DNA from: Pseudomonadota bacterium
Lineage (GTDB): Bacteria; Verrucomicrobiota; Verrucomicrobiia; Limisphaerales; SXTU01
Assembly: GCA_009922615.1 (NCBI GenBank)
Contig: RFVF01000011.1
Span: 1-64,000, forward strand
DNA length: 64,000 bases
Direction of reading: 5' to 3'
Positions 1-64,000 of the stretch are shown here, piece after piece. A program made the position numbers and the translations under genes. Every line of letters starts with the position of its first letter. The stretch's first letter is position 1. The notes beneath the pieces are model-generated. The model was not told the origin of the DNA. It made no database searches and saw only the letters and a program-made list of their open reading frames with translations.

Positions 1-159
1 ACCGAAACTCTGGGCGACGTCTGGCGTTCGATCCGTCGATCCGTTGTCGACGACGATGACTTCATCCACAAACGCGGGCATGCGCGTCAACACCTGTTCA
101 ATGCCCTGCTCTTCGTTTAAACACGGGATGATCACCGTGATCTTCTGACTTTTGTACAT
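1..159 (-). CDS. Glycosyltransferase family 2, N-terminal fragment (runs off the window)
   Basis: The reverse strand reads from ATG at 159 into an open frame that leaves the window at base 1. The first 53 residues contain VIIPCLNEEQ followed by EVIVVDNGSTDRT. This is the nucleotide-sugar binding start of GT-A fold family 2 glycosyltransferases, the DNGSTD segment being the usual UDP/GDP-sugar contact. It transfers a sugar to an unknown acceptor, probably a lipid or surface glycan given kdsB next door. It is divergent from kdsB, with 184 bp between them that holds no other convincing gene. Only the N-terminus is visible, so the exact subfamily (for example dolichol-phosphate-mannose-synthase-like) cannot be set. 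Confidence 0.8.
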   Translation of the reverse strand, partial: MYKSQKITVIIPCLNEEQGIEQVLTRMPAFVDEVIVVDNGSTDRTPDVAQSFG

Positions 160-343
160 TCCGGTCGCTTCACCATAATATGATGAAGCTATGAAGATGT
201 TCTTGTTGGCTGCCCTGTTCGCGACCGCCGAGATCCGTGCCCGACTGACCTTGTTCCAAAACCGCAAACCCTTCCTCGAACCGGTTTCCCAGTAAGGCGT
301 TTTCCGGCGTGCAATCACCTCGTCGTTCCCCTAAAGAGCCGCT

Positions 344-1093
344 GTGAAAATTCTCGGCCTCATTCCCGCGCGCTTTGCCTCCAGCCGCTTTCCCGGCAAG
401 CCCCTCCACCCGATCGCTGGCCAGCCGCTACTCCGGCGCGTCATTGACCGCTGCCAGTTGGCGAAGTCTCTGAGCGAAGTCGTCGTGGCGACGGATGACG
501 AGCGGATCGCCGAAGTCGCGCGCCGGTTTTGCCGCGTGGAAATGACGCGGGGCGATCACCCGAGCGGCTCAGACCGGATCGCCGAGGTCGCCGCCCGCTG
601 CGCCTGCGACGCGGTGGTGAACATCCAGGGCGACGAGCCGCTCATGGACCCGGCGGTGATTGATGCCGTCGCTGCGGCGCTTGACCGGGCCGAAATGTCC
701 ACCGCTGCCACGCTCATCAAACAGCCGGAGGAATACGACAACCTGAACGTGGTGAAAGTCGTCACCGATGTCGCCGGCCGCGCGCTCTACTTTTCCCGGC
801 GCACCATTCCATGCCTGCGCGATCAGGCTACGCAGCCGACGGCGACGCAACTTGCCACCTTTCCCTTCCTCAAGCACCTCGGCATTTACGGTTATCACCG
901 TGGCACTTTGCTGCGGTTGGTGCAGTTCCCGCAGTCTCCACTGGAGCAGGCCGAGCGGCTCGAACAACTTCGCGCGCTGGAGAACGGCATCGCCATCGCT
1001 GTCGTGCGCGTGGACTACGACAGCGTCGGCGTGGATGTGCCGGCAGACGTCGCCCGCGTCGAACGGCTGCTGGCGCAGGCCGGTCACCTGTAG
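344..1093 (+). CDS. kdsB: 3-deoxy-manno-octulosonate cytidylyltransferase (CMP-Kdo synthetase)
   Basis: This 249-residue protein has the usual length for KdsB. It opens with LIPARFASSRFPGKPL, the conserved nucleotide-binding segment, and has NIQGDEPLMDP for CTP/metal binding around residue 90. It activates Kdo as CMP-Kdo in the cytoplasm for transfer to lipid A, so the cell makes Kdo-containing LPS. The start is GTG; upstream there is no in-frame alternative that extends the conserved motif. The stop is 8 bp before the next gene, suggesting co-transcription. Confidence 0.95.
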   Translation: MKILGLIPARFASSRFPGKPLHPIAGQPLLRRVIDRCQLAKSLSEVVVATDDERIAEVARRFCRVEMTRGDHPSGSDRIAEVAARCACDAVVNIQGDEPLMDPAVIDAVAAALDRAEMSTAATLIKQPEEYDNLNVVKVVTDVAGRALYFSRRTIPCLRDQATQPTATQLATFPFLKHLGIYGYHRGTLLRLVQFPQSPLEQAERLEQLRALENGIAIAVVRVDYDSVGVDVPADVARVERLLAQAGHL

Positions 1094-1101
1094 TCGCCGC
1101 C

Positions 1102-2025
1102 ATGAGCCATCGTCGCATCATTTCCCTGCTGCCCAGCGCGACCGAGATTGTTTGCCTGCTGGGCTGTGGCGACCGGTTGGTGGGGCGCTCGCACGAGTGC
1201 GACTTTCCGATTGAAGTCACCAGCTTGCCGGTCTGCACTGAATCGAAACTGCTGCCCAACGCGACTAGCCGGGAGATCGACACGCAGATCGGCAATTTGC
1301 GCAACGCCTCGCTTTCCGTTTACCGGCTTAACACACAACTCATGCAGGAGTTGAAGCCCGACCTCATCATCACCCAGTCGCAATGCGACGTTTGTGCCGC
1401 CAGCGAAGCCGAGGTGGCCCGGGCGTTGGGCAACTGGAGCGGCCCGACGCCGCAAATCCTCTCCCTCACGCCGCGCCGCCTCGCCGACGTGTGGGAGGAC
1501 ATCCGCCGCGTCGCGGCCCTGCTGGAAGTGGCCGAGCCGGGACGCGAAGCGCTGCGCGTTTTGAAAAACCGGTGCGTGGATGTGATCGAGAAAGCCTGCC
1601 TGCTCACTCGCCCCTCGATGGCGTGTCTGGAATGGCTGGACCCACTGATGGGCGCCGGCAACTGGGTGCCGGAACTGGTGGAACTGGCCGGTGGAAAAAA
1701 TGTTTTCGGAACAGCAGGCCAGCATACCGGCCGCCTCCGCTGGGAAGAACTGCGGACGGCCAATCCCGACTTCATCGTCGCCCTGCCGTGCGGTTTTGAT
1801 CGGCGACGAACCGCGACCGAATTGCTGGCGCTCTCGCAACGCGCCGGCTGGTCGGAACTAAAAGCGGTCCGCTCCGGCCGCGTGTTTGCGTGCGATGGCA
1901 GCGCCTACTTCAATCGGCCCGGCCCTCGTTTGGTGGATTCGCTGGAAATTCTCGCTGAAATTCTTCACCCCACGAAGTTCAAGTTCGGCCATGGCGTGAC
2001 CGGCTGGGCGAAATTCACCGGCTGA
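1102..2025 (+). CDS. Helical-backbone metal/cobalamin-binding protein (BtuF/TroA-like)
   Basis: 307 residues. The N-terminus RIISLLPSATEIVCLLG and the following DRLVGRSHECDFP are typical of the PF01497 periplasmic-binding-like family used for vitamin B12 and Fe-siderophores. No signal peptide is visible before the fold begins at residue 4. It is therefore more like the cytoplasmic or orphan cobalamin-binding proteins found in many phyla than like a classical transporter subunit. No permease or ATPase lies beside it. The ATG at 1102 is chosen because homologous sequence begins there; the frame is open further upstream but overlaps kdsB. Substrate is inferred from the family only. Confidence 0.8.
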   Translation: MSHRRIISLLPSATEIVCLLGCGDRLVGRSHECDFPIEVTSLPVCTESKLLPNATSREIDTQIGNLRNASLSVYRLNTQLMQELKPDLIITQSQCDVCAASEAEVARALGNWSGPTPQILSLTPRRLADVWEDIRRVAALLEVAEPGREALRVLKNRCVDVIEKACLLTRPSMACLEWLDPLMGAGNWVPELVELAGGKNVFGTAGQHTGRLRWEELRTANPDFIVALPCGFDRRRTATELLALSQRAGWSELKAVRSGRVFACDGSAYFNRPGPRLVDSLEILAEILHPTKFKFGHGVTGWAKFTG

Positions 2026-2084
2026 ACTGAGATTGTGAACAACTTTGCATTGCCCCGAACCGACGGCATCCACAGCCTCCGCGC

Positions 2085-2444
2085 GTGGCAAAACCTGCTT
2101 TGGGAAGGGGCCTGGGCGAGTTGCTCAACGGCAACGGTGCATCGGAAACGAGCACCGCGACGGAGACGCGCACCACCGCCCCGCGTATGAGCGCGGGCCT
2201 GAGCACGCTGGTGCATAATGCCGCCGACACTCCGCCACCGGCCGCTTCCGCCCCAGCTCCTCGCGTCGTGCGCGCTTCTTTGCTCGCGGCGGACGCTGTG
2301 CTCACCTGCGGGGCATTTCTCTTCCTGCTCAAGCAGTCCTCGCCCGACGCAATTTCGACCGTCGCCGCTTTGCTCGCCTTGCTCTTCGGCGGCTGGCTGG
2401 GCTGGCTCGGATTGACTTGGGGCCGAAGTGGAAACGGACGCTGA
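2085..2444 (+). CDS. Small two-TM membrane protein with a GLGELL N-terminal motif
   Basis: 119 residues from GTG. The N-terminus MAKPALGRGLGELLNG resembles the short conserved start of ParB-type proteins (GRGLGALL), but no ParB domain follows. A low-complexity Thr/Ala/Pro stretch leads to two hydrophobic segments, roughly residues 65-85 and 90-108, ending in a Gly/Trp-rich tail. The function is unknown. It is convergent with the WecA-like gene, which ends 10 bp away. It could be a lineage-specific small inner-membrane protein. Confidence 0.6.
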   Translation: MAKPALGRGLGELLNGNGASETSTATETRTTAPRMSAGLSTLVHNAADTPPPAASAPAPRVVRASLLAADAVLTCGAFLFLLKQSSPDAISTVAALLALLFGGWLGWLGLTWGRSGNGR

Positions 2445-2453
2445 AGCATTCCC

Positions 2454-3455
2454 TTACCGGTGGCCAACGCCCAGCCACATTGCCACCATAGCGGCCAACG
2501 CGTGCAAAGCCAAGATCGCCGCAACGGCCTTGGGTTTGCTCATTCCCGACCTGGCAAGCCGGTGCGAAAAATGGTTCGTGTCACCTTCCCAAATTGGTCG
2601 GCCTGCCCGCCAACGAATCCACATCACGCACCCCATGTCGCCTAACGGGACAGCGAGCACAAGCAGCGGAGCCAGCACCGCCAATGGACGAGGGTTCACC
2701 GACGTGTATAAGTGCGGGAGAATCGCCAGCACGGCGAGCAGAAAGCCGGTGAGGTGGCTGCCGGAATCGCCGAGAAACGCGCTGGCTTTTGGAAAGTTGA
2801 AAGGCAGGAACCCCGCCAGCGCCCCCGCTGCCAACAGCGCCAGTGAAGCAACCAGATACTGCCCCTGCCCTGCAGCGATGCCACCGAAGGCCGCGGCGCC
2901 GATGACGCCGAGCCCGGCGCACAAGCCGTTCATGTTATCCATGATATTGACCGCGCTGACGACTGTGAGAATCCACAACACGGTCACGCCGCAACTCAAG
3001 ACCGGCGAGAGCGGACTGTGGGGAAACAACTTGATGCGCACGCCCGCCAGCGCGACGAGCAGCGCGATGCCGAGCTGCCCGGCAAACTTCGGACCCGCGC
3101 GCAACTCGTGTTTGTCGTCCAGCCAGCCGAGCCACACCATGCCCAGCGCGCCCACGAGGATAGCGGCGAGTTGCAGCCCGCGCTTCTCGAAGCCGTAGGT
3201 GATTTTCTCCACCGCCCCGACCGGCAGCACACCGAGTTGCAACGCCACCGCGCCGAGGACCAACGGCACGAGCAGCCCCGTCAACACCGCCAGCCCACCA
3301 GCAAGCGGGACGGGCGTGTCGTGGATTTTCCGATGACCGGGGTCATCCACCAAACCCGTCCGCACGCACCACGCACGCCAGAGCGGCAGCGACGCGGCGG
3401 TCCCCAGCGCGCCACCGAGGAACGCGAGCAGGTAGGCACTTTGTGGGAAGGTCAT
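2454..3455 (-). CDS. MraY/WecA-like undecaprenyl-phosphate sugar-1-phosphate transferase
   Basis: 333 residues with about ten hydrophobic segments. The cytoplasmic motif DDPGHRKIHDTPVPLAGG after the first TM is the hallmark of the polyprenyl-phosphate N-acetylhexosamine-1-phosphate transferase family. WLDDKHEL and NIMDNMNGL further on are the Asp-rich catalytic and Mg-binding loops. It would load the first sugar phosphate on undecaprenyl phosphate to start O-antigen or another surface glycan. It lies 4 bp downstream of the GT4 gene in what looks like an operon (7460 to 2454). WecA/TagO activity is more likely than MraY because of the HIP-less C-terminus and the context. Confidence 0.9.
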   Translation of the reverse strand: MTFPQSAYLLAFLGGALGTAASLPLWRAWCVRTGLVDDPGHRKIHDTPVPLAGGLAVLTGLLVPLVLGAVALQLGVLPVGAVEKITYGFEKRGLQLAAILVGALGMVWLGWLDDKHELRAGPKFAGQLGIALLVALAGVRIKLFPHSPLSPVLSCGVTVLWILTVVSAVNIMDNMNGLCAGLGVIGAAAFGGIAAGQGQYLVASLALLAAGALAGFLPFNFPKASAFLGDSGSHLTGFLLAVLAILPHLYTSVNPRPLAVLAPLLVLAVPLGDMGCVMWIRWRAGRPIWEGDTNHFSHRLARSGMSKPKAVAAILALHALAAMVAMWLGVGHR

Positions 3456-3459
3456 GGTT

Positions 3460-4644
3460 TTACCGACTGCCGATTGATGATCGTTCAGTTTGCAGCCGCA
3501 AGTAGAGCGCGTGCAAGTCGTCTACCAGTCGCTGCACGGGGAACCATTCCTTCACCAGCGTGCGCCCACGGGCGCCGAAACGCTCGCGGAGTTGCTGGTC
3601 AATGGCGAGTTGTTCGATGCGCCGGCCCAGTCCTTCCGAGTCGCCAGGGGCAAGCAGAAATCCCGTCTCACCGTCGCAGCAAACTTCGCGTGCGCCGTCG
3701 CAGTCGAACGCGATGATCGGCTTGCCTGCGGCCAATGCTTGCGGCAACACCCGCGCAAGCCCCTCGCGCCGCGAGAGGTGCACCACCGCATCCATGATGC
3801 CCACCAGCGCGGGCACGTCGCCGGGCGGGACGAGCCCTGTGAAGATGCATTTTCCCGGCATCAACTGCTGCGCCAGTTGCTCGAAGCGCGGACGCAGGAC
3901 CCCATCGCCGACAAGTAGTAATTTCAGCTTTGGATTTGCCCGAGCCAGCGTCGGTGCGATGGCGAAGAGGTCTTCATGCCCTTTATGCTCGAAGAGGCGC
4001 GCCACTTTGCCGATGACGAAATCATCCGGCCCAACGCCAAGCTTCGCGCGCAGCGCCAGGTCATTCTTCGCATTGAGAAACGGCTCCAGATCGAAGCCGC
4101 TAAAGATGCGGGTGTATTGCTCAGGCTTGCCGATGCCGGCGGCGAGATACTGCGCCGTCATCGCGTTGGCCACAGAAACGTAACGCGTGGTGACACGGCC
4201 GGCGCGGCGCTCGGCGGCACGAAAGGCAAAGTTCGCCAGCGAACCTTGAAATGGCCCGAAGCTCGGGCCGTGAATCGTGTGCACAATCACCGGCACGCTC
4301 GCCGCGTGCGCCGCGAGGCGTCCGAGCACGCCAGCCTTGCCGCTGTGCGTGTGGACGATGTCAGGCCGCTGCGCACGAAAGAGCGCCGTGAGCCGACGCA
4401 ACGCGAGCCAGTCGTGCCACGGTGAGACGGGGCGGATGAGCTCAGGAACGATAGTGAGCAGGCCGGGGACGGCTGCGACGCGCGATTCGAGACTGCCTTC
4501 CGGGCCACTCGTCGGGCCGGAGATGAGTTGCACTTCCACGCCGGGCTTCGCGCGCAACCCGAGCACGCCGGCAATGGTGTTCTCCTGCGCGCCGCCGACG
4601 ATCAACCGCGTGATGACGTGGGTGACACGCATGGCGGCCGTCAC
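3460..4644 (-). CDS. GT4-family (GT-B fold) glycosyltransferase
   Basis: 394 residues. The N-terminus MRVTHVITRLIVGGAQENT is the usual acceptor-side start of GT4 enzymes. HTHSGKAGVLGRLAA and the C-terminal segment VVHLSRREGLARVLPQALA, with EGLARV in place of the usual EGFGL-type nucleotide-sugar site, complete the GT-B pair. It adds a sugar to a lipid-linked glycan at the cytoplasmic face. Its start overlaps the end of the upstream membrane-TPR gene by 4 bp (ATGA), indicating translational coupling. Confidence 0.9.
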   Translation of the reverse strand: MTAAMRVTHVITRLIVGGAQENTIAGVLGLRAKPGVEVQLISGPTSGPEGSLESRVAAVPGLLTIVPELIRPVSPWHDWLALRRLTALFRAQRPDIVHTHSGKAGVLGRLAAHAASVPVIVHTIHGPSFGPFQGSLANFAFRAAERRAGRVTTRYVSVANAMTAQYLAAGIGKPEQYTRIFSGFDLEPFLNAKNDLALRAKLGVGPDDFVIGKVARLFEHKGHEDLFAIAPTLARANPKLKLLLVGDGVLRPRFEQLAQQLMPGKCIFTGLVPPGDVPALVGIMDAVVHLSRREGLARVLPQALAAGKPIIAFDCDGAREVCCDGETGFLLAPGDSEGLGRRIEQLAIDQQLRERFGARGRTLVKEWFPVQRLVDDLHALYLRLQTERSSIGSR

Positions 4645-7460
4645 TTTCCACCGGACAATTCCTTCAAGCGTTGCTGGGCCAGCTTGGCCTCGGGTGCGTT
4701 GGTCGAGGCTAGTTTCAGGCCGGCCTCATAATGCTTCTTCGCGTCCGTAGTTTGCTTGCGCTGCCAGGCGATCTCGGCGAGGCCGAAGTGGCCGTTGGGC
4801 GTGGTGGGGGCAAGTTCCAGAAGCCGGCGATAGTCCTTCGCCGCGTCGTCAAGCCGGTTCAAGTTCATCAATGCCAGCGCGCGATTCAGATGAGCGCCCG
4901 GATGATTCGGCTGCAACTCGATGAGCTTGTTGAGCGGCGCAAGCGCGGTATCGAACTGCTTCATCTGGATGAGAATCCCCCCCTTGTTCACCAGCGCGCG
5001 CGGGCTGGTGGGCGCGAGCTTGAGCTGCGTCTCGGTCAAGGCAAGCGCGTTGGTGAAGCGTCCGGTGAACAGGTAAATCTCCGTGAGTGAATCCAGCAAC
5101 GGAAGATCGGCGGGGAACTTTTTCAACGCCTCCACCAACGCTTGCTCGGCCTCGGCTTTCTTGCCCGTTTGCGAAAGATATAGCGCATCGAACCGCAGTA
5201 GGGTCGCTTCCTGCGCGGCGAGACCGGCGCGCAACTCAGGCTTGGCCCGCGCGTGGTCGAGCGCTGCCTTGGCACGGTCGGGCTGGCCGAGTGCAATGAA
5301 AGTATCAGCCAACGCCAGGTGCGCGGCGACGTTTGTCGGCGCGAGTTCCGTCACGCGCGTGAACTGGATGATGGCCTGCCGGGGCATGCCGGATTGGCGG
5401 AGCAACTGACCGAGGGCGAAGCAGAAGTTCGGCTCGTCCGGCGGGCCGTGCTTGGCCAGCACGCTGCCCCAGGTCTGGCCGGGGCCGAGCAATTCCTGCG
5501 CGATCTTGGCAGGGTCGCTGGCGGAGGGCTTGCCGGTGCGGAGGGATTCGTGGAAGTCGCGATTAAGGACGGCGACGAGGTTGGAGCGGTTGACTTTAAT
5601 GACGACTTCGAACAAGTGCAGGGCGTTGCTCACGCTCCCTGCACGGAGCAACTCGACACCGTGGTGGTTTGCTGATGCGGAGAGGAAACCAGCCATCTGC
5701 TGCTGGTCGAACAGTTTTCCGCCAGCCCAATCAACCTCCGGAATGTATTCCAATGCGTGAAGGCTTTTCCGCCACCACTCGGTCAGTGAAACCGCGAGTG
5801 GAGCTGAAAGCCTCGGCGGAACGATGTCGTTCGTTCCGTAAAGCTTTAGTTCGTTCACCAGCCCGTGCGGCTCGGGCCAAAGGTTTTCCAAATACATCGC
5901 CGGCAACGGCGGATGGAGCAGCATTACGTGATTCGACCGGGACTGCATCCCGAGAAAGCTGGCGATGGCAATAGGCGGGATGACCTGTGTGTCCGGCGTC
6001 GCACCTGGATCGGGCCAGCGGCCGACGTGGCGCTTCGCGAGCTGCCGGTGATAGCGGGTGAGCTGGAGCATCCGCGCGTCGAGCAGCAGGTGCGGCGACG
6101 CTTGGCCGTGGAAGTGCGCGGCGACAAGGAGTAGATGCGTGGGCTGTTCGCTCAGGGCAACCGCACCCTGACCGGGTAGCTCTTTAGCCAACTCACCGGC
6201 AAACCATTTGGCCATATCCCCATTCCGCTGATGAATCGAAGCCAGATTCTTCACCACCAGCCAGCCCGGCAGCGCGAGGAGACCGACCCATAGCACGCCG
6301 ATCAACGCGGTGTTAAAAGCCTTGCCGAGCGGCCCGGGCTTGCGCCACGCCTTTTCCTCATCGGTGCCGCAGAGCAGCAGGAAGTAACCGGCGCAGTAGC
6401 CGATGACCAACGCGCCCAGGTAGTAGAACAACAGCATCGCCCGTCCTTCGCCGAGGGCCCGAGGACTGAACGCCTGGTCCAAGGTCAGGTAAACGGAGAC
6501 GCCAAGAAAACCCGCGTGAACGAAGCGCAGCATGAAGCCCGAGAGCCACGCCCCCGCCGCGCTGACGTCGCCGAAGCCCGAGGACCATCGGATGCCAATC
6601 AACGTCAACGGCAGCACCGTGGCGAAGGACAGGAGCAGCACGCGACCGCGCGGGTTGTAGAGCAGGTTGTTCTTTTGCGCGCCCAGTTCAGCCGTGAGTA
6701 AATCGCTGAAACTGAAACCGAACTCAGGCGAAGCCGTGAGGGGGTTGAAGAGGTAAAGCAGGAGCCCCGGAACGCCCCACGCGGCGAGCCGACCGAGAAA
6801 GCGGAGGTTGAAGAACTCGCGGCCCTTGACCCAGACGAGCGCGACGAGCAGGAACGGCGCGAAGCCGACCATCGCCCAGTTGTTGGCGAAGCCCAACCCG
6901 CACGCGAGGGCGAAGCGGGCCAGCCATTTGTCATCTCGACCGATGCGGAATTCCAGCAAGCACCAGCTAGCGACGGCGAAGAGCAACAGGTCCAGTGCCT
7001 CGCCGGTGGCCGCCGTGGCGTGCTCCCAAAAACTGAGTTGCAACCCGCATCCCAGCACCGCGAGCAGTGGCGGCAGCCAGTTGCCCCGCACGGCGAGCAA
7101 ACCCGTTTCATCCCGCAGCCGCGCCCGTTGATCGTGGGTCCGGTCCTGCGGCAGCAACGCGACGCTGCGCGCCAGCAAGGCCAGAGTCAGCGCCGAACAA
7201 ACCGCAGCGAAGGCGTTGAGCGCAAAGAGTTGAACTCCCGCCGGCAGGCCTTTCACCGGCAGCGTGAGCAGGTGGTAGAGCGGCCGGCCGATCTTGGGAT
7301 TCCACCAATCCCAGCCCAGGACTTGAGCGGTCAGGTTGAGCGACGGCAGCGTGACCCAGGACGCCAGCGTGGCGAGATAGAGGACCAGCGCGCTGGCCGC
7401 CACGATCCACGGCAGGACGGACTGGGTGAAGTTGCGCGGCGAGGACGGCGGTTGTTCCAT
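4641..7460 (-). CDS. Large membrane protein, DUF2723-like N-terminus with C-terminal TPRs
   Basis: About 939 residues from ATG at 7460. The first 420 or so residues hold about ten hydrophobic segments with LGWDWWNPKIGRPLYHLL near the first loop, as in the DUF2723 family often described as protein O-mannosyltransferase-like or GT-C. A soluble middle segment follows. Residues about 690-930 form TPRs (for example PTNVAAHLALADTFIALG and PTSPRALVNKGGILIQ). This suggests a multipass enzyme or assembly protein with a TPR docking region. The ATG at 7460 sits downstream of a good promoter (7479-7507); an upstream start at 7523 would place codons over that promoter. It heads the operon with the GT4 and WecA-like genes. 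Confidence 0.8.
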   Translation of the reverse strand: MEQPPSSPRNFTQSVLPWIVAASALVLYLATLASWVTLPSLNLTAQVLGWDWWNPKIGRPLYHLLTLPVKGLPAGVQLFALNAFAAVCSALTLALLARSVALLPQDRTHDQRARLRDETGLLAVRGNWLPPLLAVLGCGLQLSFWEHATAATGEALDLLLFAVASWCLLEFRIGRDDKWLARFALACGLGFANNWAMVGFAPFLLVALVWVKGREFFNLRFLGRLAAWGVPGLLLYLFNPLTASPEFGFSFSDLLTAELGAQKNNLLYNPRGRVLLLSFATVLPLTLIGIRWSSGFGDVSAAGAWLSGFMLRFVHAGFLGVSVYLTLDQAFSPRALGEGRAMLLFYYLGALVIGYCAGYFLLLCGTDEEKAWRKPGPLGKAFNTALIGVLWVGLLALPGWLVVKNLASIHQRNGDMAKWFAGELAKELPGQGAVALSEQPTHLLLVAAHFHGQASPHLLLDARMLQLTRYHRQLAKRHVGRWPDPGATPDTQVIPPIAIASFLGMQSRSNHVMLLHPPLPAMYLENLWPEPHGLVNELKLYGTNDIVPPRLSAPLAVSLTEWWRKSLHALEYIPEVDWAGGKLFDQQQMAGFLSASANHHGVELLRAGSVSNALHLFEVVIKVNRSNLVAVLNRDFHESLRTGKPSASDPAKIAQELLGPGQTWGSVLAKHGPPDEPNFCFALGQLLRQSGMPRQAIIQFTRVTELAPTNVAAHLALADTFIALGQPDRAKAALDHARAKPELRAGLAAQEATLLRFDALYLSQTGKKAEAEQALVEALKKFPADLPLLDSLTEIYLFTGRFTNALALTETQLKLAPTSPRALVNKGGILIQMKQFDTALAPLNKLIELQPNHPGAHLNRALALMNLNRLDDAAKDYRRLLELAPTTPNGHFGLAEIAWQRKQTTDAKKHYEAGLKLASTNAPEAKLAQQRLKELSGGK

Positions 7461-7478
7461 AATGCTGAACGGCGCGGC

Positions 7479-7507
7479 AGAATACGAAACAGGCCGATCA
7501 GCGACAA
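7479..7507 (-). promoter_or_regulatory. Sigma70-type promoter for the membrane-TPR/GT operon
   Basis: On the minus strand TTGTCG (7502-7507) is followed by exactly 17 bp and then TATTCT (7479-7484), 18 nt before the ATG at 7460. The spacing and hexamers match a housekeeping promoter. Its position supports the shorter start for the downstream gene. Confidence 0.6.
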
Positions 7508-7597
7508 GGAACTTGCGAGACAATGGGCGGTTCCGGCACAGTGCCCGCCCCTGTTCCGGCCGGGTCCGCTGGCGGACATCGGACGGGGTTACAATTC

Positions 7598-8650
7598 ATG
7601 CAGAGCACACACAACTGGCACATCCAGGCCACGCGGCCCATCATCACCCCGCGCCAACTCGCCGACTTGCTTCCCCTCACTCCCGAGGTCGCCAAGACCG
7701 TCATCGCCGGGCGGCACGCGGTGCAAAACATTCTCGACCGAAAGGACCACCGGCTGCTCGTCGTTATCGGCCCGTGCTCGATCCACGACCCGGTGGCGGC
7801 GGTGGATTACGCGCGGCACCTGCTGCCCTTGCGCCAGGAGTTTGCCGACCGAATGGAGATCGTGATGCGCGTGTATTTCGAGAAGCCACGCACGATCCTG
7901 GGCTGGAAAGGGCTCATCAACGACCCGCATCTCGATGGCTCCTGCGACATCGAAACCGGCCTGAAGGTCGGACGCAAACTGCTCTCCGACATCGTCGGCC
8001 TAGGCATGCCGGCGGGGACGGAATTCCTCGACCCCGTAGTGCCGCAATACCTTGCCGATCTTGTGAGTTGGGCCGCCGTGGGTGCCCGCACCACCGAATC
8101 CCAAACGCACCGCGAAATGGCCAGCGGCCTGTCCATGCCCGTCGGCTTCAAGAACGGCACGGACGGCACGCTCGAAACGGCGGTAAACGCCATGAAAGCC
8201 GCCCGGCACGCGCACAGTTTCTTGGGCATCGACCCCGACGGACGCACCTGCGTCGTGCAGACCACGGGCAATCAGTGGGGGCACGTCGTCTTGCGCGGCG
8301 GCAAACATGCGCCCAACTATGACGAGCGCAGCATCGCCGATGCGGTCAAGCAACTCCACGAAGCCGGACTGCCCGGCGCGCTCATCGTGGATTGCAGCCA
8401 CGCCAACTCCGGCAAGAAGCACACGCGGCAGCAAACCGTCTGGCAGCATCTCATCGAACAGCGCGTCGCCGGCAGCCAGTCCATCATCGGCGTGATGTTG
8501 GAAAGCAACCTGGAAGAAGGCAGCCAACCGCTCGTCGCCGACCTCAAGCAACTCCGCTACGGCATGTCGATCACCGACGCCTGCCTGGGCTGGAAGGACA
8601 CCGAAGTCTTGCTGCGCAAAGGCTACGAGGCACTCGCCCAACGCGGTTAA
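7598..8650 (+). CDS. aroG: 3-deoxy-7-phosphoheptulonate (DAHP) synthase, AroG-type class I
   Basis: 350 residues. [20 protein letters not shown] is the class-I AroFGH signature, and [27 protein letters not shown] and [11 protein letters not shown] give the phosphoenolpyruvate, erythrose-4-phosphate and metal sites. It condenses PEP with erythrose 4-phosphate as the first step of the shikimate pathway. ATG at 7598 is chosen because GGACGGGG lies about 8 nt upstream and family similarity begins immediately after. Its stop overlaps that of the convergent O-antigen-ligase-like gene by 4 bp, so no separate terminator is possible there. The isozyme type (Phe, Tyr or Trp regulated) cannot be read. 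Confidence 0.93.
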
Positions 8651-10515
8651 CGCCGCGGCTGTTCCGCCAGCCGTTCCTCGGCGAGGCGCAGGAAGATGTC
8701 GTTCATGGTTTGATCCGGGGCCGGCATCATGCTCGCGCGTCGCAAGTAGTCGCGGGCCTTCGCCCAATCTTCCAACTGGCAATAATGCCAGCCCACGTGT
8801 GTCAGCGTGAACGCGCCGTCGGGGTCCAGTGCCAGCGCCTTGAGAAAATGAGCCGTGGCAAGTTGCGATTGGCCGAGCAAATCCAAGCACATGCCGTAGC
8901 GCAGATGCGAGTAGGCATCGAACGGATTGAGCCGCCACGCGCGCTCGAACCACGCCATCGCTTCGGTGGCCAGTTGCTCGTAGCCGGCCGGCCGTTCCCA
9001 CGCCGTCACACGCAACACTTCACCGATCATAAAGCACGTCTCGGAGTTCTGCGGTTCGAGGGCATGAGCCTGCCGGAGCAATTCGAGCTGCCGGGTCGCC
9101 GTGCCTTGCGGGTCTTGCGATTGGATGAGGAGGCGGTTTTCGAGGCCGCGCGAAGTCGCGTTCTGTCCGAGCCAGACGGCCACGCCGAGACCCAGCACCG
9201 TGAGTGCCACGCGGCCGATGCCGCCGAGCGGGACGTAAACCGCCGAGCTGGCATAGCGCCAATGGGCCACCAGCAAGGCCATGAGCGTGACCGCGGCCAG
9301 CGCGTTGGCGGGAATGTGGAAATTGAAATCCACGACGCTGTGCACCAGCAGCGCAAGCAGACTGGCCGACGCGCCAAGCACGAACGCGAAGCGGTTGCTC
9401 TGCCGCGAGCGAAAATCATCGCCGTCCCGTTGCACGTGCGGCCACACGCGGGCCACCCCCCAGAACAGGACGATCAAGGCCAAGGCCACCAACGCCGCGC
9501 CCACCAATCCCCAGTCGGCCAGAGTGTTCAAGTAGTCGTTGTGCGCTCGGTCCGGACGGGCCTGCACCAAGGGGTCGCGGTAAAGGCGGAAAACATAATC
9601 GAAATGTCCCGGCCCCGCCCCCCACCAAAAGTCGGCCTGCCAGATCTTCAGGGCGGACGCCCAGAGATAGGGTCGCACGTCGGACACATGGCTCGGATCA
9701 AACAGTTTTTGCACATGCGCGGAAGAAGCCCGGGCTTGTGCCAAGGCCCAGCCACCGGCGCCCAGCAGCAACAGCATCGTCAACAGCGCCGGCACCCGAT
9801 GACCGCGCTGCATCAGCAGCACCGCGAAAAACGCGAGCAATGTGAGCGCCGTGGCCAGCCACGCGCCGCGTGATTCCGTGGCCATCAGCCCAGCACAGAT
9901 CACAATCACTGCGTAGCCCGCGAGGATGCGCAGGGCGTGGTTGAGCCGGCCCACCAGCAAATAGGCCAGGCCGAGCGGGAGGGCGAGCTCCAGCCAACCG
10001 GCGAGGTGGTTCGGACAGATGTAGGTGCCCGACCCGCGTCCGCGATACCCCTCCCACCGCACGTAATTCCACACGTGTGATGATCGCGTGAGGACTTGGA
10101 AAATGGCATACATGGAACCAAACGCTCCCACCGCCAGCAGCATTCCCACGACCCAGTTCGCCGAGTGGGCGCGGTTGAGGTTGTTCGCCACAACGAAGAA
10201 GCCGAGGCCGCAGAGTGCCACCATCAGCAACTCCCCTTGCGCCGCGTATTCCACAGGAGCAAACGGAGCGCGCAGCACCGCGTAAAACAAAAACGCCACC
10301 ACCGCCCAAGCCATTGGCGGCCAGCACAGCACCGGCGCGGGCGCGCCCCACAGCCGGACCAGCCACAACAGCACCGCCGCGATCCACAACCCGGCCATCC
10401 CCGCAAAGAACTCCGCGTGGGTGCCGCCCAGCGCCAGGGAGCCGAACGCCAAAGCACCCAGCACGAGGCACAAAACTCCTCGCTCGCAAAATGCGTCCAG
10501 ATGCTCCCGCCACAT
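8647..10515 (-). CDS. O-antigen ligase-like (Wzy/WaaL) membrane protein with C-terminal TPRs
   Basis: 622 residues from ATG at 10515. About twelve hydrophobic segments fill residues 15-440. A central periplasmic stretch contains [17 protein letters not shown] and [14 protein letters not shown], the second matching the HNxYL motif of Wzy_C/O-antigen ligase proteins. Residues about 480-600 are TPR-like ([27 protein letters not shown]). It probably polymerises or ligates a lipid-linked glycan. The ATG is preceded only 7 nt away by a TAGCGT -10, so the mRNA may be leaderless; a GTG at 10551 would lie in the -35 box and is less likely. Confidence 0.85.
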
Positions 10516-10522
10516 GGGCGAA

Positions 10523-10551
10523 ACGCTAGGCAAACCCCGGCCCACGGTCAC
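10523..10551 (-). promoter_or_regulatory. Promoter of the O-antigen-ligase-like gene
   Basis: The minus strand reads GTGACC (10546-10551), 17 bp, TAGCGT (10523-10528), then 7 nt to the ATG. Transcription would start at or next to the start codon. Confidence 0.6.
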
Positions 10552-10583
10552 GCCCTTTCACCGCGATCGGAGCGGAATGAGAA

Positions 10584-10612
10584 TTGCGGTTTCCAATACC
10601 GACCGCTAGTTT
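10584..10612 (+). promoter_or_regulatory. Promoter of the histidine-kinase gene at 10685
   Basis: TTGCGG (10584-10589), a 17-bp spacer and TAGTTT (10607-10612) precede the gene. The expected start point near 10619 leaves a leader of about 65 nt containing the Shine-Dalgarno run at 10668-10680. It is divergent from the promoter at 10523-10551. Confidence 0.6.
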
Positions 10613-10684
10613 CCGCCCCGTGTCCGGCCTGTTGATCATCTATTGCCGCTGCTTCGCGGCCTGCCCCGAGGAGGGAAGGGTCTG

Positions 10685-13600
10685 ATGGCCGTGCCGCTGC
10701 GAGTCTTGCAGGTCGAGGCGGATGAAAGCCAGGCGTCGGCCGTGCTCGCCGAACTCCGGCGGGGAGATTATGAGCTGACTTGCGAACGGGTTGACACGGA
10801 AGCCGCGTTTCAAAAGGCCCTCGAACAAGGCGGCTGGCATATCATTCTTTCCGAGTATCGGCTGCCCGATTTCAGCGGTCTGGATGCGTTGGCGCTGGTC
10901 CAGCGAACCGGCGGCGGTGTGCCCCTCATCTTTGTTTCCGGCCAGATGGATGAAGATGCTGCTGTAGCCTCGCTGCGCGGCGGAGCGGCCGACTACGTGC
11001 GGAAGTCCAACTTGGCCCGCCTGCGCCCCACGATCGAGCGCGCATTGCGCGAGGCGGAGGAACGACGGGCACAGGAACAACTGCGGCAGGAGACTGCTGC
11101 CCGCACCCGAAAGCAGGCGGTGCTCGCGGAGTTCGGCCCTTGGGCGCTCGCGAACATGCCCTTGGACCAGTTGCTTACTGGCACAGCGGAGCGGGTGGCC
11201 GAGGCATTGGGTGTTGAGTTTTGCGAAGTGCTGGAACTGATGCCGGGCAACGAAGAATTTCTGCTGCGGGCCGGCGCCGGCTGGCATCCGGGTTGCGCTG
11301 GATCTGTTCGCCTGGCGACAACACAGGAATCGCAGGCCGGCGCAACCTGGCAGGGCAACGCCCCAGTCATTGTGTCCGACTGGTCGAAGGAGCCCCACCG
11401 GCATCTCTCCGCGCTGCTCCGCGAGCACCACGTTCGCAGTGGATTGACGGTGCCCATCCGGCTGCGGAACCGCATCTTCGGTGTGCTCGGAGTCCACACG
11501 GCCCACCTCCGGGCATTCACGGCAGCGGACGCCCATTTCCTGCAGGCCATCGCCAACGTGTTGGCCACCGCCATCGAGCGCACCCTGGCGGAGGACGCGC
11601 TACGTGAGAGTGACGAGCGGTTTCGTTTGCTGGTGGAAGAGGTCAAGGGCTACGCCATCGTCACGCTGGACCCCGAGGCGCGTGTGCAAACGTGGAACCA
11701 CGGGGCGGAACATTTGTTTGGGCACACGGCGGAGGAAATTGTCGGTCAGCACATTGCAAGGCTTTATCCGCCCGGCGACGTGGAACTCGGCAAGCCGGAA
11801 CTCGATCTGCGGTTGGCGGAGGAGATGGGCCAGTTCGAGGATGAGGACTGGCGATGGCAAAAGGGCGGCACGCAGTTCTGGGCCAACGTCGTCACCACCG
11901 CCCTGCGCCGCGCGGACGGGACGTTGCGCGGCTACGGCGTGGTCACGCGAGACATGACAGAGCGCAAGGAAGCTCACGAAGCCCTGCGGCTCAACGAGGA
12001 AAAATTCCGCTCGCTGGTGAACCACATTCCCGACGCGGTCTGGACAGTGAACGCGGCCGGCGAAGCCCTCTTCATCAGTGGCAACGCGGAACGGATCTAC
12101 GGCTTCAGCGCGGAAGAGATGAAGGCCCCCGGCGCAGCGTTGGGCCGGAACCGCGTGCATCCCGAAGACGCCGCCCGCTTGCAGACGGCCTGGGCCGCCT
12201 TGTTCGAACGCCAGCAGCGATTCGAGGTCGAGTGCCGTTACCAGCGCAAGGACGGACGCACGTCGTGGCTGTTGCTACGCGCCTCGGCCATTTACGAGAA
12301 GGACGGACAACTCGTGGCCGATGGCATCACCTCGGACATCTCGGAACGCAAACGCGCGGAAGAGGCTTTGCGGGAAAGCGAAACCCAAATCCGCGCCCAG
12401 GCCCGCCTTCTAGACTTGGCCCACGATGCCATTGTCGTGCGCAACCTCCAACACGAGGTGCTTTACTGGAATCGCGGGGCCGCGCGGCTTTACGGCTGGA
12501 CCACCGAGGAGGCACGGGGCCGGCGTGTAACTGAACTGGTGCTCAAGGACACCAAGGCCTTTGAAGCGGCACAATCGGAGTTGTTGGAAAAGGGCGAATG
12601 GAGCGGCGAGCATCGGCAGTTCACCCGCGATGGCCGCGAGGTGATCGTCAGCGGCCGCTGGACGCTGGTGCGAGACGAGCAAGGCCGACCGACCTCCGTG
12701 CTCGTGCTGAACACGGACATCACCGAGAAGAAGCGGCTGGAAAACCAGTTCCTGCGCGCCCAGCGCATGGAGAGCATTGGCACCCTCGCTGGCGGCGTAG
12801 CGCACGATCTCAACAACATCCTCTCTCCCATCATGATGTCCGCGCCGCTGCTGCGCATGGATGAACTTCCGCCCGAAGATTTCGACCGCCTGCTGGACAC
12901 CATCGAAACCAACGCCCAGCGCGGCAGCGACATCGTCAAGCAACTTCTCGCCTTCGGCCGGGGCATCGAGGGCGAGCGCGTCGTGGTCCAACTGCGCCAC
13001 ATCATCAAGGAGATGGTGAAGATCGCGCGCGAAACTTTTCCCAAAAGCATCAACGTCACCGCCGAGGTCGCGGAAAACCTATGGCCCATCATGGGCGATC
13101 CGACTCAGGCACACCAAATCCTGCTCAACCTCTGCATCAACGCTCGCGACGCCATGCCGGCTGGCGGCAGCTTGAAAGTCATCGCGGAAAACGTGCAGCT
13201 CGACGAGCATTACGCCGCCCAGGATCCGGAAGCCAAACAAGGCCCATATGTCAGCATCCGCGTGACCGATACGGGAACAGGTATTCCGCGGGAAATCATG
13301 GACAAGATTTTCGACCCGTTTTTCACCACCAAGGAAGTCGGTAAAGGCACGGGGCTGGGCCTTGCCACGGTCATGGGCATCGTTAAGAGCCACGGCGGCC
13401 TGCTGCACGTTTACAGCGAAGTCGGCAAGGGCAGCGCGTTCAACGTGCTGCTGCCCGCCAGCCCCAATGCCGTGGCCGCCGGGGAACAGACTGCGCACTC
13501 GGCCCTGCCGCAGGGCGAAGGCGAAACCATCCTAGTCGTGGATGACGAGCCCGGCATTCTCGGTGCTACCTCAAAACTATTGGAGCGGCACAACTACACC

Positions 13601-13903
13601 GTCCTGTCCGCCGCCGATGGTGCGGAGGCGCTCACGCTCTTCACGCGCCACCGCAACGACATCCGCCTCATCCTGACAGATGTCATGATGCCCGTGATGG
13701 ATGGACTCGCTTTGACTCGCGTCATCCGCAAGATGGCACCCGATCTGTGTATCATCGCTTCCAGTGGCCTCGAACACGATGCCCGGTTCGACGAATTGCG
13801 CGCCCTCGGCGTGACCACCTCCCTAACCAAGCCTTACACCGCCGAGAAGTTATTACGCCAGTTGCGCGAACTTCTCGCCAGCCAAAGGCCTCCGCCCCGT
13901 TGA
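10685..13903 (+). CDS. Hybrid histidine kinase: degenerate REC, GAF, three PAS, kinase, REC
   Basis: 1072 residues, probably soluble as no TM is seen. Domains in order: a receiver-like fold at 6-125 in which the phospho-acceptor Asp is replaced by Glu57 ([11 protein letters not shown]); GAF about 158-302; PAS about 308-430, 438-560 and 573-690; HisKA with [11 protein letters not shown] (His near 707); HATPase with [10 protein letters not shown] (815), DTGTGIP (861) and GKGTGLGL (887); and a C-terminal receiver with Asp near 997 ([11 protein letters not shown]). ATG at 10685 is chosen for the strong GAGGAGGGAAGGG Shine-Dalgarno just before it. It leads a run of three kinases and is about 10 bp from the next. 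Its second half closely resembles the kinase at 15529. Confidence 0.92.
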
Positions 13904-13912
13904 CCCATTACC

Positions 13913-15526
13913 ATGTCTGAACCAACCACTCCCCCACGGACCGTGATGCTCGAACGGAAAGCCAAGCCCGCCCGCCAGCGCCAGCAATGGCACTTGCTTT
14001 ACTACGCCCTTGCGGCCTTCAACATCCTCACGGTGGGATTTACGCTTTGGCTGAATCACCAAATGCAGGATGCCTTCAGCCGGAGCATCGAAATTAGCCA
14101 CAACTGGGACCGCCGGTTGCAGGACTACGGTAATCTCTACTCCCTTTCCCAGACTGTGCAGGCCCGCTGCAACGAGGTCTTCATCAACAAGGATGTGGCT
14201 CGTCTGCGCGAAGAGTTGCGACAGTCGCAACGCAACATCAACAACCGCATCCGCGCTACCCGGGGCGACGCCATCAAGGCCGGCACCAACCTGGACGGCA
14301 CCCGGCAGGATGAGGTGGCCAACCAGAAACTGGTCGGCGAGTTCGACAAGCTCCTGACGGCCGTCGAAAACCTCATGGGAACAGCCGACGATCTCTTCGA
14401 TCATATCGCCACGGATGCCCCGGAGGCCGCCGCCCGCCGCTTGATCAACGTCAACCGGGACTACGCGCAAATCCCCTCCATCCTGGCCGAACTGCGCCTC
14501 CGCGTCAGCGGCATCCAAACGGCCGTGTTTGACCGGCAGATGGAGGAGGTCGGCCGCCTCCGCCGCATGGAGTTCGTGGTCTTCATCCTCGTTCTGGTCA
14601 TGTTGTGCGGCGCGGTGTTTTACGGCGGGCGTATCACCGCCCGGATGAATAGCGACGCCGAAGCGCTTGATCGCGCGCACCACGAACTCGTGGACACCGC
14701 CCGCCGCGCCGGCATGGCCGAGATCGCCACCGGCGTGCTCCACAACGTCGGCAACGTGCTCAACAGCGTCAACGTCTCCGCCTCCCTGGTCGGCGAAAGC
14801 ATCCGCAAATCCAAGGCAGCCAACGTCGAACGCGTCGCCAAACTTCTCACAGAAAACGAGGCACAGCTCGGCACCTTCCTCACGCAGGATCCCAAAGGCA
14901 AACAGGTGCCGGCCTTTCTCCGCACGCTAGCTACCCACTTGCAGGAGGAACAGACACGCGTGCTCAAGGAGCTGGATTCCCTGGCCCAAAGCCTGGATCA
15001 CGTGAAGACGATCATCGCCATGCAGCAAAACTTCGCGAAGGTCACGGGCATCCATGAGACACTTCCCGTCGTGGACGTGGTTGAGGATGCACTGCGCCTG
15101 AACACCATCTCCTTCACCCGCCACGAAATCCGCGTCCGCCGGGAATTCGAGGCCAAGCCCGTGGCTACCCTCGAGCGGCACAAGGTCATGCAGATCCTCG
15201 TGAACCTTCTCACCAACGCCAAGCACGCGCTCGACAAGCCGGAAGTGAAAGACAAAACTCTCACGGTGCGTGTCGCAATGAATGGCAACGAAACCGTCCG
15301 CATCACCGTCGCGGACACCGGCTCCGGCATCACCCCCGAGAGCATGGCGCGCCTCTTCCAGCACGGCTTCACCACCAAACCACAAGGCCACGGCTTCGGC
15401 CTGCACCACGGCTCGCTCGCCGCGAAGGAAATGGGCGGCAGCCTCACCGCCCACAGCGACGGTGCCGGCAAGGGCGCCACCTTCACCCTCGAAATCCCCA
15501 TCCGTCCGCCGGAGGCCGGAGCCTAG
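13913..15526 (+). CDS. Membrane sensor histidine kinase (GVLHNVGNVLNSV type)
   Basis: 537 residues. TM1 covers about 26-47 and TM2 about 219-240, enclosing a roughly 170-residue periplasmic sensor with helical character. The H-box reads EIATGVLHNVGNVLNSV (His near 276), a recognised variant of HisKA. HATPase motifs are NLLTNAKHAL, DTGSGITPE and HGFGLHHG. It autophosphorylates in response to an unknown envelope cue. It has no receiver of its own; the next gene, 2 bp after its stop, begins with a receiver and is the likely partner. Confidence 0.92.
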   Translation: MSEPTTPPRTVMLERKAKPARQRQQWHLLYYALAAFNILTVGFTLWLNHQMQDAFSRSIEISHNWDRRLQDYGNLYSLSQTVQARCNEVFINKDVARLREELRQSQRNINNRIRATRGDAIKAGTNLDGTRQDEVANQKLVGEFDKLLTAVENLMGTADDLFDHIATDAPEAAARRLINVNRDYAQIPSILAELRLRVSGIQTAVFDRQMEEVGRLRRMEFVVFILVLVMLCGAVFYGGRITARMNSDAEALDRAHHELVDTARRAGMAEIATGVLHNVGNVLNSVNVSASLVGESIRKSKAANVERVAKLLTENEAQLGTFLTQDPKGKQVPAFLRTLATHLQEEQTRVLKELDSLAQSLDHVKTIIAMQQNFAKVTGIHETLPVVDVVEDALRLNTISFTRHEIRVRREFEAKPVATLERHKVMQILVNLLTNAKHALDKPEVKDKTLTVRVAMNGNETVRITVADTGSGITPESMARLFQHGFTTKPQGHGFGLHHGSLAAKEMGGSLTAHSDGAGKGATFTLEIPIRPPEAGA

Positions 15527-15528
15527 TT

Positions 15529-17949
15529 ATGCATCGCATTCTTGTAGTTGACGACAACCGGGCGATCCACGACGACTTCCGCAAGATTCTCTGCCCCGCC
15601 GCCACGGCCGTGGCGGATCTGAGCGCGGCGGAAGCCGCGCTGTTCGGCGACCAGTTGCCGCAAGAAACCAAAGCGGAATACGAAATGGACTCCGCCTATC
15701 AAGGCCAGGAGGCACTCGCGCTCGTCAGCAAGTCCATCATGGCCAACCGGCCATATAGCCTGGCCTTCGTGGATGTGCGCATGCCACCGGGCTGGGATGG
15801 TATTGAGACGATCACCCGCCTCTGGCAGACCGATCCCAATCTTCAGTGCGTCATTTGCACTGCCTATTCGGATTACTCGTGGGAGGAAATGGTCGGCAAA
15901 CTCGGCCGCAACGACCGCCTGCTGATTCTAAAAAAGCCGTTCGACAACGTCGAAGTCAGTCAACTCGTCGTCGCCCTCACTGAGAAATGGAACCTCGGCC
16001 GCCAAGTGCGCTCGCAGATGCGCAATCTGGAATCACTGGTCTCCGAACGCACCGCCCAACTCGAACGCTCTGTCGCCCTTACCCAGGCCACGCTCGACTC
16101 CACCGCCGACGGCATTCTGGTGGTCAACCAACAGGGACGCATGGGGGGCTACAACAAAAAATTCCTCGCCATCTGGAACCTCCCGCCCTCACTCATCGAC
16201 GCCAAACATTATCAGGACATGCTCAACGCGGTCCTCTGGCAAATCAAAGATCCCGAGGGCTTCAACAAAAAGTTCCGCGAACTGAATGACACTCCCGAGG
16301 CCGCCAGCTACGACCTCATCGAGTTCGTGGACGGTCGCATCTTCGAGCGCTACTCCCAACCCCAACGCGTCGGCGACCAGATCGTCGGCCGCGTCTGGAG
16401 CTTCCGCGACATCACTGAGCGCAAGAAAGCCGAGCGCAAAATCCTCCAGCAAGCCAACCTCATCGACCTTGCCCAAGATGCGATTATCGTCCGCGATCTC
16501 GGCCACTGGATCACCTCTTGGAACAAAGGCGCGGAGCGGCTCTTCGGCTGGACGGCGGAAGAAATCAAGGGCCACCAAGTCACCGAACTGCTCTACCGCG
16601 ACGTGGCGACCTTCGAACTTGCCCAGCAGGAGCTCATGGCCAAAGGCTCCTGGAGCGGCGAGATCCGCCAGCTCACCAAGAGCGGCACTGAAGTCGTCGT
16701 CAGCTCCCGTTGGACCCTCGTTCGCGACGAGGAAGATCACCCCAGCTCCGTGCTCGCCATCAGCACTGACATCACGGAGAAGAAAAAGCTCGAGAGCCAG
16801 TTCCTTCGCTCGCAGCGCATGGAAAGCATCGGAACCCTCGCTGGCGGTGTGGCCCACGACCTCAACAACATTCTCGCCCCCATCATGATGTCCGCCCCGC
16901 TCCTCCGCCAGGGGCTGGGTCCGCGCGAGACCGAGATGCTCGTCAACAACATCGAGACCAGTGCTCAGCGCGGGGCCGACATTGTGAAGCAACTCCTCGC
17001 CTTCGCCCGCGGCATGGAAGGCGAACGCGTCGTCGTCAACCTCCGCCACATGGTCGATGAGATGGCCAAGATCGTCCGCGAGACCTTCCCCAAGAACATC
17101 ACCGTCAACGCCAAGAACAGCCGCGACCTCTGGCCCATCATCGGCGATCCCACCCACATCCACCAGGTTCTCCTCAACCTCTGCATCAACGCCCGCGACG
17201 CCATGCCCGGCGGCGGCTCCATCAACATCCTCGCCGAGAACATGCAGGTGGACGAACACTACGCCACCTTCGATGCCGAGGCCAAGAAAGGCCCCTACGT
17301 TGTCCTGCGCGTCGCCGACACCGGCACGGGCATCCCCCCTGAGATTCTCGACAAAATCTTCGACCCCTTCTTCACCACCAAGGAACACGGCAAAGGCACC
17401 GGCCTGGGCCTCTCCACCGTCCTCGGCATCGCCAAGAGCCACGGCGGCTTCCTCAACGTCACCAGCGAAGTCGGCAAAGGCACCACCTTCTCCTGCTTCT
17501 TCCCCGCCACGCCCAACGCCAAACCCGAGGCCCGCCCCGAGAAGAAAGCCCTCCCACGCGGCAACGGCGAGACCATCCTCGTGGTCGATGACGAACCCGG
17601 CATCCTCAACGCCGCCCGCCGCCTCCTCGAAACCAACGGCTACAACGTCATCACCAGCAGTGACGGTGTCGAAGCCCTCGCAGTTTATTCTCAGAACAAG
17701 GAATCCGTCAAGGCTGTCCTCACCGACGTGATGATGCCCGTCATGGACGGAGCCGCCATGATGCGCGTCCTTAAGAAACTGGAGCCCAACATCAAGGTCA
17801 TCGCCACCAGCGGCATCGACCAGGATGCGAAACTGGAAGAACTCAAAGCACTCGGCATGAAGGCCTTCATCTCCAAGCCCTACACCGCCGAAAAACTCCT
17901 CACCGCGCTCCACGATCTCCTCTCCGCCGACGTCGCCAAGCCCAGTTGA
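15529..17949 (+). CDS. Hybrid histidine kinase: REC, two PAS, kinase, REC
   Basis: 806 residues. The N-terminal receiver has the DD pair in LVVDDNRAIHDD and Asp82 in FVDVRMPPG; it contains an extra insert of about 25 residues after the first helix. A coiled-coil linker leads to PAS at about 190-295 and 310-420. The HisKA motif [11 protein letters not shown] has its His near 441, HATPase [10 protein letters not shown] is near 549, and the C-terminal receiver Asp is near 732 (LTDVMMP). The ATG follows the upstream kinase stop by 2 bp, so the pair is translationally coupled and probably forms a phosphorelay. From the second PAS onward it is highly similar to the kinase at 10685. Confidence 0.92.
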   Translation: MHRILVVDDNRAIHDDFRKILCPAATAVADLSAAEAALFGDQLPQETKAEYEMDSAYQGQEALALVSKSIMANRPYSLAFVDVRMPPGWDGIETITRLWQTDPNLQCVICTAYSDYSWEEMVGKLGRNDRLLILKKPFDNVEVSQLVVALTEKWNLGRQVRSQMRNLESLVSERTAQLERSVALTQATLDSTADGILVVNQQGRMGGYNKKFLAIWNLPPSLIDAKHYQDMLNAVLWQIKDPEGFNKKFRELNDTPEAASYDLIEFVDGRIFERYSQPQRVGDQIVGRVWSFRDITERKKAERKILQQANLIDLAQDAIIVRDLGHWITSWNKGAERLFGWTAEEIKGHQVTELLYRDVATFELAQQELMAKGSWSGEIRQLTKSGTEVVVSSRWTLVRDEEDHPSSVLAISTDITEKKKLESQFLRSQRMESIGTLAGGVAHDLNNILAPIMMSAPLLRQGLGPRETEMLVNNIETSAQRGADIVKQLLAFARGMEGERVVVNLRHMVDEMAKIVRETFPKNITVNAKNSRDLWPIIGDPTHIHQVLLNLCINARDAMPGGGSINILAENMQVDEHYATFDAEAKKGPYVVLRVADTGTGIPPEILDKIFDPFFTTKEHGKGTGLGLSTVLGIAKSHGGFLNVTSEVGKGTTFSCFFPATPNAKPEARPEKKALPRGNGETILVVDDEPGILNAARRLLETNGYNVITSSDGVEALAVYSQNKESVKAVLTDVMMPVMDGAAMMRVLKKLEPNIKVIATSGIDQDAKLEELKALGMKAFISKPYTAEKLLTALHDLLSADVAKPS

Positions 17950-17961
17950 GCGCCGCGCCCG

Positions 17962-18948
17962 ATGACGCTCCACCCTGCCAGCCTCGCTGACCTCTCCCGC
18001 CTGCTCGCCGACTGCCACGCCGCGCAGCGCCCGGTCACCTCGGTTGACCTCGCCGCCCTCGCCGCCGTGCGCGAATACACGCCGGAGGACATGACCATCA
18101 CCGCCGAAGGTGGGCTGACGCTGGCCGCGCTCCAAACCACCCTCGCCGCGCGGGGCCAGTGGCTTCCGATAGACCCGCCCCACGCTGACCGCGTGACTCT
18201 CCGCCAGCTTTTGTCCGAAAACCTCTTCGGCCCCCGGCGCTGCGGCTTCGGGACCATTCGCGAGCACCTCATCGGACTGGAAGCGGTGCTTCCCGATGGC
18301 CGTGTCACCCACTCCGGAGGACGCGTCGTGAAGAACGTCGCCGGCTATGACTTGCTCAAACTCTTCGTCGGGGCGCGCGACAGCCTGGGCATCATCACCG
18401 CCGCGACCTTCAAGCTCCGCCCGCTGCCCGCTGCGGAAATCATCCTGAGCGCGACCTTCCCGAGCCTCGCTGCTGCATGGACCGCCGTCGAAGCCATCCT
18501 CGCCTCCCCCGTTACCCCCGTCATCCTCGACCTGCACAACCTCGCCGCAGACGCCTCCGCCTCCGCCACCTTCACCGTCCGCCTCGGCTTTGCCGGCACC
18601 CCTGCGGAAGTCGAATGGCAGCGCGCCCATGCCTCTGGTTTCTCCCTCTCCCTTTATCAGCTGAGGGGAGCGGGCCGGGGTGAAGGGTTGTCTCCCCATG
18701 CGCCCGATCCCGAGCAAGCCTTCTGGTCCTCCGCCCTTCCCGTTCACACCCACTCCGTCCTTCCCAGCAAACTCCCGGCAGCCATCGCGGCACTGGGCCC
18801 AGCCCCTTTCCTCGCCCGCGCCGCCAACGGCATCATCCACCATCGCTCAACCGCCTTGCCCAGCCCGACCAAAGGCCTCGATGCCTTGAGCCGACGCCTC
18901 AAAGACACCTTCGACCCTCACCATATCCTTCCGGCCCTGCCGGCTTGA
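17962..18948 (+). CDS. glcE: FAD-binding oxidoreductase, glycolate oxidase subunit GlcE-like
   Basis: 328 residues. The first 180 show the FAD_binding_4 pattern: DMTITAEGGLTLAALQTTL, then FGTIREHLIGLEAVLPDGR and the segment GGRVVKNVAGYDLLKLFVG, which is characteristic of GlcE. GlcE works with GlcD and GlcF to oxidise glycolate to glyoxylate at the membrane. glcF lies downstream but glcD is not in the window. The gene starts 12 bp after the kinase stop, so it may be read through from the kinase operon. Confidence 0.88.
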   Translation: MTLHPASLADLSRLLADCHAAQRPVTSVDLAALAAVREYTPEDMTITAEGGLTLAALQTTLAARGQWLPIDPPHADRVTLRQLLSENLFGPRRCGFGTIREHLIGLEAVLPDGRVTHSGGRVVKNVAGYDLLKLFVGARDSLGIITAATFKLRPLPAAEIILSATFPSLAAAWTAVEAILASPVTPVILDLHNLAADASASATFTVRLGFAGTPAEVEWQRAHASGFSLSLYQLRGAGRGEGLSPHAPDPEQAFWSSALPVHTHSVLPSKLPAAIAALGPAPFLARAANGIIHHRSTALPSPTKGLDALSRRLKDTFDPHHILPALPA

Positions 18949-18960
18949 ACCCTGCGGCCG

Positions 18961-19815
18961 ATGCCCCACCCCACTTCCAGCCGCGCGCCAGTCGTCTCCC
19001 AGGCACAGCCATCCATTGGCTACTTCACGGACGGGCCGCCGAAGGTTCAGCGAGCCTCTGGTGAAGTGGCGGATGCTTCCCCGAGCGCTCGGCAGCCCTC
19101 CGGTGAAGTAACCGGAGCATCCCGGAACCCTCCGCAAGCCTCCGGCTACTTAACCGGAGCCTTGCCGAACATCCGGCAAGCCAACTCCCAGCTAGGGATT
19201 GTGCCACGGAGTGTCAAGGACTGTGCCAGTCAGCAAGGAGTTGAGCCACGGAGTGTCAGGCGGTGTGCCAGTTACTTAGGAGTTGTGCCACGGAGTGTCA
19301 GGCGGTGTGCCAGCCATCTAGGATGCGAACTACCTGACACACTTTGGCACAACTCCCAAGTGGAAGTTGCCTTCCCGGACGTTCGGCAGCCCATTTCCCG
19401 ATCGGGGATTGCATTCCCGAACATCCGGCGGTCCATTCCCCGATCGGAGATTGCGTTCCCGAATGTCCGGCGGCCCATTCCCCGATCGGAGATTGCGTTC
19501 CTGAACGTCCGGCGGTCCATTCCCCGATCGGAGATTGCGTTCCCGAACGTCCGGCGGCCCATTTCCCGATCGGAGATTGCGTTCCTGAACGTCCGGCGGT
19601 CCATTCCCCGATCGGAGATTGCGTTCCCGAACATCCGGCGGTGCATTTCCCGATCGGGGATTGCAGCGCTGCGGATTTTTATACACTTCCGGCACCTCGG
19701 CACTGCTCTCGGGGAGTCGAAGCAGATCGGGCGTAACGGTCCCGACGCGCTGCCCAACCTCCCGGACACCCACCCGGCGCACTGGAGACGGATGCGCCGA
19801 TCCCATTACCAGTGA
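18961..19815 (+). CDS. Doubtful open frame through the 42-bp repeat array
   Basis: A 284-residue frame runs from ATG 12 nt after the glcE stop to a TGA that overlaps the glcF GTG (GTGA). Its middle is about fifteen copies of a 14-residue repeat, late copies reading like PRSEIAFPNVRRPI. The tight junctions look operon-like. Against it being a real protein, the repeat length is a multiple of three and long frames are open on both strands, so an open frame is expected by chance. No recognisable domain, signal or membrane segment is seen. It may only help to couple translation into glcF. Confidence 0.25.
   Translation: MPHPTSSRAPVVSQAQPSIGYFTDGPPKVQRASGEVADASPSARQPSGEVTGASRNPPQASGYLTGALPNIRQANSQLGIVPRSVKDCASQQGVEPRSVRRCASYLGVVPRSVRRCASHLGCELPDTLWHNSQVEVAFPDVRQPISRSGIAFPNIRRSIPRSEIAFPNVRRPIPRSEIAFLNVRRSIPRSEIAFPNVRRPISRSEIAFLNVRRSIPRSEIAFPNIRRCISRSGIAALRIFIHFRHLGTALGESKQIGRNGPDALPNLPDTHPAHWRRMRRSHYQ
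19018..19668. repeat. Array of 21-bp half-units in 42-bp register, quasi-palindromic
   Basis: From 19018, bases can be cut into 21-mers with no slippage through 19668, giving fifteen full 42-bp units and a final half. Three blocks share the register. Units 1-4 (19018-19185) have CTCCGG...CCGGAG dyads, CCGAGCGCTCGG (a perfect 12-bp palindrome at 19081-19092) and TTGCCG...CGGCAA. Units 5-8 (19186-19353) repeat TTGTGCCA and AGTGTCA, and the last is in inverted orientation. Units 9-16 alternate a CCCGATCGGGG-type palindrome with a CCGAACGTCCGG-type palindrome. 21 bp equals two helical turns, so all dyads face the same side of DNA. There are no unique spacers. Confidence 0.92.
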
Positions 19816-21065
19816 GCTCGAACGGCACCCCCCTCCCGCGCTTCCTCGACGAGGCCAAGTCCCTTGCCTGCATCCATTGCGGGCTCTGTCTGGGGTCGTG
19901 CCCCACTTACTTGGAGACCGGCAATGAGAACGACTCGCCGCGCGGACGTATCTATCTCATGCGCGCGGTGCAGGAGGGGCGTCTCCCCCTGGGCGATGCC
20001 ACCGTCCGACACATCGACCTTTGCCTCGGCTGTCGCGCTTGCGAGGCGGCGTGTCCCAGCGGCGTGCACTACGGTGAGTTGCTCGAAGCCACGCGCGATC
20101 ACATCGAGCACCGACATCACCGTTCGGTGTTTCAGAACTTCCTGCGGCGCATCCTCATCGAGCGCGTCTTCCCGCATCCCAGCCGGATGAAACTGGCCCT
20201 TTGGCCCGCGCGTCTGCTGAAGCGGGCGGAGGCCGGCCACCTCTTCCCCAAGTTCATCCAAGATTCCCTCGCCCTCCTCCCCGCTGAGATGAGCGAGGGG
20301 AACTTGCCGGAAGTCTCCCCTGCCCTCGCCAAGCGGCGCGGGCGGGTCGGCTTCGTGCGCGGCTGCGTCATGAACGTCATGTTCGGAAGCACGAACGAGA
20401 ATTCCATCCGCCTCCTGAACCGCGCGGGCTATGATGTGGTCACTCCCCGGGATCAAGGTTGTTGCGGCGCACTTCACGCCCACGGTGGCAACCTCGCCGC
20501 CGCCCGCGAAGCGGCCCGCGTAAACCTCGCCGCCTTCGGACACGAGCCGCTGGATGCCATCGTCATCAATGCCGCCGGCTGCGGCTCGACGTTGAAGGAA
20601 TACAACCACCTGCTCCCCGGCGACCCGAAGGCCGCGGAGTTCAGCGCGAAGGTAAAGGACTTGAGCGAGTTCCTCGTGAGCGCTGGTTTTCACAATACCG
20701 CGTTCACTGCTCGGCCACCGGCCATCAAAGTGACCTTCCACGATGCTTGCCACCTCGCCCACGCCCAACGCATCACCCACGCCCCCCGCATCCTCGTGAA
20801 AGCCGTGGCGGGCGCGAACTTCGTCGAACTGCCGGAGTCCGATGTCTGCTGTGGCAGCGCCGGCAGCTACAATCTGACCGAACCCGCGATGGCCGAACGC
20901 CTGCAAACCCGCAAGATCGCCAACATCCTCAAGACCGGCGCCAACTGCATCGTCTCGACCAACCCCGGCTGCCTCCTCCAGATGCGCGCCGGCCTTGACC
21001 GTGCCGGAGCCACGCACATCGAGACCCTGCACCTCGCCGATTACCTTGTCCGCGCCCTCGCGTAA
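19812..21065 (+). CDS. glcF: Fe-S subunit of glycolate oxidase, GlcF-like
   Basis: 417 residues from GTG. Two 4Fe-4S motifs appear at CIHCGLCLGSCP (residues 20-31) and CLGCRACEAACP (about 74-86). Two CCG-domain segments follow: QGCCGALHAHGG and DVCCGSAGSYN, each with the paired cysteines expected for a heterodisulfide-type or quinone-linked cofactor. It passes electrons from the FAD subunits to the membrane quinone pool. The start overlaps the stop of the repeat-array frame. GTG is accepted because the Fe-S region begins 19 residues later, as in the family. Confidence 0.9.
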   Translation: MSSNGTPLPRFLDEAKSLACIHCGLCLGSCPTYLETGNENDSPRGRIYLMRAVQEGRLPLGDATVRHIDLCLGCRACEAACPSGVHYGELLEATRDHIEHRHHRSVFQNFLRRILIERVFPHPSRMKLALWPARLLKRAEAGHLFPKFIQDSLALLPAEMSEGNLPEVSPALAKRRGRVGFVRGCVMNVMFGSTNENSIRLLNRAGYDVVTPRDQGCCGALHAHGGNLAAAREAARVNLAAFGHEPLDAIVINAAGCGSTLKEYNHLLPGDPKAAEFSAKVKDLSEFLVSAGFHNTAFTARPPAIKVTFHDACHLAHAQRITHAPRILVKAVAGANFVELPESDVCCGSAGSYNLTEPAMAERLQTRKIANILKTGANCIVSTNPGCLLQMRAGLDRAGATHIETLHLADYLVRALA

Positions 21066-21123
21066 GCCCGACGTCGCACTAGGCCTGAAGTCAATCACTC
21101 CCCTTCTCCGCGCGAAAATTGCA

Positions 21124-21151
21124 TTGCCACGAACTGGCCCGCTGCTAGTCT
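21124..21151 (+). promoter_or_regulatory. rpsB promoter
   Basis: TTGCCA (21124-21129) and TAGTCT (21146-21151) are 16 bp apart, followed by the GC-rich GCGCCCTC. The hexamers match the form seen upstream of several other genes here. It would give an rpsB leader of about 165 nt. Confidence 0.55.
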
Positions 21152-21202
21152 GCGCCCTCTTTTCGCCGGAAACGGCGGGAAGGAACGGCCTTAAACCAAA
21201 CA

Positions 21203-21294
21203 GCCTCAGCCCGTGTGGGCGGAGGCGGCCATCGTAACATCAAATGAAATCCCGAGTTCTGCGGGATGGCCGGCGCGCACTACGCGATGCCGGC
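21203..21294 (+). promoter_or_regulatory. Structured 5' leader of rpsB-tsf
   Basis: Three hairpins can be drawn. The strongest is GCCTC-A-GCCC (21203-21212), loop GTGT, GGGC-G-GAGGC (21217-21226). A small CCCG/CGGG pair spans 21251-21265, and GCCGGC (21269-21274) pairs with GCCGGC (21289-21294). No U-run follows, so it is not an ordinary terminator. It is a candidate ribosomal-protein leader for S2 autoregulation; this is inference. Confidence 0.4.
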
Positions 21295-21322
21295 TGTTAA
21301 CCAACCGGAACAAGTTAGACCC

Positions 21323-22114
21323 ATGATGACCATCGGTATCAAAGAGTTGTTGGAAGCCGGCGTCCACTTCGGCCACCAGACCAAGCGTTGGAACCCGAAG
21401 ATGAAGCCCTTCATCTTCGAAGCCCGCAACGGCATTCACATCATCGACCTGAGCCAGACGGCCCAGCAGTTACAGAATGCCTGTGAGTTCCTCGGCAACC
21501 TCGTGCGCGGCGGCGGCAACGTCCTGTTCGTCGGCACGAAGAAGCAGGCACAGGAAGCCATCAAGGAATCTGCCAAGGCCTGCGGTCAGATGTATGTCAC
21601 CGAGCGCTGGCTCGGCGGCACGCTCACCAATTTCAAGACCCTCCGCCGCTCCCTGGCGCGCATGAAGAAGCTCGAGGCCATGTTTGCCGACGGCTCAGCC
21701 GGCAAATACGGCAAGAAGGAACAGTCCGCCCTCGGCCGCGAACTTGAACGCCTCATCAAGAACCTCGACGGCATCCGCACGCTCGACAAGCAGCCCGACG
21801 CCATGTTCGTCGTGGACATCAAGCGCGAGCACAACGCCATCGCCGAGGCCCGCAAGCTCAAGATCCCCATCGTCGCCATCGTGGACACCAACGCCGACCC
21901 CACGCACGTGGATTATCCCATCGCCGGCAACGACGACGCGCTGCGCTCCGTCCGCTTGATCCTCGCCGGTGTGACCGAGGCCTGCGGCAAAGCCCGCGCC
22001 GAATACGAAGCCAAGTATGGCCGCAACAAACCGGCCGCCGAACCCGCGCCCGAGCCAGCCCCGGCGATCGCCCCTGAAGCCCTCGCCGCCCTCGCCACCC
22101 CGGCCGCCGTCTAG
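21323..22114 (+). CDS. rpsB: 30S ribosomal protein S2
   Basis: 263 residues. MTIGIKELLEAGVHFGHQTK followed by RWNPKMKPFIF is the S2 N-terminal signature, and IVDTNADPTHVDYPIAGNDD is the second conserved S2 block near residue 190. The C-terminus is an Ala/Pro-rich tail of about 30 residues. It joins the 30S platform late in assembly. The start is ATG at 21323 or 21326; both precede the conserved region and the frame further upstream lies in the structured leader. tsf follows after 84 bp, the usual rpsB-tsf pair. Confidence 0.97.
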   Translation: MMTIGIKELLEAGVHFGHQTKRWNPKMKPFIFEARNGIHIIDLSQTAQQLQNACEFLGNLVRGGGNVLFVGTKKQAQEAIKESAKACGQMYVTERWLGGTLTNFKTLRRSLARMKKLEAMFADGSAGKYGKKEQSALGRELERLIKNLDGIRTLDKQPDAMFVVDIKREHNAIAEARKLKIPIVAIVDTNADPTHVDYPIAGNDDALRSVRLILAGVTEACGKARAEYEAKYGRNKPAAEPAPEPAPAIAPEALAALATPAAV

Positions 22115-22198
22115 TTAAACGACATTGAATTGAAGTGTGCACGGTAAAAACGTGCAATCTCTCAACTCACATCTAACAACACTCAACTCTTTCCCCAT

Positions 22199-23038
22199 AT
22201 GGCTGAAATCACCGCCGCAACCGTAGGCAAGCTTCGCGAAATGACCGGCGCAGGCTTGATGGACTGCAAGAAAGCCCTCACCGAAAACAATGGCGACCTC
22301 GACCTCGCCGTGGATTGGCTGCGCAAGAAGGGCGTGGCCAGCGCCGCGAAAAAGGCCGACCGCGCCGCCAACGAAGGCGTCATCGCCCAGCACATCGCTC
22401 CCGGTTCCAAGGTGGGCGTGCTGCTGGAAGTGAATTGCGAGACGGACTTCGTCGCCAAGAACGACCAGTTCCGCGCCTTTTGCGATGAGCTCGCCAAGAA
22501 AATCGCGGCCAATCCCAGCGTGGACTTGGAGCCCGACCGCGTCGCCGCCGTCGCCAAGATCGGCGAAAACATCCGCCTCAACCGCCACACGCGTTGGGAA
22601 GTCACGGGCAACGGCCTCATCGCCGCTTACATTCACACCGGCTCCAAAGTCGGCGTGCTTGTCGAAGTCGGGGCCGGCAAGGATGCTTCCGTGAACAACG
22701 AGGCGTTCAAGGAACTCGTGCGCGACATCACCCTGCAAATCGCCGCCGGCACCCCCACCGCCGTCAGCCGCGACCAGGTGCCCACGGAAGTCCTCGACAA
22801 AGAGGACGAAATCGCCCGCAACTCCGATGCTCTCAAGGGCAAACCGGCTGCGGCGATGGCCAACATCCTCAAAGGCAAACGCGAAAAATACTTCCAGACC
22901 GTCTGCCTCGTGGAGCAGGGCTTCGTGAAGAAGAACGGCGAGATCACCGTGAAGGAACACATCGCCACCGTCGGCAAGGCGCTCGGCGATGAGTTCGTCG
23001 TCCGCCGCTTTCTGCGCTATCAGATCGGTGTAGCCTGA
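22199..23038 (+). CDS. tsf: Elongation factor Ts
   Basis: 279 residues, normal length. The N-terminal UBA-like domain contains KLREMTGAGLMDCKKAL, and the core has CETDFVAKNDQFRAF, the segment with the TDF residues that act on EF-Tu to release GDP. The gene follows rpsB and is closed by a strong intrinsic terminator 27 bp after its stop. Confidence 0.97.
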   Translation: MAEITAATVGKLREMTGAGLMDCKKALTENNGDLDLAVDWLRKKGVASAAKKADRAANEGVIAQHIAPGSKVGVLLEVNCETDFVAKNDQFRAFCDELAKKIAANPSVDLEPDRVAAVAKIGENIRLNRHTRWEVTGNGLIAAYIHTGSKVGVLVEVGAGKDASVNNEAFKELVRDITLQIAAGTPTAVSRDQVPTEVLDKEDEIARNSDALKGKPAAAMANILKGKREKYFQTVCLVEQGFVKKNGEITVKEHIATVGKALGDEFVVRRFLRYQIGVA

Positions 23039-23064
23039 GCGCGTTCCCTCCCCCATCTCAACCG

Positions 23065-23098
23065 AACGGGCACCTGATCTCAGGTGCCCGTTTTGTTT
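23065..23098 (+). terminator. Intrinsic terminator after tsf
   Basis: AACGGGCACCTGA (23065-23077) and TCAGGTGCCCGTT (23080-23092) form a perfect 13-bp inverted repeat around TC, followed by TTGTTT. It separates rpsB-tsf from recG. Confidence 0.9.
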
Positions 23099-23131
23099 GA
23101 TCACGCTCATTTCAATCGTGTGCGTTCCGGC

Positions 23132-23160
23132 TTCAAACTGCCGCGCCCCTTCCGTAGCGT
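23132..23160 (+). promoter_or_regulatory. recG promoter, leaderless geometry
   Basis: TTCAAA (23132-23137), 17 bp, TAGCGT (23155-23160), then only 6 nt to the GTG start. Transcription is expected to begin at the start codon. Confidence 0.6.
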
Positions 23161-23166
23161 TCGGGC

Positions 23167-25260
23167 GTGTCCGAAGTCCTTGCTCCACTGGCCCGGCCCG
23201 TCACCGCCTTGCGCGGCGTCGGACCGAGACACGTTGAGCTCCTCGCCAAGCTCGACGTTGCAACCGTCGGAGACTTGCTGCTGCTGCAACCACGCCGCCA
23301 CGAGGACCGCCGCACGGGTTGGAGCATCGCGCAGTTGCCGCTAAAAGTCCCCGCCACCGTGCTGGGCCGCATCGTAGCGCAAGGCACGAACTATTACGCG
23401 AAGAAGACCAAGTCCACGTTCGAGTTCATCCTAGACGACGGCACCGGGCGCCTGCACTGCCGCTGGTGGAACCTGCCCTGGCTCGCGGACAAGTTCCGCG
23501 TCGGCGATGAAGTCTTCGTCCACGGCAAACTTCTCTCCCTCAAGCCGCGCACCATGGACCACCCCGAGACGGAGATCGTCGAGACGGGCGACGAGCCATC
23601 CGCGCATCTGCACCGGATCGTGCCCGTGTATCCGTTGACGGAAGGACTTTCGCAGCGCTGGCTGCGCGGGCTCATGTGGCGGGCGCTGGAGGAATACGGC
23701 GAACAGATTCCCGAGCGCCATCCAACGCTCGTGCCGACGGCTTCTAGCCGCCGCCTTGAAGCAACGAATGGGCCGGAGCGGCGACTGGAAGCCGCCGGCA
23801 CGGACGCGGTGCTCTCCCTCACCCGCGCCGCCGCCATCCGCTCCCTCCACTTCCCCGCCGAACTCCCCGATACCGAACTTGCCCGCCAACGCCTCGCGCT
23901 CGACGAGTTCCTCGACCTCCAACTCGCCGTGCGCGCGCGGCGCGAGAAGCTCCTCACCAACGCCAAGAGCCAACCGTGCAAGGGCGACAACCACCTCATC
24001 CGCCCCTACCTCGCACAGCTTGGTTTCACGCTCACCGACTCGCAAACCGCCGTGCTCCGTGAAATTCGTGCAGACCTCGCGCGTGGCACGCCCATGCGCC
24101 GCCTGCTGCAAGGCGACGTGGGCGCGGGCAAGACCGTCGTCGCCGCCTGCACCGCGCTCATGGCCTTGGAGAGCGGTCAAAACGTCGCGCTCATGGCCCC
24201 GACGGAGATTCTTGCCGAGCAGCACTTCCGCAACTTTACGCTTTGGCTCAAGCCGCTCGGAGTAAGCGTCGAACTGCGAACCGGCAGCCGGAAGACGGTC
24301 GAGAGTCGAGAGTCGAGAGTCGAGGGCAGAACAGGCCAGCCCTCGGCCCTCGACCCTCGGCCCTCGACCCTCGTAATCGGCACCCACGCCCTCGTCGAGG
24401 ACACCTTCACCGTCGGGCGCCTCGGCCTCGTCATCATTGATGAGCAGCACAAGTTCGGCGTCGCGCAGCGCGAGCGCCTGCTGCGCAAAGGCCATTACCC
24501 GCACTTGCTCGTGATGACCGCCACGCCCATCCCGCGCACGCTGGGCCTCACGATTTACGGCGACTTGGATGTGTCGGTCATCGCGCACCTGCCGCCGGGC
24601 CGCGGGGCCATCAAGACGTTCGTCCGTGGGCCGGACAAGCTGCCCAAGGTCTGGGCGTTCGTCCGCGAGCGACTCGCGGAGGGACGGCAGGCTTACGTCG
24701 TCTATCCGCGCGTCGAGGACACGGACTTGAAGACTGGCACGAAGGCAGTGATGGCGGAGTTCGAGAAGCTGGCGAAGGAACTTGCGCCGCACCGCGTCGC
24801 GCTGTTGCACGGGCGGCTCTCGGCGGAGGAAAAAGATTCGGTCATGGCCGACTTCCGCGCGAACCGCGTGCAAGTGCTGCTCGCCACTAGCGTCATCGAG
24901 GTCGGCGTGGACGTGGCGAACGCGACGGTCATGGTCATCGAAAACGCCGAGCAGTTCGGCCTCGCGCAGCTCCACCAGTTACGCGGGCGCATCGGGCGCG
25001 GCGCGCACGACTCGTGGTGCGTGCTCGTCGCGGCGAAGCTCACCGACGACGCCCGCGAGCGCCTCCAGGTGCTGGAGGAGACCACCGACGGCTTTGCCAT
25101 CGCCGAGGCGGACCTGCGCCTGCGCGGCCCGGGCGAACTGCTCGGCCAGGCGCAGAGCGGCGCGCAGCAGTTTAAGTTTGCCGACCTCACGCGGGACTTG
25201 GAACTGGCGAAGCTGGCGCGGGAGTTGGTCTGCGAGACAGCTCAAAATCCTGAGGTCTGA
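23167..25260 (+). CDS. recG: ATP-dependent DNA helicase RecG
   Basis: 697 residues. An OB/wedge domain occupies the first third. Helicase motifs are LLQGDVGAGKTVVA (Walker A), LVIIDEQHKFG (DEQH), TATPIPRTL and QLRGRIGRG. RecG remodels stalled forks and Holliday junctions. The GTG start has no Shine-Dalgarno but lies 6 nt from a -10 box. Two extra segments are seen. Residues about 189-212 are encoded by a 73-bp palindromic element in the linker after the wedge domain. Residues about 378-403 are encoded by heptanucleotide repeats between motif Ia and the DEQH box. Both keep the frame and neither breaks a motif. Confidence 0.95.
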   Translation: MSEVLAPLARPVTALRGVGPRHVELLAKLDVATVGDLLLLQPRRHEDRRTGWSIAQLPLKVPATVLGRIVAQGTNYYAKKTKSTFEFILDDGTGRLHCRWWNLPWLADKFRVGDEVFVHGKLLSLKPRTMDHPETEIVETGDEPSAHLHRIVPVYPLTEGLSQRWLRGLMWRALEEYGEQIPERHPTLVPTASSRRLEATNGPERRLEAAGTDAVLSLTRAAAIRSLHFPAELPDTELARQRLALDEFLDLQLAVRARREKLLTNAKSQPCKGDNHLIRPYLAQLGFTLTDSQTAVLREIRADLARGTPMRRLLQGDVGAGKTVVAACTALMALESGQNVALMAPTEILAEQHFRNFTLWLKPLGVSVELRTGSRKTVESRESRVEGRTGQPSALDPRPSTLVIGTHALVEDTFTVGRLGLVIIDEQHKFGVAQRERLLRKGHYPHLLVMTATPIPRTLGLTIYGDLDVSVIAHLPPGRGAIKTFVRGPDKLPKVWAFVRERLAEGRQAYVVYPRVEDTDLKTGTKAVMAEFEKLAKELAPHRVALLHGRLSAEEKDSVMADFRANRVQVLLATSVIEVGVDVANATVMVIENAEQFGLAQLHQLRGRIGRGAHDSWCVLVAAKLTDDARERLQVLEETTDGFAIAEADLRLRGPGELLGQAQSGAQQFKFADLTRDLELAKLARELVCETAQNPEV
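23730..23802. repeat. REP-like palindromic element inside recG
   Basis: The arms at 23730-23753 and 23779-23802 are 24 nt each and match at 21 of 24 positions when one is reverse-complemented; the loop is 25 bp. The element is in frame and encodes TASSRRLEATNGPERRLEAA. It has the size and shape of REP/BIME palindromes mobilised by RAYT transposases, but no such transposase is in the window. Confidence 0.75.
24298..24374. repeat. Opposed heptanucleotide repeats inside recG
   Basis: GAGAGTC occurs three times in tandem (24301-24321), then a degenerate copy. After a 12-bp gap CCCTCGR/T occurs five times (24340-24374). The two sets are roughly reverse complements, so the segment can fold back. 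It is read in frame as SRESRVEGR... then ALDPRPSTL. Confidence 0.85.
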
Positions 25261-25274
25261 CAAGGCGAGCCTTG
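25261..25274. terminator. Weak hairpin between convergent recG and FDGTNYL-repeat gene
   Basis: CAAGG-CGAG-CCTTG directly follows the recG stop. It lacks a T-run and could act weakly in either direction. Confidence 0.3.
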
Positions 25275-25296
25275 CCTATTTGCCGCTCGGATGCCT

Positions 25297-27831
25297 TCAG
25301 GGCTGCACGGCTCGATAAAAGCGTCGAGCGACGCCGGCTGTGCCGTTGTCCGTATAGTTGAAGGTGCCAGTTAACGCGTTGCTGGTCGTCAAGGTGGTCC
25401 ATACAACACTCGCCGACCCAGAATTCTCCGTTGCCTGTATGGCATAAGGCACACCTGGCATGCCGTTGAGGCGGAGTGACACTTGACTGCTGCTCCTTGG
25501 TCCAATCAATTCTATGCGCGGTGGTGGCAGGATGAGGCCATAGACGTCACCGTTGCTGAAATCGTCGTCGGCCAACGTCGTTACGGTGACTAGGCGTGCG
25601 CCATCGAAAAGAAAACTTCCAAACGAAGCTCTCGTCCTCCCTTGCGATCCGAAAAGCGAAAACTCGGCGGTGAGCGGCATTCCCGCTCGATTGAAGAAAC
25701 GATTATTAAAACGTCCGTCGCTGTCTTCAATCCAGCTGACCAGGTAACTATTTCCCGCGAAGATGACCGTGGCAAACGGCTGGCCGCCGGGTCCGGTGGC
25801 AATGGGTAATTCATTGCCGACCACTGAACCAAAGCGGGTCACGAGCCGGCCATAAACGTCCCAGCCGGCCTGGTTTGGAAAATTGGGTCCAAGGTCGGTG
25901 TCTCGGGCCCACACAACCAAGTAATTTGTTCCGTCGAAGGCGAGACTGGTCGGGTTAAATCGGGGGGACGGATTCTGACTGATGAGGAACGCGCTGCCCG
26001 GAACTCCAGAGCGGGAAACAAGTTTTCCATACGTGTTATACAGCTCCGTTGGTCCTGCCTTTCTGACCAGATATGCGACGAGGAAATTGGTTCCATCAAA
26101 ACCCACCGCCGGTTCCAACTGCATGCTCGTTTCGATCGCTATGGGAATCTCGGAGCCGAGGAGCGTTCCGCTTGGTGTCACTAGTTGGCCATAAATGTCA
26201 CTTTCGAGTTGGCCATTGCGCTCATCACGCCAGACGACGAAATAGTTGCTCCCATCAAAATGCAAGTGGTTGAATCCATCCAGCAACTGGTTGCCTGGTG
26301 CCGAACTAATCGCAAATGGTGCCCTGACAAGACTGCCGGAAGGATTGATAAACTGCCCGTAAATATCCCGGTTGTTGTTGTCGGCGACATCTTCCCAAAC
26401 CATCAGATAGTTGGTGCCGTCGAACGCGACGGAAGGAGTGCCGCCAAAGCGACCGGTGGTGATACGCGCACCAATGAGCACACCGGTCGGGGAGAAAAGT
26501 TGAGCTGTGATCTCGTCGTGAGCCGCACTTCCGCCTTGAATACCTACGAGGTAATTGGTGCCGTCAAAGGCGAGGTGAAAGGCCGACTCGTTACTGCTAG
26601 TGATGCCGATGGGAAAAGTCCCGCGCGGCAACGGATTGACAAAAATGCCATTGATGACCCCGTTGGTAAATTGGGCGTCCCCTACCCCACCGATGACTGG
26701 CTCTGCCAAGCCAACCACGGCCAAGTATCGCCTGCCATCAAAGAGGAGCGATGGAATCAGGGAGAATTTGCCTTCTTGGACTGCAGAGAGAGTGAACTCG
26801 GAACTCATCGGTGCGCCGGTCGAATTAAGGAATCGTGCCTTGGTAGTTACGTTGGTGCTGCCAAACCCGTCCATCCACGCCACGAGGTAGTTGGTCCCAT
26901 CAAATGCAGTCGAAGGAAGGATCTGACTGCCGACAGCAGTTGTGATCGGGATACGATCCGGCGCCACGGTTCCAGCGGTGGTCACAAACCGGCCAAAGAT
27001 GTCCCACTCGTTACTCAGATTTCCTCCCACCTCATCTCCAAGGGTTACAAAATACCTCGCCCCATCGAAGATAACGGTTCCTTCGTTGTCGCTGTGAAAA
27101 GTGTTGCCATCAATCAAGAATTCCTGTGTGACGAACGGTCCAGCGGGGCTAATGAGTCGCCCAATAATGTCCGTGTCATTGAAATCATCGCGCCAGACAA
27201 CAAGGAAGTTGGTCCCATCAAAGGCAGCCGAACTGCCTACGCCAGCCACGCCGCTGATTTTGAAGTCACCACCCTGAGGCACTCCTGCGGGGGAAATAAA
27301 GCGTCCGTAAATGTCACGATTTCCTTGTCCCGTGTCGCCTCGACGCTTATCTGCCCAAGTCACCAGAAAGTTAGTCTTACCAAAACAGATGGATTCAAAC
27401 TGATCAACCTTTGTGGATTGGCTGAGTAGAAATGGGCTGCCGATGAGCGCACCAGAAACCGAAATCATCTGGCCGACAACTGGCACGTTGCCGTTTCCAC
27501 TGTCACCATAGTCGGCCCAGGCCAAAATGTAGTTGACCCCATCAAAACCCACCTTCGGAGGGTCGCCCGTGTGGCCCGTGGTGATCTGGGATCCAATCAT
27601 CGCACCAGAAGATGAAACAAGCTGGGCTCGTGGCTCAGAAGTGCCATCCTGACGGATGATTTGAAGCCCGATTAAATAGTTCGTTCCATCAAACGCAGCT
27701 TGAGGAAAGGGGCGACGAATGTTGTTGGTGGCTATCGAAAACTGTTCGGCGTGGCCGTATGAAACCAAACTCATGCCGAGCGGCATGAGCACAAAAAACA
27801 AGCGGAGGCTCCGCAACGTGAAGTGAATCAT
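25297..27831 (-). CDS. Secreted FDGTNYL-repeat protein
   Basis: 844 residues. The N-terminus has a basic region and a hydrophobic core ([20 protein letters not shown]) consistent with a Sec signal peptide. The mature chain has about fourteen repeats of roughly 50-60 residues, each with a core such as [10 protein letters not shown] followed by a D-x-R turn and ending near YGQFI. This suggests a beta-propeller or stacked beta-sheet ectodomain. The last 60 residues end in RRFYRAVQP, a C-terminal form common in secreted proteins of this phylum. The base composition is visibly lower in GC than that of the neighbours. The function is unknown; binding to a surface or polysaccharide is a guess. Confidence 0.8.
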
Positions 27832-27953
27832 TGAGGAGCTGGTTTGTGTTGTCGGTTCTGCTGGGCCGAGTGGTTACAGGTTTATTGAAGGCCTGTCCAT
27901 CACCATCAGGAAGATTGCCCGCCCACCTTCTCCTCCCGCATAGTCCACCCGAC

Positions 27954-28748
27954 ATGCAGCCATACCTCGACCTGCTTCAGCACGTCCTCGACAAGGGCAA
28001 GTTCAAGTCCGACCGCACCGGCACCGGCACCTACTCCGTCTTCGGCGCGCAGACGCGCTTCGACCTGCGCACGAGTTTCCCCGTCCTGACCACGAAGAAG
28101 CTCCACCTCAAGTCCATCATCTACGAGTTGCTCTGGTTCCTGCGCGGCGAGACGAATGTGAAGTGGCTCCAGGAGCGCGGCGTGACTATCTGGAACGAAT
28201 GGGCGGACGCCGAGGGCAACCTCGGCCGCGTCTATGGCGCGCAATGGTGCGACTGGCGCACGACCGACGGCCGCAGCGTGAACCAGATTGATCAGGTCAT
28301 CGCGCAGATTCAGAAAAACCCTGACTCGCGCCGGCACATCGTCAGCGCGTGGAATGTCGGCGAGATTGACCAGATGAAACTTCCGCCCTGTCACGCGCTC
28401 TTCCAGTTCTATGTGGCCGACGGCGAACTCTCCTGCCAGCTCTACCAGCGCAGCGCGGACCTCTTCCTCGGCGTGCCGTTCAACATCGCCAGCTACGCGC
28501 TGCTCACGCTGATGGTCGCGCAAGTCACGGGCCTGAAACCCGGCGAGTTCGTCCACACCTTCGGCGACCTGCACCTCTACGCAAACCACCTCGAACAAGC
28601 GAAGCTCCAGCTCACCCGCGCCCCGCGCCCGCTGCCGACGATGAAGCTCAACCCCGCCGTGAAGAACATCCACGACTTCCAGTTCGAGGACTTCACGCTC
28701 GAAGGCTACGAACCGCACCCGCCCATCAAGGCGCCGATTGCGGTGTGA
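27954..28748 (+). CDS. thyA: Thymidylate synthase
   Basis: 264 residues, the normal length. [15 protein letters not shown] starts the family fold. [11 protein letters not shown] binds phosphate, [12 protein letters not shown] has the catalytic Cys, and [20 protein letters not shown] is a further signature. It methylates dUMP using methylene-tetrahydrofolate. ATG at 27954 is chosen because it starts the conserved region; upstream codons in frame overlap the divergent promoter area. Confidence 0.96.
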
Positions 28749-28754
28749 GGGCGC

Positions 28755-29318
28755 ATGAAGTCCAAAATTCTAAAATGGTTTTTTGCGGTCATGTTGGTGT
28801 CGTTCGTTAGCTTGACGGGAATTTACCTTGGAAGCCCGCTTCCAGCACCCAAGGTCGAATTGAGAGTCCTTTCTTTAGTGTCGTCAACTGGCACGAACGC
28901 GATTGCATCCCTGTCCTTCACAAACCACGGGCAAACCAGCGTTGTATTCAGCGAGGCGGTGGGCCGGATTATCGTCGAGACACGAGCCGGTTGGACTACC
29001 AATCAGGCTCCGTCCACGGAACCATTGGTGAGGGATATTGAGCCAGGCAAGCATCGAACCTTCAGCGTGCCTATTCCGTTTGATAGTATCCGTTTTCAGG
29101 TCAAGTCCACTTACTACTTTCAGCGTTGGAGGAATAACCCCGGTTCAGACGCTAACGCATTGCTGCACCGAGTTGGCTTTTGGAGCTCAGCACCTAAATT
29201 CGCTGTAGATGCGGCTAACTCGTGCATCTATCACTTGATGCGTGAACCTGGGGAAAATGAGATCGCAACAGCATGGATTACGAACCTTTTTCCAGCTCAA
29301 GTCAAAGCACCAGATTAG
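28755..29318 (+). CDS. Membrane-anchored protein of unknown function
   Basis: 187 residues. MKSKILKWFFAVMLVSFVSL is an uncleaved anchor or signal peptide. The rest is a soluble, beta-rich domain with LSLVSSTGTNAIASLSFTNHG near residue 40, resembling an immunoglobulin-like fold. I do not recognise the family. It starts 6 bp after thyA and has lower GC than the flanking genes, which suggests recent acquisition. Confidence 0.6.
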   Translation: MKSKILKWFFAVMLVSFVSLTGIYLGSPLPAPKVELRVLSLVSSTGTNAIASLSFTNHGQTSVVFSEAVGRIIVETRAGWTTNQAPSTEPLVRDIEPGKHRTFSVPIPFDSIRFQVKSTYYFQRWRNNPGSDANALLHRVGFWSSAPKFAVDAANSCIYHLMREPGENEIATAWITNLFPAQVKAPD

Positions 29319-29342
29319 CTGCCTCAGCAAGCCCCACTTCTC

Positions 29343-30569
29343 ATGCGCCTGAAATTCCCCACCAAGAGAAGCCCGAGCCTCGTCGCCTCGGCTGCTGCGC
29401 CTACGGTCTGGCCCCTCGACCCTGCCATCACGTTCCTGAACCACGGTTCGTTCGGCAGTTGCCCGCTGCCGGTGCTGGAGTTTCAGCGTGAGGTGCGCGA
29501 ACGGATGGAGCGGCAGCCGGTGAAGTTCTTCGTGCGCGACTTGGAGGGCTTGCTGGACGAGGCGCGGGCGAGGCTCGCGGCGTTCGTCGGCAGCGCGGCG
29601 GAGGACTTCGTGTTCGTGCCGAATGCGACGAGTGGCGTGAACGCAGTGCTGCGCTCGCTCTCCTTCGATCCGGGCGATGAGTTGCTCGTCACGGACCAGG
29701 AATACAACGCCTGCCGTAATGCCTTGGACTACGTGGCCGGGCGCAGCGGGGCGCGGGTGGTGGTGGTGAAGATTCCGTTTCCGCTGGCGGGTGTCGCCGA
29801 AATCAACACCCCCATCCTCGCCGCAGTCACGCCGCGCACGCGGCTCGTGTTGCTCGACCACGTCACCAGCCAGACTGGTTTGGTGCTGCCCATTGAGGCA
29901 CTCGTGCGCGGATTGGCTGCGCGCGGCGTGGACACGCTCGTAGACGGGGCACACGCGCCGGGAATGGTGCCGCTGAATCTCGCGCAGCTCGGCGCGGCCT
30001 ACTACACGGGCAACTGCCACAAGTGGATTTGTGCGCCGAAGGGCGCAGCCTTCCTGCACGTTCGTCGTGACCGGCAAGAGCGTATTCACCCGCTGGTCAT
30101 AAGCCACGGCGCGAACTCCTCGCGCACGGATCGATCGCGTTTCCTCATCGAGTTCGGCTGGATGGGCACGGGCGATCCGAGCGCGGCGCTCGCGGTGCCC
30201 AAGGCACTTGAGTTCATACGCTCGCTGCGGCCCGGCGGCTGGGATGAAGTGATGAAGCACAACCGCGACCTCGCGCTCGCTGGCCGTCGCGTCTTGTGCG
30301 CCGCGCTGGAGATTCCCACGCCCTGCCCGGATGAACTCATTGGTTCACTGGCGTCGGTGCCGATTCCTGACGCGAACAGCGCCAAGCCGTCGAAGAATCC
30401 GCTCTACCTCGACCCGTTGCAGGACAGGTTGCTGGTGGAGTTTGGCATCGAGGTGCCGGTGATTCCCTGGCCCGCGCCACCGAAACGGCTGCTGCGCATC
30501 TCGGCGCAGCTCTACAACTCGCTGCCGCAATACGAAAAACTCGCGAGGGCGCTGAAGAAGCTGCTGTGA
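29343..30569 (+). CDS. Class-V PLP aminotransferase, isopenicillin-N-epimerase-like
   Basis: 408 residues. FLNHGSFGSCPLPVLEFQRE and PNATSGVNAVLRSL are typical of the class-V group that includes isopenicillin N epimerase. The PLP lysine lies in YYTGNCHKWICAPKG, with VDGAHAPGM supplying the aspartate that contacts the pyridine nitrogen. The reaction may be cysteine desulfuration, amino-acid epimerisation or lyase chemistry; sequence alone does not decide. Confidence 0.88.
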   Translation: MRLKFPTKRSPSLVASAAAPTVWPLDPAITFLNHGSFGSCPLPVLEFQREVRERMERQPVKFFVRDLEGLLDEARARLAAFVGSAAEDFVFVPNATSGVNAVLRSLSFDPGDELLVTDQEYNACRNALDYVAGRSGARVVVVKIPFPLAGVAEINTPILAAVTPRTRLVLLDHVTSQTGLVLPIEALVRGLAARGVDTLVDGAHAPGMVPLNLAQLGAAYYTGNCHKWICAPKGAAFLHVRRDRQERIHPLVISHGANSSRTDRSRFLIEFGWMGTGDPSAALAVPKALEFIRSLRPGGWDEVMKHNRDLALAGRRVLCAALEIPTPCPDELIGSLASVPIPDANSAKPSKNPLYLDPLQDRLLVEFGIEVPVIPWPAPPKRLLRISAQLYNSLPQYEKLARALKKLL

Positions 30570-30609
30570 GCCGAGGCCCGTGCCTGCGACTGCAATTCGC
30601 CGGCACGGA

Positions 30610-31302
30610 CTATCGCACAGCCACCACGCGCACTTCGGATGCGGGCAGGACCAAGTGCGCGAGTGAGCGCAACAGGCGGAAGCCGCGTTCTCCCAATCGG
30701 AGCCGGCAAACCCATGCCGCCGCCGCGCGGTCGTAACCGAACTGGCCGATGCCCGCCGACTTCAGTTTGAAGCCGCATTCGGTCACCAGATTGCCGAGTG
30801 TCTGCGCATTCCAGGAGAAGAGGTGATGGTTCGGCTCGGCAGGGTCGTGCTTTTGGTAGCGAGGTTCTTCCTCGAACGGGACGTGGAGCAACAGTTTGCC
30901 GCTGGGCTTGAGCACACGCCGCATTTCCGCGAGCGACGCGGCCGGGTTCAACGCGTGTTCGAGCATGTGATGACAGATCACTACGTCAGCGATTGCGTCG
31001 GCGAGCGCGGCGGACTCACTCACAAACTCAATGCCTCGCTCGCTGAGTCCGGATTCCAATAGATCGGACACATCGAAGCCAATACGGCGCGCGCACTTCA
31101 ACTCCGCCAAGTTCCACCCCGCCCCGACACCGAACTCGACGACGGTGTCAGTCGCACCGACGTGCGGGGCAAACTTCTCCGCCCGCAGCCGCGCGACCCA
31201 CGGGAACGCTTCCGGTGGAATGCCGCGCTTGCCTTGATGATAGGCAAGACCCGCTGCGCCTTGATAATGGCGCGCGGCGAAGTTGTCCGGCGTGTCGGGC
31301 AT
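30610..31302 (-). CDS. SAM-dependent class I methyltransferase
   Basis: 230 residues from ATG at 31302. VVEFGVGAGWNLAEL is the SAM-binding glycine loop, IGFDVSD the acidic tip of beta-2, and DVVICHHMLEHALNP with LKPSGKLLLHVP are motifs II and III of the Methyltransf_11 type. The acceptor is unknown; glycan or lipid is plausible because it sits beside glycosyltransferases. It diverges from the gene at 31491 across a palindromic element. Confidence 0.85.
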   Translation of the reverse strand: MPDTPDNFAARHYQGAAGLAYHQGKRGIPPEAFPWVARLRAEKFAPHVGATDTVVEFGVGAGWNLAELKCARRIGFDVSDLLESGLSERGIEFVSESAALADAIADVVICHHMLEHALNPAASLAEMRRVLKPSGKLLLHVPFEEEPRYQKHDPAEPNHHLFSWNAQTLGNLVTECGFKLKSAGIGQFGYDRAAAAWVCRLRLGERGFRLLRSLAHLVLPASEVRVVAVR

Positions 31303-31341
31303 GTGGTGAAGCCTAACGGAAGTCGGTGAATGCTGTCGAAC

Positions 31342-31448
31342 GTGGAGCGCGGGAGTTCCATCGTAGCTCGACATTCCAATATCGAGCCTTGGGCGCGGCG
31401 ACCTCAACTCGACAGCGGAATGTCGAGCTACATTGGCGGGCGCTCCAC
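31342..31448. repeat. 107-bp interrupted palindromic (REP-like) element
   Basis: Three arm segments pair in order: GTGGAGCGC (31342-31350) with GCGCTCCAC (31440-31448), GTAGCTCGACATTCC (31363-31377) with GGAATGTCGAGCTAC (31417-31431), and TCGAG (31382-31386) with CTCGA (31408-31412). The 15-bp central arms are perfect. It lies between two divergent genes. Confidence 0.85.
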
Positions 31449-31490
31449 TCTGAACTGTCGCACAGCACGGTGACTTGGTAGAACTTGGGC

Positions 31491-32684
31491 GTGCCCATTG
31501 CCGCCGATTCCGGCCCGACAGACAGCTCCGACTTGGAGCTGTCGATCGTCATGCCGTGCCTGGATGAGGCAGAGACATTGCCCGCGTGCATCGGGAAGGC
31601 GTTGCAGTTCCTGCGCGAGCACAAGGTCTCCGGTGAAGTGCTCGTGGCAGACAACGGCAGCACGGACGGCTCGCAGGAAATCGCGACCAAGCTCGGCGCC
31701 CGCGTGGTGAGCGTGATGGCGCGCGGCTACGGAAATACGTTGCGCGGGGGCATCGCGGCAGCGCGGGGGAAGTTCATCGTCATGGGCGATGCGGATGACA
31801 GCTACGATTTCGCGGCGCTCGGCGCGTTTGTGGACAAGTTACGGGCGGGTGCGGACGTGGTGCAGGGTTGTCGACTGCCGGCTGGCGGCGGAAGAATTGA
31901 GCCGGAGGCGATGCCGCCGTCGCACCGCTGGCTGGGCAACCCGCTCTTCTCCGCGCTTGCGCGGCGGATGTTTCGCGTGCCGGTGAACGACGTTTACTGC
32001 GGGCTGCGCGGGTTTCGGCGCGACTTGATTCCCAAGCTCGACCTGCGCTGCGAGGGGATGGAGTTCGCGACGGAGATGCTCATCAAGGCGAGCCTGCGCG
32101 GGGCGCGGATTGCGGAAGTGCCGATCACGTTGCATCGCGACGGGCGCACGGCACATCCGCCGCACCTGCGCACGTTCCGCGACGGGTGGCGGACGCTGCG
32201 CTTCTTCCTGATTTGCAGTCCGCGCTGGTTGTTTGTGTATCCGGGACTGCTGCTGCTGGCGCTGGGCGTGCTGGGTTTCAGCGTGGCAATGCCGGGGTTG
32301 ACGTTTTTCGGGGCGACGTTCGACGCGCACACGCTGCTGTTCGCGAGCCTGGCGTTGATGGTGGGTTATCAAGCGGTGCTGTTCGGCTGGCTGGCGCGCA
32401 CGCTGGCGGCACGGGAAGGATTTTTGCCGGAGACGAAGCTGCTTGGCTCGCTACGCGAAACGCTTTCACTGGAACGTGGTTTGTTGGTGGGAAGTGCGGT
32501 GCTGCTGATCGGCGTGAGCTTGTTGCTGGCCGCCGTGGCACAATGGCAGGCCGCAGGGTTTGGCCACCTCGACTACGCGCACACGATGCGGTGGGTGATC
32601 CCCGGTGTGACGCTGACGGCGCTGGGCTTCCAAACCGTGCTCGCGAGCTTCTTCGTCGCCGTGCTGGGGTGGTATCGGCGATGA
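31491..32684 (+). CDS. GT2 glycosyltransferase with C-terminal membrane domain (DPM1/GtrB-like)
   Basis: 397 residues from GTG; a TTG at 31485 is also possible. LSIVMPCLDEAETLPACIGK, VADNGSTDGSQEI and MGDADDSYDF form the GT-A site with the metal-binding DxD-like pair. The last 170 residues hold four hydrophobic segments, the GtrB/ArnC arrangement. It is expected to charge a polyprenyl phosphate with a hexose at the inner membrane. A methyltransferase gene overlaps its stop by 4 bp. Confidence 0.88.
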   Translation: MPIAADSGPTDSSDLELSIVMPCLDEAETLPACIGKALQFLREHKVSGEVLVADNGSTDGSQEIATKLGARVVSVMARGYGNTLRGGIAAARGKFIVMGDADDSYDFAALGAFVDKLRAGADVVQGCRLPAGGGRIEPEAMPPSHRWLGNPLFSALARRMFRVPVNDVYCGLRGFRRDLIPKLDLRCEGMEFATEMLIKASLRGARIAEVPITLHRDGRTAHPPHLRTFRDGWRTLRFFLICSPRWLFVYPGLLLLALGVLGFSVAMPGLTFFGATFDAHTLLFASLALMVGYQAVLFGWLARTLAAREGFLPETKLLGSLRETLSLERGLLVGSAVLLIGVSLLLAAVAQWQAAGFGHLDYAHTMRWVIPGVTLTALGFQTVLASFFVAVLGWYRR

Positions 32685-33280
32685 GCGCACCCGAAGAAAT
32701 GACCAACGCGTGGGAGGCTGCGTATCAGCGATTCGAGACGCGCGAGCAGGAGATGCAGAAGTTTTTGCGGCGCCTGCGAAAGGCGGGGGCGCCGACTTGG
32801 AGGAAGGAAGCGCAGGTCGTGGAGATTTTTTGCGGTCGGGGAACCGGCTTGCACGCGTTGCAGCACCTGGGGTTCAAGCGATTGGAGGGCGTGGATTTTT
32901 CGGCGGCGTCGCGCGACATCGTGATCGTGCAGGGCGGGCTGCATCATCTTCCAGAACTGCCGGCCGACTTGGAGAAAGTCGTGAGTGAAGTGCGGCGCGT
33001 GTTGCGGCCGGGCGGGCGATTCATGGTGGTGGAGCCGTGGCGGACGCCGTTCTTGCGGTTCGTGCATTGGGTCGGGAGTTTCAAATTTGCGCGGCGGGCG
33101 TGGGACAAGCTCGATGCGCTGGAGACGATGACGGAGCTGGAGTGGGTGACTTACGATCAGTGGTTACTGAATCCGGACCTCGTGCTGAGGTGTTTGGATG
33201 GAAACTTCGTAACGGAACGGAAGCTCATCGGCTGGGGAAAGCTGATGTGGGTAGGAAGGAACGGAGTGATTAGTGCTTAG
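32681..33280 (+). CDS. SAM methyltransferase, probably internally deleted
   Basis: 199 residues. VVEIFCGRGTGLHALQHLG is the SAM loop and LEGVDFS the acidic strand. The text then passes directly to AASRDIVIVQGGLHHLP, which normally lies about 25 residues later, after the alpha-C/strand 3 region (with the D-x-LPF adenine contact). LRPGGRFMVVEP and a Trp-rich tail follow. An internal in-frame deletion is the simplest reading. The enzyme may be inactive or modified. It is translationally coupled (ATGA) to the glycosyltransferase upstream. Confidence 0.8.
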   Translation: MSAPEEMTNAWEAAYQRFETREQEMQKFLRRLRKAGAPTWRKEAQVVEIFCGRGTGLHALQHLGFKRLEGVDFSAASRDIVIVQGGLHHLPELPADLEKVVSEVRRVLRPGGRFMVVEPWRTPFLRFVHWVGSFKFARRAWDKLDALETMTELEWVTYDQWLLNPDLVLRCLDGNFVTERKLIGWGKLMWVGRNGVISA

Positions 33281-33313
33281 TTTGTCCCTGGCGGCACGGT
33301 CGCTCTCGCTCAG

Positions 33314-34990
33314 ATGAAGATCAAATTTCAACTCCGCCTGGTATTTACCATGCAGGCCGTGCTGCTCGCGCTTGCGGCGTGGCGGAACATGCATCAATTA
33401 AATCCGGATGCCATCGCCTATTGCCGCATTGCCGGCTACTACGCGACGAGCCAATGGGAACTGGCGGTGACGGGCTATTGGGGGCCGCTCTTGAGCTGGT
33501 TAATGGTGCCGCTGCTGAAGGCGGGCTGTGCTCCATTGGTGGCGGCACGGGTGGTGATGGCGATGTCGGGGGTGGTGTTTTTGCTCGGTGCGGTGGCGGT
33601 GTTTCGTGCATTTCGTTTGCCTCGATTGGCACTGGTGGCGGGGGCGTGGGTGGCGATGGGTTGGTCGGTGTTCTGGTCGGTGCGGCACATCACGCCGGAT
33701 TTGCTGATGGCGGGTTGGGTGGCTCTGGCGTTGGGCGCGACCATCAAAGCGATGCTGACTCCGTTCGGGCACGAGTGCGTGCCGCGTCGCACTATCGCAG
33801 CGGGGATATGGTGGGGATTGGCATATCTGTCGAAGGCGGTGGCACTGCCACTGGCGGGACTGGCAACGATGGGTTTGGCGTGGTTGGCCTTGCACGAACG
33901 AGGGAAGCCGCGGCGTGAGGTGACACGGAGGCTGGGGGAGATCTGGCTTTGCCTGGCGGTTATCGCAGCGCCGTGGGTTGGCGTGTTGTCACACCACTAC
34001 GGAAAGTTCACCTTCTCAACGACGGGGCCAATCGCCCACGCGCTGGCCGGACCGGGGGAAGAGGCACGTTATCACCCTGCGATGGTGACACTGCATCGGC
34101 CAGAAGCGGGGCGGGTGACGCAGTGGGAGGAACCATCGCGAATGGCGTATCGAACTTGGTCGCCGCTGGAAAGTTGGGCGAGTTTTTCACACCAACTGGA
34201 CGTGATGGGGGGCAACGCTGCAACAATCGCCCGTTGGCTCGGCCCGGTGGCGCTCGGATGGCTACCCGGCGAAGCGAACGGCCCACCCCAACTGCGTTTC
34301 ATCGGTTTTGATTTGTGCGGGTGGACGCTCGTGGGAATGGGCGCGGCGTGGATTGCGCTGGTAAGACGTCGGTCGCGAGCCACGGCCAGAATGTGGACAT
34401 GGGCGTTGTTGCCAGTAGTGGGACTTGGTGGGTTGTATTTGCCGTTCTGGGTGCAACGAGAAGAGACCAGATACTTCTACCCGGCCTTTCCGTTTTTGTG
34501 GGTGCTGGTGGTTGGGACAGTCGGTTGGTTGACGCGTTCCGCGAGGAAAGCCCGGCGGCGGGCATCGCGGCGAATTTGTTTTTGGGGCGCCGGCCTTTCG
34601 TTCGCGATTCCGGCGCTGGTGTGGTTGGGAGTGGCGTTGAACGGGATCCCGAACCCGGCCAGCCGGGCGGCCCATGAACTGGCGGTGCACGTGCAATCCT
34701 CCGACTCTCATGGCCCGCTGGCGGGCAGCGGCCAACTGCCGGGAGGCCGAACGGGACTTTATCTGGCATTTATGCTGCGGGAATCGTGGCTGGGTGATGC
34801 AGCGTTGGCGACGCCAGCGGATTTCGCGGCGGTGGGTGCGCAGCGGGTGGTTGTGCGACGAGGTTCGGTTCAAGCAGAAGCTTTCGCCCGCGATCGAGAC
34901 TGGCAAGCTCTGCCGGAGGTCGAGGGCGTTGCATCAGCTGTGCAGCTATTTCACTTGATGCCGATGAAATCACCAGCGCGAGCGAAATAG
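33314..34990 (+). CDS. GT39/GT-C-type multipass glycosyltransferase
   Basis: 558 residues with about eleven hydrophobic segments. After the first TM, NPDAIAYCRIAGYYATSQWE resembles the catalytic first loop (Asp) of dolichyl-phosphate-mannose-dependent GT-C enzymes such as PMT_2/ArnT. The large periplasmic loop is in the middle and the C-terminus. It could use the polyprenyl-sugar made by the gene at 31491 to decorate a glycan or protein; this pairing is inference. Confidence 0.75.
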   Translation: MKIKFQLRLVFTMQAVLLALAAWRNMHQLNPDAIAYCRIAGYYATSQWELAVTGYWGPLLSWLMVPLLKAGCAPLVAARVVMAMSGVVFLLGAVAVFRAFRLPRLALVAGAWVAMGWSVFWSVRHITPDLLMAGWVALALGATIKAMLTPFGHECVPRRTIAAGIWWGLAYLSKAVALPLAGLATMGLAWLALHERGKPRREVTRRLGEIWLCLAVIAAPWVGVLSHHYGKFTFSTTGPIAHALAGPGEEARYHPAMVTLHRPEAGRVTQWEEPSRMAYRTWSPLESWASFSHQLDVMGGNAATIARWLGPVALGWLPGEANGPPQLRFIGFDLCGWTLVGMGAAWIALVRRRSRATARMWTWALLPVVGLGGLYLPFWVQREETRYFYPAFPFLWVLVVGTVGWLTRSARKARRRASRRICFWGAGLSFAIPALVWLGVALNGIPNPASRAAHELAVHVQSSDSHGPLAGSGQLPGGRTGLYLAFMLRESWLGDAALATPADFAAVGAQRVVVRRGSVQAEAFARDRDWQALPEVEGVASAVQLFHLMPMKSPARAK

Positions 34991-35092
34991 TCTGGAATTT
35001 CTGCCGCCGGTTGGGTTTCATACTGCCGCCGCCGGTTGAGAGAAGTGATTTCCCCAGGCTGCGGCATTGAAGAGACAAGCAAGCTGACCGGA

Positions 35093-35944
35093 ATGAACTA
35101 TTGGCTGGAAACAGATACCGGCGAGCAATTCCCCCTGCAGGGCACATGCACCATTGGCCGACTGCCGGAGAACACGCTGGCGATCAACGACGCGGAAGTT
35201 TCGCGGCGGCATGCGATCATTCACGCCCAGGGCGACGGGGGCTACTACATGGTGGATCTGGGCAGCCGCAACGGCACCATCCTCAACGGCCAGCGGATGC
35301 GCATGCCCGCGCAGCTCAAGGACAACGACCGGATTCAGATTTCCACCACCGTCCTCGTATTCCGAGCCAGTGAGCCGGAAAACGCCGATGGCGAAGAGGC
35401 GATGGCGACGATCGCCGCCGCGCACCAGACAGCGAAGTCCGGAATGTGCTGGATGCTCGTGGCGGACATCTGCCAGTTCACGAAGATGAGCCAGACGATG
35501 CCGCAGGACGAGCTCGCCCAGATGGTGGGCAAATGGGTGCTCGCCTGCAAACAATCCATCGAAAAGACGCAGGGGCACATCAATAAATACCTCGGCGATG
35601 GCTTTCTCGCGTATTGGCCCATGGATATCACGCAGCCCGAGTCCATCGCACAGACAGTCAATGCCCTCCGTGCGTTGCAGGCCAGCACGCCCATGCAGTT
35701 CCGCATCGTCCTGCACCACGGGCAGGTGCGGATGGACAGTTCACTGGCACAAGGGGAAGACAACCTCATCGGACCGCAGGTGAATTTTGTTTTCCGGATG
35801 GAGAAAGTTTGCGGCTCGCTCAAACAATTCTGTCTGCTCAGTGAAAGTGCCGCACATCAACTGCAGCCGTATTTCGAGTTGACGGCCCAAGGCTCGCACA
35901 CGCTGGGTGGGTTTACCGGTGAGCACCCCATGTATTCCTGCTAG
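35093..35944 (+). CDS. FHA domain fused to class III adenylate/guanylate cyclase
   Basis: 283 residues. The FHA domain is at about 1-90: CTIGRLPENTLAINDAEVSR, then RHAIIH and DLGSRNGTILNG, with all phospho-threonine-contacting residues in place. The cyclase homology domain is at 118-280: LVADICQFTKMS and KYLGDGFLAYW give the two metal aspartates; FRIVLHHGQVR and NLIGPQVNFVFRMEK complete it. It would make cyclic nucleotide when bound to a phosphorylated partner. It converges with, and ends 11 bp from, a Ser/Thr kinase gene. No TM is seen. ATG at 35093 starts the FHA fold. Confidence 0.9.
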   Translation: MNYWLETDTGEQFPLQGTCTIGRLPENTLAINDAEVSRRHAIIHAQGDGGYYMVDLGSRNGTILNGQRMRMPAQLKDNDRIQISTTVLVFRASEPENADGEEAMATIAAAHQTAKSGMCWMLVADICQFTKMSQTMPQDELAQMVGKWVLACKQSIEKTQGHINKYLGDGFLAYWPMDITQPESIAQTVNALRALQASTPMQFRIVLHHGQVRMDSSLAQGEDNLIGPQVNFVFRMEKVCGSLKQFCLLSESAAHQLQPYFELTAQGSHTLGGFTGEHPMYSC

Positions 35945-35955
35945 CGCGAGGCGTC

Positions 35956-38892
35956 CTAACGGTTTCGCGCGTCCCAGTCCTTCCAAAAATCCTTGGGCGT
36001 GGTGACGCGTTCCCACAGATCCAATGGCACGTTGTAGCCCAGCCGCTTGATTTTCGGCAACTGGCGCAACGCCACCACGGAGGGTGAAGGAAAGGGGATG
36101 GCCAAGTGCTCCAGATCCTGGCATTCCCAGAGCGGGTTCAAGTCCGGCTGCGTCGGCAGGCCGTCGAGTCGCAATATTTTCAACGGCATCTTGGCCAACG
36201 GGGCCACGCTGGCCACCTGCGTCTTGGCCAGGTTTAGGAACTGAAGCGGCGCACCGCGCAAGGCCTCGAGGTTGGCGACCTTCGTGCCGGACAAGTCCAG
36301 TTCCACATTGAGCGGCGCACCTTGCAGCGGGGAGATGTCGGCCACGGCGGTGTCGGCTAGTTTGAGAATGTCCAAAGGCATTCCTGCCAACGGGGCGATG
36401 CTGCTGATCGCGCTCTCCCGCAAGTCGAGATAACGCAGCGAAGTCATCTTCTCCAGCGGCGCGATGTCCTCGACGGGGGTCTTGTAACAGCTCAGGTGCT
36501 GGAGACGCATGCCTTTGAGAGCCGCGATGTTTCGCACGAGGGTTTTGTCCATCAGGTTGGTGACCAGCGGCATCCCCGCCAGCGCACTGATGTCGCTGAC
36601 CTTGGTGTCGCTGATGCTGAGGAACTGCAACGGCGCGCCCTTGAGCGCATCCAGCGTGTTGTAAACTTTGCTGCCCTCGAGATTGAGCCATTTCAAACGG
36701 GGCTTGCCGGTCAGCGAACCGATGTCGCGGGCCTGGCTCGCCCCGAGATCAAGCCACTCCAGCGTCTTCATCGCAGCCAGCGGGCGCAAGTCAGTCATGC
36801 GCGTGCCAGGAAGCTCCAGCCGCTTTAGCGGCAGCTCGGCCAGTGGTCCGAGGTTCAGCAGGTTGATGCAGTTGCGCAGGTTCAGTTCGGTCAGGGTTTT
36901 GGTGTCCTTGAGCGGCCCGAGATCGGTGACACCGGAGAGTCCCGTCAGATCGAGCCGGGTGAGTGGCATGCCCTTAAGGACACTGAGGTCGGTGATGTCC
37001 GTGCAGCCCGCCAGATTGAGCGTGGTAAGCGGAATGCCAGTGAGTGGTTTGAGGCTGCGGATTTTCTGGCCGCTGAGGTTGAGGTGGTATTCGCCGGAAG
37101 CTTCACGCTCCAACAGCTCGGGCTTGATGCCCTCTGCGGCCAGGCTGTCACGGAAGCGGTCGAAGATTTTGGTGTCGCCAGCGGCAAAGCGCGCAAACAT
37201 CAAGCTGGCTTCTTCGATGCGGCCCTGATCGCGCATCAGTTCGTAAAGCTGCCGGTAATTGTCCGTCTTGAGCTTCTTGAAGTCCGTGTTGTCCCGCAGC
37301 ACACCGGCCAAGACGACGGAACTGCGGTTGGCCTCGGTCAGCGCGGGGTTATACTCCTTGGCCTGCTCGTAGGCTTTCCGCGCCTTTTCGTATTCCTGCA
37401 ACGAAGTGAGGATGTTGCCCTTGATGTTGTAAAAACTGGCATTGGTCGGGTTCAGGCTGAGGGCTTGCTCAATGTTCGCCATCGCGTTGGTGAACTGGAG
37501 CTTGCGCAGCTCGCCCTCGGCGACGGCGGCGAACGAAGGGGCCGTCGCCTGAAGTTTCGCCACGTTTTCCTTCGCTTCGGCGAGAGCTTTCTGGGCTTTG
37601 ATTTCGCTCAACTTCACTTTGCCAAGGAAGGCGAGGATGACGCAGAAGATCGCCACCACGGCCGCTCCGGCCATGAAGACTTCCCTCTTGTTGCGCTGCA
37701 ACATCAGCTTCATCAACGTGAAGATGTTCGCGTCCTGCGCCCGGGTCGCGTAGCCGCCCTGATACGCCGCGATGTCGGCCTGCAACTCCTCGATGCTCTG
37801 GTAGCGGTGTTCCCGTTCGCGCGCCATGCACTTCATCGCCACGGCGGAGAGTGCGTCGGGAATCGTGCCATCTGGACAGTGCGGGGCCACCTTGCCAGCC
37901 GGATTCTCCACCGGTTTGTCGTTGAAATGCGTTGGCGGAGTAATGTCGCCAGAAGTGACTCGGGTCAGGATTTCCTCCAATGTCCCGCCCGTCACCGGCG
38001 GCTGGAGCGTAAGGATGCAATAGAGGATGCCGCCCAGCGCATAGATATCCGACCGCGTGTCGATGTCAGTCACGCGGCCCTCGGCCTGCTCCGGGGCCAT
38101 ATAATTCGGCGTGCCTTTGACCTGGCCCATCATGGTTCCCATCGTGTCGCCACCCGCGCCGGGCAGAGGGCCGCTGAATTCCCCGCCGTGTTCCTCCGTA
38201 TCGGCCTGCCCCGGCTCCGGCAGCACCTTGGCCAATCCCCAGTCGAGCACGAGCACCTCGCCGAATTCGCCGATCATCACATTGTCCGGCTTGAGGTCGC
38301 GATGCACGACGCGTCGTGAATGGGCGTAGGCGATTCCATCGCAAACCTTTTGATACGCCGTCAGCAGCCGCGAAATCGGAAACCGTTGAATCGTCTCCGC
38401 ATTGCCATCACGAATGTCCTTGAGGATGTCGCGCAACGTGCGGCCCTCGATCAGCTTCATCGTGTAATAAATCGTGCCGTCGGCGGCCACGCCGATGTCG
38501 TGAAGGGGGACAATGTTGGGATGCTCCAGCTGTCCCGTGATCTGGGCCTCGGCCACGAAGCTGAAGACCGCCTGTTCGCTCGCCGCCGCGCTGTTGAGCA
38601 TTACCTTCAGCGCCACGGTGCGGGCGAGGTTGTTGTCCTGTGCCTTGAGCACCGCACCCATGCCGCCCGTGGCGACCACGCTCTCCAAGGTGTAGAAGCC
38701 CGTGCCCGCCTGCGTTTGTGGGGCAAACGCGTTTTGGTCTCCACTCGTGCGCGCCGTCAGAAAATGTCCGATGGTGATGTTCCCGCGACCCGCCTCCATT
38801 TCAAGCGTCTGTTTCAGTTGCTGAAGCAACTTTTCCGCCGCCTGCCGCTGCGGGCTGACCTTTGCCGGCTCTTTGCCTTTGAAATTGATCAT
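35956..38892 (-). CDS. Transmembrane Ser/Thr kinase with TPRs and leucine-rich repeats
   Basis: 978 residues. The kinase is at about 70-385: VVATGGMGAVLKAQ, VALKVML, HRDLKPDN, DWGLAK in place of DFG, and APEQAEG. One TM is at about 404-424. TPR-like helices run at 455-540. LRRs run at about 610-960 in 22-residue units of the LxxLxLxxTxVxDIxPLxGM type. The kinase is inside; the TPRs and LRRs would be outside if the single TM is real. It may sense envelope ligands and phosphorylate FHA-containing partners, of which one is encoded next door. The start ATG is the first in frame. Confidence 0.9.
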   Translation of the reverse strand: MINFKGKEPAKVSPQRQAAEKLLQQLKQTLEMEAGRGNITIGHFLTARTSGDQNAFAPQTQAGTGFYTLESVVATGGMGAVLKAQDNNLARTVALKVMLNSAAASEQAVFSFVAEAQITGQLEHPNIVPLHDIGVAADGTIYYTMKLIEGRTLRDILKDIRDGNAETIQRFPISRLLTAYQKVCDGIAYAHSRRVVHRDLKPDNVMIGEFGEVLVLDWGLAKVLPEPGQADTEEHGGEFSGPLPGAGGDTMGTMMGQVKGTPNYMAPEQAEGRVTDIDTRSDIYALGGILYCILTLQPPVTGGTLEEILTRVTSGDITPPTHFNDKPVENPAGKVAPHCPDGTIPDALSAVAMKCMAREREHRYQSIEELQADIAAYQGGYATRAQDANIFTLMKLMLQRNKREVFMAGAAVVAIFCVILAFLGKVKLSEIKAQKALAEAKENVAKLQATAPSFAAVAEGELRKLQFTNAMANIEQALSLNPTNASFYNIKGNILTSLQEYEKARKAYEQAKEYNPALTEANRSSVVLAGVLRDNTDFKKLKTDNYRQLYELMRDQGRIEEASLMFARFAAGDTKIFDRFRDSLAAEGIKPELLEREASGEYHLNLSGQKIRSLKPLTGIPLTTLNLAGCTDITDLSVLKGMPLTRLDLTGLSGVTDLGPLKDTKTLTELNLRNCINLLNLGPLAELPLKRLELPGTRMTDLRPLAAMKTLEWLDLGASQARDIGSLTGKPRLKWLNLEGSKVYNTLDALKGAPLQFLSISDTKVSDISALAGMPLVTNLMDKTLVRNIAALKGMRLQHLSCYKTPVEDIAPLEKMTSLRYLDLRESAISSIAPLAGMPLDILKLADTAVADISPLQGAPLNVELDLSGTKVANLEALRGAPLQFLNLAKTQVASVAPLAKMPLKILRLDGLPTQPDLNPLWECQDLEHLAIPFPSPSVVALRQLPKIKRLGYNVPLDLWERVTTPKDFWKDWDARNR

Positions 38893-39076
38893 CGCTGATG
38901 AACTGAGATTGCGCGTGCGTTACCCACTTTACCTAACAGAGTATCGTGGAAGGCACCAGCACAGAGATGTGGCATGCCAAAATGCTGGGAGATGATGCCA
39001 TCCCTCGCCAAGAGCAGGCTCCAAAGTTCAATGAGCAAAATCGGCAGCGCACACGGTTCAAGCTAGCCCCACTGGG
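38893..39076. other. Intergenic region upstream of the Ser/Thr kinase
   Basis: 184 bp without a credible gene. TACTCT lies about 45 bp before the kinase start but its -35 is poor. Nothing else stands out. Confidence 0.3.
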
Positions 39077-41038
39077 TTAGGGCTTTCCATCCGTGCTCAA
39101 CTTGAGTTGACGGATGGCACCGACAAAGAGCTTCTTGCCGTCGTAGTCGTCCACGGTTTTCAGATCGTCGTGACCGACGCAGAAGGCTTCGGCGGGTTGT
39201 CGATTCAGCGGGCCATCGAGCTTGGCACTGGCGACAACTTTACCGCCGAGATGCAGTGTCATCGCACCGTCCACAGCAAGCCGGGCTTCGAGAATCGAGG
39301 GACCATCTAGCGCGGCGGGAGACGTGATACGGACGATGTCCTTTCCGCCTTGATGCACAGCGAACACCGGGTGGCCATCCTTGACGTAGAGCGCGTAACC
39401 CACGGCCACGCCGCCATGCGCGACGATCACTCCGTCGCGGGCCTTGGTCTCCACTTCGCAAGTGATCGCAAATGGTTTGCCGAGAACTTGCGGCGCATCC
39501 GGACCAGTGAGCGTGTCGCCGATTTTCCAGCTCTCCAACGATGCACTGCGCGTGTTGGCGGGTGCCGCAGTCTTGGCGTTCTTCTTCGGTGCGGCCCGCT
39601 TGCCGTCGTCTGTCACCGGATAAAGGGTCACGGGATTTTCCACGCGGCCGGGCTCGCGGACTTCGGGGCCGGGTTTGCCGTCACCAAGCTCGCCGACCAT
39701 TTTCAGCGCGAGCGACTTGAGACGGGCGACGACCTCGGGGTGCTTGGTGGCTACATCAGTTCGCTCGCCGATGTCTTGATCAAGGTTGTAGAGGCGAGGC
39801 TGGTCGAGCGAGGCAGGGATCGGCGCGCCCGTCTTGCCCATACCGTCGTTTTGCGGGGCAATCGCGAGCTTCCACGGGCCGGAGCGGACGGCCTGCAACT
39901 TGTAACCGGCGTAATAATAGCGCGCCTCGTGCGGCGATTCCTTCGTCTGGCCGAGCAACAGTGGGGAGATGTCTTTGCCGTCAATTTTGTTGTCCGCCGG
40001 CACCGTGCCACCCGCGAGCTTCACGAAGGTCGGGAGGAAATCGATGTTCCCCGCAATGGCGTCGCACACGCTTCCCGGTGCGATCTTGCCCGGCCACCAC
40101 GCGAGTGTGGGCTCACGCACACCGCCCTCCCAGGTGCTTCCCTTGCCCCCGCGCAACGGCCCCGCCGTGCCGCCGTCCGTGCCCTTCACAAGCCACGGAC
40201 CGTTGTCGCTCGAGAACATCACGAGCGTGTTCTCGGCAAGCTTGAGTTCGCGCAAGGTGTCGAGCACGCGGCCCACGCTCCAGTCCACTTCTTCGACCCA
40301 GTCGCCAAAGCGCCCATTGGCTGATTTGCCGCGAAACCTTGCGCCGGGATGAATCGGTGTGTGCACGGCGTTGTGCGGCAGGTAGAGGAAAAACGGCCGC
40401 GCCTTGTTCTCCGTGATGAACCTCACCGCCTCGTCGGTGTAGCGCGCGGTGATGCCGTCCTGATCGTCCTCCAGCAACAGCTCCTGCACTTTTTCATCGC
40501 GCACGAGGGGCACCACGCGCACGCCGTCCACCTTCCGTGGCTTCAGCATGTCGTTCGAGTAAGGGATGCCAAAGTAATGATCGAATCCGTGGCGCGTCGG
40601 CAGGAACACCGCCTGGTCGCCCAAATGCCATTTGCCAATGCACATGGTCGCGTAACCCTGCGCCTTCATCAGCTTGGCGACGGTGTGTTCTTTGCTGCTG
40701 AGGCCAATGGGAGCACCGGGAAAAAGCACGCCGGGCAGCGAGACGCGCTGACCGTAGCAGCCCGTGATGACCTGCGCTCGCGACACCGAGCACACTGGTG
40801 CGGCGTAGAAGCTCGTCAACTTCATGCCTTCACTCGCCATGCGGTCGAGGTTCGGCGTGCGGTTCTTCGTGGAGCCAAACGGCTCAATGTCCCCGTAGCC
40901 CATGTCATCAATGAAGATGAGCACGACGTTGGGCTTCGCGGACGCGGCGGGAAGCACGACGAGAGAGAGCAAGGTTGCGCCCACCACAAGTAACATTTTG
41001 ATGGGATAAGCACGGAGTGTGGTGAATGAAAAATGCAT
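39077..41038 (-). CDS. Secreted sulfatase (arylsulfatase A-like)
   Basis: 653 residues. A signal peptide (LLVVGATLLSLVVLPAASA) precedes NVVLIFIDDMGYGD, the metal-binding start of sulfatases. The formylglycine motif is CSVSRAQVITG, with Val where Pro is usual (CxPSR), so modification should be by an FGE or anSME that tolerates it. GKWHLGD and SSDNGPWL are further active-site blocks. About 150 C-terminal residues after residue 500 look like a jelly-roll or laminin-G-like domain. It desulfates a polysaccharide in the periplasm or outside. It is last in the cluster, 6 bp after the previous stop. Confidence 0.9.
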   Translation of the reverse strand: MHFSFTTLRAYPIKMLLVVGATLLSLVVLPAASAKPNVVLIFIDDMGYGDIEPFGSTKNRTPNLDRMASEGMKLTSFYAAPVCSVSRAQVITGCYGQRVSLPGVLFPGAPIGLSSKEHTVAKLMKAQGYATMCIGKWHLGDQAVFLPTRHGFDHYFGIPYSNDMLKPRKVDGVRVVPLVRDEKVQELLLEDDQDGITARYTDEAVRFITENKARPFFLYLPHNAVHTPIHPGARFRGKSANGRFGDWVEEVDWSVGRVLDTLRELKLAENTLVMFSSDNGPWLVKGTDGGTAGPLRGGKGSTWEGGVREPTLAWWPGKIAPGSVCDAIAGNIDFLPTFVKLAGGTVPADNKIDGKDISPLLLGQTKESPHEARYYYAGYKLQAVRSGPWKLAIAPQNDGMGKTGAPIPASLDQPRLYNLDQDIGERTDVATKHPEVVARLKSLALKMVGELGDGKPGPEVREPGRVENPVTLYPVTDDGKRAAPKKNAKTAAPANTRSASLESWKIGDTLTGPDAPQVLGKPFAITCEVETKARDGVIVAHGGVAVGYALYVKDGHPVFAVHQGGKDIVRITSPAALDGPSILEARLAVDGAMTLHLGGKVVASAKLDGPLNRQPAEAFCVGHDDLKTVDDYDGKKLFVGAIRQLKLSTDGKP

Positions 41039-41043
41039 GAATC

Positions 41044-42717
41044 CTATTGTGCCTTGAGCTTTTGAACGCCGTAGTTGATGTATTCCTCACGCGTCACGAC
41101 GCCGTCTTTGTTTACGTCGAACTTGTAGAAACGCGTTCCAGCCGCCTCGGGGTCGGATTGGCGGGAGATGTATTCCTCACGCGTAAGCTTGCCGCGCTTA
41201 TCCTTGTCGAGTCGGTCAAACTTCACCGCGCGCTCGGCAAGGACCGGATCGTCGGGCACGGCCGGGGTCGCAACCGGACTCGCAGACGTGGGCGCAGATG
41301 GAGTCTCGGCGGCCCCCTTCTTTTTCGCCTTGTTGGTTTTGTCGCCCCGACCGCTGCCCGTTCCTTTGAAACCGGCTCCGGGATTAAGTTCAGCGAGGGC
41401 TGCGCTCAGACGTTTGCGGGCGGCAACTGCAGCTTCGTCCTTGGAATCAGCGGGCACGGCAAGCTCCTCGAACGGTGCGTTCTTCATGTCGTAGAGCTGA
41501 CCGGATTGGTTGAGTTTCCAGCCCGCTTCGCGCACATGATAGTTCTCGCCGAGTTGGGTGAACGCCCACATGCGCGGCGATTTGCTCTCGCCTTTGATCT
41601 GGGGGAACAAGCTCTTGCCATCAATGATCCGATTTTCCGGAAGCGGCGCGCCGGCGATTTCCGCGAAAGTGGGCAGCAAGTCCGAGGCGTCGGTATAATT
41701 TTCATTCAGCCGGCCGGCGGGTGTGACGCCGCGCCAGTTGATGATGAAAGGGACGAGTCCGCCGCCTTCTTCCATCCCGCCCTTTTGTCCGACGATGCGA
41801 CGACCGCCGATGGTGGCGAGGTCCGAAGCGGCCTTGGCGGTGCCGTTGTCGCCCATGAAGAAGAGGACGGTGTTGTCGCGCAGTTTGAGGCGGTCCAATT
41901 CGGCGAGCAACAGGCCGACGAGTTTGTCCATGTAGGTGATGTTGTCGCGATAGACGCGCGCGTATTTCGCCGCAACATCGAGGCCGGGCGGCGGCGGCGT
42001 GCTGTCGGGCGTGGGCAGGATTTGCGAATGCACGTGTGACATCGAGTAGTAGAGGAAAAACGGCTGGTCCTTGTGCTCGTTGATGAAGGCCATCGCGTCC
42101 TTGTGCATCAGGTCGGGCATGTATTCGTGGTCGGCCATCGTTAGCTTTTTCGCGTCAATATTGTAAGGGCCGGGATTCGCGCGGACGCCGCCCTCGCCGA
42201 ATTTTTCCCCATCGAGCCCATACTTTTTCACCCAACTCGCCGCAGCGGCTTTGTTCCAATACACGCCGCTGGCCTTGAAGCTCATCATGTGATCGAAGCC
42301 CCACTCCGCCGCGTCGCCCGAGGGCAGGAGCTGGCCCCACTTGCCGATCATCGCGGTGGCGTAACCGGCTTTTCTCAGGACCGTGGGAATCATCACCTCG
42401 GCCTTGTCGCCCTTACGGATGATGTTCGCGCAGGCGTCCTGCGTGACGGCACCCGTGCGGAAGGCATAGCGTCCCGTGAGGATCAGCGCGCGCGACGGAC
42501 CGCACAGCGGCGCGGTGTAAAAGTGGTTGAAGCGGATGCCGGTCTTGGCGAGCGAATCGATGTGCGGTGTCTGGTAGCGATCAGAACCGTTCGCTCCGAT
42601 TTCGGCGAACCCGAGGTCGTCGGCAAGGATGAAGACAATGTTGGGTTTCGTCGGCGCTGCGGCGTGGAGCGTGGCGAGCGAAAGTAACGTTGCCGCGAGG
42701 GTGAGAAGTGTTTTCAT
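41044..42717 (-). CDS. Secreted sulfatase with C-terminal EF-hand pair
   Basis: 557 residues. A short signal peptide precedes NIVFILADDLGFAEIG. The formylglycine motif is CGPSRALILTGR, the standard CxPSR form. GKWGQLLP and FMGDNGTA are metal and substrate blocks. After a Lys/Ala/Pro linker, two EF-hands read FDRLDKDKRGKLTREEY and FDVNKDGVVTREEY. The start overlaps the esterase stop by 4 bp (ATGA). The EF-hands probably bind calcium for stability or attachment. Confidence 0.9.
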   Translation of the reverse strand: MKTLLTLAATLLSLATLHAAAPTKPNIVFILADDLGFAEIGANGSDRYQTPHIDSLAKTGIRFNHFYTAPLCGPSRALILTGRYAFRTGAVTQDACANIIRKGDKAEVMIPTVLRKAGYATAMIGKWGQLLPSGDAAEWGFDHMMSFKASGVYWNKAAAASWVKKYGLDGEKFGEGGVRANPGPYNIDAKKLTMADHEYMPDLMHKDAMAFINEHKDQPFFLYYSMSHVHSQILPTPDSTPPPPGLDVAAKYARVYRDNITYMDKLVGLLLAELDRLKLRDNTVLFFMGDNGTAKAASDLATIGGRRIVGQKGGMEEGGGLVPFIINWRGVTPAGRLNENYTDASDLLPTFAEIAGAPLPENRIIDGKSLFPQIKGESKSPRMWAFTQLGENYHVREAGWKLNQSGQLYDMKNAPFEELAVPADSKDEAAVAARKRLSAALAELNPGAGFKGTGSGRGDKTNKAKKKGAAETPSAPTSASPVATPAVPDDPVLAERAVKFDRLDKDKRGKLTREEYISRQSDPEAAGTRFYKFDVNKDGVVTREEYINYGVQKLKAQ

Positions 42718-43619
42718 GGCTTGGCTGGCATCAGGTGTTTGTCGAGAAAGCCGAACACCAGCGGGCGAAAATCCTTTGCCGGCGAGACGAGCGCGAAGGT
42801 GTGTGGCGCGTCAGGCACAATCTCCAGATGATGTTCCACGCCCGCCTTCTTCAGCGCCGCCGCCATAGTCTCGGCCTGACTGTGCGGGACGGTTTCGTCC
42901 GCCGTGCCGTGGATGAGCAGCATCGGCGCGGCCCCGGACTTCACGTAGGTCACAGGCGAGGCCTTGCGATAGATCGCCGGGTTTTCCGCGCGGGTCTGGA
43001 GAAACATTTTCATGTCGTGGTAATTCGGCAGGTCGAGTGCGCCGTAGAAATCAATTGCGCACTTCACGCGCGTGCTCACGCCAGGCAGGGGCGCTGCCGG
43101 TTCGAGGCCGTCGTCCGGCGTGGTGACGGCGAGCATAGCGGCGAGGTTCCCGCCCGCGGAGTTGCCAAAGACGCCGATGCGCTCCGGGTCCACCTGCAAG
43201 CGCACCGCCTCGGTGCGGAGCCAGCGCACGGCGGTCTTCGCGTCGAAGAGGCTCTGCGGCCAGGTCGGACTTTTCACGCCGGTGTTCCAGAGCCGGTAGT
43301 CGATGCTCATGCAGATGTAGCCGTGCAGCGCCAGCTCCACGCCCATCTGCACCTCGCGCCCGCGCGCCTTGTCGCCGTCGTTGAAGCCGCCGCCGTGGAT
43401 GAGCAGCATCGCCGGCGCGAGCTGGCCAGCCGAGCGCGACGGCGGGAAATACACGTCCGCCTTCTCCCGCCGGTCGGCGGGGAGATACGTCACGTCGCGC
43501 TCGACGCGGATGGACTTCGGAATCTCCGGTGCTTTTTCGGCCTTCCAGTCTTTAGGCACGGCGGCAACAACAACCGTTTCAAATAACAGTGCGGCGAAAA
43601 TAAAAACGGACAGCTTCAT
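42714..43619 (-). CDS. Secreted alpha/beta hydrolase (BD-FAE/carbohydrate-esterase-like)
   Basis: 301 residues with a signal peptide (FIFAALLFETVVVAA). LLIHGGGFNDGD is the oxyanion loop, GNSAGGNLAAML the nucleophile elbow with Ser, and LLIHGTADETVPH holds the acid. The catalytic His is near PDAPHTFAL. It would remove acyl groups, for example acetyl or feruloyl, from a glycan, working with the sulfatases encoded on both sides. Confidence 0.88.
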   Translation of the reverse strand: MKLSVFIFAALLFETVVVAAVPKDWKAEKAPEIPKSIRVERDVTYLPADRREKADVYFPPSRSAGQLAPAMLLIHGGGFNDGDKARGREVQMGVELALHGYICMSIDYRLWNTGVKSPTWPQSLFDAKTAVRWLRTEAVRLQVDPERIGVFGNSAGGNLAAMLAVTTPDDGLEPAAPLPGVSTRVKCAIDFYGALDLPNYHDMKMFLQTRAENPAIYRKASPVTYVKSGAAPMLLIHGTADETVPHSQAETMAAALKKAGVEHHLEIVPDAPHTFALVSPAKDFRPLVFGFLDKHLMPAKP

Positions 43620-43672
43620 ACTGATTTCGAGAAAGTTTATCTGAAACGTGTTTTTACGAATGTCGCGACCTT

Positions 43673-45457
43673 CTACTTCGCATTCGGGTTCCTGCCGCCG
43701 CCAGTGATGAACTCCTCACGGGTGACGAAGCCGTCCTTGTTCGCGTCGAACTTCGTGAAGCGTTCCTTCGCGGCTTCCTTGTCGGATTGGTTCGCGAGGT
43801 ATTCGTCGAGCGTGAGCTTCATCTTGCCGGGATAGAGGCGGTCGAAGCGCGCGCCGCGTTCCTCGTCAGCGGGTGCGAGCGTATTCGCAGCGGCCTTTGA
43901 CTTGCCGGTGCCCTTGGGCTTTTGGCCTTCGGAATTCGTGGAAGAGCCGACGGGGGGCAGGTGCTTCGCCAGCGCTTCGAGGACGGCTTTGTTCTCCGAC
44001 TGGTCGTGGACGCTCACGGTCTCGGTGGGGTCGTTCTTCTCGTCGTAGAGTTCGGTGGCGACGATCTTGGAACCGGCGCGCTCACGCCAAAAGGTCGCGC
44101 GCCAGCGGTCGTCGCGGATGCTGTAGCCCATCACGGCACCGCCGGCCTTGCCCGCGCTGCGCGGGTATTGGCTGATGGCGACCTTCGTCGCCGGCGCAGC
44201 GGGGTTCTCAATGAACTTCTTCAAGCTCACGCCGTCGAGGCCAGCAGGGATGGCGAGCCCGCACACGTCGGCGAGCGTTGGATAAACATCCACAAATTCC
44301 ACGGGCGCGTCGCATTTCTGCCCGGTGGTCTTTGCGTGCGGCACACTGATGAGCAACGGCGCGCGCGTGGCCAGCTCGAAGTTCGTGTGCTTGTGCCAGA
44401 GGCCGTGGTCGCCGAGCTGCCAGCCGTGGTCGCCCCAGAGCACGATGACGGTGTTGTCGGCGAGGCCCTCGCGGTCGAGCGCGTCGAGCATGCGGCCCAC
44501 CTGCGCGTCGGTGTAGCTGATGCAGGCGTAGTAGCCGTGGCGGAGCTGCTTCGCGAAGTCGGCGGGAATGGGGTTCTCCTTGGGCACGCCGATGTAGTTG
44601 TGCAACTCGCTGTTGTTGTGGCCCGCAAACTCCGGCGCACCTGTCGGCAAGTGGTCAATCGTGGGCACGGAAATCTGGTTCGGGTCGTAGAGATCCCAGT
44701 ATTTCTTCGGTGCGACGAACGGCAGGTGTGGCTTGAGGAAACCGACGGCGAGGAAGAACGGCTTGCCCTTCGCCTTTAAATCGTGCAGGCGCTTCACGGC
44801 CTCGGCGGCAGTCGCGCCGTCGGGCAATTGGTCGTCGGCCTTCGGGCTGACTTCAAACGCTGGGCCGCGTTTGCCGGCCTTGCCGTTGGCGCGCACGCCG
44901 GGCTTGTCGTTGTCCTCCGGCGAGGTGCCTTTCGAGTATTCCTCCACGGAGGTTGGGTGTTTCGTGACGATGCGTTTCGTCCAGTCCACGGGGTCGGTGT
45001 CCACGGACTGGCCCTTGGGATACCAGTGCGGCTCGCTCCACGAGCGGCCATCCTCAAAGCCGACATGGTAGATTTTGCTGAGGCCGGCACAATGATAGCC
45101 GTTGGCCTTGAAGTGCTGCGGCAGCGTGATGGTGTTCGGCAGCGCGACGCGGAAATGCGTTTCCAAATCCCAAACCTTCGTCGCGTCGGGCCGGCGTCCC
45201 GTGAGCAGCGAGCTGCGCGACGGGCTGCACACAGCCTGCTGGCAGTAGGCGTGATTGAACAGCATTCCGCGCGCAGCGAGACGGTCAAGGTTCGGCGTCT
45301 TGACGACCTTGTTGCCGTAGCAGCCCATCTCCGGCCGTAGGTCGTCCACGGCAATGAAGAGGACGTTGGGCTTCGTGGGCGCAACGGCGAGGGCGCTGAA
45401 CGACAGGAACAGCGGAGCGAAAAGGAGCAGGTGTATAACGCGATGGATGTTGTTCAC
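43673..45457 (-). CDS. Iduronate-2-sulfatase-like secreted enzyme with EF-hands
   Basis: 594 residues from GTG. A signal peptide precedes NVLFIAVDDLRPEMGCYG. The formylglycine motif is CSPSRSSLLTGRRPD, followed by TKVWDLETHFR, a pattern of the iduronate-2-sulfatase family. LWGDHGWQLGDHGLWHKHT is the second metal block. The C-terminal EF-hand pair includes FDANKDGFVTREEF. It is transcribed first in the cluster. The substrate is probably a sulfated uronic-acid-containing polysaccharide, judged from the family only. Confidence 0.9.
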   Translation of the reverse strand: MNNIHRVIHLLLFAPLFLSFSALAVAPTKPNVLFIAVDDLRPEMGCYGNKVVKTPNLDRLAARGMLFNHAYCQQAVCSPSRSSLLTGRRPDATKVWDLETHFRVALPNTITLPQHFKANGYHCAGLSKIYHVGFEDGRSWSEPHWYPKGQSVDTDPVDWTKRIVTKHPTSVEEYSKGTSPEDNDKPGVRANGKAGKRGPAFEVSPKADDQLPDGATAAEAVKRLHDLKAKGKPFFLAVGFLKPHLPFVAPKKYWDLYDPNQISVPTIDHLPTGAPEFAGHNNSELHNYIGVPKENPIPADFAKQLRHGYYACISYTDAQVGRMLDALDREGLADNTVIVLWGDHGWQLGDHGLWHKHTNFELATRAPLLISVPHAKTTGQKCDAPVEFVDVYPTLADVCGLAIPAGLDGVSLKKFIENPAAPATKVAISQYPRSAGKAGGAVMGYSIRDDRWRATFWRERAGSKIVATELYDEKNDPTETVSVHDQSENKAVLEALAKHLPPVGSSTNSEGQKPKGTGKSKAAANTLAPADEERGARFDRLYPGKMKLTLDEYLANQSDKEAAKERFTKFDANKDGFVTREEFITGGGRNPNAK

Positions 45458-45545
45458 AGCACCTAATGAGAGGCGCGCGGCTGACGACAGGTTACGCCGA
45501 AACGTGTCGGCCGAGACTTGATTTCATAGCCATCTCGCCGTTCCA

Positions 45546-46700
45546 ATGAAGCAGAGCCGTATGAACCAATCCGATCCTTTTGCCGAAGCTCGTAAGCAAA
45601 CCGGCGTGCTCCAGTGCCCTTTCCAAGGCGAAAACCTCCCCATGCTCCTGCGCCATGCGGACGTGCGTGAAGCGGCGAAGGACTGGAAGACTTTCAGCTC
45701 GGACGCGCCCTTCCGAGTGCCGATCCCGTCGGAGGAAGCCGTGCGCACGATGCGCCAGTTGCCAATCGAGACGAACCCGCCGGAGCACACCGAGTATCGC
45801 GCGATCGTCGAGCCGTTCTTCCAGCGCGCCAAACAGCCGGAAGTGATCGCGAAGGTGGAGGCGTTGATCGCGGGCATGATTTCCCAGGCGCTGGCCCGCG
45901 AATCCATCGAGGTCGTAAACGACTTCGCACTGCCGGTGCAATCGCGCGCGTTGACCTATCTGTTGAACGTGCCGGAGTCAGAAGCAGAGACGTGGATCGG
46001 CTGGGGCATGCACGTCTTCAAGGTCACCGGCGGCGAGTTCAAGCAAGGCACGGCGCTGGAAGACTACTTGCACGCACAGTTTGACCGTGCCGAGGCCAGC
46101 CCCGGCGAGGATTTGTTCAGCGCGCTGGTCAAGGCGCGATATCGCGGACGCCCCCTGACCCGCGAGGAGATGATGGGCTTTGGCAACCTCACCTTCGCCG
46201 GCGGACGCGATACCATCATCCACAGCATCTCGTCGATCATCGCCTATCTCGGCGCAAACTCAGCCGCGTTCGAATATTTGCGTACAGACCCGCGGCGCAT
46301 CGTCCACGCGGGTGAGGAATTCTTCCGCGTCTTCATGCCCCTCACGCACATCGGTCGCGTGTGCCCGGTGGCAACGGACGTTCACGGCGTAAAAGTCCCG
46401 GCGGGCGGACGGGTCTCGTTGGGCTGGGCCTCGGCGAACTACGATGAAACCGTCTTCGACACGCCGCATGAAATCCGGCTGGACCGCAAGCCCAACCCGC
46501 ACATTTCGTTCGGCTTCGGCCCCCACCTTTGCCTCGGTGCGCCGCACGCACGCCTCATCGTTCGCAGCCTGCTGCAAACCCTCTGCGACCGGGTCGCGAA
46601 AATCACCGTGATCGCCGCACAACCGCACGTGGAGCACGAAGCCCGTTACGACCGCACCAATGGCTACGACTTGTTGACGGTCCGATTGACGCCGCGCTGA
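45546..46700 (+). CDS. Cytochrome P450
   Basis: 384 residues, a typical soluble bacterial P450 length. I-helix LTFAGGRDTIIH (AGxDT), EYLR as ExxR, and the heme-ligand loop FGFGPHLCLGAPHARL with Cys near residue 328 are all present. A second ATG at 45561 is an alternative start. It hydroxylates an unknown substrate and needs a ferredoxin and reductase, neither of which is in the window. It diverges from the sulfatase cluster. Confidence 0.92.
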   Translation: MKQSRMNQSDPFAEARKQTGVLQCPFQGENLPMLLRHADVREAAKDWKTFSSDAPFRVPIPSEEAVRTMRQLPIETNPPEHTEYRAIVEPFFQRAKQPEVIAKVEALIAGMISQALARESIEVVNDFALPVQSRALTYLLNVPESEAETWIGWGMHVFKVTGGEFKQGTALEDYLHAQFDRAEASPGEDLFSALVKARYRGRPLTREEMMGFGNLTFAGGRDTIIHSISSIIAYLGANSAAFEYLRTDPRRIVHAGEEFFRVFMPLTHIGRVCPVATDVHGVKVPAGGRVSLGWASANYDETVFDTPHEIRLDRKPNPHISFGFGPHLCLGAPHARLIVRSLLQTLCDRVAKITVIAAQPHVEHEARYDRTNGYDLLTVRLTPR

Positions 46701-46755
46701 ATCGCCGGCGGTGCGCATCCCAGTTGCATTGCAGGCGGCCTGCATGCGCGGCGAT
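46701..46755. terminator. Nested inverted repeat between convergent P450 and peptidase genes
   Basis: The inner stem TGCAGG (46730-46735)/CCTGCA (46739-46744) is enclosed by ATCGCC...GCGCAT (46701-46718) pairing with ATGCGC-GGCGAT (46744-46755). There is no T-run. Position and symmetry suit a two-way terminator. Confidence 0.45.
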
Positions 46756-46859
46756 CCGTGACCGGCAAATCGCAACAACGCTTACCCCTCACGGCACCCA
46801 AGTGCGCTTTGTGCCATCAGATTTCACCCAGAGTGGCATGGCTCGCTGTAACCGGGCGG

Positions 46860-47990
46860 TCACAACTCCAACGTCTTCTCGGCCTTGGTCAGGTTGCGCG
46901 CGCCCGATCGAGTGACCACCGCCACATCCTCCAACCGCACGCCACCGATCTCCGGATAATACAGGCCCGGTTCCACCGTGACCACCTGCCCGGTGCGCAG
47001 CAGATCACGTGAGTTCCCGTTCAAATGCGGGGCCTCATGCAGGTCCAAGCCAACGCCGTGTCCAGCCGTGTGAATGAACCCTTCCGAATGCCCCTCGCGC
47101 CGGGCGGTCGGGAAACCTGCTTGCTTCAAGGAAGCCTGCACGGCGCGATGCACCGCGCGCCCTTCCGTGCCGTGCCGGATCAGGCTCAACCCCAATTCCT
47201 GCGCCACCTCCACCGCACGATACATCTTGCGCACCGCGTCGCTCGCGCGGCCTTTCACCACCGTGCGCGTGATGTCGGCGTAAAACCCGGTCTTTTGCGA
47301 ACGCGGACAAACATCGATGAGAATCGGTTGATTGCCGCGCAACACTCCATAGCCGACGCGGCTCGGATCGCAGCCCTGCCGGCCACCGGCAACAATCGTC
47401 CGCGCCGGCACGCCTCCGGCCTGCACCACGGCGGCGTCGATCACCGCCCGCAACCGATCTGCCGTCAGCGGCAGGCCGCGCCACATCAGCTTGCCATCAC
47501 GCGCTAGCTTCGCGTTCTTAAGCGCGTGCAATCCCTCGGACAAACCCACTTCGGCCATCACCAGTGCCGCGTTGATTTTCTTCACCTCGGCCGCTGATTT
47601 GAATTCGCGCTCGGGGAAAATCTCCCCCTTGACCGGCTTAACCTTGATGCCTGCCGCGCGCAACTGCCGGGCGTAACCCAACGGAAAACTCGCCGGCACC
47701 TCCACCTTGCGCAGCCCCTTGCCCAGCAACACCTCGGCCGCGAGATGGGCGGGCGTCACGCGCTTGTGACCGGCCTTGCGCAGTCGATCCGCGACGGAAG
47801 CCGCCGACAGGATCCGGCAATGCCCCGCCTCCTTGCGCGCGCGGCCCAGCTCGGCATCACTCACGACGAGATGGCAACGTCCGTTGAACCGCAGGTAAAT
47901 CAGCGCGTCATCCGCGAACATCCCGGCCGCATAGAGCATATTGGCGTCGCGCTCACTGGCGGCGATCATCAATAGGTTCCTGAAGGGCAT
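46860..47990 (-). CDS. M24-family metallopeptidase (Xaa-Pro peptidase-like)
   Basis: 376 residues. The creatinase-like N-domain covers about 1-135. The pita-bread domain has ILIDVCPRSQ and FYADITRT (two Asp), HTAGHGVGLDLHEAP (His), VTVEPGLYY and GGVRLEDVAVV (two Glu), the full dinuclear metal set. It cleaves N-terminal residues before proline or is a related dipeptidase in the cytoplasm. The ATG lies 9 nt from a TAGCGT -10. Confidence 0.9.
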   Translation of the reverse strand: MPFRNLLMIAASERDANMLYAAGMFADDALIYLRFNGRCHLVVSDAELGRARKEAGHCRILSAASVADRLRKAGHKRVTPAHLAAEVLLGKGLRKVEVPASFPLGYARQLRAAGIKVKPVKGEIFPEREFKSAAEVKKINAALVMAEVGLSEGLHALKNAKLARDGKLMWRGLPLTADRLRAVIDAAVVQAGGVPARTIVAGGRQGCDPSRVGYGVLRGNQPILIDVCPRSQKTGFYADITRTVVKGRASDAVRKMYRAVEVAQELGLSLIRHGTEGRAVHRAVQASLKQAGFPTARREGHSEGFIHTAGHGVGLDLHEAPHLNGNSRDLLRTGQVVTVEPGLYYPEIGGVRLEDVAVVTRSGARNLTKAEKTLEL

Positions 47991-47999
47991 GGGATCGCG

Positions 48000-48028
48000 A
48001 CGCTAGGCAGCGCCGGAAATGTTGGCAA
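48000..48028 (-). promoter_or_regulatory. Promoter of the M24 peptidase gene
   Basis: TTGCCA (48023-48028), 17 bp, TAGCGT (48000-48005), then 9 nt to ATG. Near-leaderless geometry. Confidence 0.65.
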
Positions 48029-48058
48029 GCGGAAGAACTCGAAAAACCGGCCGTCCGT

Positions 48059-48682
48059 TCAAACGCCGAACAACCGGTCGCCCGCGTCGCCCAGACCGGG
48101 GACGATGTAGCCCTTGTCGTTCAACTTGCGGTCCAACGCGGCGGTGAAGATCGGCACGGCGGGATAATGGGCGTTGACAAATTTGATTCCCTCCGGGGCC
48201 GCGAGCAAACTCACCAACCGGACGCGCCTGGCCTTCCGTTCTGCCATCAAGTCCAGCGCGGACACCGCGCTGCCGCCCGTCGCCAGCATCGGGTCCATGA
48301 GGATGATTTCAAAGCCGCTCAAATCCTCGGGCAGGCTCTTGTGATACGTCATCGCCTCCAGGGTGTGCTCGTTGCGCTTGAGGCCGATGAAGCCCACGCG
48401 CGCGTGCGGGATGACGCGCAGGATCGGGTCGAGCATCCCCAGCCCCGCGCGCAGCACGGGCACCAGCAGCACCTCGCGCCGCAACTTCACGCCGCGGGTC
48501 TTCTCCAGCGGCGTCTGCACAGTCACGCGCTCCGTCGCAAACGTGCGCGTGGCCTCATACACCATCAACGCCGCGACCTCGCCCAGCGCGCGGCGGAACT
48601 CCTCCGGCTGCGTGGCCTGATCGCGCAAGCGCGTGAGGTTCTGCTGGATGAGCGGGTGGGTGATGACGGTGAGGTTTTTCAT
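48059..48682 (-). CDS. upp: Uracil phosphoribosyltransferase
   Basis: 207 residues, the standard length. LVPVLRAGLGMLDPIL and the PRPP loop ILMDPMLATGGSA are diagnostic, as is GYIVPGLGDAGDRLFG at the C-terminus. It salvages uracil to UMP. ATG at 48682 starts the conserved fold; codons further upstream belong to the repeat-rich intergenic DNA. Confidence 0.96.
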   Translation of the reverse strand: MKNLTVITHPLIQQNLTRLRDQATQPEEFRRALGEVAALMVYEATRTFATERVTVQTPLEKTRGVKLRREVLLVPVLRAGLGMLDPILRVIPHARVGFIGLKRNEHTLEAMTYHKSLPEDLSGFEIILMDPMLATGGSAVSALDLMAERKARRVRLVSLLAAPEGIKFVNAHYPAVPIFTAALDRKLNDKGYIVPGLGDAGDRLFGV

Positions 48683-48731
48683 GGGAGTTCGATTAGTCGC
48701 GAAAGAACACAGAGAACGCCGAGCTGAAACT

Positions 48732-48759
48732 TTCAACGTCCAACTTCCAACGCTCAACC
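48732..48759. repeat. Four tandem heptanucleotides upstream of upp
   Basis: TTCAACG, TCCAACT, TCCAACG and CTCAACC follow each other without gaps. A near-palindromic AAAGGCCGGGGCTTT follows at 48762-48776. The 7-bp period is the same as that of the repeats inside recG. Confidence 0.7.
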
Positions 48760-48839
48760 TACAAAGGCCGGGGCTTTGCCCATTGGCGGTCTTCGCCTCT
48801 GCGCGGTTTTGCGCGCTTTGCGCCCTCTCGCGGCAAGCC

Positions 48840-50021
48840 CTACTGCACGACGTTGAAGGACAGGAAATACATCCGGCCCGCCTGCAAGCGCGGGAAGTCG
48901 AGGCCCAGGTCCACCTTGACCGCGTGCGCGTCGGACTTGCCGAGGAAGCGGAGGAAATGCCCGAACCCAAACGGCGCCTGATACTTCACGATGCTGGCGT
49001 CCGCGATGCGGGCGAGCTTCTTCGCGCGCTTCACCGCCACGTCGAAGTTCCCCAGTTCATCCACGAAGCCCAGCCGCTTCGCCTCGGTGCCCGAGAAAAT
49101 CCGTCCGTCGGCATACGACTCCCAATCGCTCGCCAGTTCGGTGCATTCCTTCTCCAGTCCGGCCTTCTTGTTCGCCGTCCGCGCGGCCGCGCGGCCCTTG
49201 CGCACCACGTTTTTGAACGTGCCGTAAGTCTCGTCGATCAACGCCTGGACCATCTCGCGCTCCCCCGCCGGCACGTCCTCGGGCCGACGCGTGCTGCTCA
49301 ACATGTCCTTGAACTTCCCACTCTTATAAACCTGCGGCTGGATGCCCACCTTGTCCATCAATCCACGAAAGTTCATGCCTGACATGATCACGCCAATGCT
49401 GCCGGTCAACGTGAGCTCATTCGCCACGATCCATCGGCACGGCGCGCTCACGTAGTAGCCGCCGGATGCCGCGAGGCTGCCCATCTGTGCGATCACAGGC
49501 TTGCCCGATTTGTCCTGAAACTCGTGAATGGCCCTGTAAATCTCATCCGACGCGAGCACCTCGCCGCCAGGTGAATCCACGCGGAGGATGACTGCTTTCA
49601 CATGCGCGTCCTTCTCGGCCAGCTCCAATTCCTCCTTCACGCGCACCACCATGTCCCCTGCCCCGTCCAGATCGTGACTGGAAATCACGCCGCCGATGTC
49701 GATGGCCACGATCTTGTTTTCCGTGTCCTTCTCCGTGAGCACGATCTCCTCGTATGCCTTCCCGTCCAGCCTCGCGGACTTGGAGGAAAACGACCCAACG
49801 GAAAAATGCAGCTTCCCCACCAGCCAGCAAAACGCCCCGCCTAACACCACCAGCAACGCCAGCCAAAACCAGCCGCGACTCCGACGCGGCGGTGGGGGCG
49901 GAGGATAATACCTCGGAGGCTGGGCCGAACTCGCCGGAGGGAGCGAGGGCGGAGTCAACGGCGGCGGTCCCGCTGAATTGGGCACTGACGATGGCGGCAA
50001 CGACTGATCGCTCGATTCCAT
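48840..50021 (-). CDS. sppA: Signal peptide peptidase SppA-type S49 protease
   Basis: 393 residues. A proline-rich cytoplasmic tail of about 50 residues precedes one TM (WFWLALLVVLGGAFCWLVG). The S49 domain has VDSPGGEVLASDEI, the nucleophile in MGSLAASGGYYVSAP, TGSIGVIMSG and a Lys in YKSGKFKD, the usual Ser-Lys dyad. It is single-domain, as in Bacillus SppA. It degrades cleaved signal peptides in the membrane. ATG at 50021 is 7 nt from a -10 box that lies over the stop codon of mobA. Confidence 0.92.
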   Translation of the reverse strand: MESSDQSLPPSSVPNSAGPPPLTPPSLPPASSAQPPRYYPPPPPPRRSRGWFWLALLVVLGGAFCWLVGKLHFSVGSFSSKSARLDGKAYEEIVLTEKDTENKIVAIDIGGVISSHDLDGAGDMVVRVKEELELAEKDAHVKAVILRVDSPGGEVLASDEIYRAIHEFQDKSGKPVIAQMGSLAASGGYYVSAPCRWIVANELTLTGSIGVIMSGMNFRGLMDKVGIQPQVYKSGKFKDMLSSTRRPEDVPAGEREMVQALIDETYGTFKNVVRKGRAAARTANKKAGLEKECTELASDWESYADGRIFSGTEAKRLGFVDELGNFDVAVKRAKKLARIADASIVKYQAPFGFGHFLRFLGKSDAHAVKVDLGLDFPRLQAGRMYFLSFNVVQ

Positions 50022-50028
50022 GCCACGC

Positions 50029-50057
50029 ACGCTACTCAGCGGTCACGAGCCGGGCAA
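50029..50057 (-). promoter_or_regulatory. sppA promoter overlapping the mobA 3' end
   Basis: TTGCCC (50052-50057), 17 bp, TAGCGT (50029-50034), then 7 nt to the sppA ATG. Leaderless geometry; sppA can be transcribed independently of mobA. Confidence 0.6.
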
Positions 50058-50568
50058 GTGTGTTCGCGCGCGCGAAGTCGGCGGGCGTGTTCAGATTGTG
50101 CAACTCCGTCTGTCGGTGCCGCGGCAGGCGGAGGCTCCGCGCCTCGACGCGTTGCGCGAAGGCCTGCAGGGCAAAACGCTTTTCCGCCAACGCCTGCCCG
50201 ACGAGCGGCAGACATGTTCGCTCCAACGCAAAGGGAAAACCCGCGCCCTCCGCCGTGTGCGTGAAGGTGGCGTGGCCCCTCCTTTCTCCCATCGCCCGGA
50301 TCAGCTCCGGCGACACGAACGGCATGTCGCACGAGAGGAAGACCAGGCGATGCGCGCGGCTGCGCTGAAACGCCGTCCACACGCCGCCCAACGGGCCGCA
50401 GCGTGGCACGAGATCGCGGCGGATGACGCACACGGGCCAGCCGGTGGCTCGCGCGGCCGCGCGGACCCACGCCAGCAGCGGGCGACCTCGAATACGAAGC
50501 CCCGCCTTGTCCCGGCCCATACGCATGCTCAGGCCACCGGCGAGGATGACGACGGCGACGCTCGGCAT
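50032..50568 (-). CDS. mobA: Molybdenum cofactor guanylyltransferase MobA-like
   Basis: 178 residues. VVILAGGLSMRMGRDKAGL is the nucleotide-binding signature, CGPLGGVWTAF and FLSCDMPFVSP contain the substrate and metal residues. It joins GMP to molybdopterin. Slightly shorter than E. coli MobA. No other molybdenum-cofactor gene is in the window. Confidence 0.88.
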   Translation of the reverse strand: MPSVAVVILAGGLSMRMGRDKAGLRIRGRPLLAWVRAAARATGWPVCVIRRDLVPRCGPLGGVWTAFQRSRAHRLVFLSCDMPFVSPELIRAMGERRGHATFTHTAEGAGFPFALERTCLPLVGQALAEKRFALQAFAQRVEARSLRLPRHRQTELHNLNTPADFARANTLARLVTAE

Positions 50569-50623
50569 GCTGGCCGTTGCACGCGGACCGCTTCGCGATG
50601 AAGATCGGCGGATGGTCACGCGT

Positions 50624-51115
50624 TCAGCTTCCGGTCTTATTTTCCCTGTCACCATCCGCTGGCCCGTGCAGGTCTTCGTTCGTTTTGGCGGCATCGCGTT
50701 CCAGAAATTGCACCACCTTCCAGAAGGCAAACCCGACGATGCTCAACGCCAGCACGGCCCAACTGGTGCCGATCAGCATGTCCCGCTGTTTTTCCATCGA
50801 TATACCCCGCATGGACAACGCAAAGCCCGCCAGCGTCCCGATGGACAGCAAGGCCGTGAAACCAACCACGAGTTTGATGGGCGGAGGGCGGCCAGCCCGC
50901 AAGGCACGGAAGAAAACGCGCTCCATCACATACCAGGCTCCACCCGAAACGGCCACAAAAGCCAACAGCGTCCACCACGACAGCCGGAAATTCAGCTCCG
51001 GGTTCACTGACTTCAGGGACTCGATGAAAGCCGCCGTGATGCCCAGACAGCCGGCCCCACTGTATTGCAGCAGCTTGAGAAAGTTGTGGTTCGGTTCTGG
51101 ATTTGGGCCAGCCAT
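50624..51115 (-). CDS. Four-TM membrane protein of unknown function
   Basis: 163 residues with hydrophobic segments at about 18-32, 43-62, 78-98 and 118-140, and a charged C-terminus. No family is recognised. The ATG is 9 nt from a TAGCTT -10 box, so it is likely expressed on its own. The next gene downstream is mobA after 55 bp. Confidence 0.65.
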   Translation of the reverse strand: MAGPNPEPNHNFLKLLQYSGAGCLGITAAFIESLKSVNPELNFRLSWWTLLAFVAVSGGAWYVMERVFFRALRAGRPPPIKLVVGFTALLSIGTLAGFALSMRGISMEKQRDMLIGTSWAVLALSIVGFAFWKVVQFLERDAAKTNEDLHGPADGDRENKTGS

Positions 51116-51124
51116 CAGGGCTCA

Positions 51125-51153
51125 AAGCTAGCCGTTCGCCGCACGCTGTCCAA
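51125..51153 (-). promoter_or_regulatory. Promoter of the four-TM protein gene
   Basis: TTGGAC (51148-51153), 17 bp, TAGCTT (51125-51130), 9 nt to ATG. Confidence 0.65.
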
Positions 51154-51199
51154 TGACTTCCTGAAAACTGAACGCAACTGGACCGCACCTGAACCGAAG

Positions 51200-51871
51200 T
51201 CAGTCTCGGTCGCTCCAGTTGGTCGCATGGCGGATCAAGCTCACCGAGTCCGGCAGGCCGAGCTTGCGCTTGAGGTTGTCCCGGTAGGTTTCGACCGTCT
51301 TGGGACTCAGTTCGAGCTGGGTGGCGATTTCCTTGTTGTTGCGTCCCTCGCCAAGCATGCGGAACACCTGCAATTCACGATTGGAAAGGCTTTCAATCCC
51401 GTGGTTTCCAGAACTCTGAGGAAACTCAGCCAGCCGCTTCATCACCTGTGCCGCAATCTTTTCGCTCACGTAACGGCGACCTGAAAGCACCAGTCGCACG
51501 CAGCTTAACACCTCATCCGGGCTTTCCTCCTTGGTTACAAAACCATCCGCCCCCATGCGCAGGGACCGTTCGGCATAGACCACTTCATCGTGCCGGCTAA
51601 CAACCACCACTTTCATCGCGGGGCTGAGGCGTTTCCACTCAGCAATCAAATCAAAACCATCCCCATCGCCAAGCGACAAGTCCAGCAACACCAAGTCCGG
51701 AAACAGTGCGGTAACGGCCAACTTAGCCGTCGCGACGCCATCCGCTTCGCCGCAGCAGATCAGATCTTTGGTTTTATTCAGCAGTTGGGTCAGAGCAAAA
51801 CGGACCAGAGGATGATCATCCACCACCAAGACTCTGGTTCGTTTGACGGATTTTTTCGTCCTAGCACCCAT
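51200..51871 (-). CDS. NarL/LuxR-family response regulator
   Basis: 223 residues from ATG at 51871. RVLVVDDHPLVRFALTQLL and LVLLDLSLGDGDG (phospho-Asp) form the receiver, and LSNRELQVFRMLGEGRNNKE plus the following LSPKTVETYRDNLKRKL form the LuxR HTH. It binds DNA when phosphorylated. No kinase is adjacent; the three kinases at 10-18 kb are possible but unproven partners. An earlier start at 51940 is open but adds a non-conserved tail. Confidence 0.92.
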   Translation of the reverse strand: MGARTKKSVKRTRVLVVDDHPLVRFALTQLLNKTKDLICCGEADGVATAKLAVTALFPDLVLLDLSLGDGDGFDLIAEWKRLSPAMKVVVVSRHDEVVYAERSLRMGADGFVTKEESPDEVLSCVRLVLSGRRYVSEKIAAQVMKRLAEFPQSSGNHGIESLSNRELQVFRMLGEGRNNKEIATQLELSPKTVETYRDNLKRKLGLPDSVSLIRHATNWSDRD

Positions 51872-52016
51872 GCACTGCTTTCGGAGACCAATAGCTGCAC
51901 GCTTCGTTGCGGCACGGCCACGATATAACCACGAAGCCAAAAGCGAGGAAAGGCCTTAATCAACGAACTGGCGCCGGGGATCCGAACCTGCAATCGTATG
52001 CTAGCGGAGTATCGGC
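51872..52016. other. Intergenic region with no recognised gene
   Basis: 145 bp between the response regulator and the DUF4340 gene. A stretch near 51970-52000 superficially resembles a tRNA 3' end but does not fold as one. Confidence 0.4.
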
Positions 52017-53174
52017 CTACTTCGTGTTCGGCTTGGACTCGTCCTTTTTCTCCACGACGAAAAAGTCGGCGCGGGACTTGAGCACGCTATCGAGCGTCCA
52101 CTTGGAGACGAGGTAGGTCCACTTCGAGAATTTCGCATCGGCAGCGAGCTTGTCCGCAAGCTTCTTCTGCGACTCAGCAAACTCCTTGTCCAACTTGTCC
52201 TTGTCCTCCGGCTTCTCGTCTCTACCGGGCTTGCGGGCCTTCGGAAAGTTGCCGGCTACGCTGATTTGGAAGGGATAGTTGTCGCCGCTCGCAGTGCCGG
52301 CCTTCGCGGTGTAGGTGAAGCCATCGAAGGTTTCCAGAACGAGCGTCGCGGGCTTGTCGAGACCGAGTTTGTCGGCCTGCGGGTTCGCCACCACGTCGCT
52401 GAACGAAGGCGAGTTCAACGGACTGCCCAAGGCGGATAGCTTGTTGGTGTCCACGTTCTCACCGGCCTTCACGTCGGCGAGCTTCCACTCAGCGCCCTCA
52501 GTCTCGCGCGTTACCTTCCAGCCGCTGGCTGCATTGGTCGCGTAGCTTACGGCGATGGACTTGACGTGCTCGACCTTCAGAAAGTCTTTCTCTAGCCAGT
52601 TCTCGGGCTTGGGCTCGGCATCGGCGAACTGTTCGCTGGTCACGATGACAGTGTCCTTGCTCGCGGTGTCACGCACCCAACGCCCCACGGGAAACTCGCC
52701 GCCGCCGAATGGCCCGCCCTCGGACTTCTTCGTTTGTTTCTTGCCAAGCACGACGCCCTTAAGTGCCTTGCCGTCTTTGCCCTTCAACTCGACGAGCGTG
52801 CCCTTGCCCTCGCCTTCTCCGGGAACTTGCAACTCCAGCCGCGCATGCTGGGATGCACCAATCTGCTCGGTCTGCACCGCCTTCACGTCGGCGAACTTGC
52901 GGATGAGGTCGGCGATCGTGTTGAAGTTCGCCGCGTAGTCGCCGCGCTCTTTTACAACCCATGCGTCGCCGGATTTCACGAGGTTCAGCTCGCCCGCGGT
53001 GGACTTGATGGTAATAGCGGCGACGGCGTTGACGTCGAGTGAGCCGGCGAGCTTCTGGCCGCCGCCGGAGGAAGACTGCTGCCAGTCGCCCTGACGACGC
53101 TGGTTCACGAGCAAGCCCGCGCCGCCGATGACGGCCACGAGCACGAGGAGGGTGAGGAACTGCTTGCGATTCAT
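52017..53174 (-). CDS. DUF4340-domain protein
   Basis: 385 residues. One N-terminal TM (FLTLLVLVAVIGGAGLLV) and then two repeats of a beta-rich fold with ELNLVKSGDAWVVKE, the pattern of DUF4340. These proteins go with Gld-like ABC transporters and are of unknown function. Last gene of the four-gene operon, 27 bp after the GldG-like gene. The C-terminus is Lys-rich. Confidence 0.85.
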   Translation of the reverse strand: MNRKQFLTLLVLVAVIGGAGLLVNQRRQGDWQQSSSGGGQKLAGSLDVNAVAAITIKSTAGELNLVKSGDAWVVKERGDYAANFNTIADLIRKFADVKAVQTEQIGASQHARLELQVPGEGEGKGTLVELKGKDGKALKGVVLGKKQTKKSEGGPFGGGEFPVGRWVRDTASKDTVIVTSEQFADAEPKPENWLEKDFLKVEHVKSIAVSYATNAASGWKVTRETEGAEWKLADVKAGENVDTNKLSALGSPLNSPSFSDVVANPQADKLGLDKPATLVLETFDGFTYTAKAGTASGDNYPFQISVAGNFPKARKPGRDEKPEDKDKLDKEFAESQKKLADKLAADAKFSKWTYLVSKWTLDSVLKSRADFFVVEKKDESKPNTK

Positions 53175-53201
53175 GGCTTCAGATTTTTTCGGTTCTGCTG
53201 C

Positions 53202-55100
53202 TTAACGCGCTGCCGTGCGACGGCGCTTCACCACGGCCAGACCGATGCCGCCGATGGTCACGAGGAACGGCATTCCGGCGATGTTCATCCACTTCAAACG
53301 ATTTTCCATGGACTCGACTTCCTGGCGTAAATCCCGTCTCAGCAGTTTGAGGTCAACTTTCACCTTGGCCTCCTGCTTGCGGAAGTTCTCCAACTCCTTC
53401 TGCTGTTCCGGCGAGAGCACAAAGCGCTGGCCCTTTTCCTTGTTCCGCTGAAGGTCGTTCAGCTTGCGCTGCGTTTCCTGCAGGCTGTTTTCCAAGCCCT
53501 TGATTTTTTCGCGATAAGCCTCCTCGGCCTTCAACTGCATGTCGCGCACGCGGGTGAACTGGCGCTGCACAATCGCGCGGCTGCGGGTGTTCATCAATGC
53601 GGTGTCGCCAGCCATCTGCTCCACAAAGTTCTGCGCGAGGTTCACGTTGCCGTTGCGCGGGATAACCACACGTTGGCCGAAGAAGTCCTGGATCTGCACG
53701 CAGAACTGGTCCGCAAGCATGTCGGCGTCCGCAACGAGGATGACGTGATTCTCGTCCTTCGTTTCCTTGAGCGCGTCGCTCTTGGGGGCTTCCTTCTTTT
53801 CCTCGCCCGGAGCCGGGGCGGCATCCGGCTTGCCGTTGGGGAAAGCGGTTTTGAACTTGCCGCTTAGCTTGATGGCCAGTGCGTATTCCGTGCTGCTAGG
53901 CTTGAAGTCCTTAACAATCGCATCACCGGACATCTGAGCGAGGAAGCCCTCGACAAGCTGTGACTGCGTGGTGGACTTGATGAGCACGGTCTTCTTGAGG
54001 CCCTCGACGGGGGAGCCGGTGAACGCGCCGCCAAAGCCCATCATCAGGCTATCCACCTGGCTGGTGGAGATATCGTTGCGGTCAATCGCGTCTGCGGTGA
54101 GCGAGAGCACGGCGGGCTGCTGCTCAACGCGCTGGCCACGTCCCATGCGGGTGACGTATTTCATGTCGGCGACACACTTGGTCTTGTCGAAGCCGATCCC
54201 CCAAGCGGCAAGCAGCTTGTCCAGCGAGGAACTGGTCGGCGGGCCGCCACCCATCATCGGGTTGCCGCCTTGCCGCTGCTGGTCCACGTAGGAAACGGGG
54301 TCCAGGTAGGCGACGAGCTTGCCGCCGCGCAGCACGAACTGGTCAATCGCGAACTGCGTCGCATCCGTGATGTCGCGCGGGTGGATGACAAGCAACACCT
54401 TCACGTCGGCAGGAATTTCCGTGACGTTCATTTCGAGCTGCTTCACGTCGAAGTCGTTCTTCAATTCGCTGATCAGATACCAGGCGGGCTGCTGACCACC
54501 CTGCCCCATACGCATCATCATTGGGTTCATCGGCGTGCCGAAAACGGGAAGTGCCGACATGACGCCGACGACGGGCTTGGTCGGGTTTGCGACGCGCGCG
54601 ATGGCACGGGCAAGGTCATACTCCAGCAGCTTTTCGCGTTCCGGTGACAGGAACGGCAACGCGACTTTCTGGTCGAGGCAGTTGATGGAGACGCCGAGGT
54701 AAATTTTCTCGCCGGTTTGCGTGGGCTGGCCTTCGACACCGTCGAGGTTCGCGGAGTCCTCGGCATCGGAGTCAGGTTGCGGGTCAAGCTTCTCGATTTC
54801 GATGAACTTGGACTGCTGCTTCAGCTCGACGAGCAAATCTTCGACGCGCTGGGCGTAGGTCTTGAGGAAGACCGGCATCGCGTTGTCACGCTGCGAATAG
54901 TAGAGGCGGATTTTGACCTTCGTATCCAGCTTGCCGACGATTTTCTTGGTGCCGTCGGAGAGCGTATAGAGTTTGTCAGCGGTGAGGTCCACGCGCGACC
55001 GGAAGGTGGCGGCGATGAAGTTCACCGCCACGAGGATGAGCGCCATGGCAGCGATGCCGACAGCGGAGTAGAGCAGCGTTTCGAGTTTCTTTTGTTTCAT
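53202..55100 (-). CDS. GldG-like ABC auxiliary protein
   Basis: 632 residues. A TM at about 10-30 and another near the C-terminus (IAGMPFLVTIGGIGLAVV) flank a large periplasmic domain. RSRVDLTADKLYTLSDGTKK is the conserved start of the GldG/ABC_transp_aux family. A coiled coil of about 90 residues precedes the last TM. It pairs with the permease and ATPase encoded upstream. In Bacteroidetes GldAFG supports gliding; in PVC bacteria the role is unknown. Confidence 0.9.
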   Translation of the reverse strand: MKQKKLETLLYSAVGIAAMALILVAVNFIAATFRSRVDLTADKLYTLSDGTKKIVGKLDTKVKIRLYYSQRDNAMPVFLKTYAQRVEDLLVELKQQSKFIEIEKLDPQPDSDAEDSANLDGVEGQPTQTGEKIYLGVSINCLDQKVALPFLSPEREKLLEYDLARAIARVANPTKPVVGVMSALPVFGTPMNPMMMRMGQGGQQPAWYLISELKNDFDVKQLEMNVTEIPADVKVLLVIHPRDITDATQFAIDQFVLRGGKLVAYLDPVSYVDQQRQGGNPMMGGGPPTSSSLDKLLAAWGIGFDKTKCVADMKYVTRMGRGQRVEQQPAVLSLTADAIDRNDISTSQVDSLMMGFGGAFTGSPVEGLKKTVLIKSTTQSQLVEGFLAQMSGDAIVKDFKPSSTEYALAIKLSGKFKTAFPNGKPDAAPAPGEEKKEAPKSDALKETKDENHVILVADADMLADQFCVQIQDFFGQRVVIPRNGNVNLAQNFVEQMAGDTALMNTRSRAIVQRQFTRVRDMQLKAEEAYREKIKGLENSLQETQRKLNDLQRNKEKGQRFVLSPEQQKELENFRKQEAKVKVDLKLLRRDLRQEVESMENRLKWMNIAGMPFLVTIGGIGLAVVKRRRTAAR

Positions 55101-55118
55101 GTGCTCAGGGGAAAAGGG

Positions 55119-55868
55119 TTAAGAGCGCAGGCTGCGCAAGGCGACGCTCGTGCTGAAGAGCGAGAAGCCAATCACGGACAGGAAGAACAACAGGTGCCGC
55201 GAATCCACCACGCCGCGTTGGAAGTCCTCGAAGTGCGTCATCACGCTGAAAGCCGAGACCAGCTCGACAATCCAGCGGTTGTCCGGCAGCACTTTCGTGA
55301 GGATGTTCGTCACTGGCGGCCAACCCGCGAGGATGAGGAAGAGGCACACGACCACTGAGATGATGAACGCGATGACCTGATTGCGGGTGAGTGCGGAGGT
55401 CAGGCACGTGATGGCCAAATACGCACCCGCCAGCAGGAAGCTGCCGATGTAGCCGCCCGCCACGACGCCGAGGTCCGGGTTGCCGAGATACTTCACTGTG
55501 ACCACGACGGGGAAGGTCAAGGCCAAGGCCAGGGCCAGAAACGCCCAGCTGGCGAGGAACTTGCCCATGATGGCCTGCCACGGCGTGAGCGGCATGGTCA
55601 TGAGCAATTCAATCGTGCCCTGCCGTCGCTCTTCCGACCACACGCGCATCCCGACCGCGGGGACGAGGAAGAGATAGAGCCACGGATGCCAGAGGAAAAA
55701 CGACACGAGGTTCGCCTCGTTGCGCTCAAAGAACCCCCCAACCATGAAGGTAAAGAACCCGGTCAGCAGGAGAAAGATGACGATGAAGACGTAAGCCACC
55801 GGCGACGCGAAGTAGGCGCTCAACTCGCGCTTTGCGATGGTGGTGATGTTGCCCAGTGAATTGCTCAT
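55119..55868 (-). CDS. ABC-2 type permease, GldF-like
   Basis: 249 residues with six hydrophobic segments. RELSAYFASPVAYVFIVIF is the typical GldF/ABC-2 opening, and MRVWSEERRQGTIELLMTMP is the cytoplasmic coupling segment. The gene is 27 bp after the ATPase and 18 bp before the GldG-like gene. Confidence 0.92.
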   Translation of the reverse strand: MSNSLGNITTIAKRELSAYFASPVAYVFIVIFLLLTGFFTFMVGGFFERNEANLVSFFLWHPWLYLFLVPAVGMRVWSEERRQGTIELLMTMPLTPWQAIMGKFLASWAFLALALALTFPVVVTVKYLGNPDLGVVAGGYIGSFLLAGAYLAITCLTSALTRNQVIAFIISVVVCLFLILAGWPPVTNILTKVLPDNRWIVELVSAFSVMTHFEDFQRGVVDSRHLLFFLSVIGFSLFSTSVALRSLRS

Positions 55869-55895
55869 GGTAAAAACGTTGGTTCCAAACCGCCT

Positions 55896-56843
55896 CTACT
55901 TCTTCGCCGTGTCCGATGCAGTGATGCTGCGGAAATACTCGTCCAGCTTGCCTTCCTCGATGTGCAGCTCCTCGACGCGCCAGCCTTGAGCGGCGGCACC
56001 GACAGCTTTGCTGAACTCGCCGTTGGCCGACGACTTCGGGAAGACCCGTGCCGTCACCGTGCCGTTCTCGTCCTTCACGAGCTGCACGCGTTCCGCGCCA
56101 TCAACCGCGCGCAACTTGCCGGTGACGACCTCGGCGGCGACACCGTTGACGCGCAGCAAAATCGCGCCGGCGTTCGGGGCCTTGCGCTTGAGTTCCTGCG
56201 GCGTGCCGTTGGCCACGACTGTGCCCCGGTCAATGATGATGGCCCGGGAGCAGGCGGCCTCAACTTCTTCAAGGATGTGCGTGCTGAAGATGATGGCTTT
56301 CTTCTCGCCCATGCGCTTGATGAGCTGCCGAATTTCGTGCTTCTGGTTCGGGTCCAGGCCGTCGGTCGGCTCGTCCATCACGAGAATTTCCGGGTCGTGG
56401 ATGATGGATTGCGCGAAACAGGTGCGGTGGCGGTAGCCCTTGGAGAGCGTGTCCACGCTCTGGTGGAGAACATTTTCGAGGAAGCACATTTCCACCGCGC
56501 GGTGCACGGCGGTCTTGATGGCGTTGCCGCGCAGGCCGCGGATTTCGGCGGCGAACGACAGAAAGCCATGCACCGTCATGTCGCTATAGCACGGCGCGGA
56601 CTCGGGCAGGTAGCCGATGAGGCGCTTGGCCGGCACGGGGTCCTCCAGCATGTCGTGCGTGCCGATGGTGACGCGGCCGGCCGTGGGCGGGAGGAAGCCC
56701 GTGACCATGCGCATGGTGGTGGACTTGCCCGCGCCGTTCGGCCCGAGGAAGCCCAGCACCTCGCCGCGCTGGACGGTGAAGGAAACGTCGTTCACGGCCA
56801 CCTTTGGCCCGAACGTCTTGGTCAAATTTTCGACTTTAATCAT
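55896..56843 (-). CDS. ABC transporter ATP-binding protein, GldA-like
   Basis: 315 residues. FLGPNGAGKSTTMRM (Walker A), DTLSKGYRHR (signature) and ILVMDEPTDGLDPNQ (Walker B), then the H-loop FSTHILEEVE. A C-terminal extension of about 90 residues is beta-rich. It powers the permease at 55119. First gene of the operon; GGAG lies about 8 nt before the ATG. Confidence 0.93.
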   Translation of the reverse strand: MIKVENLTKTFGPKVAVNDVSFTVQRGEVLGFLGPNGAGKSTTMRMVTGFLPPTAGRVTIGTHDMLEDPVPAKRLIGYLPESAPCYSDMTVHGFLSFAAEIRGLRGNAIKTAVHRAVEMCFLENVLHQSVDTLSKGYRHRTCFAQSIIHDPEILVMDEPTDGLDPNQKHEIRQLIKRMGEKKAIIFSTHILEEVEAACSRAIIIDRGTVVANGTPQELKRKAPNAGAILLRVNGVAAEVVTGKLRAVDGAERVQLVKDENGTVTARVFPKSSANGEFSKAVGAAAQGWRVEELHIEEGKLDEYFRSITASDTAKK

Positions 56844-57045
56844 GTGGCTACTCCGGCTGTCCGGTCATGTGACGGCGCGTATTGTGCATGGCCTGTCAAG
56901 GTTTCCGGCGATTTAGACAAAGTTTCAGCAATTCGTTCAAAGATTTTTTACAGGTTTCGCCGATGGATAAACCACAGAGACACAGAGATTGAGCCACGGA
57001 CGAAAGACTTCTTCCCTGTGGTCTCTGTGCCTCTGTGGTTCAACC
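56844..57045. other. Intergenic region before the ABC operon
   Basis: 202 bp. It holds the inverted repeat at 56970-57040 and a TTGACA at about 56896-56901 on the minus strand without a convincing -10. Confidence 0.4.
56970..57040. repeat. Inverted repeat with CACAGAGA-type arms
   Basis: Arms of 19 nt (56970-56988 and 57022-57040) match at 18 positions. Each arm contains the direct motif CACAGAG twice. It lies just after the stop of the metallohydrolase gene and could act as its terminator, although no T-run follows. Confidence 0.8.
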
Positions 57046-58695
57046 TCACTTCGCATTCGCCTGAATCTTCTTCCAAGCGGCGAGGGCTTCGTGGAACTCG
57101 GTGAGCTGTTCGACGGAGAGGACGCCAGTGTTGCGGGCGATTTCCTCCTCGGTGCGCTGGACGAACCAGTCCGCCTGCTCACGCCGGGGCCGGGGCGGCT
57201 TGCCCTCGATTTCCACCCACCACGGCGCGGTATGGGCGAAGCGGAGGCGACCGTCGGGCTGATTTTCGAAGCAACGAATCGCAAGCCAGCCAGACTCGCT
57301 GAACCACACACTGAATGGCGTTCGTAGCGACACGCAGGATGGATTACCAGTGTCAGGCAAAAACTCCGACGGCTTAAACGTCTCCGACTGCTTTACCTGG
57401 CCGTTAACAACCAATTCCCATTTCACTTCTCTCGATCCCACCGGAGCCAGAACCGTGGAAAGACCGCTAACTTGAATTTCCTTGTTGCTCTTAACACATG
57501 AACCAAGCGGCTTCCCAAGCAAACTCGCCTCCAGCAGCGGCCCCGTCGTCACGAAACTACTGCCTGCGCCCAGCCCCTTCATCCACTTCTCGTAGCTGAA
57601 GCTGCCGCCGCAATGCACATACACGCGGCTGAAACCCAGCGGCACCGGATGCACGCCATTTGCCGTGCCCGCCGTCGGCTTGAGGCGGAAGCCGCAGTTG
57701 AGCAGCGCGTAGTAGGTCTCGAAGCCGTAGTGCGTCCACGCCAGTTCCGTGTCCGTGCCGCTGCCATTGCCGGGCAGCTTCATCCACGCCGGCGCGGGCA
57801 CGGCCCAGTTGCGCACGCCGAACTCGACGCGCCAGTGGTGGTTGTTCGCCAGCTCGAAGAGGTCCGGCTTGAGCACCGGCACAATGGGCATGGACCAGTT
57901 CCAGTTGTGCTTCTCCAGGTCAATCAGCCCGCCCTCCGCGTGCGCCCGCTCGGACACGCGCTTGAGGGGAAACACCGGGATGTCGAACCGCTCCTTGTGC
58001 CCGACGATAAGGAGCGCGCCGAGCGTGTGCTGCTTCCCGCCGGAACGGAAGATTTCGTATTCCGTGTTGCGCGGATACCAGACGTGCGTCGGGTCCACGA
58101 AGACGGGCCGGCCGCCGAAATTGCCCTTCATGTTCTTGTCACTGAGCGCGGGCGGCACGGTGTCCACCGTGGTCCAGTCAATCATGGGCAGCGCCACGTT
58201 CACGTCCTCGGCGAGCATGGCGGACTCCAGCTCGGCGGGGGCGCGGTGGTTGTGGGCGTCGCCGCTGAACCAGCCGCGCTCGGCCATGTTCACCCAGCGC
58301 TTGAGCGGCAGCTTCACCTCGACCGGCTTGGCCGCGACGGTGAAGTGGTTGGTCAACGGCAGATACTCCTTCCCGCGCTCGACGACGGCGGTGTAGCGCC
58401 CCGGCGGCAGCTCCGCGACCCACTGGTGCGCCGAGAGCGTGGTGTGATACTCGGTAGCGTTGGTGTTGAACCCACTGCGCTTCTCGTAGCGAACGGCGGA
58501 ACCGAACGGCGGGACGGACTTGGGAAAGTGCCACTTGCCGTCGGCTTCACTCCGCAAGTAGAGCCGCGCGGCGACGGGCTTCCCCGTCGCGGCGTCTGTG
58601 ATGTCGCCGTAAACGGGCACGGTGGAGTCGGCGGCGCGCCCAACAACGCAGCCCAGGAGCAGGCAGGCCAACCCACGCAGAGAAAACTTGGTCAT
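57046..58695 (-). CDS. Secreted CehA/McbA-family metallohydrolase-like protein
   Basis: 549 residues. A signal peptide (ACLLLGCVVGRA) is followed by a beta-sandwich (VYGDITDAATGKPVAARLYL, carboxypeptidase-regulatory-like). The PHP-like domain starts with WFSGDAHNHR, as in CehA carbaryl hydrolases. The second histidine cluster seen in active members is less clear. Transcription ends at the inverted repeat 56970-57040. It probably acts outside the cytoplasm. Confidence 0.75.
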   Translation of the reverse strand: MTKFSLRGLACLLLGCVVGRAADSTVPVYGDITDAATGKPVAARLYLRSEADGKWHFPKSVPPFGSAVRYEKRSGFNTNATEYHTTLSAHQWVAELPPGRYTAVVERGKEYLPLTNHFTVAAKPVEVKLPLKRWVNMAERGWFSGDAHNHRAPAELESAMLAEDVNVALPMIDWTTVDTVPPALSDKNMKGNFGGRPVFVDPTHVWYPRNTEYEIFRSGGKQHTLGALLIVGHKERFDIPVFPLKRVSERAHAEGGLIDLEKHNWNWSMPIVPVLKPDLFELANNHHWRVEFGVRNWAVPAPAWMKLPGNGSGTDTELAWTHYGFETYYALLNCGFRLKPTAGTANGVHPVPLGFSRVYVHCGGSFSYEKWMKGLGAGSSFVTTGPLLEASLLGKPLGSCVKSNKEIQVSGLSTVLAPVGSREVKWELVVNGQVKQSETFKPSEFLPDTGNPSCVSLRTPFSVWFSESGWLAIRCFENQPDGRLRFAHTAPWWVEIEGKPPRPRREQADWFVQRTEEEIARNTGVLSVEQLTEFHEALAAWKKIQANAK

Positions 58696-58701
58696 GCGTG
58701 A

Positions 58702-58730
58702 AATCTAGCCACGCCGGACCAGACGGGAAG
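58702..58730 (-). promoter_or_regulatory. Promoter of the metallohydrolase gene
   Basis: TAGATT (58702-58707) lies 6 nt before the ATG. A poor -35 (CTTCCC, 58725-58730) is at 17-bp spacing. Confidence 0.4.
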
Positions 58731-58782
58731 CGCGATTTCACCGATCCTCACGGTGCGTGACGAACTGGCCGACTCAGCGCGG

Positions 58783-60903
58783 CTATTTGTTCTCCATCTT
58801 CCAGACGCCTTTCCAATCGGCGTGAGGATACGCGATGAGTTCATCGCAGCGGTGGATCATGAGTTTGCTGGGGCCGTCGTTGAACTGCTCGGCCAGCCGG
58901 GTGAAGGTGGGCTTGGCCTCGGCAAATTTCCCGACCGTGTAGAGGACGAATGCGGCGTCCCAATCGCGCACGAGGTCGGCGTAGTTGGCCGGCGTGCGCG
59001 GGTTTTGGATTTCGAGCAGCTCGACGGGCGTGCTTTTGCCTTTGACGATGACGCGATCGAGGAGGCGATGCAGGCCGGGGTTGGTGAGGAGGTGGAAGAT
59101 CTCGCGGGAGACCAACAGGGTGACACCGTAGTATTTGGTGAGGGCTTCGATGCGGGCGGCTTCGTTGATGGTGTCGCCGACTAGGCCAAAGTCGAGGCGC
59201 TTGGCGGAGCCTTTGTTGCCGAAGAGCACGGAGCCGCGATGCAGGGCGACGCCGTAGCCGAAGAGGGCTTTGACCTCGGGGTTTTGCGCGGCCTTGACGT
59301 TTTCCATGCCGGTGATGAGTTCCATCGCGGCACGCAGCGCTTGGTTCGCGCCATCGGGCTGCGGCTGCGGCGCGCCCCAGTAGGTGAGGAACTGATCGCC
59401 GAGGAAGTGTTCGAGCGAACCGTCCTGGCCCATGACCGCGTTGGTCTCGACCTCGAAGACCTGATTGAGCAGCTTGAACATGCCGCCGGGGCCGAGTTTT
59501 TCGGCCAGCGGGGTGGAGTTGCGCAGGTCGGTGAGGAGCAGCGTGACCTCGGCGGAGCGGGCTTCCATGGAGCCGGGATTGGCGAGCACGTAGGCGCTGA
59601 CCTTCGGAGAGAAGTAGAGGTCCATCGTTTTGCGCAGCTCGTCCTTGGCTTTCTTTTCCACCCAGAAGTCGTAGGCCAGCGTCCCGACACCGCAGGCGAG
59701 CACCGTGACGATGGGGACTCCGGTGAGAATGATAAGGCCGACGCGGTTGAAGAGCTGCAGGCTCAACACAGCATAGAGAATGGTGAGGGCAACAAGCACG
59801 GCGAGGCGCACGCGGGCGTCCCGCAGGAGCCAGCAGCACAACGCGGCCAGGGCCCCGGAGCCAAGGATGAGGCCTTGGTTGAAGTTGCCGCTGGTGTTGC
59901 GGAGGAACTCGCGGTGCAGTGCGGCGTTGATGATGTTCAAGTGGATTTCCGGGCCAGGCATGAAGGCGTCGGCCATCGGCGTCAGGTGAACGTCGTGCAA
60001 GACCTCCGCGATGGGGCCGACGAGCACGAGCTTGCCTTGGAAGAAGCGCCCGTCTTGGTAGCGGTTGTGCCAGATGTCGCGGACGAAGAGTTCGTTGACG
60101 GGATGGAAAGGGAAACCTTTGGTCGGCGTGTCCGTGTAGCGGAACGGGATGGGACGTTCCCCGGGAGGGATGGCGTCGGCGTGGCCGAGCAGGCGCAGAG
60201 CCCGGGCGGCCAGAGATTCTTGGTGAGGTTCGCCGGGTTGGGTCTGGACGGAGTCGTCGAGCTGGAGGTTCAGGCTGGTTTCGGAAATGCGGAACCGGGC
60301 GCGCCGCACGACGCTGTCGCCATCAGGCCAGATGGTGGCGAAACAGACGCGCGGATCGTAAATCACGCTCCCATCTGGATTGGGAAGGATGGAGTCATTG
60401 GGTAGAGTTTGGTTGAGGTTGCCGCCGCTCTGGACATCAGCCTCCTGAAAGATTGTGCTGATGACGACCTTGTCGGCGTGTTGTTTCAAGATGGCGGCGA
60501 ACTTTTCATCACCTTCCATCGCGCTGCGAAACACAATGTCGAACACCACGCCTTTGGCCCCGGCGGCAAGGAGGCGCTCGACGAGTGAAGCCCAGACTTC
60601 GCGCGGCCAGGGGTAGGTTCCTTGGAGCAGCTTCAAGGGACGGGAGTCCTGATCCTGCACGCCGATGGCTTCGGAATACTCCACGCGCTCGAAGCCGACG
60701 AGGACGAGGTCCGGGTTGGCGGGCGTCTTGCGCCCGAGCTGATGCCGCAAGCGCTCGGAGTAAGCCTCGGCCCTGGTGAAGTGGCGGTTGAGCCAGAGAA
60801 AATTGACCGTGGCCCCGAGCCACGCAATGACGGCCACCGTGGCACAGATGGCGGTGAGTTTCCATTGCCGCGCGCGAGGTTGACTTTGGGGAGTTGAAGC
60901 CAT
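58783..60903 (-). CDS. CHASE2-domain adenylate/guanylate cyclase
   Basis: 706 residues. TM1 is at about 20-35. A periplasmic CHASE2 domain spans about 60-340 (GVVFDIVFRSAMEGDEKFA, RDIWHNRYQDGRFFQGK). Three TMs follow at 345-420. The cyclase domain at about 450-640 has LLTDLRNSTPLAEK and HFLGDQFLTYWG (the metal Asp pair), and FGLVGDTINEAARIE. It makes cAMP or cGMP in response to an external cue. It is divergent from the FecR-domain gene, 43 bp apart. Confidence 0.92.
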   Translation of the reverse strand: MASTPQSQPRARQWKLTAICATVAVIAWLGATVNFLWLNRHFTRAEAYSERLRHQLGRKTPANPDLVLVGFERVEYSEAIGVQDQDSRPLKLLQGTYPWPREVWASLVERLLAAGAKGVVFDIVFRSAMEGDEKFAAILKQHADKVVISTIFQEADVQSGGNLNQTLPNDSILPNPDGSVIYDPRVCFATIWPDGDSVVRRARFRISETSLNLQLDDSVQTQPGEPHQESLAARALRLLGHADAIPPGERPIPFRYTDTPTKGFPFHPVNELFVRDIWHNRYQDGRFFQGKLVLVGPIAEVLHDVHLTPMADAFMPGPEIHLNIINAALHREFLRNTSGNFNQGLILGSGALAALCCWLLRDARVRLAVLVALTILYAVLSLQLFNRVGLIILTGVPIVTVLACGVGTLAYDFWVEKKAKDELRKTMDLYFSPKVSAYVLANPGSMEARSAEVTLLLTDLRNSTPLAEKLGPGGMFKLLNQVFEVETNAVMGQDGSLEHFLGDQFLTYWGAPQPQPDGANQALRAAMELITGMENVKAAQNPEVKALFGYGVALHRGSVLFGNKGSAKRLDFGLVGDTINEAARIEALTKYYGVTLLVSREIFHLLTNPGLHRLLDRVIVKGKSTPVELLEIQNPRTPANYADLVRDWDAAFVLYTVGKFAEAKPTFTRLAEQFNDGPSKLMIHRCDELIAYPHADWKGVWKMENK

Positions 60904-60918
60904 ATTGGTTGCGCCCGG

Positions 60919-60947
60919 AAACTAGCCAGCAACGCGCGTCGTGACCA
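60919..60947 (-). promoter_or_regulatory. Promoter of the CHASE2 cyclase gene
   Basis: TGGTCA (60942-60947), 17 bp, TAGTTT (60919-60924), 15 nt to ATG. The -35 box overlaps the first codon of the divergent FecR-domain gene. Confidence 0.5.
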
Positions 60948-62917
60948 TGAAAAAGCTCCATGTCCTCTGTCTTATTCTACTCGGGTTCCCCCTTGCGGGC
61001 TGGGCGGCGCAATCTCTGAAGGAGTCCACCTTCACCCAGATCATCAAAGAAGTGAAAGTGGTCAGCCGGGCCAACCAAAGCGCTACGCCCGCCAAAGTAT
61101 CCGATGTGTTCAAGGCACCCGACCTGATCCGCACCGGGCCGGAGTCCCTGGCCGAACTGATCGCCTCCGACAAGACGATCACCCGCGTCGGAGCGAACAC
61201 CGTTTTCTCCTTCGAGCCCGCCGGCCGCGCGATGAATCTGGAGCAGGGCAGTGTGCTCTTCCACTCCCCCAAAGGCCAGGGTGGCGGCACGATACGCAGC
61301 AAGGGCGCTTCCGCCGCCGTGTTGGGCACCACGCTCGTCGTCACGGCCACAGAAGGCGGCGGTTTCAAGGCCATCGTGCTCGAAGGCAAGGGCCAAATCA
61401 CGCTGCCCAACGGTGATTTCCGCGTCATCACCGCCGGCCAGATCACGTTCGTGCTGCCAGGCGCGCGGACGTTTGGGCCGACCTTGAACATCAACCTCGG
61501 CAAGCTGGTGGAGAACTCGCGACTCGTGCAGGGCTTCGAAAAGGAACTGCCCTCCAAACCCGTCATCCAGATCGAGATTGAACGGCAGAACACGCTGATT
61601 AAGACCGGCCAGGCCGAGGACACCAAGAAGCTCGTCGTCAGCAGTTCGACCAAGGAAACCGTAGAGACCGTGGAATCCACCGTGCTGGAGCAGGTGGCGA
61701 AAGCCGTCGCGGACCCCACCGCCATTGCTCGGGCTAAAGATGTCACGATCAGTTCCTCCGCCTTGAGTGATTATCCCGGCCAGTTATTTTTGAACCGCAT
61801 TTCGCTGAATGTGCCCGGCTTGGGGCCGGAAGTCTTTGCCGGCTTAATTGGCAAGAACATCACCATCGCGACTTCGCAGATTGATTTCACCCCGTTCCTG
61901 AACCTGACTGAATTCAAGCTCATCGCCGATAGCTTCCTGAAAATCCAAGCCCCACCACGGACTCCCTCCAGTGCGGCAATGAACACGCTGTCCTTGTTTG
62001 CGAACCTTTCAGAAAACGTGACCCCGTTGCTTAAGCGAGTCGAGCTAATCGGGGCGGCCGGGCTGAACATTGAATCGGGCAGCACCATCGGTGCGGAAAA
62101 CATTGGCGACGTGTCATTTGAAAGCGGCGCGGCAATGAGCCTGAACAACGTCAGCTTCTACAACTACACGGGAAACTTGGAATTCGACGCGCGCAGCTCG
62201 CTCGATCTGACCGGCGGCAGCATTTACGCCAACTCCTTGCTCGTCAAAGGCGGTGCCGTCAACCTCCTGAATGGCAGCTATTGCGCCTTGAACGGCTCTG
62301 CTGTTTTCAACGCCTACGGCACCGACCTAATTGCGCGAGGCAGTTCCATATCTGGCAACACGATCAGCTTCGAAGCAAACGGCTCGGTGAATTTGGACAA
62401 CCTTACCGCTACCGCCACTTCCTACCTCAACTTCAATGCCCAGCAGGACCTCAACCTCACGGGCGGGAGCTACTCGATCACGCGCGAGCAAATCAGCACC
62501 ACGTTGAGTGCCGGCCGGGATGTCGCGCTCTCGGGCTCGTGCATCAGCGGCTTCAGCACTCTGAACGTCAACGCCGTGCGCAACCTCGACATCGCCAATG
62601 GGTCGCTTACCGGTGGAACCGTCAACTCCGCCTCCGCCAACTTGACTGCGGCGGAGACCATCTCCCTCAACGGCCCGGTGCTTTCCGGCATCGCCAATAT
62701 TTCCATGAGTGCCCGCACCCTGAACCTCCAGAACATCAACTTCCCCGCCGGCAGCACCGTCAACCTCTACTCTCAACTCGGCCGGCTCGCCCCGAACCCG
62801 AATTCAGGTGCCGGCTCCCTCCCCGGCTTCGTGAACTTCATCATCAACGTTACCTACAATAACAGCGACCCCCTCAGCTACGTCGGCAGCACGATTAACA
62901 TTGCCACCCGCCGTTAA
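60947..62917 (+). CDS. Secreted FecR-domain protein with beta-helix-like C-terminus
   Basis: 656 residues from ATG at 60947; GTG at 60941 is possible. A signal peptide (VLCLILLGFPLAGWA) is followed by a FecR domain at about 35-175: VFKAPDLIRTGPESLAELI, then MNLEQGSVLFHSPKGQGGG. The rest is rich in Asn/Ser/Leu with a repeated LNLTGG/LDLTGG pattern (residues about 400-640), as in right-handed beta-helix surface proteins. Its position divergent to a CHASE2 cyclase and before a barrel protein suggests an envelope-sensing or anchoring role. Confidence 0.8.
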   Translation: MKKLHVLCLILLGFPLAGWAAQSLKESTFTQIIKEVKVVSRANQSATPAKVSDVFKAPDLIRTGPESLAELIASDKTITRVGANTVFSFEPAGRAMNLEQGSVLFHSPKGQGGGTIRSKGASAAVLGTTLVVTATEGGGFKAIVLEGKGQITLPNGDFRVITAGQITFVLPGARTFGPTLNINLGKLVENSRLVQGFEKELPSKPVIQIEIERQNTLIKTGQAEDTKKLVVSSSTKETVETVESTVLEQVAKAVADPTAIARAKDVTISSSALSDYPGQLFLNRISLNVPGLGPEVFAGLIGKNITIATSQIDFTPFLNLTEFKLIADSFLKIQAPPRTPSSAAMNTLSLFANLSENVTPLLKRVELIGAAGLNIESGSTIGAENIGDVSFESGAAMSLNNVSFYNYTGNLEFDARSSLDLTGGSIYANSLLVKGGAVNLLNGSYCALNGSAVFNAYGTDLIARGSSISGNTISFEANGSVNLDNLTATATSYLNFNAQQDLNLTGGSYSITREQISTTLSAGRDVALSGSCISGFSTLNVNAVRNLDIANGSLTGGTVNSASANLTAAETISLNGPVLSGIANISMSARTLNLQNINFPAGSTVNLYSQLGRLAPNPNSGAGSLPGFVNFIINVTYNNSDPLSYVGSTINIATRR

Positions 62918-62933
62918 CCGGTTTTCCCGCACC

Positions 62934-63962
62934 ATGCGCTCCTCCTTGCCCCTCCTCGCCAGTGCCGTGTTTCTGGCCTTTGGCTCCCTCACCCACGCGC
63001 AAACATCGCCCCGTGTGGACCAAGCCGATGCGTTCAAACGCCAGCAGGAGCTGGATAAAAAGCTGCGCGAAGCCACCACCCCCGGCGGCGCAACGATGGA
63101 AGCGCCGGAGTTGTTTCAAGGCGAACTCAAGGACGTCGGCCCACAATCGATCCTGCAAATGAAGCAGAAGCGCCAGCTCTTCGAGGTTGCGCTCGACAGC
63201 CAGTTCCTCCACACCTCGAATCAAAACCTCGGCGAAGACGCGCAAGGCACGACACTTTTCGTCAACACCGCCCAGATTGCCCTCACCCCGCTCCCCATTC
63301 AGACCAGCCGGGGCGTCGTGGCCCCGCGTCTGGGCTACCGGCACCAGTGGTTCAACTACGGCCTCGGCGATCGTCCGGCCAGCAAGGGCGATACCGACTT
63401 TTCCCTTCAAGCGGTTTTCGGCGAAGTGAAATGGGCCTTCCGTCAGGACTGGATCGCGGAAGCCGGAATCGAATGGTCCCGCCTGATGAACGACTTGGAA
63501 CTTCCCTCGCTGAATCGCCATCAGTTCTACGCTGAAGTGCTGCCCCGGTTTGGCCTGACGCGCAACGTCGCCTTGAGCGAAACCAAGACGTTCACCTTTG
63601 CGTGGCAGATCAACTACCACCTGACCGATGCCGCGCCCCTGCTGCCCACCTCCGTTTCCGGCGTCACGCGCAGCGCGAACGACCGCATGGACAACTCCTT
63701 CCTTGCCGCCTACACGCACGTCTTCGGCCCGAAACTCTCGGTGCAACCCTACTATCGCCTGTTGCTCACGCGCTACGGCGGCCAGGCGGCGCGCTTCGAC
63801 TACCTGCACACCTTCGGCCTGTCGGCCTACGTCCCGCTCGCCCAGAACGTCAGCCTGCGCACCTTCCTCTCCTACGAAATGAAGGACTCCGACGCCCCAC
63901 TCATCCCCGACTACCAGAAGTTTGACCTCGGCGGCGGACTGAACCTCAGTGTGCGCTTCTGA
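62934..63962 (+). CDS. Outer-membrane beta-barrel protein
   Basis: 342 residues. A signal peptide (LPLLASAVFLAFGSLTHAQ) is followed by a Gln/Lys-rich coiled segment. About 240 residues then alternate polar and aromatic residues in strands such as YRHQWFNYGL and FTFAWQINYHL. The last strand, GGGLNLSVRF, ends with Phe, the outer-membrane insertion signal. It begins 16 bp after the FecR-domain gene, so the two are probably co-transcribed. The pore or substrate is unknown. Confidence 0.75.
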   Translation: MRSSLPLLASAVFLAFGSLTHAQTSPRVDQADAFKRQQELDKKLREATTPGGATMEAPELFQGELKDVGPQSILQMKQKRQLFEVALDSQFLHTSNQNLGEDAQGTTLFVNTAQIALTPLPIQTSRGVVAPRLGYRHQWFNYGLGDRPASKGDTDFSLQAVFGEVKWAFRQDWIAEAGIEWSRLMNDLELPSLNRHQFYAEVLPRFGLTRNVALSETKTFTFAWQINYHLTDAAPLLPTSVSGVTRSANDRMDNSFLAAYTHVFGPKLSVQPYYRLLLTRYGGQAARFDYLHTFGLSAYVPLAQNVSLRTFLSYEMKDSDAPLIPDYQKFDLGGGLNLSVRF

Positions 63963-64000
63963 GCTACGCGCTCAACCTCGCGCCGCTTTCGGCTGCCATT

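Follow-up and report, generated by a model that had tools for sequence, protein, structure and literature searches.

What keeps thirty-one short modules in step when their sequences belong to different families? The question is raised by an array between a glcE-like and a glcF-like gene in the window, by which we mean the whole 64,000-nt stretch of contig RFVF01000011.1 that was analyzed (from a lake bacterium of the Limisphaerales; genome G000 in what follows). A preliminary description of this DNA had noticed the array and had argued for selection on its spacing, with RNA structure among the mechanisms considered.

The array and the open frame between glcE and glcF

Table 1. Features of the glc locus in window coordinates.
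Feature	Position	Strand	Basis or remark
glcE-like FAD-binding protein	17962..18948	+	PF01565
Open frame, 284 aa, array in frame, without Pfam match	18961..19815	+	ATG 12 bp past glcE stop, TGA overlaps glcF GTG
31-module quasi-palindromic array, 21-bp modules, one dyad register	19014..19664	.	Laid end to end; dyad-phase score
Block 1: 8 modules, CTCCGG...CCGGAG / CCGNNNNNNCGG types	19014..19181	.	TRF, dyad phase
Block 2: 9 modules based on GTGCCACGGAGTGTCA, weak self-dyads, strong inverted repeat	19182..19370	.	TRF, dyad phase
Inverted copy of 19279-19301, mirror axis 19317.5 = module centre	19334..19356	-	Direct reading
Block 3: 14 modules, CCGAACGTCCGG / CCCCGATCGGGG types alternating, 7 x 42 bp	19371..19664	.	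TRF, dyad phase
3' end motif CTGCGG(C/A)TTTTT...CAC, conserved	19665..19686	+	Common to 5/5 first-family arrays in genus
glcF-like Fe-S protein	19812..21065	+	Fer4_8, CCG

When laid out at 21 bp, the array consists of 31 abutting modules without indels, just as had been described, except that the best dyad phase places the first module at 19014, 4 bp to the left of the earlier start at 19018. Dyad centres keep one shared phase across all three sequence families of the array, with a mean of 4.94 of 9 positions paired compared to 3.50 (maximum 4.41) in 300 column-permuted versions, controls in which the repetition is retained. The recurrence of dyads claimed for the array holds overall but not for the middle block (approximately 19182-19349, GTGCCACGGAGTGTC units), the units of which are not self-palindromic and have weak self-dyads. 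What stands out in this block is a long inverted repeat: 19334-19356 mirrors 19279-19301 about a module centre, with 20 of 23 bases matching by direct reading.

TRF returned 42-bp repeats at 19053-19182 (4% indels), 19188-19323 (0%) and 19367-19664 (0%). Because the autocorrelation of the array sequence is high at 42, 84 and 126 bp (0.69, 0.61 and 0.55) and low at 21 bp (0.23), the 21-bp register applies to dyad centres and not to sequence identity. Across the arrays examined, modules two apart differ by approximately 33% with few indels, the rarity of indels being judged by eye from the layouts, without a null. In a search of the array's own genome with the end motif CTGCGGCTTTTT, only the two known arrays were recognised among near-matches, and searches of the array frames against Pfam and NCBIfam gave nothing above cut-off.

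The location between glcE and glcF had been given correctly, but the open frame that joins both genes and contains the array had been missed. G000 and its congeners G010 and G002 have an array at the orthologous glcE-glcF site, with the sequence turned over between the three; TGTGCCACGGAGTGTCA-like units of block 2 are also present in the glc arrays of G010 and G002. In the four congeners whose junctions were read (G003, G005, G006 and G007), glcE abuts glcF with a stop-start overlap. The same overlap apparently occurs in G004, where the contig ends just upstream, while the spacer of G009 contains no array and the contig of G008 begins within the spacer. Array content differs at the same site between relatives. 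Where full spacers were read (G000, G002, G010 and G009), an open frame begins 12-16 bp past the stop codon of glcE and closes with a TGA that overlaps the start of glcF. Since the glc array is open in this linker frame, the 21-bp unit would be harmless there.

A second palindromic repeat, CTCTCCCTTTATCAGCTGAGGGGAGCGGGCCGGGGTGAAGGG, is found in frame within glcE (window 18640-18690). By reading, similar copies occur in the glcE genes of G002, G010, G009 and G007, and different repeats in that of G005.

Arrays of the genome, the order and the phylum

Two further arrays of G000 have the same register: C130, to which an array in G010 is orthologous, and C310, with TTGCCT...AGGCAA modules that are unrelated in sequence. 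A 326-aa protein encoded downstream of the C130 array (L002 834-1814, G000:C130) is 80% identical in G010 and has no Pfam or NCBIfam match. A BLAST search of 58 relatives with the glc array retrieved congeners only, plus one short match taken as chance. The matches of a protein search with the translated array across the order were mostly weak, yet they led to 42-bp arrays in G015 and G027, which belong to other families. The six 42-bp arrays of G015 (L102 and L122-L126), some of them at or near contig edges, have similar flanks and apparently form part of a dispersed longer element.

With a covariance model of four hairpins spaced 21 nt (R1), 18 of the 320 genomes searched within the order gave matches, with array counts per genome being lower bounds (14 candidates per genome were scored). 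Four matched loci (L152 and L157-L159) were later judged false by eye, since neither a scan nor a layout of their sequence revealed a tandem array. The arrays printed from R1 matches differ widely in sequence and retain the register. A second model (R2), run over 388 genomes of the phylum, added the class-level relatives G588 (two loci) and G554 (approximately 41 bp, irregular); one of its matches was a coding repeat. The 21-bp register is present in at least six other Limisphaerales families and one class-level relative, and one array family was found in two species (L271 and L403). With arrays in its own genome, in congeners and in other families, the glc array is not a one-off. The preliminary description would have been refuted by a lack of other such arrays in this or related genomes, or by random indels among copies, and neither was observed. 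Arrays with a 41-bp period also occur, and their dyad spacing of 20.5 bp is near two turns of B-DNA and is not a multiple of 3. By reading, A/T tracts such as GGTTTTTGACC or GCCAAAAATGACC, approximately 10-11 bp apart, flank many arrays on one side (for example L148, L149, L165 and L180).

Sample-based densities were obtained from a model-free scan for any tandem period of 15 to 130 bp in 413 kb of G236 and 620 kb of G000. The G236 sample yielded 29 tandem segments, among them 21 with a period of 21n, one of 41 and one of 66; the last is an instance of the 22-bp-like periods that also occur and that speak against the reading favoured below. With four adjacent 102-bp segments taken as one coding repeat, and with 18-bp and 28-bp segments set aside, approximately 24 distinct loci remain, 21 of which are 21n arrays, or roughly one per 20 kb. 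By reading, these arrays are mostly unrelated in sequence to one another, two loci excepted. Only a few of the 23 tandem segments in the G000 sample have a 21n period; for most of the rest the period is 72-120 bp, and these were assumed to be coding repeats. Elsewhere, other f42 genomes gave no array in 267 kb and Verrucomicrobiota glcF neighbourhoods gave 7 in 644 kb, and the single array in 196 kb of other phyla was read as coding. Comparable samples from the control phyla had mixed periods.

Dyads, codons and RNA folding

The boundaries and phases of 39 arrays were set by the author before counting. Dyads exceeded those of column-permuted controls at p<=0.01 in 32 of 38 arrays, most of which had been found by models or scans that favour the 21-bp dyad geometry. 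Covariation of the arms within arrays amounted to 280 observed against 206 expected (pooled z=7.1), and covariation across arrays exceeded shuffled and slid controls on most measures. A histogram of dyad distances on the raw sequence contained too few strong dyads to be informative. What the arrays have in common is geometry, with dyad centres 20.5-21 bp apart and complementary arms, and not sequence.

These results bear on the simplest account, in which the arrays are ordinary minisatellites without function that arose by tandem duplication of a chance 21- or 42-bp unit. Like minisatellites and VNTRs, the arrays have tandem units in variable copy number; copy number and unit sequence vary freely among relatives, many of which have no array at the same site. 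Unlike them, arrays of unrelated sequence agree in unit length and dyad register and have arms that covary, there are very few indels at approximately 33% divergence, and the control phyla have mixed periods. We consider this account improbable. The earlier argument for selection on spacing over plain slippage is strengthened by the same few indels and by how common unrelated arrays with a 20.5-21-bp register are in relatives.

Since 21 bp is seven codons, the array could also have been kept in frame as a protein of heptapeptide repeats. One frame is open through all five first-family arrays of the genus, and the glc frame reaches from shortly past the glcE stop to the glcF start even in the array-free G009, as it does in G000, G002 and G010. 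The alaS genes of G233 and G248 also contain in-frame arrays. Nevertheless, every one of the six frames is interrupted by stops in five of 38 arrays, and 41-bp periods exist, so coding is not the general cause of the spacing. Codon-position composition is flat, and the copies of block 3 have no third-position pattern of change (by eye, not computed). Codons do not account for the signal of the arrays; the keeping of frame appears to be a constraint of particular sites and not the general cause, and the coding account is very improbable. The alaS arrays of G233 (L155 1512-1658) and G248 (L305 at approximately 1834-2064) are 21-bp arrays of different sequence at the same position, encoding the heptapeptides PSPNVGT and GSADKPI.

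An RNA element is a further alternative, in which the transcribed array would be a string of hairpins protecting, terminating or separating mRNA segments. Shuffled versions of the 677-nt array fold far less well than the array itself on either strand (z of -9.0 and -10.9), and the arms covary within and across arrays, as such an element would have it. However, folding of the antisense strand is no worse than that of the sense strand, and sense-strand mismatches in 14 arrays show no preference for G.U over A.C (176 versus 162). A constant step of 21 nt is not needed by RNA hairpins, and an Rfam search of the window gave no match. The arrays of G236 and G248 lie between co-directional, convergent and, once, divergent genes, with one array inside a gene (alaS); flanks were judged by ORF strand only, apart from glcE and glcF in the window. 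As all three contexts occur, the arrays are not a fixed 5' or 3' UTR signal. RNA structure, which the preliminary description had entertained, is not favoured by the G.U/A.C comparison, and we regard it as quite improbable. Simple bending would be expected to go with helically phased WW dinucleotides, which were significant in only 7 of 39 arrays.

Possible hairpin amplification, known repeat systems and a proposed structural role

The main rival is an origin similar to that of REP and BIME elements, in which the modules would be small hairpins that Y1 (HuH, RAYT-type) transposases acting on single-stranded DNA, or template switching during replication, copy and amplify. The register would then reflect the hairpin unit, and the arrays would be largely selfish or neutral. 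Palindromy without sequence conservation suggests recognition of a foldback, and the presence of one array family in two species fits as well. Near Y1_Tnp genes, 20.5/21-bp arrays occurred at 5 of 20 loci in 63 kb and at approximately 6-7 of 20 in 98 kb, compared to 16 in approximately 1.88 Mb of other Verrucomicrobiota samples, an apparent enrichment that is uncorrected for array-rich genomes and uncontrolled for array density per genome; Y1 genes and arrays also both sit in tolerant regions. Published CGTC-type REPs have stems of 8-9 bp and loops of 4-5 nt, so that stem plus loop is close to one module in size (PMC3733652). On the other hand, G000 gave no PF01797 match despite its arrays, whereas Y1 genes are present in G003 and G005. 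REP tags argue against this origin too, with GTAG depleted in the arrays (21 versus 83 expected) and CGTC not enriched; of 39 arrays, none had GTAG and one had CGTC at a fixed phase in half or more of its modules. The spacing of REPs in the literature is variable. On balance we judge such an origin unlikely, although it is the strongest competitor.

Comparison with known repeats yielded partial likenesses. BIME-2 and REP clusters are similarly mostly intergenic tandem palindromic arrays with alternating unit types and occasional in-frame copies. REP families, however, have a sequence common within the genome and GTAG or CGTC tags, whereas the arrays here are mostly unrelated within a genome, tagless and fixed in spacing at 20.5-21 bp. 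One sequence family at many loci of a genome, as in REPs, was not found in G236; the six G015 loci and two G236 loci are exceptions. Plasmid iterons and centromere repeat arrays are tandem binding units of approximately 20 bp on one helix face. The arrays here are alike in unit size and tandem arrangement but differ in that there are many per chromosome, with no shared sequence, and in that the window's array, flanked by glcE and glcF, has no replicon or partition context. Rickettsia palindromic elements are likewise tolerated in frame within genes, as here in alaS and the glc linker frame, but they are single insertions of a defined family, whereas these are mostly intergenic arrays. CRISPR was rejected since the modules abut, with no unique spacers between repeats. 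Our search of the literature found no description of such arrays.

The reading that we favour, with a probability of roughly 0.4, is that the glc array is one of a class of arrays, widespread in Limisphaerales and for the most part intergenic, that consist of approximately 21-bp foldback modules and the register and arm complementarity of which would be kept by selection for a structural role at the DNA level. It is favoured because the geometry is kept while the sequence is not. Copies would be gained and lost as whole units, and the arms may act as dyads in duplex DNA, as cruciforms or as hairpins of single-stranded DNA. Modules stacked at two helical turns would all face one side of the helix. 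The most likely candidate role would be to dock an architectural DNA-binding protein, dimeric or structure-reading, or to absorb supercoiling locally, at tolerant intergenic sites. The element is dispensable, given that many relatives have no detectable arrays. We would like to note that a sequence-blind protein would not by itself require matching arms, so the palindromy of arbitrary sequence could instead come from a mutational mechanism such as template switching at hairpins.

More tentatively, Limisphaerales may keep a chromosome feature defined by geometry only, consisting of foldback modules of any sequence at two helical turns. Repair or inversion templated by the arms would maintain these modules, and they would be recognised by their structure and not their sequence. 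Such a feature could reach approximately 180 sites per genome, as extrapolated from one relative; we hold this broader proposal to be possible but doubtful. If spacing and symmetry are conserved without sequence, the arrays would provide a direct way of testing, in bacteria, either DNA proteins that read structure or sequence evolution templated by foldbacks. Such arrays lend themselves to computational survey, and their phasing can readily be disrupted in a reporter.

Separately, alaS-like frames with an in-frame Y1_Tnp/RAYT-like domain (FAACVMPDHVH...) were observed at L155 469-3078 (G233:C4), L382 (G006:C172), L410 (G012) and L411 (G015). Both domains were assigned by Pfam in L155, and by reading or motif matching in L382, L410 and L411. 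In L382, the Y1_Tnp-like domain is flanked by repeats encoding GSARVPRAVSGV.PET.
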